A stretch of DNA of 34,623 nucleotides from a bacterium (GTDB lineage: Bacteria; Babelota; Babeliae; Babelales; Babelaceae), in contig JAKAUO010000047.1 in the NCBI GenBank assembly GCA_021827715.1, forward strand, positions 1 through 34,623, read 5' to 3'. The notes under the pieces were generated by a model that saw only the letters and a program-made list of their open reading frames with translations, was not told the DNA's origin and did not search any database. A program made the translations under genes and the position numbers. Shown one piece after another: positions 1 through 34,623 of this stretch (position 1 is the stretch's first letter; the number at the start of each line of letters is the position of its first letter).

Positions 1-19
1 AATCAATACTTAATTCCAT
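1..19 (-). CDS. Transposase, N-terminal fragment (IS630-like)
   Basis: This is the start of a minus-strand ORF (ATG at 17-19) that leaves the window after six codons reading MELSID. It is identical to the right-hand copy, which continues further and reads like the N terminus of IS630-family transposases. It carries the same Shine-Dalgarno-like AGGAG (on the minus strand) held in a small hairpin at 30-43. Confidence 0.6.
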
Positions 20-29
20 AATTCTCATT

Positions 30-43
30 CTCCTCTTTAGGAG
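30..43 (-). promoter_or_regulatory. Hairpin over the transposase ribosome binding site (left copy)
   Basis: CTCCT-CTTT-AGGAG is a perfect 5-bp inverted repeat. On the minus strand its second arm is the AGGAG ribosome binding site of the transposase, 10 bases before its ATG. Sequestering the site would limit translation from long read-through transcripts, a known strategy in several IS families. That role here is inference. Confidence 0.5.
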
Positions 44-96
44 CTAAGTTTATCAGATTTAATAATATCTTGCACCTGAGAATGTCTTAGTGGATC

Positions 97-432
97 ATGC
101 TATATAATAAAAAAGATAAAGATTCTAACGCATTAGCACATACGGCTGACCCTTTTACTATCGACCTTATTCGCCAAAAAGGTATTGTGGTGCATTATAT
201 TGATGTAAAAAGTGGGCAAGAAAAACTCTGTAAAAATATGCTCGTAACAGTAGAAGATCTTACTACCGGCCAAAAAAGCCAAGGGGCCCTCCAGGCGGCT
301 TGGGGAAAAAACGGAGCTTTATATCATCTTTTTATAAAACCAGTCAGAAATGCGAATGATTTTAAAGCTCTTGCTCAATTTTTAACGGGAAATCAACAGG
401 CACAAGCTCCTGATATTTTAACCTTGGCGTAA
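97..432 (+). CDS. Hypothetical protein, probably a 3' remnant with an IS-derived start
   Basis: The 111-residue ORF has no recognisable domain. It looks soluble, with no signal peptide or membrane helix. Its ATG (97-99) and Leu codon lie in the IS tip and native sequence begins only at about 103, so the original 5' end was probably displaced by the insertion. No Shine-Dalgarno precedes the ATG (stop codon TAG lies just upstream at 88-90 in frame). An internal ATG at 238 could start a shorter product. It may be untranslated debris or a fortuitous IS-gene fusion. Codon content and the clean downstream frame argue that it was once a real gene. Confidence 0.5.
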   Translation: MLYNKKDKDSNALAHTADPFTIDLIRQKGIVVHYIDVKSGQEKLCKNMLVTVEDLTTGQKSQGALQAAWGKNGALYHLFIKPVRNANDFKALAQFLTGNQQAQAPDILTLA

Positions 433-455
433 AGTACGATCAAATGGGGTTTTGC

Positions 456-483
456 TTGAGGTGTTTTTGCAAATCTTTATACT
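456..483 (+). promoter_or_regulatory. Possible sigma70 promoter for the paralogue pair
   Basis: TTGAGG (456-461) is followed after 16 bp by TATACT (478-483), about 50 bp before the ATG at 532. A second -10-like TATAGT lies at 488-493. The match is moderate and the assignment tentative. Confidence 0.35.
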
Positions 484-531
484 ATGGTATAGTGAATATT
501 ATAGATAGTATTAGAAACCTCAAAGAAAACC

Positions 532-1425
532 ATGAAAAAAGCAATTATTATGCTCATGTCCTTTGTGACAATAAACCCTCTTTTGAGTACCAGTATTTCC
601 TCAAACTCAGAAGCTGATATGGTGGTTCAAGGCCTGATGGCAACAGCGCGCGCATGCGCAACTTCAGCTATAGTAACAGCGTGTGAACAAAGACCACTTA
701 CCCCTGCCTGGCACGGTTTTACCACCGCAGTAGTCGGATTAGGAACTGCAGCAACGGTTAAAGCTGTCTTACATCCGAACTATCCAGATTACAATTTTGC
801 TCCAATCAACGTAAACCCTAGCCACACTGCTACTGCATATGCGGTTTTTGCGGGTGTAGCCGCTTCTTATCTTTATTGGAAATTGAGGCCGAACCATCGT
901 GCATACAATAATGATAGAATCTGCGACAGACTAGCAGAAAGAACTATATCATTAAGTTTACTGGAATCAGAAGGAAAAGATCTTGCAACTATTGAAACAA
1001 ACATGGGTAATATTGCTGCATTAAGGGGGCAGGATTATTTATTACCGGAAGCCGTACGTCAAGTTGATACCTATGTACAGCAAGTACAATCTGCCCAAGA
1101 TGAATTAATTCGTCTGGAATCGTATCCTTCATTGCGTTATCCAGGCTTACACATTCATAAAGATTTTTTGAATGAAAAATTAAGACAGGCTCAATTTGTG
1201 TTGCGTGAAGTTAAAAGTGGTAACAATTATAAGCTTGAGAAAAAACAAGAGTCTGATGCAAAAAATGCAAAAAGAGCGCTTGAAATAGAAGAACAAAAAG
1301 CTCTTGCAGAAGCTCGCAAGGCGCGCGCTGCAGAAAAAAGTGCATCTGCCAAGACCCAACAAGCTGCCACACAATCGAACTATTTTATACTCGATCTCCT
1401 TAAATGGCTAACCCGAACACGCTAA
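532..1425 (+). CDS. Exported or membrane coiled-coil protein, paralogue A
   Basis: I do not recognise the family. The 297-residue protein has a signal-peptide-like N terminus (about 1-24), two short hydrophobic stretches (about 59-83 and 101-117) and a charged Ala/Glu/Lys-rich C-terminal helix (about 215-280) likely to form a coiled coil. It shares the block ACE(Q/H)RPLTPAWH, followed by a GLGTA(A/L)TVK motif, with the next gene, so the two are tandem duplicates. The start has only a weak ribosome binding site (CAAAGAAA). The likely site is the envelope, anchored by the central hydrophobic pair with the helical tail on one side. Function unknown. Confidence 0.75.
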   Translation: MKKAIIMLMSFVTINPLLSTSISSNSEADMVVQGLMATARACATSAIVTACEQRPLTPAWHGFTTAVVGLGTAATVKAVLHPNYPDYNFAPINVNPSHTATAYAVFAGVAASYLYWKLRPNHRAYNNDRICDRLAERTISLSLLESEGKDLATIETNMGNIAALRGQDYLLPEAVRQVDTYVQQVQSAQDELIRLESYPSLRYPGLHIHKDFLNEKLRQAQFVLREVKSGNNYKLEKKQESDAKNAKRALEIEEQKALAEARKARAAEKSASAKTQQAATQSNYFILDLLKWLTRTR

Positions 1426-1491
1426 CACAAAAAACTTTCAAATTATTTATAAGAAAAAATAACGAATATAAAGCCCTCAATAAGGAACATT

Positions 1492-2262
1492 ATGAAAAAA
1501 ACAATCATGATACTTGGTACTCTTTTGGCAACCTGCCCAAAGACCTATACATTGGAAGCAGACCCCGCTCAGGCAATGATCTTAATGACCGGTGGCGGTA
1601 TCACAGCAAGTCTAGTAAATGCCTGTGAACACAGACCACTTACTCCTGCATGGCACAAAGCTACCAGCATATTAGCAGGCTTGGGTACTGCGCTGACGGT
1701 TAAAGGCACGTTGAATCCAAATTTCTCAACCAATCCTGACCATGCAGCTACTGGTTATGCACTTCTTGCGGGGGCGGCTACCTTCCTTCTTTATGGGCAA
1801 TTCCGAGTCCCACAACGTACAAGAGCTTATTATAAAACTCTCAGAACGTTAGAAACAAATCCATTAGAGCACCAATTGGAAGAATGCAAAGAACAAGATC
1901 TGTCAACACTCGAAGAGAAAATTGCTCAAAGTGCATCATCAAAAAATAAAGAGTACCCATTACTTGCCGCGGTTCAAGACCTTGAAAATTACGAAACAGA
2001 CCTTAAAGCTACCCATGATGAATGCATTCGTTTACAACTTCTCCTCAAGTTCTTCGATCTTGATAAAGATAAAACTTTCTTAAGGGAAACAATCGCACAG
2101 GCTTCTTCAGTATTGGCTCGCGTAAAAGAGGGCAATAGATTCAAAAAAGAGGCGGCGCTTGCAGAGCAACAAAGACGTGAACAGCAAGCTGCTAAAAAAC
2201 TTGAAAAAGCCAAAAAATTCTCTCTGTTAAGTCCAATGACCTGGATATTTGGCAAAGCTTAA
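1492..2262 (+). CDS. Exported or membrane coiled-coil protein, paralogue B
   Basis: This 256-residue protein is a tandem paralogue of the gene 66 bp upstream. It has the same order: signal peptide (about 1-21), the ACEHRPLTPAWH block near residue 43, a hydrophobic pair, then a long helical region ending in an Ala/Lys/Glu-rich tail. It is shorter because a segment between the two hydrophobic stretches is missing. An AAGGAA ribosome binding site precedes the ATG. A terminator follows at 2288, so the pair probably forms one transcription unit. An overlapping frame at 1404-1628 is a shadow. Function unknown. Confidence 0.75.
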   Translation: MKKTIMILGTLLATCPKTYTLEADPAQAMILMTGGGITASLVNACEHRPLTPAWHKATSILAGLGTALTVKGTLNPNFSTNPDHAATGYALLAGAATFLLYGQFRVPQRTRAYYKTLRTLETNPLEHQLEECKEQDLSTLEEKIAQSASSKNKEYPLLAAVQDLENYETDLKATHDECIRLQLLLKFFDLDKDKTFLRETIAQASSVLARVKEGNRFKKEAALAEQQRREQQAAKKLEKAKKFSLLSPMTWIFGKA

Positions 2263-2287
2263 TACAGAGGCTTTTGATAATTCTTTT

Positions 2288-2318
2288 GGGGGGGCACTTG
2301 AGCTCCCCTTTTTATTTT
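2288..2318 (+). terminator. Intrinsic terminator after the paralogue pair
   Basis: A G-run at 2288-2293 pairs with CTCCCC at 2303-2308 (one G-U pair) around a 9-base loop, followed directly by a T-rich tract (TTTTTATTTTTATTT). The position, 26 bp after the stop of paralogue B, fits. Confidence 0.7.
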
Positions 2319-2327
2319 TATTTCAAT

Positions 2328-2355
2328 TTGAATAATTAAAATGCTACTCTAATAA
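2328..2355 (+). promoter_or_regulatory. Possible promoter of the metallophosphoesterase gene
   Basis: TTGAAT (2328-2333), a 16-bp spacer and TAATAA (2350-2355) lie 40 bp before the ATG at 2396, just downstream of the preceding terminator. The ribosome binding site AAGGGGAG follows. Confidence 0.4.
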
Positions 2356-2395
2356 TAAGTTCTTACTTTTAAGAGTCTTAATTAAGGGGAGTAGT

Positions 2396-3451
2396 ATGCG
2401 TAATAAAGTAACATTTTTATCTTTATATTTAGTAGGTTTCATCACTATCATGCATATAAATGCTTATAGATTTGCCGTCTATGGGGATGCCGGTGCAGAT
2501 ATGGGTGACCCGAAGATCTTTAATGAAGAGATATTGGGGTTTATTAATGGCTTTGTAACCAAGGCGAGGCCAAAAATAGATTTTGTTATTTTTGTAGGGG
2601 ATGGCATCAATAGTGCTACTGATAAGGAATATCGGGAAAATAATCTGGCAAAATGGCTCGATTTTATGAAAAAAGGGCTTAAAGGCATTCAACTGTATCC
2701 CGCATTAGGAAACCATGATATTTATGGAGCAACCGGCTGGATTGAAAAAAAGCTGGAGCCGCAATATCAAAAAACATTTAATTTTTTGCCTTCTAACGGC
2801 CCTAAGGATTATCAAAAAATAGATTATTCTTTTGAATATGGAACAGGAAAAGAAAAATCACTCTTTATTGCTCTTGATTCATTCGGGTTTCCTTCTGATC
2901 AACAGCAAGGCTTTGATAATGATTATGACCAAGAACAACTTACGTGGCTCAAGGCCCAGGCACAATCTTCTGATGCGCCCCATAAATTTGTATATATGCA
3001 CTCTCCCATTTTTTCTGTGGAAGGTTGGCCCATTGGTAAAGCAGTTCCTGAACTTTTAAATCTGGTTAAACACTATAATTTTGATATGGTATTTTGTGGC
3101 CATGAACATTTATATAGTCGTTCAATCTTAGCGCATATTCCTACGCAACAGGGCTTTCGCGATCTTATTCAAATCCAACCCGGACCTTCCGGATCAAAGC
3201 CAAGCGCTGGTAATAAAATTAATCCACAAAAGGCACCAATAGTTCGTATGCATACCGGCTATAGTTTTGTAATTATTGAAGTACACGATGAAAAAGTAAC
3301 AGGTCAGGCATTTGCGGTAGTTAAAGATAGCGCTGGAAAACTTTCAACACAAAAGTTTGATGAATTTGGCGTTAAACAATCACCTGCAATAAAGCAAACG
3401 GAGTCTACTGCACCACAAAATGCTCTAAGCCGAACCGCAAGCGCGACGTAA
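2396..3451 (+). CDS. Secreted calcineurin-like metallophosphoesterase (purple acid phosphatase type)
   Basis: The enzyme probably hydrolyses phosphate esters with a two-metal centre outside the cytoplasm. A signal peptide covers residues 1-23. The metallophosphoesterase motifs follow in order: GDAG at 30-33, GDG at 68-70, GNHD at 105-108, the His in MHSP at 201-204, and GHEH at 235-238. Length (351 residues) and motif spacing resemble bacterial relatives of tartrate-resistant acid phosphatase. The second motif reads VGDGIN where purple acid phosphatases usually have GDN-x-Y, so the substrate or redox metal may differ. The C-terminal 40 residues are low-complexity. It is monocistronic and convergent with comF, 3 bp away. 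The substrate cannot be read from sequence. Confidence 0.85.
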   Translation: MRNKVTFLSLYLVGFITIMHINAYRFAVYGDAGADMGDPKIFNEEILGFINGFVTKARPKIDFVIFVGDGINSATDKEYRENNLAKWLDFMKKGLKGIQLYPALGNHDIYGATGWIEKKLEPQYQKTFNFLPSNGPKDYQKIDYSFEYGTGKEKSLFIALDSFGFPSDQQQGFDNDYDQEQLTWLKAQAQSSDAPHKFVYMHSPIFSVEGWPIGKAVPELLNLVKHYNFDMVFCGHEHLYSRSILAHIPTQQGFRDLIQIQPGPSGSKPSAGNKINPQKAPIVRMHTGYSFVIIEVHDEKVTGQAFAVVKDSAGKLSTQKFDEFGVKQSPAIKQTESTAPQNALSRTASAT

Positions 3452-3454
3452 TGA

Positions 3455-4132
3455 TTAATTAACCACTTTACACACTACCAGTAATTCAACAGATTGTGCG
3501 CCGTGCTTGTATAACTCAAGCGCGGCCGTTTGTGCTGTTACGCCAGTGGTATAAAGATCATCAATCAATAAAATTCTTTTATTGCGTAAACTGCAATTTC
3601 GTAGCCTTTTATTGAGACTAAAAATATGCGTAACATTCTCTTTTCGCTGGGTAGCAGAAAGTGCTGATTGAAATTGTGTCTTTTTGTGTCTGACCAAAGC
3701 AGTTATGATGGGCTTGCCCACCACCGGGGCTATCGATTGCGCCAAGATCTCTGCTTGATTAAAACCGCGCCACATATTTCTCTGCCAATGTAATGGCACA
3801 GGCACAATCATATCACATTCAAGGGAAAGCTTTTTTACATACTCTGCAATGAGCGTACCTAATTGAAAAATGGGAGTTTGTTGGCCATTCAACTTTGCTT
3901 GAATAAGCCTATCAAAGGGTTCTTGATAAGCCGTATACGCATGCACCGCCATTGAACGCGTTGATGATAAAAAAACCTGACAGGAGCCTATAACCGGTAC
4001 CCGTTCACGACACACACTACACAGGACCGTATAATTAGGTAATAAATTTTCACACCAAACACAATAGGGTGGTGATAAAACTTTCGTAATTATAGCAAGT
4101 ATTCGCTCAAGAAAATTCACATACTTAATCAT
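3455..4132 (-). CDS. comF: ComF family phosphoribosyltransferase
   Basis: ComF-type proteins pair a zinc ribbon with a type I phosphoribosyltransferase fold and are needed for DNA uptake in transformable bacteria. In other bacteria they are linked to DNA processing. Here four cysteines near the N terminus (C24, C27, C38, C41) form the zinc ribbon, and the PRPP-binding motif LLIDDLYTTGVT lies at about 188-199. Length is 225 residues, normal for the family. The ATG overlaps the end of lspA by 8 bp, so it is the last gene of a coupled pheT-lspA-comF block. No other competence gene is in the window, so a role in DNA uptake is only a family-based suggestion. Confidence 0.88.
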   Translation of the reverse strand: MIKYVNFLERILAIITKVLSPPYCVWCENLLPNYTVLCSVCRERVPVIGSCQVFLSSTRSMAVHAYTAYQEPFDRLIQAKLNGQQTPIFQLGTLIAEYVKKLSLECDMIVPVPLHWQRNMWRGFNQAEILAQSIAPVVGKPIITALVRHKKTQFQSALSATQRKENVTHIFSLNKRLRNCSLRNKRILLIDDLYTTGVTAQTAALELYKHGAQSVELLVVCKVVN

Positions 4133-4583
4133 GTATTACTGCAAGCATGCAGGCAACTCCTACAATAATAGCTGCATCAGCAACATTAAACACGGGTGAA
4201 TTAAACGTACCTATGTGTATAAAAATAAAATCCACCACACCATTATATAAGGCCCGGTCGATAAGGTTACCCGTAGCACCTGCAATAACTAACAGCTCTG
4301 CATAAATTGCACGTCCTTTTATGAATCTAAAAACGGTGTACCCTATAAGCAATACTACCAATAATGATATGGCAATTGAAAGTGCTATAAAAAATGGCTG
4401 CTGCGCATGATGAAAAATTCCCCACGATATCCCGCGATTAATTACCAATTCACACGAGAAATAATTATTAAGAATAACTTCTTTGTATAAGGTCTTTAAT
4501 GCCCATTGCTTACTTAAAAAATCTATCGCAAGAATAAAGGCAAAAAATAGTATATACCCAGCGGCAGAAAATAATTTCTTCAT
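4125..4583 (-). CDS. lspA: Lipoprotein signal peptidase (signal peptidase II)
   Basis: LspA is the inner-membrane aspartyl protease that removes the signal peptide of diacylglyceryl-modified prolipoproteins. The 152-residue protein has four hydrophobic helices and the family motifs: a D-x-x-x-K block after helix 1 (D21, K25), NRGISWG at 49-55, GNLIDR at 105-110 with catalytic D109, and FNVAD at 132-136 with catalytic D136. Its ATG overlaps the pheT stop as ATGA and its end overlaps comF, implying translational coupling. No obvious lipoprotein precursor with a clear lipobox is in the window. Confidence 0.95.
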   Translation of the reverse strand: MKKLFSAAGYILFFAFILAIDFLSKQWALKTLYKEVILNNYFSCELVINRGISWGIFHHAQQPFFIALSIAISLLVVLLIGYTVFRFIKGRAIYAELLVIAGATGNLIDRALYNGVVDFIFIHIGTFNSPVFNVADAAIIVGVACMLAVIHD

Positions 4584-6940
4584 CGAACGGTAGCTCCTAA
4601 CCTGGTGACTGCTTGAATAACAAATGTGCGTAATTGATCGATTTCTTCCTTAGAAAAGGTTTTTTCATCATCTACGGCAATATACCGCATGGTGATTGAT
4701 CGTTGATCCTTCCATTCAGGTTTTTCAAAAGAATCGATCACCTGTATATGATATATGCGAGCATCACAGTGGGCAATAGCTTGTTCAAGCATATCAACAG
4801 AAATTGAAAACGGTACTAACAAACTAATATCAGTGGTAAGCGGTTGAAATGGTGAAATAGCTTTATAAACCTCTTGTGTGTTCGGCGCATGAATAAGAAT
4901 ATCCAGATCAAACTCAAAGGCAAAGGCCTCTCCTGGGGCCACTGATTTCAAAATAGCAGGTCGAATCATTCCTGCATAGCCAATAACAGTATCATTATAT
5001 ACCAACTCTGCTGTTTGATAGGGGTGATACCATGCAGATACGGAAACTGGCTTTCTCCATATAACATGGGCGGCTAATAATTTAAAAATTTGAGTAACTT
5101 TTTCTTTGAAATCATAAAAATTAAGTTCGTACGGTGCATACCAGATTCCGGAAAGTACGGTTTTTTCACATGGTTTATCATTTTCTCTTTTCCAAAGAGT
5201 ATTCATTTCAAAAAAAGACATGCGGCCATGTAAATGAATATTTTGTTCTATATTTTTCAAAAAATGAGGGATAAGTGATGATACTAAGTGCGTCCAGTGT
5301 TCAGAAACGGGATTAGCCACGGTATAGACCGGTTCACATGTAAGGCCAATCTTTTCTAAAAATTGATTATCATAAAAAGCATAATTGCTTACTTCATGCA
5401 TCGAAAAACCAAATGCGCAGAGCCGTTTAAGAGCTCGACGCGTCATGCTATAATGCACAGAGAAAGGTTTCATTACTCGAAGTGGTAACTGCATTGAAAG
5501 ATTATTAAAGCCGATAAACCGTGCAACTTCTTCAAGGATATCTTCAGGAAGTGAAATATCTTTAGTGGCCCTAAAGCTGGGTACAATAACACTAAATTGG
5601 ATACCGCCTTTATTATTTTTTTGCTGAACCCCAAAGCCCAATTTTTGTAAAATGCTATGAATGTGCTCCGCAGAAACGGAGGTTCCTACTCGTTCCTGCA
5701 GAAATGCATGAGAAAAATGTATTACTTTTTCTTGAGGGACCTCACCTAAAGAAATTATCGCTTGAGCGCTGTGATAGGGTATATCATGAATATCTAAAAG
5801 ATGTAAAAAACGCGTTAAAGCATGTGTATTATATAAAGGGTCCAACGATTTTTCAAAGCGTGTGGATGATTCAGAACGTACTTTATGGCGCAAAGATGAT
5901 TTACGGATTGTTGAGGGAACATAACAGGCAGATTCAATAAATAATGATCGCGTTTCAGAAGAAATGGACGATGATTTCCCACCCATAATGCCTGCAAGGC
6001 TCAAAGTATTTTTTGTATCGCACAATACGATATCTTCGGCGCTAAGAGTAATAGTGTTTCCATCAAGAAGCTGTAATTTTTCACCGGATTGTGCTGCTTC
6101 CACCTTAAGAACGCCACCCTGGATATGCTGAGCATCAAAAGCATGCATAGGTTGCCCGATATCGTACATAACATAATTGGTACAATCCACAATGGCATTA
6201 ATAGGTTTGGCGTTAATGGCGCATAATTTAAAAACCATATCGGGACATGAGCTATAATAGGAAATAGCATCTATGGTTAACCCAGCAATTCGTTTACATT
6301 GCTGAAGATTATTATTCTCTAGCGCAATACTATTACCAGCAACAGCAGGAGCTTGGTGCAGAAACGAACGTATCGGCTTTTGCGCCAAAATATACTCTTC
6401 TGGTATTAACTCAAGATTATACAATGCTGCAATTTCTCGCGCAAAACCGCGGTGGCCCCATAGATCTGGCCGGTGAGTTAGTGCTTTATTATCAAACGTT
6501 ACAATATAATCCCAAGCCGGTAAATCTTGCTTCCACGAACCGTTTTTCTTATCGTCGACAACCCATACTGCAGGCACCAGCCCTTCTTTTTCTGCATACA
6601 AATCGGCTAGGGTCAAATAGGCAAAAGAGTCACCATTTTTAATAATAAGGCAACTGTCATGCACCTGAAGATCTGCACGAAAAGGCAATACTAGTTCTTT
6701 ATTAAGTTCGGGCAACTCAAGACAAATCTGAGATTCTTTCTTGACCACGTTACCAATAAAAATCATGTTAAGGGAGTACGTTACCCGCTGTACATGCTCT
6801 ATTTCAGCCACGGTCGCGCTAACTCGCTCAAAAAAATTTCCCTTTTCAAATTCAGATTGAAACTGAAGAAATGGAAGGGTGCTGAGTTTATGCTCAGTAT
6901 TTTTTATATGACTGAATACCCAAGCGAGTGAAAGCTTCAT
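4580..6940 (-). CDS. pheT: Phenylalanine--tRNA ligase beta subunit
   Basis: PheT is the beta subunit of the alpha2beta2 enzyme that charges tRNA-Phe. It carries tRNA binding and editing domains. Length (786 residues) is normal for a full subunit. Seen in order: a divergent N-terminal EMAP-like tRNA-binding region (to about 140), a B1-type segment with ALTHRPDLWGHRG, the B3/B4 editing region (YDIGQPMHAFDA, then LAGIMGG), the catalytic-like core with a SSTRFEKSLDP block, and a C-terminal FDX-ACB domain (last 95 residues). pheS is not adjacent, which is unusual since pheS-pheT are often neighbours. It heads the pheT-lspA-comF block and is divergent from trhO. Confidence 0.96.
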   Translation of the reverse strand: MKLSLAWVFSHIKNTEHKLSTLPFLQFQSEFEKGNFFERVSATVAEIEHVQRVTYSLNMIFIGNVVKKESQICLELPELNKELVLPFRADLQVHDSCLIIKNGDSFAYLTLADLYAEKEGLVPAVWVVDDKKNGSWKQDLPAWDYIVTFDNKALTHRPDLWGHRGFAREIAALYNLELIPEEYILAQKPIRSFLHQAPAVAGNSIALENNNLQQCKRIAGLTIDAISYYSSCPDMVFKLCAINAKPINAIVDCTNYVMYDIGQPMHAFDAQHIQGGVLKVEAAQSGEKLQLLDGNTITLSAEDIVLCDTKNTLSLAGIMGGKSSSISSETRSLFIESACYVPSTIRKSSLRHKVRSESSTRFEKSLDPLYNTHALTRFLHLLDIHDIPYHSAQAIISLGEVPQEKVIHFSHAFLQERVGTSVSAEHIHSILQKLGFGVQQKNNKGGIQFSVIVPSFRATKDISLPEDILEEVARFIGFNNLSMQLPLRVMKPFSVHYSMTRRALKRLCAFGFSMHEVSNYAFYDNQFLEKIGLTCEPVYTVANPVSEHWTHLVSSLIPHFLKNIEQNIHLHGRMSFFEMNTLWKRENDKPCEKTVLSGIWYAPYELNFYDFKEKVTQIFKLLAAHVIWRKPVSVSAWYHPYQTAELVYNDTVIGYAGMIRPAILKSVAPGEAFAFEFDLDILIHAPNTQEVYKAISPFQPLTTDISLLVPFSISVDMLEQAIAHCDARIYHIQVIDSFEKPEWKDQRSITMRYIAVDDEKTFSKEEIDQLRTFVIQAVTRLGATVR

Positions 6941-7005
6941 ACGTTATAACCTAACTTTTTAAAATGACCAGAAGGTGGAGGCTCATTGCAAAGTTTACGC
7001 AAAAA

Positions 7006-7033
7006 TTGTAAAACGATCAATCTATGATAAAAT
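7006..7033 (+). promoter_or_regulatory. Likely promoter of trhO-murB
   Basis: TTGTAA (7006-7011), a 16-bp spacer and TAAAAT (7028-7033) lie so close to the ATG at 7043 that the predicted transcript would start within a few bases of the start codon. No Shine-Dalgarno is visible, so a leaderless or near-leaderless mRNA is suggested. Confidence 0.5.
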
Positions 7034-7042
7034 AAGATTATT

Positions 7043-7957
7043 ATGAAAACTATTTTACTCTATTATAAATATACTGATATTCAGTACCCGGCACAGCTTA
7101 TTAAATGGCAAAAAGAGCTCTGTACACGCTTAGCGCTTAAGGGCCGCATTATTGTAGCTACTGAGGGCATCAATGGCACGGTTGCTGGAACCCAACAAGC
7201 CTGCCAAGAATATATGCACCATATGAATAATCATCCCCTGCTGAGTGGTATAGATTTTAAACAAAGTATGTGTGAGGGGGAACCATTTCCCCGATTGCGC
7301 ATTGTAGAAAAAGAAGAAATTACGCGCATGGGAAAAAGCCCTCAAGAGATTTCTTATAAAGATGCAGGAACGCATCTTTCCCCATCGCAAGCGCATGAAC
7401 TTATTGAAACCAATCAAGAATTAGTTATTCTTGATGGCCGAAATAAGTATGAATCTGCTATTGGTAGATTTAAAGGCGCTATCACTCCCGACATTGAAAA
7501 TTTTAGGGATTTTCCGGACTATATAGATAAAAACCAGCATCTTTTTAAGGATAAGCAGGTGCTTATGTATTGCACGGGTGGTATTCGTTGTGAACGAGCC
7601 TCGGCCTATTTAAAAAGCAAAGGAGTTGCCCAACAGGTGTACCAAATTACCGGCGGTATTGACCGGTATGCGCAAGCATATCCTGACGGATACTTTAGAG
7701 GCAAAAATTATGTTTTCGATGGTCGCATTGCCGTGCCAATTAATAATGACATTTTAAGTTCCTGCGCACTTTGCTCTGAAACTTCTGATGATTATCATAA
7801 TTGCGTCTATGCAGGTTGCAATAAGCAACTTATCATTTGTGCATCATGTGTCGCCCAAAACAATGCGACCTGTAGTCAAAGTTGTCGGGAAAAAATTTTA
7901 AATAACCCGGCAATGATGCGTAAAACTCCTCATAAAACAGCAACATGCATTCTCTAG
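7043..7957 (+). CDS. trhO: tRNA uridine(34) hydroxylase, rhodanese-like (TrhO/YceA)
   Basis: TrhO enzymes hydroxylate U34 of certain tRNAs with oxygen, the first step to 5-alkoxyuridine. The protein has the N-terminal acylphosphatase-like domain of the family (GINGTVAGT at 42-50) and a rhodanese domain whose active-site loop reads CTGGIRCE with C177. A Cys-rich C-terminal extension (about 257-295, several C-x2-C type pairs) follows, as in YceA proteins. In the rhodanese domain the usual LD-V/T-RN is LDGRN. Length of 304 residues is normal. It overlaps murB by 13 bp, so the two are cotranscribed. No Shine-Dalgarno precedes the start. Confidence 0.92.
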   Translation: MKTILLYYKYTDIQYPAQLIKWQKELCTRLALKGRIIVATEGINGTVAGTQQACQEYMHHMNNHPLLSGIDFKQSMCEGEPFPRLRIVEKEEITRMGKSPQEISYKDAGTHLSPSQAHELIETNQELVILDGRNKYESAIGRFKGAITPDIENFRDFPDYIDKNQHLFKDKQVLMYCTGGIRCERASAYLKSKGVAQQVYQITGGIDRYAQAYPDGYFRGKNYVFDGRIAVPINNDILSSCALCSETSDDYHNCVYAGCNKQLIICASCVAQNNATCSQSCREKILNNPAMMRKTPHKTATCIL

Positions 7958-8904
7958 CCATTATACAACACAACATTCCCTTAGCTGATAAAAATTGGTT
8001 CAAAACGGGTGGTACTGCGCAATGGTATGCTGACCCACGCACAGCCGCTGAGTTTGCTGATGCATTAGTCTATGCATATGCTCATAACCTACCCGTGACG
8101 GTACTTGGTGAAGGCGCCAATATACTCATCAGTGATGCTGGAATTTCAGGTCTGGTTATTCGCCCCGCGCTTAAAGATATATTTTTTGAAAAAATCACCG
8201 ACGCCATTCTTGTCACTGCGCAAGCTGGAGTGAGCATGTCCGATCTTATTGAACAATGTTTACACGAAGCCGCTCTGGGTCTTGAAGAATTTAGTGGAAT
8301 CCCGGGCACGGTAGGCGGTTCTGTTTTTATTAATATCCATTATTTTGAGTTCTTACTCAGTAACTTTCTTGTTGAAGCAACGGTAATTAATGCACAAACA
8401 GGGGACATTAAAAAGGTTAATCATGATTGGCTCCATTTCGGTTACAATTACTCAACCTTGCATGAAAAAGAATATTATTTGTTCGATGCAACATTTCGTT
8501 TAAAAAGGGCAGAAAGTGATCTTGAAGTTGCGTATGCTCGTGGTAGAAGAAAAGAGATTATTCGACATCGCACGGCACGCTACCCGAATGCACGAACCTG
8601 TGGAAGTTTTTTTAGGAACTTTTTCCCTGAAGAGGTCACGCTTGAAAGCCAAGGGAAAAAATTGATCTATGTTGCTTATTATCTTGATAAAATTGGAGTT
8701 AAAGGGGCTCTTTCTTGCGGAGGGGCAACCGTTTCATATCAACATGCCAACATGTTAGTAAACACGGGGACAGCCACAAGCGCCGATATTATTACCCTTG
8801 CGCGGACCATGCAGCAAAAGGTATACGATGCATATGGCATTATTCCCCAGCCTGAATGCCGTCTACTTGGTTTTTCTGATTATCCGTTATTAATTAAAAA
8901 GTAA
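7945..8904 (+). CDS. murB: UDP-N-acetylenolpyruvoylglucosamine reductase
   Basis: MurB reduces the enolpyruvyl group of UDP-GlcNAc-enolpyruvate to form UDP-MurNAc, an early cytoplasmic step of peptidoglycan synthesis, using FAD and NADPH. Seen: the FAD-binding LGEGANIL (54-61), GIPGTVGGS (118-126), the catalytic Ser in CGSFFRN (S221), and the C-terminal acid in QPECRLLG (E304). After GTVGG the usual MNAGAYG loop is replaced by a segment reading FINIHYFEFLLS (128-139), which marks a divergent subtype. Length is 319 residues. The start lies inside trhO, so expression is probably coupled. Confidence 0.93.
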   Translation: MHSLAIIQHNIPLADKNWFKTGGTAQWYADPRTAAEFADALVYAYAHNLPVTVLGEGANILISDAGISGLVIRPALKDIFFEKITDAILVTAQAGVSMSDLIEQCLHEAALGLEEFSGIPGTVGGSVFINIHYFEFLLSNFLVEATVINAQTGDIKKVNHDWLHFGYNYSTLHEKEYYLFDATFRLKRAESDLEVAYARGRRKEIIRHRTARYPNARTCGSFFRNFFPEEVTLESQGKKLIYVAYYLDKIGVKGALSCGGATVSYQHANMLVNTGTATSADIITLARTMQQKVYDAYGIIPQPECRLLGFSDYPLLIKK

Positions 8905-8995
8905 GCGCTATCTTCTGTTTTTGACTTTCTTCGATACATACAAGAGAGTATGTAAGACTAAAAATAAGAAATAGCATTAAAGACGATATCTTCAT
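8894..8995 (-). CDS. Possible small exported peptide (33 aa)
   Basis: A 33-residue minus-strand ORF begins MKISSLMLFLIFSL. It looks like a signal peptide followed by a short polar tail (EESQKQK). A purine-rich AAAAGGGTGAGT stretch lies just before the ATG at 8993-8995. It overlaps the 3' end of murB by 11 bp on the opposite strand. It may be a small secreted peptide or a chance ORF in a gap of 259 bp. There is no homology evidence. Confidence 0.3.
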   Translation of the reverse strand: MKISSLMLFLIFSLTYSLVCIEESQKQKIALTF

Positions 8996-9110
8996 ACTCA
9001 CCCTTTTAAAAAAATTATTAATCAGTAATTAAAATATATAATAATTTTCAACCAAAATCAATAAAAACCACTTTTAATACACCCTCTTTTAAAACCCATT
9101 CTATTTTTCA

Positions 9111-9138
9111 TTGACTCAACCTAATTAACAATTATACA
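9111..9138 (+). promoter_or_regulatory. Sigma70-like promoter of the exported hydrolase gene
   Basis: TTGACT (9111-9116), a 16-bp spacer and TATACA (9133-9138) precede the gene at 9164. TACAAT at 9135-9140, with an 18-bp spacer, is an alternative -10. The ribosome binding site AAGGGGGG follows. Confidence 0.6.
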
Positions 9139-9163
9139 ATTAAAATAAAGGGGGGCGAATCCT

Positions 9164-10570
9164 ATGAAAAAATTATTGAGTTTAAGTATGGTACTATTAC
9201 TAAAAGTATCACTTGAAAATTTTAGTATTTCTTTGCCAGAAGGATTTTGCATTGCAACAGAGATTGCAGAAAGCAAAAGTTGCAAAAGCCGTCAGGTTGA
9301 ATTCAACTCATCAATACCCGTTTTGCTCATCATTATTCATGGAACTTTTTCAAAAGCTGATTCACTCTTAGATGCTATAGTATTTAATAATGATACTATC
9401 CCTGCAGGATTTTTTAGCAATAATCACTATAACGCAACGCAACCTATTAGGTTAAGTTTTGAATGGAGCGGGGAAAATAATGATAACGCTCGAATAACAG
9501 GGGGAAAAAATTTAGCTCAAGGACTTAATGATATAATGCACCAATGCACACAACAAAATGTTCAGCCTGCCACCATTATTCTTGCTCATAGCCATGGCGG
9601 CAATGTAGTAGCCGTTGCCAGCAATAGGGTGAATAAGCCTATAGATTATGCAATTTTTTTAGCAACTCCTGTTTTACGGTATGATCATAATAAAAAAAGG
9701 GGCGATGAAACAGACCTTTATTTACCGCAAAAAATTAATAATCTTTTCCTTTTTTATTCTACGCTTGATATGGTGCAAACTTCAGGAGCATTCTTGAATG
9801 ATTTTAAACGGCGTTATGGTCCACTACCCGGCATAAGCTTGTACAATATAGCTTTGTTAATAAATGGTCAAGAACCGGGACATTCATTATATACACAACT
9901 TATCAACGATCATATCTTAGAATTATGCGTAAAAATTAAACACACTTATACCAAAAACAGAAACTTGGTTGCTCATATTGCACCACAAAATCAAATTGTT
10001 GATAAAATTATCGCTATAAAAAAATATGAACCTGAAGCAACCAATCCTTTTACCGGTATATCTACCGATAGTCTTTGGCCCAATTGGGAAAATTTTTCCT
10101 ATTCAGCAAGTGAAGTAGACGAAGACAAAGCAAGCGATGACGCACGGATGCTCTTTAATAATTTTTATAAATTTGAGTTTACTGATACCATGCCTTTTAT
10201 CGATAGATCAATTAAAGCGCTTCAAATGGAAGTATGTACTCGTGCTGTCGGCAAAATGGGAGCCACATTAGCTCTTTTACCCAAAGAACAAAAAGATTCC
10301 ATTACACAAACCTGTTGTCAATTTGATACATTCAAAACAGAACATCCAAATGCAAGCGCAGCAGTGCAATGCGCAAAAAGAGATACTCTCCCGAACAGAT
10401 CGCTCTCGTCCTCTGAAAATCAAACATTTTGTATGAATGTGGTTGGTGTACCCGGAAGATATCTTTCTTTATTGCCCACCGCGCAACGGGCCGATCTTTC
10501 AAAACGCTGCTGTTCACCTTCATTTAAAAATCGTCATCCAAAAGCCGCCGGCGCTTTAGGCTGTCAATAA
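9164..10570 (+). CDS. Exported alpha/beta hydrolase-like protein with two C-terminal Cys repeats
   Basis: An N-terminal signal peptide (about 1-22) is followed by an alpha/beta-hydrolase-like core. A beta strand leads into IIIHGTF (57-62, oxyanion region), and the nucleophile elbow is AHSHGGN with S143 (G-x-S-x-G variant with Ala first). D202 and H240 are plausible acid and histidine partners. This suggests a lipase or esterase acting outside the cytoplasm. The substrate is unknown. The C terminus carries two copies of a module of about 45 residues with the pattern C-x25-CC-x16/17-C (C358, C384-385, C403; then C423, C449-450, C467) sharing LLP and HP motifs. The 3' end overlaps the convergent amidase gene by 15 bp. 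Confidence 0.75.
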   Translation: MKKLLSLSMVLLLKVSLENFSISLPEGFCIATEIAESKSCKSRQVEFNSSIPVLLIIIHGTFSKADSLLDAIVFNNDTIPAGFFSNNHYNATQPIRLSFEWSGENNDNARITGGKNLAQGLNDIMHQCTQQNVQPATIILAHSHGGNVVAVASNRVNKPIDYAIFLATPVLRYDHNKKRGDETDLYLPQKINNLFLFYSTLDMVQTSGAFLNDFKRRYGPLPGISLYNIALLINGQEPGHSLYTQLINDHILELCVKIKHTYTKNRNLVAHIAPQNQIVDKIIAIKKYEPEATNPFTGISTDSLWPNWENFSYSASEVDEDKASDDARMLFNNFYKFEFTDTMPFIDRSIKALQMEVCTRAVGKMGATLALLPKEQKDSITQTCCQFDTFKTEHPNASAAVQCAKRDTLPNRSLSSSENQTFCMNVVGVPGRYLSLLPTAQRADLSKRCCSPSFKNRHPKAAGALGCQ

Positions 10571-11452
10571 GCAGCTACATTTTTTATTGATTAAGCAATG
10601 CTCACACAGCAACGCCTGTAATCGAGCAACAGTTTCTTTATCTGCTTTGCCATCAATTAAGGTTGGCCGATAGTGCATTTGAAATGCTCTAATAATATCT
10701 TCTTGAGTAACATCAGCATCTGGAAGCCTGTATCCCCAAATATGCAAGTGCTTGATAAGCCATTCTGTTCTTTTTGCTTCATCATTAAATACTGTACGAG
10801 ATAAGCAGCGTAAAGGATATAATTTACTGCTATCTGGCCAGACGCCGATACCATGCTCTGCCAATTTTTTCCAAGGAAATAACGGGCCTGGATCATTTTT
10901 TCTGCGCGGGGCTATATCTGAATGAGCAACCACATTACGAGGAAGTATCTTTTTATTACGCTGCAGAATTTTTTTGCATAAGGCAATAGTTGCTTCTATT
11001 TGACGGGCATCATAAGGATACCATTCTTTGTCAGATCCCTTTACCACTATACCCTGTGGTTGACGAGAATTTACCCGATAACCTAAATTAACATGCTCAA
11101 TGCCTATTGAATGAAAATTAATTTTTTTTTGCGTTGCATCAGGACCTTCAAGACCCTGCCAATAAGAAACGCCTGCATGTCGAGCTGCCTTTTCTTCTAA
11201 GACATGCTGGTAAACGTGGCCATCGGCGTCAATGGTGTAATGCGCACTTACCGGAGTTGGCACATCGGTTTTTGCAAAAATTTCTTGAACGCGCCATAAC
11301 GGCTGCGCCGTATAATGCAAAACCAAAATAGTGGGGGTTACTTCTTGCCCAGAATCAACATCAAAGCGCTCAAGAAAATTTGGCGATGGGTGCTGAATAA
11401 GAGTTGCCGCCAATGGCAACAATACAATAGTTCCTAAAATCTCTTTACGCAT
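10556..11452 (-). CDS. N-acetylmuramoyl-L-alanine amidase (AmiD type)
   Basis: This zinc amidase of the amidase_2 family cleaves the bond between MurNAc and the stem peptide in the periplasm. Seen: a hydrophobic N-terminal export signal (about 5-20), LHYTA with zinc ligand H46, HSIGIEH with probable catalytic E119, VVAHSDIAP with H177, and NDPGP with D187. A C-terminal peptidoglycan-binding type 1 domain follows (about 225-290), including an IIRAFQ helix. Order and length (298 residues) match E. coli AmiD, but no lipobox is evident. Likely role is turnover or recycling of peptidoglycan. The ribosome binding site is part of a run of eight G. Confidence 0.88.
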   Translation of the reverse strand: MRKEILGTIVLLPLAATLIQHPSPNFLERFDVDSGQEVTPTILVLHYTAQPLWRVQEIFAKTDVPTPVSAHYTIDADGHVYQHVLEEKAARHAGVSYWQGLEGPDATQKKINFHSIGIEHVNLGYRVNSRQPQGIVVKGSDKEWYPYDARQIEATIALCKKILQRNKKILPRNVVAHSDIAPRRKNDPGPLFPWKKLAEHGIGVWPDSSKLYPLRCLSRTVFNDEAKRTEWLIKHLHIWGYRLPDADVTQEDIIRAFQMHYRPTLIDGKADKETVARLQALLCEHCLINKKCSCLLTA

Positions 11453-11496
11453 TCCATCACCCCCCCCATAAAAACAATTTCTATTATGTAATTATA
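11453..11496 (-). promoter_or_regulatory. Leader of the amidase gene: -10 box and G8 ribosome binding site
   Basis: On the minus strand a perfect TATAAT (11491-11496) is followed about 23 bp later by a run of eight G (11460-11467) that serves as the Shine-Dalgarno, 7 bp before the ATG. I could not find a good -35 box. A G8 tract in this place could vary in length by slippage and alter translation. Confidence 0.45.
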
Positions 11497-11569
11497 GTAA
11501 CAGGTGAGCGTAAAGAGATACAAGAAAAAATTATAGATTCACTTATAATCAATGAATAGTAATGAATAG

Positions 11570-13501
11570 TTACGAGAGCTGCGTTCCATTTTCTACTTTA
11601 TGTTCAGGAGAAATCAATATTAATCGTTCTTGTCCCTCTTTTGCAAAAAGCATCATCCCCTGTGATTCAAGACCCATCATTTTACGGGGTGCAAGATTAA
11701 AGACAAAAATACCCTGTCTTGCAAGTAAGTGGTCAGGCGTAAATGATTTACGAATGCCAGAAAGTATTTGGCGCGTACCAAAGGCACCAAAGTTTACTTT
11801 TAGTACATAGAGCTTGTCAGATTTTTCAAGCGTTTGAACATCTTCAATGGTGCCGACACGTAATTCGATTTTTGCAAAATCATCAATCGTAATAGTCGGG
11901 GTAGTTTTTACTTCTTCTGCCATAGTTTCTTCTTTTTGTGGTTCTATTTTATTAAATAATATTTCACCTTGGGTAAGGACAAAGGTTTTGTTCCAGGGTT
12001 CGCTTAATAATTCAGCATATATATCTTTATCAAGCTCAAGGGACATGCCAAGCTGCTGTAATAACTGCTCCATTTTAGTCGGCATTAAGGGCAAACACAT
12101 ATACCCAATAGTGTATAAAGCATGGCACGCTGCAGAGATTGTTTCATCAAAATCTTGCTGAGAAATTTTAACACGTTTCCATGGTTCACGCACATGAAAA
12201 TATTTATTCACCGCCTGAATATATTCCCACACTATCGCATAGGCCCGGTTCATGTAGCCACTTTCCATTTCTTGCATAAAACGAACAAGAATATTTTTAC
12301 CCGTTTCATACAAAACAACAGATTCTGGAGACAGCTCTGCAGGGGGAACTACCCTACTGAGATTATTCTTTAAGGCAAGCGTGATCATGCGGTTCAGTAA
12401 ATTGCCCAGATCATGCGCAAGATCAGAATTAATACGCTGCTCTAATTCAGGGTAAGTAAAGGGCGAATCTTGGGTTATAGCAAGATGACGCACTAAATAG
12501 TAACGCACTTGATCAACACCATAGGTGGCTGCAAGTTCGATAGGGTCAACTGCATTGCCGCGAGATTTTGACATCTTATGCTCACCTATTTTAATCCACC
12601 CATGCACCAGTAATTTTTTTGGTAACGCCAAATGGCTGGCCATTAAAAATGCGGGCCAAAAAACTGCATGGAACCGGACAATGTCTTTACCCAAAACCTG
12701 CAAATCTGCCGGCCACCAAAAATTAAATTCTTTTTCTTTATGCGGCTGGCCATAACCAACCCCCGTAATATAGTTATTTAATGCATCTGCCCATACATAG
12801 GTAACATGGTGCTTATCACCAGGAAACGGAATTCCCCATGAAATAGTAGTTCGCGATATTGAAAGATCTTTCAATCCGGATTGCACAAACGCAATAACCT
12901 CTGCCATACGTTCTGGTGGCGTAATAAAATGTGGATTATCTTTATAAAAGTCAAGTAATTGCTCCTGATACTTAGAAAGTTTGAAAAAATATGACTCTTC
13001 TGATACATATTCTGTTACTCTCCCACAGGTTGGGCATAAGGGTATGGCTGCTTCCTGCAAACTTTCCTGCGGAATATCTTTTTCTGTTACAAAGGTCTCG
13101 CAAGGGGTACAATAAAAACCCGCATAATGGGATTTGTAAATATCACCTGAAACGAGTAAACGTTCTATCCATGCCTGCACTGCTGCGATATGTTCAGGGT
13201 CGGTCGTGCGGATAAAACGGGTATACTCTATGTTGTATAATGCCCATGCATCTTTAAAAGGAGCAATAAAACTATCAACAAATTCTTTTGGCTCTTTCCC
13301 TGCTGCCGCTGCTGATTGTGCGATTTTTTGACCATGCTCATCTGTGCCGGTAAGAAAAAATACTTTTTTATTATGCAGTCTCTGGTAGCGAGCAGCAACA
13401 TCTGCTAATAATGTTGAATACAATGACCCAAGATGCGGACGCGCATTAACATAATAAATAGGCGTGGTAACATAAAATTTTTTTGTAGCTAAATTATCCA
13501 T
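11570..13501 (-). CDS. metG: Methionine--tRNA ligase
   Basis: This class I synthetase charges tRNA-Met and initiator tRNA. The HIGH motif is HLGS (23-26), the KMSKS motif is exact (309-313), and two Cys pairs form one zinc knuckle (C131, C134, C156, C159). The anticodon-binding helical domain follows. The last 110 residues are an appended EMAP/Trbp111-type tRNA-binding domain, starting around ITIDDFAKIELRVG, which usually mediates dimerisation. Length (643 residues) is normal for the form with this extension. A GGTGG ribosome binding site supports the start. The gene lies downstream of a terminator, so it needs its own promoter, which I did not identify. Confidence 0.96.
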   Translation of the reverse strand: MDNLATKKFYVTTPIYYVNARPHLGSLYSTLLADVAARYQRLHNKKVFFLTGTDEHGQKIAQSAAAAGKEPKEFVDSFIAPFKDAWALYNIEYTRFIRTTDPEHIAAVQAWIERLLVSGDIYKSHYAGFYCTPCETFVTEKDIPQESLQEAAIPLCPTCGRVTEYVSEESYFFKLSKYQEQLLDFYKDNPHFITPPERMAEVIAFVQSGLKDLSISRTTISWGIPFPGDKHHVTYVWADALNNYITGVGYGQPHKEKEFNFWWPADLQVLGKDIVRFHAVFWPAFLMASHLALPKKLLVHGWIKIGEHKMSKSRGNAVDPIELAATYGVDQVRYYLVRHLAITQDSPFTYPELEQRINSDLAHDLGNLLNRMITLALKNNLSRVVPPAELSPESVVLYETGKNILVRFMQEMESGYMNRAYAIVWEYIQAVNKYFHVREPWKRVKISQQDFDETISAACHALYTIGYMCLPLMPTKMEQLLQQLGMSLELDKDIYAELLSEPWNKTFVLTQGEILFNKIEPQKEETMAEEVKTTPTITIDDFAKIELRVGTIEDVQTLEKSDKLYVLKVNFGAFGTRQILSGIRKSFTPDHLLARQGIFVFNLAPRKMMGLESQGMMLFAKEGQERLILISPEHKVENGTQLS

Positions 13502-13520
13502 AATAATCCACCGTAATAAG

Positions 13521-13555
13521 AAAAAAGAGCCCTGGAAAAATCCAAGGCTCTTTTA
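13521..13555 (-). terminator. Intrinsic terminator after the barrel gene
   Basis: A strong stem pairs AAGAGCC with GGCTCTT, with further pairing of TGG to CCA inside and a loop of A/T. On the minus strand it ends in a run of T, so it terminates the minus-strand unit ending at 13578. On the plus strand the T-tract is shorter (TTTTAG). Confidence 0.85.
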
Positions 13556-13577
13556 GTATACGGTAAAAAATAATCAA

Positions 13578-15374
13578 TTAAAAATAGACATCTAAACCGA
13601 TATGGAAATCAACCTCGGCGGGAATATTTTTACCACCAATGGTTGCTTCAAACCCTAAGAAGGTACTGATACATTCACCACTGAAGAATGTTTCAGTACG
13701 AATTCTGTGCGCTACGCGGTCTGTGTTATTGGTGTATACACAGGTATCAAGTGGTTGCAGTATGCCAGCCCAATCAACAGCAGTGCTTTGACAAAGGTAT
13801 AATTTATCACGGCTTTTTACATAGGCTTCATAGCCAAACATAACGCCCATGCATTCACAGTATGGATTAATGATATTCGCGTTCACATCAATGATTGCAT
13901 ATTGCCATGATGTTTTAGCATTAATACAGGGTCCTATATTTTTGATCGTTGCACCTTTAAATGGTGCTGCAATATTGTTATTTGCTGGTAACACCCAAAT
14001 ATAGTAGGCATCAAAATTGAAGGTTAAATAGCGACAACCTTCAATACCTCCAGCAGATCCAAGGCCAATCTCAGCATGTCCGTTGTTACCTGTAGGAAAT
14101 TTAAGAATTTGAAGTGGATTATTAACTTTAATACCTGTTGGCGCAGTTGCCCATAAGCGGCCTTCAAGATAGCCACGATTCGCCCAATCATATGCAAGGA
14201 ACCATTCAAAGTTCAAGTCACCCATGCCGCGCGTATTTCCGTAACATGCATTCAATCCAACTTGGTTAGTGAAATCAGTTAACGAAGTATTTGCTAATGC
14301 ATTAAAGGCATTAGTCAATGCCGTGAATACGTTATAGGTACCTGGCAGAAGTGCACCCGGGGTCGTTGCACCGACACCTTGTACATTTGGCACTACCCAG
14401 AGGTGTGATTGTGCAACAGAACTTGCTGCAAGCGCAGCATAGGGGATATCTGATGCTACACGCCCACGTTGCAAATTAGTAAGACCACTGCCATCACCTT
14501 GCAAAACAGCTGCTCCATTTTGAGGAACATCTGCCCAGCGAACTGAAGTAGGCACAGAACCATTAGTACTTTCAATAATATCTAAAAATGGCGCAACTGA
14601 AGTAGGTAGTGAGGTAGAAGGGACACCTCCTGATACATTTTGTTGTGCAATAAGAATATCTGTTGCCGGATAGGTGACCATTGGAACTGCCTGCCCATTA
14701 ACATTATAGCTTACTCGATTAAGAACATTTAATGCATCCAATCGTGCAGCAAAAACATTTTGGGTAATAGCAGGACGTCCATCAACTTGGATAGATTCCA
14801 CACGTTGCTGATACAGCCCTGAGACCGGATTATTATTTTCTGCGGCAATAATCGGATCGCCACAGAGAGGCTCTACTCTAATATCACGAAAGGGAATACG
14901 AATACGTAAGCCGGTATTCCAGTGATTATCACATCCAAAACGTGTACTCCAGTTGGTGCCAAACCAAACACCCTGCTCACGATAATCAACATTGATAGTA
15001 ATAGGGGTAAGAAGAACAAATGGGTTAATGGGAGTACCCGGTGCAATAACCGAATTTGCAAAAGCTTCTTCCAATGTAAAGGTTGATTGCCCAAAATAAA
15101 GTGCTGCTAATGATTCTTTACGCCCCGGACAGCACTTCCCCGGAACTGTTGTGTCACCGCACTTATTATTATAGGCATCCGGCGCGGTTCGAAAGTAAAT
15201 ACCGGTCCAAAAATGCACATCGAGATTCGAATCATTTAACTCACGGTCACGATCCAATGGATAGTGCATGTACCCTTCAAATAAGCTTAAGGGTGTTCGT
15301 GTCTCTTGCCATGCCTGCACGGTACCGGCGCAAGCCAGTACCGTATATACAACGAGATTTAATTGCTTATTCAT
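13578..15374 (-). CDS. Probable outer-membrane beta-barrel protein, Cys-containing
   Basis: The family is not recognised. A signal peptide ends at about residue 21 (TVQA-W). The mature part is rich in alternating aromatic and polar strands and ends in FHIGLDVYF, a C-terminal Phe of the type recognised by BamA. A small Cys cluster (C72, C81, C82) sits near the N terminus, and further cysteines (C148, C171 and a C-E-C near the end) could form disulfides. A Ser/Thr/Asn-rich insert (about 180-330) is likely extracellular. It follows the 1373-residue exported protein after 20 bp, so they are probably cotranscribed. A pore or anchor for that protein is possible but unproven. Confidence 0.65.
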   Translation of the reverse strand: MNKQLNLVVYTVLACAGTVQAWQETRTPLSLFEGYMHYPLDRDRELNDSNLDVHFWTGIYFRTAPDAYNNKCGDTTVPGKCCPGRKESLAALYFGQSTFTLEEAFANSVIAPGTPINPFVLLTPITINVDYREQGVWFGTNWSTRFGCDNHWNTGLRIRIPFRDIRVEPLCGDPIIAAENNNPVSGLYQQRVESIQVDGRPAITQNVFAARLDALNVLNRVSYNVNGQAVPMVTYPATDILIAQQNVSGGVPSTSLPTSVAPFLDIIESTNGSVPTSVRWADVPQNGAAVLQGDGSGLTNLQRGRVASDIPYAALAASSVAQSHLWVVPNVQGVGATTPGALLPGTYNVFTALTNAFNALANTSLTDFTNQVGLNACYGNTRGMGDLNFEWFLAYDWANRGYLEGRLWATAPTGIKVNNPLQILKFPTGNNGHAEIGLGSAGGIEGCRYLTFNFDAYYIWVLPANNNIAAPFKGATIKNIGPCINAKTSWQYAIIDVNANIINPYCECMGVMFGYEAYVKSRDKLYLCQSTAVDWAGILQPLDTCVYTNNTDRVAHRIRTETFFSGECISTFLGFEATIGGKNIPAEVDFHIGLDVYF

Positions 15375-15394
15375 AATAATAGTCCTTTATTTTT

Positions 15395-18300
15395 TTATTG
15401 TTCCGGATTCACTTCAGATAACTCTTGCGCACCTGTAGTAAGGTCCACAGCAATACCAACAGCGCCTATTGCCACTGCATTACTTGGATTAACGTAGGTA
15501 CCATTAAGACCTCTGATAGGACCGGCAAGATTTCGGACAATCCCATCAACCCCTGAAGCATTTAAGACAAAACCTATGGTTAATTCGCCAAGTTTATTTC
15601 TAAAAATAGAGGCAATTTTCCCTGCTTGGGTCGTGTATTCACTCATTGAAAGATAGTTAAAGAAGTCTAAACCAGATGCATTAGTAATAGGTGTCAGCAC
15701 TGTTTTTGCGTAATCTTGCAAGGAGTTTTTAGATGACATAATATCGGCAAAGATGTTGACATTGGTTTGACCGGCAACGCCTTGGACCAATGGCTGAACC
15801 GCTGTTGGATTTCCAGAAACAAGCACCATATTACCACCGCCTAAGACATCAGCATTTACCTGATCAAAGCTAAAGGTATACGTTGTTGGAGCAGCATTGG
15901 AAATAGCAAATAACCCGGCAAGATTATTGTCGCCTGTGTAAATTTGCTGATTTTTTAAGGTACCTTCAGGAACAGTTAGGGATATGCTATTAACATTATA
16001 CAGTTGCCCAACAAGCCAGGTATTTGGAGCAGATTGTGGCTTATTGACAATACCCACACCTAACCCTAAGAACCCTTGACTGTTTATATCAAGTAATGCA
16101 CCGACACCAGTAAGCACTAACGCAAAATTAAGAGGACTTGCTATCAATGAATAAGTAACGTCACCTATTTGAAACCCTCCGCCATATTCAGAATCAGAAC
16201 CGATCTGAAAACGTGCGTTATCTGTAAATGCCCACGACTGGTTAGTTGTCGGAACCAAATCATTACTGTTATTTTCGACACCCACTAACGCGCCTCGTGG
16301 AATAAAGAAGGTCGCATTTTCTTTAAAGGTTACCCGGCCCGCGCCAGAGAATATCACACGCATATCGTCAGTTGAAGTGACATCTGTTCCTGCGGGAATA
16401 TTAACTGCATAATCTGGTTCACAATACAGACGTGAATCGCCTTCAAAAATAAGGTTGCCACCACCAAGTACCACTTGGGCGCCCGGTTCAAGCACCATGT
16501 TAACTGCGCCTGAAATGACTAGGGACTGCATGGTTGAAGTAAATTGGGTTAAATCTAACACACCGTCAGATTTCACACGTAATTCTGTAGGGACCACTGA
16601 ATCAATTAATAATCTGTTGCCGGTTACCGATGTTGAACCGAATGCGGTTCCTGTTACTATATGGCAGTAGTTATTAATAAGAGTATTAACATTCAAGCGA
16701 ACCGTTGCATCACCATTCGGCATTAAAATTACCCCATTAATGCCCAGTACCACACTTGCATCAACAGAATCAACATTACGTGCTGCAGTGCCAAGACCAA
16801 CAAGTGCATTATTATCTAACGCAAGTACGCCCACCGGTGCAGTTGCGCAAGAATTACCCGTTGGAGAAGATTTCCCATTAAGAAGAACAAATTCTCGCAC
16901 GAGCCCGCCATCGACAAGTAAATGCACCTGATCACCAAGGCGTGAATTGATAACCTGCAATTGATCAACTATTCCTTGAATTGTTGGCAATCCATTTAAG
17001 TTTGCGGCAGAAACCGGATACAAGCTGGCGGGAAAGAAGGGCGCCGTTGTTGGTTCATACGGAACAAAGAGCGCTTGACCATAGGTGCCACAATAATCTT
17101 TCATTAAATTCTGCCAATCAAGGGTATAATCAGCAACTTCTTGACCTGGAGCAATAATAATCAGCTGTGAAGGATCATTAAGGTTAAGTTGCCATTCAGT
17201 AATGCCTACTCGTGGATCAAAAAATACTTGATTGTATCCTAAATTCACTTGACCATTTGCCGATTTAGTGACCATCATACCAAAATTTGCGCGATAGCCG
17301 ATATCGTTAATACCCACGTTTGTTACTAGACCGTTATAGTCAACAAACATACCACCTTGTCCTGTTGTGCCACTTGATTGTGGGCTTTTTAAATCACCAC
17401 CTTGGGTTGCAAAGGAATAAAACTCACCATTAATGATTAAGCTTGGCACACTGGTTCCCCCAAAAGTAGTATTTGGTGGCACTTGAGCACCGATAGAAAT
17501 ATTACTTGCACAGGATAAATAGATGGTATTCACACCCAATTGACCAGAAATATTTCCGGTTATCCCTGGGGTAATTTTATTATTATTAAGAGAAACGCTT
17601 AATAATAATTCAAGCGCATCTGGGTTGACTGGAGAGTCACCATTACTCGTAACCGTTTGCATAACATCCAGTTGCGCATTGCGGCTTATGATAGTTTGAA
17701 AATCCGATGCCCAAGAACTTACTTCGGTGCCCAAAATTAAATTACGGCCTGTGCCGTTGTCAATGCAACGACCGTTACCAAAGCTGGTGAACACACTCGT
17801 GTTATCAGCTGCAGCAAATGGCTGATCATTTACCACCTGTAGACTTAAGCCCACTACTGCTGCGTTAGTGTGTAAATCAAAGTATGAATTGTAAAATTGA
17901 ATTGCAGGAACTACGCGTGCTGCATAACATGGGCAACTCAGGTTTGATGAACAGCAGATATTAAGGCGATCGCCACCTTGATAGGTAGGTGAAGACCAAC
18001 CTGCACCGTTGTCCTGATAGATAGCATGAATCTCATCAGTATGTTGTAAATGCATGTCATTCAACTGCATTTTGTTATTAATAAAAAAGCAAGCGCTTCC
18101 ATATTGCAGATAGTTACCCTGATCATCTTGGGCGAATGTTCTTAAAGGAAAATTAGTGTCATTTTGATAAATAAGAACTGAGCCACCTGTTGGGGTAACT
18201 TGCCAAGAAAGTATTTGTAAGGCGGTACCCGCGGTGGATGCTGCATCTGAATCGCCTTGGACAATTAATGGTCCCTCTACTTCAAGTACAATGGTACCTG

Positions 18301-19516
18301 CATCTTGTAGATTTGCCGCCGGGTTAATCGTGAAAGTTTCTAATTGACTGTTACCTAAACAATCTACTGCCGATCTGAAATAAATCGCTGAGTTACCCAT
18401 CATATTAATAGTTGCAGGGTCAGAATTATCTGGGTTTCCATCAATAATCAAAGCCGCTGGGTTACGGTCTTTAATCACACGGGTCAAAAAGCGCTGACAT
18501 GGAACATCTAATACATCACTAGGAATATTGGGATAAACAGTTATGTTCGTTACCGTTACTACGTAATCGATATAACTTTCAGGAGCAACATTCAACACAG
18601 AACCGGCACCTAATATAAACCCACTGCGCATTACCGTTGTGCTGGTTGGCATTACTTCACAGAACGGATTATTTACTAAACCGTTCCAGGTTGTATTACC
18701 ATTGATAATTAAAAGACCATTAAAGCCACTTGGGTAATTGATCGAGTTTAAATTCATAACCGGTGAACCGTAACCAGAACCTTGGTTAAATTGAATATTC
18801 GATAGCAGAACAGGATAACCCGTAAGGCTCGCAGCTTCGTTTACTACCGCACCGCCATTTTGAATATTCAAAACTAAGCGGCCGCTATTTACTGGGTTAA
18901 TAGAGGCATCAAAAGAAATTGTCCCTGTGTTATAACTTGCATTACCTAAGAAACTGATTGCAGATTGCGGACCAACTACTATGTTTGCATTTTCATCAGG
19001 TAACGGATCGGTTCCTGAAGGGAAACGCTGGAATATTACTTGCGGGTTTGAGCCACCTGCCATATTATTCAAAAAGATAGTACCACCTCCGGTTGTCGTG
19101 CTTTCAGTAAAGCTGAGGGTTTGCCCACCAGCGATTTCAAACTGCAGCGTACCTGGACCACTCATGGTAACCAAGAAGTTAGCACCATTTGTTCCACTAA
19201 AAAGAAGATCATTTGCAACACTTACTGTAATGGTTGTCGAAAGGGTTGCTGCATAAAAATAAAGTTGCTGCGATGAAGTAAGGCTCGCGTCAGCTGTTAT
19301 ATTTACAAATGCTTGACCGGAATTAAACGCTTGGATGTTTACGGGGGTCACAAGAAAGTTACTCCCCATGATATTTAAACTATTAGTGGCATCCAGGGTG
19401 ACGTTGCCCGATTGATCGCCACCGGACCAATTGGTATCGGCCTGCACGCGCGTGCAGATCAGCAGCAATAAAATTACTGCATATAATTTTTTTTTAAATG
19501 GCATGTTATCTATCAT
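15395..19516 (-). CDS. Giant exported beta-rich (probable beta-solenoid) surface protein
   Basis: This 1373-residue protein has a signal peptide (cleavage near VQA-DTNW, about residue 27) and then a long stretch rich in Asn, Gly, Thr, Ser and Val with short repeating beta segments. That composition resembles adhesins or passenger domains folded as beta-helices. No C-terminal autotransporter barrel is present: the end is polar (SEVNPEQ). A Cys cluster (CCSSNLSCPC) lies near residue 520. The AAGGATGAG ribosome binding site fits the first ATG better than the one four codons later. The barrel gene follows 20 bp downstream. Attachment of this protein at the cell surface, perhaps via that barrel, is an inference. 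Confidence 0.65.
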   Translation of the reverse strand: MIDNMPFKKKLYAVILLLLICTRVQADTNWSGGDQSGNVTLDATNSLNIMGSNFLVTPVNIQAFNSGQAFVNITADASLTSSQQLYFYAATLSTTITVSVANDLLFSGTNGANFLVTMSGPGTLQFEIAGGQTLSFTESTTTGGGTIFLNNMAGGSNPQVIFQRFPSGTDPLPDENANIVVGPQSAISFLGNASYNTGTISFDASINPVNSGRLVLNIQNGGAVVNEAASLTGYPVLLSNIQFNQGSGYGSPVMNLNSINYPSGFNGLLIINGNTTWNGLVNNPFCEVMPTSTTVMRSGFILGAGSVLNVAPESYIDYVVTVTNITVYPNIPSDVLDVPCQRFLTRVIKDRNPAALIIDGNPDNSDPATINMMGNSAIYFRSAVDCLGNSQLETFTINPAANLQDAGTIVLEVEGPLIVQGDSDAASTAGTALQILSWQVTPTGGSVLIYQNDTNFPLRTFAQDDQGNYLQYGSACFFINNKMQLNDMHLQHTDEIHAIYQDNGAGWSSPTYQGGDRLNICCSSNLSCPCYAARVVPAIQFYNSYFDLHTNAAVVGLSLQVVNDQPFAAADNTSVFTSFGNGRCIDNGTGRNLILGTEVSSWASDFQTIISRNAQLDVMQTVTSNGDSPVNPDALELLLSVSLNNNKITPGITGNISGQLGVNTIYLSCASNISIGAQVPPNTTFGGTSVPSLIINGEFYSFATQGGDLKSPQSSGTTGQGGMFVDYNGLVTNVGINDIGYRANFGMMVTKSANGQVNLGYNQVFFDPRVGITEWQLNLNDPSQLIIIAPGQEVADYTLDWQNLMKDYCGTYGQALFVPYEPTTAPFFPASLYPVSAANLNGLPTIQGIVDQLQVINSRLGDQVHLLVDGGLVREFVLLNGKSSPTGNSCATAPVGVLALDNNALVGLGTAARNVDSVDASVVLGINGVILMPNGDATVRLNVNTLINNYCHIVTGTAFGSTSVTGNRLLIDSVVPTELRVKSDGVLDLTQFTSTMQSLVISGAVNMVLEPGAQVVLGGGNLIFEGDSRLYCEPDYAVNIPAGTDVTSTDDMRVIFSGAGRVTFKENATFFIPRGALVGVENNSNDLVPTTNQSWAFTDNARFQIGSDSEYGGGFQIGDVTYSLIASPLNFALVLTGVGALLDINSQGFLGLGVGIVNKPQSAPNTWLVGQLYNVNSISLTVPEGTLKNQQIYTGDNNLAGLFAISNAAPTTYTFSFDQVNADVLGGGNMVLVSGNPTAVQPLVQGVAGQTNVNIFADIMSSKNSLQDYAKTVLTPITNASGLDFFNYLSMSEYTTQAGKIASIFRNKLGELTIGFVLNASGVDGIVRNLAGPIRGLNGTYVNPSNAVAIGAVGIAVDLTTGAQELSEVNPEQ

Positions 19517-19567
19517 GTACTCATCCTTTTTTTAAAAGATATATCCTTTAGACTTCAGAAAATGAGT

Positions 19568-19594
19568 ATCATATAAAGATTTAAATCTTGTCAA
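19568..19594 (-). promoter_or_regulatory. Promoter of the beta-solenoid/barrel unit with embedded palindrome
   Basis: On the minus strand TTGACA (19589-19594) is followed by a 15-bp spacer and TATGAT (19568-19573), about 50 bp before the start at 19516. The spacer contains a perfect 14-bp palindrome AAGATTTAAATCTT (19576-19589) that touches the -35 box and could be an operator. Confidence 0.5.
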
Positions 19595-19608
19595 CAAAAT
19601 GAATCAGT

Positions 19609-20679
19609 TTATGATTTAATACGAGCCCAGGTGCGGATTAAATCAATCTGATCCATCTGTTTTTTAAAAAAGAGAAGTTGTGAAAATCGGTCTGCATTCA
19701 TACCTGCCAAATCACGCTGTTGTTGGTTTCCTGTCAAGAGGGAAAGCGCAGAAATGGTTGAGGGAAAAAATGAAAACTGCTCACAATGAGCTACAATACT
19801 TTCAGGTTGATACAAATAATTGAGCAATGCATAAATAATATCTTCATGGACTGTTGCGCGAGAAAGTGCACAATTTTCAATAGTCACAAATGTTTTTTGA
19901 GGAACCACAAACTTAATAAAGGGAAACTGTTTTTGTGCGCGTAAAATATAAGAGCTTGATGATACAATGGCGGCACAATTTTTGGTTGCAAGAAAATAAT
20001 CTCCTCTAAAATCAACATACGCCTTTACAAATTTTTTCTGTTTTTGTAAAAGTTCTTCAACTGTCTTAAGCTTTGCCTGATCAAGGGTATCGGCATTCCC
20101 AAAAAGATATAGTGATGCGAGCATAACCATTTCTATCGGGTCATTAACCATAGTAATGGTATAGGGATGACTTGTGTGATTAAATATCAATTGCCAAGGG
20201 TCTTTTAATTGATCAGGTGTAAAGAAGCTCTGATCAACACCGACCCCAAAAAGTTCCCAAAAAAGCGGTAGAGAATATTCATTATGCGGATCATACTCAT
20301 GACCAAGCAAAACGGGATTCAAATCTTCTATAAACGTTAATTTTGATCTATCTATTTTCTTAAGAAGGTTCTCTTGATGCAATAATTTAACTGCGTAATC
20401 TGAAGGGATAATAAGATCAAAACCCTTACCACCCGTTTTTTTTAATTTTACCAGCAACTCTTCGTTTGAAGAAAAATAACTCAGATTAATAGTAACACCG
20501 GTCTTTTTTTGAAAAGCAGACAAAATTGCAGGATCCAAAATATCGCTCCAAGCTGCTATCGTAATAGTTTTTTTCCCAGGAAATAATTCAAAAAACTTGG
20601 TGCTATAGAGCAACCCCATAAAAATAACTACCCATGCAAGTATCGTACCCGCCCTAAAAAGAAATCGAATATGTTTCAT
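19609..20679 (-). CDS. potD: Spermidine/putrescine-binding periplasmic protein
   Basis: PotD is the substrate-binding subunit of the polyamine ABC importer. The chosen ATG (20677-20679) overlaps the potC stop as ATGA and has AGGAG upstream. A longer reading from 20841 runs inside potC and is rejected. The 356-residue product has one N-terminal hydrophobic segment (about 10-27) that may be an uncleaved anchor or signal peptide. The family-typical IAAWSDILDP follows near residue 40, then a type II periplasmic-binding-protein core with FDLIIPSDY. No lipobox is visible. It is the last gene of the pot operon. Confidence 0.9.
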   Translation of the reverse strand: MKHIRFLFRAGTILAWVVIFMGLLYSTKFFELFPGKKTITIAAWSDILDPAILSAFQKKTGVTINLSYFSSNEELLVKLKKTGGKGFDLIIPSDYAVKLLHQENLLKKIDRSKLTFIEDLNPVLLGHEYDPHNEYSLPLFWELFGVGVDQSFFTPDQLKDPWQLIFNHTSHPYTITMVNDPIEMVMLASLYLFGNADTLDQAKLKTVEELLQKQKKFVKAYVDFRGDYFLATKNCAAIVSSSSYILRAQKQFPFIKFVVPQKTFVTIENCALSRATVHEDIIYALLNYLYQPESIVAHCEQFSFFPSTISALSLLTGNQQQRDLAGMNADRFSQLLFFKKQMDQIDLIRTWARIKS

Positions 20680-21476
20680 ACTTGCTCCTGGGATGAAAAG
20701 GATGTCCAACAAAAAACAAAAACTAATACACTGCTGAGTAACAAAAGAAGCGTCGATAACGCATTCATCATAGGTGAAATACCCGTACGCAACATAGAAA
20801 GCAAATATAAAGAAAGTGTTTGAACCGAAGTTCCTGAGCAAAAATATGAAAGAATAAAATCATCAAACGAAATAATAAAAACTAATAAACCCGCGGCAAT
20901 ACTTGTGGAACGCAAAAGGGGCATAACAATAGAAAAAAAGGTTTGGTGAAGCGTGGCGCCCAAATCCATTGATGCTTCAACCAAGCGAATATCAAGTTCA
21001 GCAAATCTACCATTAATTAATGGTACCGCAAACCCGAGTCCTAATACCGTATGTGCAACAATCAGGGTAATCAATCCAAGGGGAACCGCACAAAGTACAA
21101 AAAAGGTAAGCAACCCAACACCCAACACTACTTCCGGTACAATAAGATTTACATAAAACAACGAATATAATGATTCCAGGAGTGACGACCTGCGTCTAAA
21201 AAGACGCATATACACTAACGCTAACGAAAGTGAAACGCTTAAGAGAGTCGCGCATACGGCAATAATAAAAGAATTTAAAAGAGCGTACCATACATAGGGG
21301 GTACTGAATAATTCATGGTACCAGTTAAAGGTAAAGCTGGTCCACGGGCAAGGAAAAGGTGCACTATTAAACGAAAAAGTTACTAAAACGGCTAAGGGGA
21401 CATAGAAATAAAGATAAACAGAGACGACTGCGCCGATCACGATCATATTTTTAAGAAACTTTTTGAACATGATCAT
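20676..21476 (-). CDS. potC: Polyamine ABC transporter permease PotC
   Basis: This is one of two inner-membrane permeases of the polyamine importer. It has about six hydrophobic helices and the EAA-loop motif that contacts the ATPase (a block starting EASMDLGAT, then MPLLR). The start at 21476 gives an ATGA overlap with potB and an AAAGGTG ribosome binding site, so the longer reading from 21542 is rejected. The product is 266 residues, typical for PotC. Confidence 0.92.
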   Translation of the reverse strand: MIMFKKFLKNMIVIGAVVSVYLYFYVPLAVLVTFSFNSAPFPCPWTSFTFNWYHELFSTPYVWYALLNSFIIAVCATLLSVSLSLALVYMRLFRRRSSLLESLYSLFYVNLIVPEVVLGVGLLTFFVLCAVPLGLITLIVAHTVLGLGFAVPLINGRFAELDIRLVEASMDLGATLHQTFFSIVMPLLRSTSIAAGLLVFIISFDDFILSYFCSGTSVQTLSLYLLSMLRTGISPMMNALSTLLLLLSSVLVFVFCWTSFSSQEQV

Positions 21477-22306
21477 AACCGCACCTTTACTGCATAGGTT
21501 AATGCCCAATAAATAACCAGACTTGCTGCTATGAGCGCACATGATGATATAATCGTAAAAGCCGCCCCATAGGAAGCAGTCTCAGCGCCTAATACGCAGT
21601 AGGATACCAAAGAACCAACACATAAAAATTTATCGCCTCCCATGAGTTCAGGGATAGCAAACTCTCCAAACGAAGGGACAAAAACCAGAAAAAAACCAGA
21701 AATAATACCCGGCAGTGTTGCAGGAATAACGACGTATCGAATGGTTTGCCACCAACTTGCGCCCAAATCAAGCGATGCTTCAAAAAGACGACTATCGAAT
21801 TTTTCAAACTGTGTATACAGAGGCAAAACCATGAAGGGCATATAGTAATAGACCATCATAATCATGACCGAAAACCATGAATTTAAAAGATTAAATGGCT
21901 GCGCTATCATACCGCTTGCAATAAGTACGGTATTTAAAAAACCATTTTTTTCTAAGACAAAAAACCAAGCATAAATATGAAGTAAAAAGTTTGTCCAAAA
22001 AGGTACGATAAGTAAAAAAAGACCTGGAATACGGAATCTTCCCGCTTTAAATGCCAAAAAATAGGTTAATGGATAGGCAATGCCTAAGCAAAGAATGCTA
22101 TTAGAAAGCGCCATGATAAGTGAACGTATAATAACAGCGCCAAATACCGAGTCTAAAAAAGGCACAAAGTATTCAAAGGGTTTTCCAACAAAAGCAAGCC
22201 CAATAATACAACATAGAGGCATAATAAAAAAAAGGACCTGCCACACTAACGCCGGTATGCCAACAATAAAAGGAAATTCTTTGCGAACCATATCAAAAAA
22301 ATACAT
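21473..22306 (-). CDS. potB: Polyamine ABC transporter permease PotB
   Basis: This is the partner permease to PotC. It has about six membrane helices and an EAA loop (EASLDLGASWWQT, then VIPATLPG). I chose the ATG at 22304-22306, preceded by AGGAG, 7 bp after the potA stop. The longer frame would begin at a TTG inside potA. The product is 277 residues. Confidence 0.92.
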   Translation of the reverse strand: MYFFDMVRKEFPFIVGIPALVWQVLFFIMPLCCIIGLAFVGKPFEYFVPFLDSVFGAVIIRSLIMALSNSILCLGIAYPLTYFLAFKAGRFRIPGLFLLIVPFWTNFLLHIYAWFFVLEKNGFLNTVLIASGMIAQPFNLLNSWFSVMIMMVYYYMPFMVLPLYTQFEKFDSRLFEASLDLGASWWQTIRYVVIPATLPGIISGFFLVFVPSFGEFAIPELMGGDKFLCVGSLVSYCVLGAETASYGAAFTIISSCALIAASLVIYWALTYAVKVRL

Positions 22307-22313
22307 TACTCTC

Positions 22314-23405
22314 CTAGCGTTCGACAATTACTACATTTTCTTTTTGCCAATAGAGATACAGTTCATTATCATAATCGATTACTTGTTGGGGAAAATGCTC
22401 TTCATTTTGTTCAAACACCTGCACTAACTGTTGATTTTCTAAGCGAATATTATATTGTGTTGATCTTCCATGATACACAATAGCTTCTACAATTCCTTTA
22501 AGACGATTTGAAAAACCCTCTACCTCTTTTTTGGTAATAAAAAACTTTTCTGGCCTGATGCTCATCACAATATTTTTTCCAGGAACCATCCATTCTTTTT
22601 TACGCGGGACAAATATTGAAAAAACACCTAACTGCGGAATATCAATGCATGATTGTCCCTCATTTTCTTGGTAAGTTCCTCCAAAAATATTGGTGTTCCC
22701 CACAAATTGCGCAACAAATGATGATTGAGGAAATTCATAAATTTCTTTAGGTGTTCCAATTTGTTCGACCACCCCATCATGATTCATAATAGCCATCTGA
22801 TCTGCAACAGTAAGCGCCTCTGAAGGGTCATGCGTAACATAAATAAAGGTAGTTTTAAGCTTATCTTGCAGTTCAATCAATTCAATGAGCACTTTTTCTT
22901 TAAGTCGTATATCCAGAGCTGCCAACGGTTCATCAAGCAATAAAACTTCTGGCTCATTGATAATCGCCCGCGCTAAGGCAACACGCTGTTGCTGGCCACC
23001 CGATAAATTTTTTATATGTTTATGAATATGCGCTTCCAAATGCACGGCACGTAGCACTTTTATCACCCGCTCATTAATTTCTTGCTGCGCAACCCCTTTT
23101 ACCACCAGGCCATAGGCAACATTTTCAAAAACTGACATATGGGGAAAAAGGGCATAATTTTGAAATACGGTATTAACGCGACGTTGATTAATGGGTTTAT
23201 GGGTAATGTTTTCATCGCCTAAATAGACAGAACCACTATCAACGATTTCAAACCCTGCAATAAGTCTTAAAATAGTAGTTTTACCACAACCGCTGGGCCC
23301 GAGCAATGCAAAGAATTTCCCTTCTGGAATGGTAAGATCAAGATTTTCAAGAATAATCTCACCCTGATAACTTTTAGTGATATTTTTTAATTGAATACTT
23401 CTCAT
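22314..23405 (-). CDS. potA: Polyamine ABC transporter ATP-binding protein
   Basis: This ATPase energises spermidine/putrescine import. Walker A is GPSGCGKT (36-43), the ABC signature LSGGQ (134-138), Walker B LLLDEP with catalytic E159, and the switch is H192. A C-terminal TOBE-like regulatory domain follows (about 240-363). Length (363 residues) matches PotA. Its ATG overlaps the upstream membrane gene as ATGA. The family assignment to polyamines, not to iron or thiamine, is supported by the adjacent PotB, PotC and PotD. Confidence 0.95.
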   Translation of the reverse strand: MRSIQLKNITKSYQGEIILENLDLTIPEGKFFALLGPSGCGKTTILRLIAGFEIVDSGSVYLGDENITHKPINQRRVNTVFQNYALFPHMSVFENVAYGLVVKGVAQQEINERVIKVLRAVHLEAHIHKHIKNLSGGQQQRVALARAIINEPEVLLLDEPLAALDIRLKEKVLIELIELQDKLKTTFIYVTHDPSEALTVADQMAIMNHDGVVEQIGTPKEIYEFPQSSFVAQFVGNTNIFGGTYQENEGQSCIDIPQLGVFSIFVPRKKEWMVPGKNIVMSIRPEKFFITKKEVEGFSNRLKGIVEAIVYHGRSTQYNIRLENQQLVQVFEQNEEHFPQQVIDYDNELYLYWQKENVVIVER

Positions 23406-24109
23406 TGATGCCTTTCTTTGCGTCCTGCAAAATACAGGGGAACAACAATATCAGAAAGTGTGCACGGTATAACCACAGCAACAACTAAAAAAATCAACAA
23501 AATTCCCATCATTTCATGCCAGTAGGTAAACCCATACGAAACCATATAAAAAAGAGCTGCTAAAGAACTAATTAAAATATGGATAAAATGGGAAGCCAAT
23601 GAAATAAAACCAAGCTCACCTTCACTATGTTCACGAATCATCCAGCCATTCAACAGCCCAACAAACATAAAAGGCAATAAATTAATTAAATCAGCAAAAT
23701 TGTTAAAGCAAATATGCACAGGCATATTCACTCCCAAAAGATTACCCGCTAAAGCAGGTAATGCGACGTCCGATAAAGTACAAAAAATTGCCGGGGCAAC
23801 CAATGAAACAAGTATCCCCATAAAAACATTCTTTGAAAAACGAAAAAACATAATCGAGGTACCCGTAACGGCAAATATTAAATGTAAATAATGAAATGAA
23901 TGGAAAAGGATATGGTATGACAGCGCCAATTCTTTGCTCGCAGAAGCCGAATAATGGCCCGTTCCGGTTAATAAGTGTATAAGACTCAGGACGATAAACC
24001 CTACTGCAAGGGAAAATGCTGCATAGGGAAAGTGGCACATAAGCTCTTGGCGTAAAGACCCAACATGATCTTTATGAGCATGTTTAGAATGATCGTGTGA
24101 ACTGCTCAT
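23402..24109 (-). CDS. Unknown His-rich multi-pass membrane protein, first gene of the pot operon
   Basis: I do not recognise the family. The 235-residue protein has a His-rich cytoplasmic-looking N terminus (seven His in the first 26 residues) and about six hydrophobic helices. It has an internal twofold pattern: a His-containing helix (H66, H70, H73, H76; then H174, H177) followed about 40 residues later by the motif CTLSD-(V/I)-x-x-P (110-117 and 216-223). This suggests an inverted or tandem repeat membrane protein, perhaps binding metal. It is the promoter-proximal gene and couples by ATGA to potA. A role in polyamine uptake is suggested only by this placement. Confidence 0.75.
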   Translation of the reverse strand: MSSSHDHSKHAHKDHVGSLRQELMCHFPYAAFSLAVGFIVLSLIHLLTGTGHYSASASKELALSYHILFHSFHYLHLIFAVTGTSIMFFRFSKNVFMGILVSLVAPAIFCTLSDVALPALAGNLLGVNMPVHICFNNFADLINLLPFMFVGLLNGWMIREHSEGELGFISLASHFIHILISSLAALFYMVSYGFTYWHEMMGILLIFLVVAVVIPCTLSDIVVPLYFAGRKERHQ

Positions 24110-24153
24110 AGGGGTTTCCTTTTTTCAAAACTGTTAAAAAAATCTGAATTTTA

Positions 24154-24182
24154 ATTATACGGCAAGATAATCCAAATTGCAA
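24154..24182 (-). promoter_or_regulatory. Promoter of the pot operon
   Basis: On the minus strand TTGCAA (24177-24182), an exact 17-bp spacer and a perfect TATAAT (24154-24159) stand 45 bp upstream of the first gene. The ribosome binding site AAAGGAAA precedes the ATG. No operator-like repeat was seen. Confidence 0.7.
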
Positions 24183-24217
24183 AAAATTATAAAGTTGTTT
24201 TAATTCCCTGTGTAATC

Positions 24218-26854
24218 TTAAAACACGTTCCCCAGGGTTAAGAACCAGGCATAGCTGTTTTGGTCATAAAATTGCTGATTACCCGGAAATTGTTTCCATT
24301 TCCAACCGATATCAAAGCGTAAAGGGCCAATGGGCGTGTTCCAACGCACCCCAAATCCTGATGCCCCCAGTATGTCCCCCATGCGGATATCTGTAGCTGC
24401 ACGCTGAGTAAGAATGCCAATGTCAGTAAATAACGTACCCCCTAATGATTTATAGATAACAAAACGTATTTCAGCGTTACCATTCATCATTGTTTTACCC
24501 CCAGTGGGCACCACGATAAGTTCTTGATTATTATTTCGATAAAAATTTAAAGGAGGTGCCAAATCAGGCTGATATCCACGCAACGAATAAGCGCCCCCTA
24601 AATAAAAACGCTCCGGAGGCATAATAGCCGAAAATTGTTGGTATAAAATGGTACCTAAGCGGAGCCGTAAGGCAAGCACCGTGTGGCTTTGTTCATGCAA
24701 AGGGATATAATTACCCTGCTCTAATAAAAATTTGATAAAAGAAGCATCTTTTACCCCACACGAAAGAAATGCTTTAGAAGAAAGAACCAAATACCATCCT
24801 CGCAACGGATCAAGGCGATTATCAATATCACTTATATAAAATGATGGTTCGCAAAAAATATAGGGAATACGTTTGTCTATAAAACGGGTAGTAAAATCAA
24901 TCGCCTCAGAAAGTTTTTTTGATATATCTGAAGTTTTCATAAAATCTATCCCCGCAGTGACTCCCCACTTTGTTCCCGAATAATCCTGGGATAATTCCCA
25001 TAAAAACCCATCCTGCGCGAAATGGTATAATATTTCACGTGAACCTAAAACTACCGGCTGTTCATAGCGGTTGCTGTACACTTTATATTGTTGGCGAATG
25101 GGGTATGGGCCCAAAAAGGGCAATTGGTAGAGTAATGTGACATAGGAATAAAATCGCGTAACATCAAATTCAAACGAGAAAATATCTGCAAACTTTAAGG
25201 GGTTTTTCCATAAAAATGTTCCGCCAAATTTATACGTTGCGCCTCCGCGCCAGGAAAGATTGGTACCTACACCCTGAAACCCTATACGGGTGCGTAATTC
25301 AAATGGGTCACTTTCTTGCACCTGAATAAGGACCCTTTTTTGATCCTCTTGTTGAGTGATATTTTCAGGGAATACCATTACTTGATCAAATACGCCAAAG
25401 TTTCGCAAAGTAGCTGCTGTTTCATCAAGCTTTTTCCTACTCCAGAGGTCACCCTGTTGGTAAGAAATGGCACGCTTAATCAATTTTTCAGGAACATCAC
25501 AGAGCCCTTGAATATGCGTATCACCAAAATATACCGGATCTTTTTTTCCCGTGAAGTTCCACTGAAGAACAGCGTTTTCTGCTGTTAAAAATTGGGGAGT
25601 AACGTTGGTATACAAATACCCCTTATCATATAAACTCTTTTGCAGGAACTTTCGCATACGAGAAACCGTATTTAAATCTACCACCATGGGCACTGTTACT
25701 TGGCTATTCAAAAGCGCTGAATATTTTTTGCACCAGGACTGCTGATACAATGTGGTTACCAGATCTTGAAAATCAGGCGCCTCTATTTTTGTTATGCATA
25801 TTTTTAAACCGGGGCTGATAAGAATATCTAAAGAATACTTACCCGTTTCCTGCTTATTAAAAACAGTATCTTGAACATAGAGATGGCCATACCCCTGCTG
25901 TATCAAATAGTTTACACATTCATTCAAAGCACGCGTGAGTTTTTTATGATTATAGGAACGGTTAATAATCGCAGAAAAAAATTGTGCCGGATCTTTTTCA
26001 GTAACACAATCTTTCAATCCCTTTAACGTGATTGACTCAATAAGCGCCCTTTTGCCTTCTTTAATATCAAACAGCAGTGTAGATGTATCTTCATGGCATG
26101 AAACGAGCACATCGAGATACCCCTGTTTTTTATAAAAATCGGTAATTTCCTGAGCCAGGAGTTCTGCCGGAATAATTAAAAGAGCCTTGCCAAATTCCGC
26201 ACACAGTTGATAGAGTTGCTGATGAGAAACCGCAGAATTACCCACAAAAATACACTGTTTTTTATGCTTGAGCGCACATTTAAAAACAATATCAACTGAG
26301 TCCAATGAATCATGCCTAAGTTGTTCCATTTCAATCCCGGCAAAGAGATATCCTTTTTTTGCAAGATAGGCCGACATCATGCGCGCTTGAGCATCAAGCT
26401 CTTCTTGAGTACAGTAACGGTTTTTCAAGCGCGATTCAAGACGTTGTTGCAGTTTTTTAAGAACCTCTTTTATACATTGGGTATCCTGATCAGTATTGAT
26501 CGAGCGGCATGAAACAGAACGGATTGTATAGGGGTTATTTTTATTTATATTCAAGCATACACATACAGTATGGTCATCATCATTAAAAGTGCACTGGGCC
26601 TGCACGCTACTTTTAAGATAGCCATTTTTTCTCAAATGGCGCTCTATTGCCTTTAGCCCATCGGCATGCTCATCTTGTTTAAAGGGCATCCCTTTGGTAA
26701 GACGATACAATTTTTTATATTCGTCCTTACCGGTAAAAATTCCAGAAATTGAGATTTTGCGGATAATATAATCAAATGAACCAGCTTCTAGAGTAACCCC
26801 ATATAAGAATATAAAAAAAAAGAGATGCGTAACAAAATGACGCGCGGGTTCCAT
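24218..26854 (-). CDS. bamA: Outer-membrane assembly factor of the BamA/Omp85 family
   Basis: Omp85 proteins insert beta-barrels into the outer membrane. The 878-residue protein has a signal peptide (about 1-24), several POTRA-like repeats (about 25-470) and a C-terminal 16-strand-type barrel. The barrel carries the conserved SLRGY motif of loop 6 at 757-761 and ends in LGNVF with a terminal Phe. It is somewhat longer than E. coli BamA (810 residues), and TamA is an alternative. Only one such gene is in view, and several client barrels lie nearby. Upstream on the same strand, 72 bp away, is the acylphosphatase-like gene. Confidence 0.88.
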   Translation of the reverse strand: MEPARHFVTHLFFFIFLYGVTLEAGSFDYIIRKISISGIFTGKDEYKKLYRLTKGMPFKQDEHADGLKAIERHLRKNGYLKSSVQAQCTFNDDDHTVCVCLNINKNNPYTIRSVSCRSINTDQDTQCIKEVLKKLQQRLESRLKNRYCTQEELDAQARMMSAYLAKKGYLFAGIEMEQLRHDSLDSVDIVFKCALKHKKQCIFVGNSAVSHQQLYQLCAEFGKALLIIPAELLAQEITDFYKKQGYLDVLVSCHEDTSTLLFDIKEGKRALIESITLKGLKDCVTEKDPAQFFSAIINRSYNHKKLTRALNECVNYLIQQGYGHLYVQDTVFNKQETGKYSLDILISPGLKICITKIEAPDFQDLVTTLYQQSWCKKYSALLNSQVTVPMVVDLNTVSRMRKFLQKSLYDKGYLYTNVTPQFLTAENAVLQWNFTGKKDPVYFGDTHIQGLCDVPEKLIKRAISYQQGDLWSRKKLDETAATLRNFGVFDQVMVFPENITQQEDQKRVLIQVQESDPFELRTRIGFQGVGTNLSWRGGATYKFGGTFLWKNPLKFADIFSFEFDVTRFYSYVTLLYQLPFLGPYPIRQQYKVYSNRYEQPVVLGSREILYHFAQDGFLWELSQDYSGTKWGVTAGIDFMKTSDISKKLSEAIDFTTRFIDKRIPYIFCEPSFYISDIDNRLDPLRGWYLVLSSKAFLSCGVKDASFIKFLLEQGNYIPLHEQSHTVLALRLRLGTILYQQFSAIMPPERFYLGGAYSLRGYQPDLAPPLNFYRNNNQELIVVPTGGKTMMNGNAEIRFVIYKSLGGTLFTDIGILTQRAATDIRMGDILGASGFGVRWNTPIGPLRFDIGWKWKQFPGNQQFYDQNSYAWFLTLGNVF

Positions 26855-26926
26855 ACCTAGGCTGACGATAAAACTTCAAAAATATAATGAAAGATATCTT
26901 ATTTTAAGATATGCTTCATGACAATT

Positions 26927-27205
26927 TTAAAGCATTATACGAAAAACGCCACGATAATCTTTATCTTTTAAAAATGGATCGATTTCCATATTTTTGCCAC
27001 CCTGACGAACAATAATTTCATCCACCGTATCTAAAAACAGGTCTAGATCAGCAGAAACCCCACAGGCAATCATCTTAATAGCTTGTGGAGAACTGGCCAT
27101 AATAAACCCTTCAAGCTGGCATTCACGAGCCTTTTTTTGTATCTCTTCAAAAAGCCTTTCATTACCATTTTTTACCTCAAAGGTCATTTTAATGCAACGG
27201 CTCAT
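26927..27205 (-). CDS. Small acylphosphatase-like protein, catalytic residues apparently lost
   Basis: The 92-residue protein has the length and beta-alpha-beta-beta-alpha-beta pattern of acylphosphatases, with LEGFIMASSPQ where that family has a GLxGxVxN segment. The usual catalytic Arg loop (GxVQGVxFR) and the Asn are not present, so hydrolase activity is doubtful. It could be a binding or regulatory derivative. The start is supported by a strong AGGGAGAAGG-type ribosome binding site. It is read toward bamA. The fold assignment is from pattern only. Confidence 0.55.
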   Translation of the reverse strand: MSRCIKMTFEVKNGNERLFEEIQKKARECQLEGFIMASSPQAIKMIACGVSADLDLFLDTVDEIIVRQGGKNMEIDPFLKDKDYRGVFRIML

Positions 27206-27274
27206 TCACCTTCTCCCTTGTAACTAGCGCTTTTTTGCACCATAAGAAATAATCTCCTTGAAGCTAACAAATAA

Positions 27275-27303
27275 TCGACTCGCTTTGCAATTTTTAGTAT
27301 AAT
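27275..27303 (+). promoter_or_regulatory. Promoter of gltX
   Basis: TCGACT (27275-27280), a 17-bp spacer and a perfect TATAAT (27298-27303) lie 37 bp before the ATG at 27341. The ribosome binding site is weak (TTGGGAT). Confidence 0.6.
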
Positions 27304-27340
27304 TGTAAAAAAATCTTCACTGTCCTTGGGATAAAATACT

Positions 27341-28843
27341 ATGAATAGCTCTGTACGTGTTCGCTTTGCACCCTCTCCAACAGGCTTTATGCATTTGGGG
27401 AATGTAAGAACTGCTCTTATAAACTATCTTTTTGCCCATCACTATAAGGGAACCTTTATCATCAGGATAGAAGATACTGACCAGCAACGCATGTTTGATG
27501 TGGGCGCTCAGGGAATATTACAAGACTTACAGTGGCTGAACCTATCTTTTCAGGAGGGCCCTGGTGTTGGCGGGCCTCATGCCCCCTATTATCAATCTGA
27601 AAGAGACGCATTTTATCAAGAATATCTTAACCTCTGCATCGCTCAGAACAAAGTATATCGCTGTTTTTGCACCACCCTAGAGCTTGAAAAAAAAAGAGAG
27701 CGTCAAATTGCTCAAAAACTCCCGCCACGCTATGACAGAACCTGTTTAACGTTGAGTGCTGAACGTATACAAGAGAACCTTGACAATCAGGTACCTTTTA
27801 TTTGGCGATTTAAATTATCTGATCACCAGGTGACGATTACTGATTTAGCACGCGGACCTATTACCTATAACCTTAAACATTTTTCAGATTTTGCCATTAC
27901 GCGCCAAGATGGGAGCTGTACTTTTATTTTTGCAAACTTTGTTGATGATGTTTTGATGAACATCACTCATGTTATTCGAGGAGAGGACCATTTAAGCAAT
28001 ACGGCAAATCAGGCAGCCTTATATGTGGGCCTTGGCAAACCGTTACCACTTTTTTGGCATCTGCCTATTATTGCAAACACAGATGGTAAAAAATTATCAA
28101 AACGTGATTTCGGGTTTTCTCTTAATGATTTACGCAATGCCGGATACCTTCCAGAAGCAATTAATAATTATTTAGCAATTCTTGGTGCGTCATTAAAAAG
28201 CAGCTCGCATGATATGGCCAGCGAAATTATGTCACTGGAAGAAATTGCTCAGACATTCGATTTTGACCATATTACCTCAACCGGCCAAATTAAATATGAT
28301 ATTGAAAAATTACGTTGGATAAACCAAAAATGGATACAGAGAATATCGTTTGATGAATTTAAACAACGTATTGCACCACTACTTACGCTGCCTAGCAATA
28401 CTCCCGCTAGCTGTCATTCTGAACTCGATTCAGGATCCACTCATTTAAAAAAAATCAATCACCTGCTTGAATTGATAAAACCTGAACTTATTACGCTCAA
28501 TGATGTGATAGAAAAAACGGAATTCTATTTCAATGCGCCTAAAATTTCTTGCGCTGATCTACCTGAAACAGAAAAACAATTAGTGCCCTTTTTGGCTGCG
28601 TGCTTACAAGAATTTCAAGAACAATGCGCACTACCTGAAGAATTTATCAAATCGATAGCACATAAAGCAAAATCCGAAGCTCGAACAGTAAAACCCTTGT
28701 ATGCAGTATTACGTAGAGCGTTAACAGGACATGCACAGGGATTAAGTATTAAAGATATTATGACGTTATTGGGTAAAGAAGAAAGCTATAAACGATTTTC
28801 ACATTTAATCAATGAATGTAATAATCCACGCGATTCTAAATAA
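27341..28843 (+). CDS. gltX: Glutamate--tRNA ligase
   Basis: This class I synthetase charges tRNA-Glu (and tRNA-Gln in non-discriminating forms). The HIGH motif is HLGN (18-21) in a PSPTGFMHLGNVRTAL context, and KMSKS appears as KLSKR (251-255). The anticodon-binding domain fills the C terminus. Length is 500 residues, slightly above the usual 470-490. Part of the excess is an insert in the linker around residue 355, encoded by a palindromic repeat (see 28411). No amidotransferase gene is visible, so the tRNA-Gln route is not decided. It overlaps a convergent small gene by 58 bp. Confidence 0.96.
   Translation: MNSSVRVRFAPSPTGFMHLGNVRTALINYLFAHHYKGTFIIRIEDTDQQRMFDVGAQGILQDLQWLNLSFQEGPGVGGPHAPYYQSERDAFYQEYLNLCIAQNKVYRCFCTTLELEKKRERQIAQKLPPRYDRTCLTLSAERIQENLDNQVPFIWRFKLSDHQVTITDLARGPITYNLKHFSDFAITRQDGSCTFIFANFVDDVLMNITHVIRGEDHLSNTANQAALYVGLGKPLPLFWHLPIIANTDGKKLSKRDFGFSLNDLRNAGYLPEAINNYLAILGASLKSSSHDMASEIMSLEEIAQTFDFDHITSTGQIKYDIEKLRWINQKWIQRISFDEFKQRIAPLLTLPSNTPASCHSELDSGSTHLKKINHLLELIKPELITLNDVIEKTEFYFNAPKISCADLPETEKQLVPFLAACLQEFQEQCALPEEFIKSIAHKAKSEARTVKPLYAVLRRALTGHAQGLSIKDIMTLLGKEESYKRFSHLINECNNPRDSK
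28411..28438. repeat. Palindromic mini-repeat inserted in frame in gltX
   Basis: TTCTGAA (28417-28423) and TTCAGGA (28429-28435) form a stem with one G-U pair and a 5-base loop, inside a GTCATTCTGAAC type element. This strongly resembles dispersed palindromic elements known from Rickettsia and other bacteria that sit in frame within genes. It encodes CHSELDSGST in the linker of GluRS. Confidence 0.65.
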
Positions 28844-29034
28844 CCAATAACTTCTAAAAAATGCTTTTCTTGATCTTTCGGAACAAAAAATTCAAAGATA
28901 CCTTGTGAGGCGTCCAGGGTGCGATCAAAGCCGATATGCTCATAAAAGCGAAAAGCTGCCACAAAGATATTGGTAGTTTTTATAATTACATGCGCTTGAT
29001 AATAAAGACATTTATTCATAGACTTATGACACAT
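28786..29034 (-). CDS. DUF4911-like small protein
   Basis: The 82-residue protein has a TLDASQGIFEFFVPKD segment followed by a helix, closely matching DUF4911 proteins (a short, function-unknown family where a TLD-x-x-G-x-x-E block is typical). Start is uncertain. A TATAAT lies about 8 bp before the first ATG, suggesting a leaderless transcript; a second ATG at 29017-29019 is equally possible. Neither has a Shine-Dalgarno. It overlaps the end of gltX by 58 bp and is divergent from the permease gene 30 bp away. Confidence 0.6.
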   Translation of the reverse strand: MCHKSMNKCLYYQAHVIIKTTNIFVAAFRFYEHIGFDRTLDASQGIFEFFVPKDQEKHFLEVIGYLESRGLLHSLIKCENRL

Positions 29035-29063
29035 TTAAAAAAAATTATATGTAAGATCGGAAC

Positions 29064-30236
29064 ATGACCACCGTTAAACAACAAAAAATATCACTTTTTA
29101 TGGCAACCATAGCTGGCGCAAATGCTATGATCGGTGCCGGAATATTTTCTAATCCTGTAGCCATTCAAACGGCTGTAGGACCAGCGGCCCTTATTACGTA
29201 TGTAGGCGTTATTATCGCCGTGTGGGTAATGGCGCTTGCGCTTGCCCGTGTTGCCGAACTTTATCCACAAGAAGGTTCTTTTTATACCTATGGAAAAGCA
29301 TGGGGGGGCCATACCATGGGAATTATTTCAAGCATGTCCTACATTATGGGGTTAACCCTTGCCTTGAGTATTTTAATGCGTATTATTGCTGCGGAGATTG
29401 TCTATTACCTGCCCACATTTTCTGTAGAAATGCTCGGGCTCATGACACTCTGGATCTTAGTTGCCCTTAATATGCTGGGCGCTGCACTTACCCGATGGGG
29501 ACAAATTATATTAATTATTCTCACCCTGGCGCCTTTGGCGCTTATTAGTGCGCTGTGCTTAACAAAAGCATCACTTGCAAACCTTACCCCCTTCATGCCT
29601 ATGGGTTATTCAAGCCTTTTGTATGGTATTAAATTTGTTATTTTTGGGTTCTTTGGTTTTGAAACGGCTACATCACTCTATGCGTTGGTAGAACGCCCGG
29701 AAAAAAATGTTCCGCGTGCATTAACTCTTTCAATACTTTTTGTTGGTGCTCTCTATCTTTTGTTTATCACTTCAATCTTTTTAGCAATCCCGCGCGAACT
29801 TTTTTTGCAGCCAGATAGTACACTTTCTCAGGTTTTGCTTACCATGTTCCCTCACTACCCATGGTTAGTAGATGGTATACGTATCAGCATAATTATTACT
29901 ATTATGGGAACATTGCATTCAATGATTTGGGGACTCGGGGAATTACTCTGTGCAGCAATGCGTAGAATTTCTTCAAGAAACATACTTACTCTGCGTCCAG
30001 CTGTAGCATTAGTGGGAGCTTTAGTAACATTTAATTATTTTGCGTTCAGCACCATTGGATTCACGCTTACCGCGCTTCTTTTAGTCGTGAGTTATGGTAC
30101 CAGTATTGCAGCTCTTGTTGCAGGAAGTGTACGAACTGATACAAAAACAAAAATACTCGGATATACCGGCATTGCCGTAGCGTTATTTATTATGAGCGTG
30201 GCGCTCTTTGAAGTCATAACTCGAGTGACTCGTTGA
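29064..30236 (+). CDS. APC superfamily amino acid permease
   Basis: This inner-membrane amino acid transporter has about 11 hydrophobic helices. The first carries the substrate and ion-binding kink motif typical of APC transporters (MIGAGIFSNP, about 22-31), and a conserved FGFFGFETA appears around 195-203. At 390 residues it is shorter than most APC permeases (420-500), with a compact C terminus. The substrate cannot be inferred. It fits a host-dependent lifestyle with import of amino acids. The ribosome binding site is weak. Confidence 0.88.
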   Translation: MTTVKQQKISLFMATIAGANAMIGAGIFSNPVAIQTAVGPAALITYVGVIIAVWVMALALARVAELYPQEGSFYTYGKAWGGHTMGIISSMSYIMGLTLALSILMRIIAAEIVYYLPTFSVEMLGLMTLWILVALNMLGAALTRWGQIILIILTLAPLALISALCLTKASLANLTPFMPMGYSSLLYGIKFVIFGFFGFETATSLYALVERPEKNVPRALTLSILFVGALYLLFITSIFLAIPRELFLQPDSTLSQVLLTMFPHYPWLVDGIRISIIITIMGTLHSMIWGLGELLCAAMRRISSRNILTLRPAVALVGALVTFNYFAFSTIGFTLTALLLVVSYGTSIAALVAGSVRTDTKTKILGYTGIAVALFIMSVALFEVITRVTR

Positions 30237-30260
30237 CGTTTATAAATAATTGATGGTATA

Positions 30261-30290
30261 AGAAGGTATAGCAAAAAAAATGTACCTTCT
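30261..30290 (+). terminator. Hairpin after the permease gene, likely terminator
   Basis: AGAAGGTA (30261-30268) and TACCTTCT (30283-30290) form a perfect 8-bp stem with a 14-base, A-rich loop, followed by GTATATTTTA. The T-tract is imperfect, so termination may be partial. Confidence 0.5.
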
Positions 30291-30351
30291 GTATATTTTA
30301 TCAACACAAGGTTTTGTCCTTGAGATAGCAGGACTGAATAAAGGAGAGTAG

Positions 30352-31869
30352 ATGATGCGTAATTTACGCGTTTGTGCACGGTTATTACAAGTACTTATTT
30401 TCTTTATGAGTATACCACTGCCAGCTCCCATAACCCAACTTATCAACAATGATCCTTACCCAATGTATTCAGCCGTATTTCAGAATGATTATCTTACACG
30501 TAACATCAGGTATTATTACATCGATGGTCTTGATAGCTATTGCCAGGAACGGTTTCAGTTTTCTCTTTCGCCTTTCACTCAAGCTGCAAATTCCGGCAAT
30601 GATCTTTATAAAAGAAGAACGGGGTTAGGTAATCTTACCGGACGTTGGAATATCCCTGCGCTCTTTTACCCAGAACAATTTGGCACTATGGGACAACGCT
30701 ATTTTATTCAAGATGAACTTTTTGCTGCTTTAGATGCAGCAACGCCTTCACAAGTTCCTGTGAGTGTTGATTTAACCACTACCTGTTCGGCAATTATTAA
30801 TCCCGGGTACAGTGATGTACGTAAAGAATTCGGTTTTTTTGATGTTGAAGCAAAATATCGTAAATATGGAATCCGGTTTCAATTTGATTTTTTGTTATAT
30901 GACCCGATCGGATTGCGTGTTCAAACAGGCTTTGCAAATATTAAAGAAATCCCTTATTTCTTAGATCTAACCTGCTCTGCCACGGGACTTGCCTGTTATG
31001 CAGGATGCACTAGTCCTGATACTACCTGCTGCCAACCAACCGTGATGACTCCCGGCGCACAGAATCCTTGTATAACTAATACTGCATGCATAGATGTTTT
31101 TGGATGCTATTGCAAACAGATCATGATCGATAAAGTTATGAAACAGCGTGAAATAATTGCAAATACCTTGAACCTTAATATTGACCGCTGGCAGAGCCAG
31201 GGGTTTGAAGACACCCGTGTTTCATTATTTTTCCGTAAACCTTTTGCCATTAATGCGGACCGTGATGATTGGCATTTCTTTCTCTGCACACCGTATGTTA
31301 CCCTGGATGCAAGTTTCCCTACCGGCAAAAATGTGAACCCTCGCAATGTATTTGAAGTGCCGCTGGGAAACAGAGGCCATTACGGGCTCGGTTCAACATG
31401 GGGCACAACCTTTGATTTTGTAAAAACGGTGGAAATTGGTTTTGAATTTAACGTGACTAAATTCTTTAAAAAAACGCACGCCTGTGTTCCTGCACCGACA
31501 TACTATACACAAGCGGGGATGTTCCCTCAAACTATGACGGTGTGTGTTGATCCGGGACTTACTTGGAACGCGGTATTTAGTCTGAATGCGTATCATTTTT
31601 TGAGCAGAATTTCTGCCTATGTACAATATGTGTTAACCGGGCATAATGAAGATTGTTTCAATATTATTTGCGCTACCACAGAAAAAAATAACATCTCAAT
31701 AAAACGCCTTATTGAAAATTCTAAATGGGAATCGAATATGTTTAACGTGGGATTAACCTATGATATTTCACCTAATTTAGCACTTGGCTTTTTCTGGCAG
31801 GCACCATCTACACGCAGAAATGCTTATCGGTCAACAACGTTAATGCTTTCAATTATCGGAACATTTTAA
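30352..31869 (+). CDS. Probable outer-membrane beta-barrel protein, Cys-rich loop
   Basis: The 505-residue protein has a hydrophobic export signal (about 8-24), many amphipathic beta strands and a terminal LSIIGTF with a C-terminal Phe, as expected of an Omp85 client. Between about 205 and 255 lies a Cys-rich loop with nine cysteines in 47 residues (including CC at 226-227 and C-x-C at 252-254). It is likely exposed and disulfide-linked. Start is at the first of two adjacent ATGs; AAGGAGAG upstream could serve either. It is only 5 bp from the convergent WD40 gene. Resemblance to the 598-residue barrel is in general style, not clear sequence. Confidence 0.68.
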   Translation: MMRNLRVCARLLQVLIFFMSIPLPAPITQLINNDPYPMYSAVFQNDYLTRNIRYYYIDGLDSYCQERFQFSLSPFTQAANSGNDLYKRRTGLGNLTGRWNIPALFYPEQFGTMGQRYFIQDELFAALDAATPSQVPVSVDLTTTCSAIINPGYSDVRKEFGFFDVEAKYRKYGIRFQFDFLLYDPIGLRVQTGFANIKEIPYFLDLTCSATGLACYAGCTSPDTTCCQPTVMTPGAQNPCITNTACIDVFGCYCKQIMIDKVMKQREIIANTLNLNIDRWQSQGFEDTRVSLFFRKPFAINADRDDWHFFLCTPYVTLDASFPTGKNVNPRNVFEVPLGNRGHYGLGSTWGTTFDFVKTVEIGFEFNVTKFFKKTHACVPAPTYYTQAGMFPQTMTVCVDPGLTWNAVFSLNAYHFLSRISAYVQYVLTGHNEDCFNIICATTEKNNISIKRLIENSKWESNMFNVGLTYDISPNLALGFFWQAPSTRRNAYRSTTLMLSIIGTF

Positions 31870-31874
31870 AATAT

Positions 31875-33212
31875 TTACAATCGAATATCATAAAGTTCAA
31901 CAAGCGCATTACGTACATCTTTGGGCAACCTGTTTAATGACTGTTTAACCGTAACGGCGCCTTGTTCTAAATCTTGTGCAGTGACCATTAAACTTTTTTT
32001 ATAGGCAGTATCCAGAGTAACCAACAGTGATTGTTGCCATAGAGGCAAACTCTGATGTTTGAAATAATCACCTACAATAAACGCGGGCGTCTTTACCTGC
32101 CATATCTTAGCTGTACCATCACGTGAAGCAGTAACAACTTTGGTGCCATCTGGTGAAAATACTGCTCTACGCACAAAATCAGCATGACCAGCTAATGTAC
32201 GCAGCAGCGCACCGGTAGTAGCATTCCATATCTTAGCCGTACTATCACTTGAAGCGGTAACCACCGTGGTGCCATCTGGTGAAAATGCTGCACTATACAC
32301 CCCACTATTATGACCAACTAATGTATGCAGCAACGCACCGGTAGTAGCGTTCCATATCTTAGCCGTACGATCCAGTGAAGCGGTAACAACTTTGGTTCCA
32401 TCTGGTGAAAATACTGCACTAAGCACCACATTAGTATGGCCAGCTAATGTACGCAGTAAGGCACCGGTAGTAGCATTCCATATCTTAGCCGTACGATCCC
32501 ATGAAGCGGTAACCACCGTGGTGCCATCTGGTGAAAATACTGCACTATTCACCCAATCACCATGACCAACTAATGTATGCAGCAACGCACCTGTAGTAGC
32601 ATCCCATATCTTAGCAGTGCGATCCCATGAAGCAGTAACCACCCTGGTGCCATCTGGTGAAAATGCTGCACCAGTATGCCCAGCTAATGTATGCAGCAAC
32701 GCACCGGTAGTAGCATTCCATATCTTAGCTGTATTATCACTTGAAGCGGTAACCACCTTGGTGCCATCTGGTGAAAATACTGCACTAAACACCGCATTAG
32801 TATGCCCAGCTAATGTATGCAGCAGCGCACCGGTAGTAGCATTCCATATCTTAGCCGTACGATCATCTGAAGCAGTAACAACTTTGGTTCCATCTGGTGA
32901 AAATACTGCACTACGCACCGAACCAGTATGGCCAGCTAAGGCACGCAACAAGTCACCGGTAGTAGCATTCCATATCTTAGCCGTACTATCACTTGAAGCG
33001 GTAACCACCCTGGTGCCATCTGGTGAAAATACTGCACTTTCAACCGCATCAGTATGGCTAGCTAAGGTAACACTTGGAACTATTACTGTTGCTGCATCGA
33101 TCGTAAGCCATTCACGCGCGATTTCTGGCGCACTTTTTGCCAGCACAGGGTTGTGCATAATAAGCGTTAACGATACAAAGATTACAGAAAAATGATAAAT
33201 ATATGATTTCAT
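31875..33212 (-). CDS. Secreted WD40 beta-propeller protein, 8 blades (array gene 1)
   Basis: The start is placed at 33210-33212, giving 445 residues. The AGGAAGG ribosome binding site and an N terminus alike to the next gene (MKSY) support it, and the longer frame from 33326 is rejected. Signal peptide (about 1-25), then SAPEIA and a linker, then eight WD40 units of about 42 residues (49-381), nearly identical in their framework FSPDGT, TAKIW, ATTGALL. Unit 4 lacks four residues after GHT. A conserved tail of 64 residues follows (382-445). The protein should be exported and bind partners through the propeller face. The partner is unknown. It lies 10 bp after gene 2 of the same array. Confidence 0.85.
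   Translation of the reverse strand: MKSYIYHFSVIFVSLTLIMHNPVLAKSAPEIAREWLTIDAATVIVPSVTLASHTDAVESAVFSPDGTRVVTASSDSTAKIWNATTGDLLRALAGHTGSVRSAVFSPDGTKVVTASDDRTAKIWNATTGALLHTLAGHTNAVFSAVFSPDGTKVVTASSDNTAKIWNATTGALLHTLAGHTGAAFSPDGTRVVTASWDRTAKIWDATTGALLHTLVGHGDWVNSAVFSPDGTTVVTASWDRTAKIWNATTGALLRTLAGHTNVVLSAVFSPDGTKVVTASLDRTAKIWNATTGALLHTLVGHNSGVYSAAFSPDGTTVVTASSDSTAKIWNATTGALLRTLAGHADFVRRAVFSPDGTKVVTASRDGTAKIWQVKTPAFIVGDYFKHQSLPLWQQSLLVTLDTAYKKSLMVTAQDLEQGAVTVKQSLNRLPKDVRNALVELYDIRL
32070..33068 (-). repeat. Tandem 126-bp WD40 blade units, gene 1
   Basis: Eight direct repeats of about 126 bp encode the propeller blades. DNA is almost identical across units, including synonymous positions in the CCATCTGGTGAAAAT stretch (plus strand). 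Differences cluster at a few codons. One unit is 12 bp shorter. Confidence 0.9.
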
Positions 33213-33222
33213 AACTACCTTC

Positions 33223-34317
33223 CTACAATTGAATATTATAAAGCTTAATAAGCGCATCCTGTATCTTTTTGGGCAACGTTTTGAGCGACGCTTCAACAGT
33301 AATCCAGCCTTCTTGAGACTGTTCAAAATCTTGCGGGGTGACCATTAAACCATTTTGATAGGCACTATCGAGATTCACCAATAATGCCTGTTGCAATAAA
33401 GGCAATTTCGAATTTTTAAAATAATCACCTACTATAAAAGCATCTGTTTTGAGGTTCCATATCTTAGCCGTACTATCACCTAAAGCGGTAACCACCTTGG
33501 TGCCATCTGGTGAAAATGCTGCACTACTCACCAAATAAGCATGACCAGCTAATGTACGCAGTAGCGCACCGGTAGTAGCATTCCATATCTTAGCCGTACG
33601 ATCCCATGAAGCGGTAACCACCGTGGTGCCATCTGGTGAAAATACTGCACTAAGCACCACATTAGTATGGCCAGCTAATGTACGCAGTAAGGCACCGGTA
33701 GTAGCATTCCATATCTTAGCAGTACGATCATCTGAAGCGGTAACCACCTTGGTGCCATCTGGTGAAAATGCTGCACTAAGCACCGAACCAGTATGGCCAG
33801 CTAAGGTATGCAGCAGCGCACCGGTAGTAGCATCCCATATCTTAGCCGTACTATCCCCTGAAGTAGTAACCACCTTGGTGCCATCTGGTGAAAATGCTGC
33901 ACTTGCAACCGCATCAGTATGACCAACTAATGTATGCAGCAGCGCACCGGTAGTAGCATTCCATATCTTAGCCGTACTATCCAATGAAGCGGTAACCACC
34001 GTGGTGCCATCTGGTGAAAATACTGCACTACGCACCGAACCAGTATGACCAGCTAATGTATACAGCAGCGCACCGGTAGTAGCATTCCATATCTTAGCCG
34101 TACTATCACTTGAAGCGGTAACCACCTTGGTGCCATCTGGTGAAAATGCTGCACTACGCACCCAGTTAGTATGACCAGCTAAGGTACCACTTGGAACTAT
34201 TACTGTTGCTGCATCCATCGCAAGCCATCCACGCGCGATCTCTGGCGCACTTTTTGCCAAGTCGATATTATGCAGAGCAAGTAGAGAAATACAGGTTAAG
34301 TAAAAATAAGATTTCAT
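33223..34317 (-). CDS. Secreted WD40 beta-propeller protein, 6 blades (array gene 2)
   Basis: The 364-residue protein has a signal peptide (about 1-21), the same SAPEIA linker, six WD40 units of about 42 residues (45-297) and a 67-residue tail related to, but clearly divergent from, that of genes 1 and 3. Six repeats is fewer than the usual seven of WD40 propellers and differs from the eight in gene 1, so whole units were gained or lost. AAGGAAA precedes the ATG. It lies 14 bp after the cut gene 3 and 10 bp before gene 1, so it is in one operon-like array. Antisense frames at 32617 and 33623 are repeat artefacts. Confidence 0.85.
   Translation of the reverse strand: MKSYFYLTCISLLALHNIDLAKSAPEIARGWLAMDAATVIVPSGTLAGHTNWVRSAAFSPDGTKVVTASSDSTAKIWNATTGALLYTLAGHTGSVRSAVFSPDGTTVVTASLDSTAKIWNATTGALLHTLVGHTDAVASAAFSPDGTKVVTTSGDSTAKIWDATTGALLHTLAGHTGSVLSAAFSPDGTKVVTASDDRTAKIWNATTGALLRTLAGHTNVVLSAVFSPDGTTVVTASWDRTAKIWNATTGALLRTLAGHAYLVSSAAFSPDGTKVVTALGDSTAKIWNLKTDAFIVGDYFKNSKLPLLQQALLVNLDSAYQNGLMVTPQDFEQSQEGWITVEASLKTLPKKIQDALIKLYNIQL
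33427..34185 (-). repeat. Tandem 126-bp WD40 blade units, gene 2
   Basis: Six direct repeats of 126 bp, interchangeable at DNA level with units of gene 1, which argues for recent unequal crossing over or gene conversion within and between the two genes. Confidence 0.9.
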
Positions 34318-34331
34318 AATTATTTCCTTTA

Positions 34332-34498
34332 TTACAATCGAATATCATAGAGCTCCATAAGTGCATTACGTACATCTTTGGGCAACCTGTTTAATGACTG
34401 TTTAACCGTAACGGCGCCTTGTTCTAAATCTTGTGCAGTGACCATTAAACTTTTTTTATAGGCAGTATCCAAAGTAACCAACAGTGATTGTTGCCATA
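34332..34498 (-). pseudogene. C-terminal remnant of a third WD40 array gene, cut by the IS
   Basis: The minus-strand frame ending at 34332 encodes only the conserved tail, from WQQSLLV to ELYDIRL. Over about 165 bp it differs from gene 1 at about six bases, much less than from gene 2. It stops exactly where the IS begins: gene 1 reads CCATAGAGG and here reads CCATA then the IS tip TAGCATG. The signal peptide and all blades are missing, presumably on the far side of the IS or lost. Confidence 0.88.
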
Positions 34499-34557
34499 TA
34501 GCATGATCCACTAAGACATTCTCAGGTGCAAGATATTATTAAATCTGATAAACTTAG

Positions 34558-34571
34558 CTCCTAAAGAGGAG
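34558..34571 (+). promoter_or_regulatory. Hairpin over the transposase ribosome binding site (right copy)
   Basis: CTCCT (34558-34562), AAAG loop and AGGAG (34567-34571) form a perfect 5-bp stem that covers the Shine-Dalgarno located 10 bases before the ATG at 34582. The same structure is in the left copy. Confidence 0.5.
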
Positions 34572-34581
34572 AATGAGAATT

Positions 34582-34623
34582 ATGGAATTAAGTATTGATT
34601 TGAGGAAGCGAGTAATCGCTGTG
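34582..34623 (+). CDS. Transposase, N-terminal fragment (IS630-like)
   Basis: Fourteen codons are visible, reading MELSIDLRKRVIAV. The S-x-DLR-x-RV-x-A pattern is typical of the first helix of the IS630-family helix-turn-helix domain. The gene runs off the window end, so its integrity cannot be judged. Confidence 0.7.
   Translation, partial: MELSIDLRKRVIAV

Follow-up and report, generated by a model that had tools for sequence, protein, structure and literature searches.

A tandem C-CC-C module ends a putative exported α/β hydrolase and recurs in small free proteins of one Babelota genus

Enzymes can carry accessory binding domains, such as carbohydrate- or surface-binding modules, that also exist as free stand-alone copies. 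Such domains are non-catalytic and found both in tandem and free, and in these respects they resemble the C-terminal tail described here, although no sequence or fold relation to it was found. Within the phylum Babelota, the closest described proteins are exported α/β hydrolases, kin of the Pfam families Hydrolase_4, DUF676, PGAP1 and Lipase_3, which have GTFS, AHSHGG, Asp and GxxPxHS elements in common with the core analysed below. The phylum, also called Dependentiae, consists of intracellular parasites of protists, according to two reports (PMC4378268, PMC6561590), and its members are reported to be strictly intracellular (PMC12172432). The first of these reports also describes large secreted proteins of Babela massiliensis in which a Cys-rich N-terminal domain is joined to a β-barrel and which are LDL-receptor-like (PMC4378268). 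These proteins are likewise exported, Cys-containing, lineage-specific and from the same phylum, but as described there (PMC4378268) they are set apart from the module reported here, which is small, helical and present as a C-terminal pair. A non-exhaustive literature search by broad words, including PMC6561590, PMC4378268 and PMC11196620, returned no description of the module.

The window, a stretch of 34,623 nucleotides, is contig C9 of the 1.0 Mb genome G000. On its + strand, an ORF of 468 residues (9164–10570) combines a putative export signal, an α/β hydrolase core and tandem Cys modules. The putative Sec signal peptide (9164–9226, + strand, end approximate), placed by hydropathy, consists of MKK followed by a hydrophobic stretch with a peak Kyte-Doolittle value of 2.16 over 11 residues; by the same measure it is weaker than the signal peptides of the small free proteins discussed below, and export of the hydrolase is plausible. 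Upstream, murB (7945–8904; MurB_C match in Pfam) is separated from the ORF by 260 bp, while a peptidoglycan amidase gene (10556–11452, − strand; Amidase_2 match) meets the ORF tail to tail, the two genes overlapping by 15 bp (10556–10570). A terminator-like stem lies at this overlap (10559–10576). The gene downstream of the hydrolase in two other genomes of the genus, G001 and G002, differs from the amidase of the window, and in G001 a 203-residue lipoprotein-like gene (L057:7208–7819), absent from the window, lies between murB and the hydrolase.

Residues ~45–290 contain a GxSxG-like elbow with its Ser, as well as an Asp and a His in triad order. To count conservation we used 29 relatives from the 30 loci among the matches listed, one match per locus, leaving out the window itself (L018). 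The putative nucleophile, Ser143 in AHSHGG (9590–9592, + strand), is Ser in 25/29 relatives, Gly in 3/29 and a gap in 1/29, the single gap being the truncated G002 copy. The putative catalytic acid, Asp202 (9767–9769, + strand), is kept in 27/29, and the putative catalytic base, His240 in GQEPGHS (9881–9883, + strand), in 26/29. The α/β hydrolase core of the original prediction is thereby borne out at the level of sequence, with an intact triad; because most relatives keep all three positions, the window enzyme is probably active. The three loci with Gly aligned to the nucleophile Ser (L021 of G021, L026 of G017 and L028 of G016) all belong to another family, f2; these proteins are possibly catalytically dead, such loss being confined to f2.

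Family assignments of the core stayed below cut-off. The window protein matched Hydrolase_4 and Abhydrolase_1, and the G001 ortholog (L057) matched Hydrolase_4, PGAP1, DUF676 and Lipase_3, all at sub-cut-off scores (for Hydrolase_4, 18.1 and 24.1 bits, respectively, against a cut-off of 27 bits). In a full-length structural model (3 sequences), core pLDDT was mostly <50, making it uninformative on the α/β fold. The core family itself is phylum-wide, with a relative at E ≤ 0.001 in 69/101 Babelota genomes. What distinguishes the window protein is its C-terminus: both of the relatives within the genus among the 29 examined have the tail (2/2), whereas 27/27 examined outside the genus, among the matches listed, are without a tandem Cys tail, extending 0–64 residues beyond the point aligned with residue 352 and harboring no CC. 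This distribution suggests that an exported hydrolase already in place acquired the tail within the genus, or that the tail was lost elsewhere.

The tail contains eight Cys residues, at positions 358, 384, 385, 403, 423, 449, 450 and 467 (first codon start 10235, last 10562). Module 1 (10211–10375, + strand) has the spacing C358-x25-C384-C385-x17-C403 and module 2 (10406–10567, + strand), which reaches the C-terminus, C423-x25-C449-C450-x16-C467; between them, a linker (10376–10405, + strand) is variable in sequence and length in alignments. The C-x25-CC-x16/17-C pair, predicted for residues 358–403 and 423–467, is exact. Local alignment of residues 341–408 with 409–468 gave a score of 95, a value reached by 0/5000 shuffles; the shuffle maxima were 43 (5000 shuffles) and 55 (5000 with Cys positions fixed). 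As the score lies beyond all shuffles, including those with the Cys positions held, the repeat is real and extends beyond the cysteine pattern. Chance or low-complexity resemblance of the two tail halves, with no real module behind it, is thus refuted by the shuffles and by five further proteins that carry the module, leaving it vanishingly improbable.

An alignment of the 12 modules in the six proteins refined which features define the family. Cys1 and Cys4 are invariant (12/12), and the standard four-Cys C/CC/C pattern is present in 10/12, the two exceptions both belonging to one free G001 protein (G001:C1). In the G001 ortholog of the window hydrolase, 12/12 Cys residues of the latter have counterparts in alignments. 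An LLP-x-x-Q segment had been proposed as shared; as a family feature it did not survive, since in the alignment, read by eye, its Pro is present in 8/12 modules and Pro plus a Gln three residues on in 3/12. The proposed HP fared better in part, its Pro being retained in 11/12 modules but its His in only 9/12.

Beyond the hydrolase, a search with the tail revealed a second protein in G000 (on contig G000:C45). A tandem profile run on 101 phylum genomes produced convincing matches in three, all from one genus (G000, G001 and G002), which are also the three carriers among 16 genomes of the family Babelaceae. The profile search that the original prediction had called for, run with a single module, recovered 12 modules in six proteins in the same number of genomes (3/101), always as tandem pairs; five of these proteins are additional to the window hydrolase and three lack an enzyme. 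Proteins with a single module or with three or more, which the prediction had also suggested looking for, were found in none of the 101 phylum genomes. The pair is carried by one hydrolase each in G000, G001 and G002, the G002 copy being cut at its 5′ side by a contig edge, and by three free proteins of ~155 residues (G000:C45, G001:C3 and G001:C1), so that free copies are present in 2/3 genus genomes. The presence of the module in three proteins without an enzyme points to an autonomous domain. Modules of equal position are ~26–48% identical between species.

The single-module profile also gave weak matches in 10 genomes outside the genus (E 4.6e-4 to 0.099). In the six of ten that were examined (L011, L088, L090, L092, L095 and L062), no C-CC-C module lay in an open frame, and the best match, G079:C28, covers 25 columns and a 21-residue frame containing a stop. 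The tandem-profile matches outside the genus (6 genomes, E 0.011–0.081) were judged by their frames to be chance, with L011 and a different L062 match read individually. The phages and plasmids searched contained no match and the viral contigs searched no relative. A pattern scan of genome contigs, made with the hydrolase alignment and reaching beyond the phylum, returned at least two loci, both known genus members, and the closest named relative among the matches listed was a metagenome-assembled 'Candidatus Babeliaceae bacterium' (JAIETV010000022.1). Confinement of the module to one genus is a result within the phylum (101 genomes).

Comparison with known families yielded nothing significant in Pfam, NCBIfam, PHROGs or PDB sequences, and the impression that the module was new is upheld in that it scored above cut-off in no library searched. 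The nearest approach was Pfam DUF5948 (PF19373), matched by one of five tandem units at 15.8 bits against a cut-off of 23.7 (E 0.016). This match is sub-cut-off, involves 1/5 members and straddles module and linker, and we treated it as chance; a search of the three genus genomes for the DUF5948 family returned 0/3, even at E ≤ 10. Within the libraries and phylum genomes searched, the module is apparently a real, undescribed and genus-restricted domain.

AlphaFold modelling of a single module (six sequences) gave a mean pLDDT of 87.4 and four helices (2–22, 25–35, 39–44 and 46–51), with Cys1 in helix 1, the CC pair ending helix 2 and Cys4 after helix 4. Mean pLDDT for five single-module models was 87, 86, 80, 64 and 63, the last two being poor; module 2 in the full-length model shows the same helical pattern, with pLDDT of ~78–81 at its end. 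One module is thus predicted to be a small helical bundle. Foldseek returned 27 PDB matches for the single-module model with a best E of 3.9, and a fold search against viral models had a best E of 3.4. A second look with VIA-align gave a best Z of 3.1, to part of CRM1 (HEAT repeats), which we read as a common helical arrangement.

The G000 free protein has 157 residues, a signal-peptide-like start and two modules, and its closest sequence match is the G001:C3 free protein (41% identity). Its gene is intact and adjoins mutS, as does the G001:C1 free gene (L006:1345–1836); given this common neighbour, the two may be positional orthologs. In G001:C1, however, the cysteines deviate, module 1 having lost one Cys of the CC pair and module 2 being CxxC-like, and the ATG-start frame that begins just after a good AGGAG is interrupted by a TAA seven codons from its start, within the signal-peptide region, the listed ORF starting at a downstream TTG. 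The early TAA indicates that the gene is probably decayed, or else that the assembly is in error. The third free gene, G001:C3, lies beside two thioredoxin-reductase-like genes. None of the free genes is adjacent to the hydrolase gene. At two of the loci, G000:C45 (L054:5375–6873) and G001:C3 (L055:5353–6772), the free gene lies divergently to a series of genes for small proteins that carry signal peptides. One small protein per series contains a GGCC motif (SGGCCL and TGGCCL), with no Pfam match at E ≤ 0.1.

When the deviant G001:C1 protein is left out of the tree, a single branch (87/89; 88% of 200 bootstraps), not starred by the tree tool, splits the five first modules from the five second modules. 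When it is included the first/second split vanishes and 2 changes are needed. The four free modules are not grouped together, and holding them together was not rejected at 0.05 (AU p 0.061). The separation of first and second modules suggests that both travelled together from protein to protein, and the simplest reading of the sequences is one duplication followed by distribution of the pair.

Disulfides are suggested by cysteines that are even in number and invariant in proteins that are exported, and such a set is found throughout the family, the exceptions being the G001:C1 modules. We infer that the module is exported, forms disulfides and binds. Searches of the three genus genomes for the DsbB, VKOR and Thioredoxin_4 (DsbA-like) families, the usual means of oxidising exported cysteines, returned 0/3, which counts against the disulfide reading. 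These genomes do contain exported proteins of thioredoxin fold that bear CxxC and a hydrophobic N-terminus (L079, L080, L084 and L087), which could act as alternative oxidants. They also encode a membrane-anchored thioredoxin-reductase/thioredoxin fusion (L081, L083 and L085). This fusion, with its N-terminal hydrophobic segment, is present in 3/3 genus genomes, at G001:C3 (L055:2087–4534), G000:C43 (L083) and G002:C18 (L081), and beside it G001 encodes another thioredoxin-reductase-like protein, whose start resembles a signal peptide. NADPH-dependent enzymes would be odd outside the cytoplasm, unless they act in the host.

That the tail also occurs by itself in secreted proteins favours its being a unit in its own right, and units of this sort usually bind or anchor; by this analogy, the tail would do the same. 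We therefore propose, with a confidence that stands about midway, that the tail is a genus-specific, cysteine-stapled, non-catalytic pair of binding or anchoring domains. The last ~115 residues would comprise two tandem copies of a small, autonomous helical domain, in which a long helix bearing Cys1 is followed by a second helix ending in CC, two short helices and the final Cys. After export, two disulfides from the CC pair would most likely tie both helix 1 and the C-terminal end to helix 2. Duplication would have come first, and the resulting two-domain unit would then have been distributed to an exported serine hydrolase and to small secreted proteins that stand alone. Its most likely function would be non-catalytic binding or anchoring to the bacterial surface or a host molecule, which would hold the hydrolase on its target, and the free proteins would use or occupy the same ligand as the hydrolase tail. 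Direct fusion to the C-terminus of the core in 3/3 genus genomes and free copies in 2/3 is also the layout expected of an inhibitor or regulator, and the tail might instead regulate or stabilise the enzyme as a lid, folding aid or cis inhibitor, with the free proteins acting in trans on the hydrolase or similar enzymes. We consider this unlikely, as relatives of the core elsewhere in the phylum (27 examined, among the matches listed) manage without a tail and the free genes lie away from that of the hydrolase.

The cysteines themselves permit another reading, in which the C-CC-C cluster binds metal or is redox-active, as in a thiol relay, and does not form structural disulfides. Vicinal cysteines are generally known from metal and redox sites, and both the failure to find DsbB, VKOR or Thioredoxin_4 in the three genus genomes and the thioredoxin-reductase-like neighbours of G001:C3 would fit; however, a nearby conserved His is replaced in 3/12 modules and the G000 free copy, beside mutS, is without such neighbours, and we regard this role as very unlikely. 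A fast-evolving, lineage-specific secreted effector domain that acts on the protist host, the hydrolase being one carrier, appears distinctly unlikely. Restriction to one genus (3/101 phylum genomes), occurrence in small secreted proteins, the low identity of same-position modules between species and, according to PMC4378268 and PMC6561590, the life of the phylum as intracellular protist parasites all favour it, but delivery to the host is hypothetical, many exported ORFans may act in the cell's own envelope, and an effector role overlaps binding or anchoring rather than excluding it. A bolder reading, which we hold as tentative and somewhat doubtful, is that an undescribed ~50-residue, C-CC-C-stapled helical family was invented in one Babelota genus, spread as an obligatory pair and targets the hydrolase and the free proteins to one protist-host ligand.

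The reach of these findings is modest, covering one genus. Should the tail serve in targeting, it would offer a compact handle on the targets of exported hydrolases in uncultured intracellular parasites, and the free two-module protein, ~130 residues after signal removal, would be usable as bait. The family also offers a neat, small-scale example of a domain confined to one lineage that would have passed, as a pair, between an enzyme and secreted proteins that stand alone.
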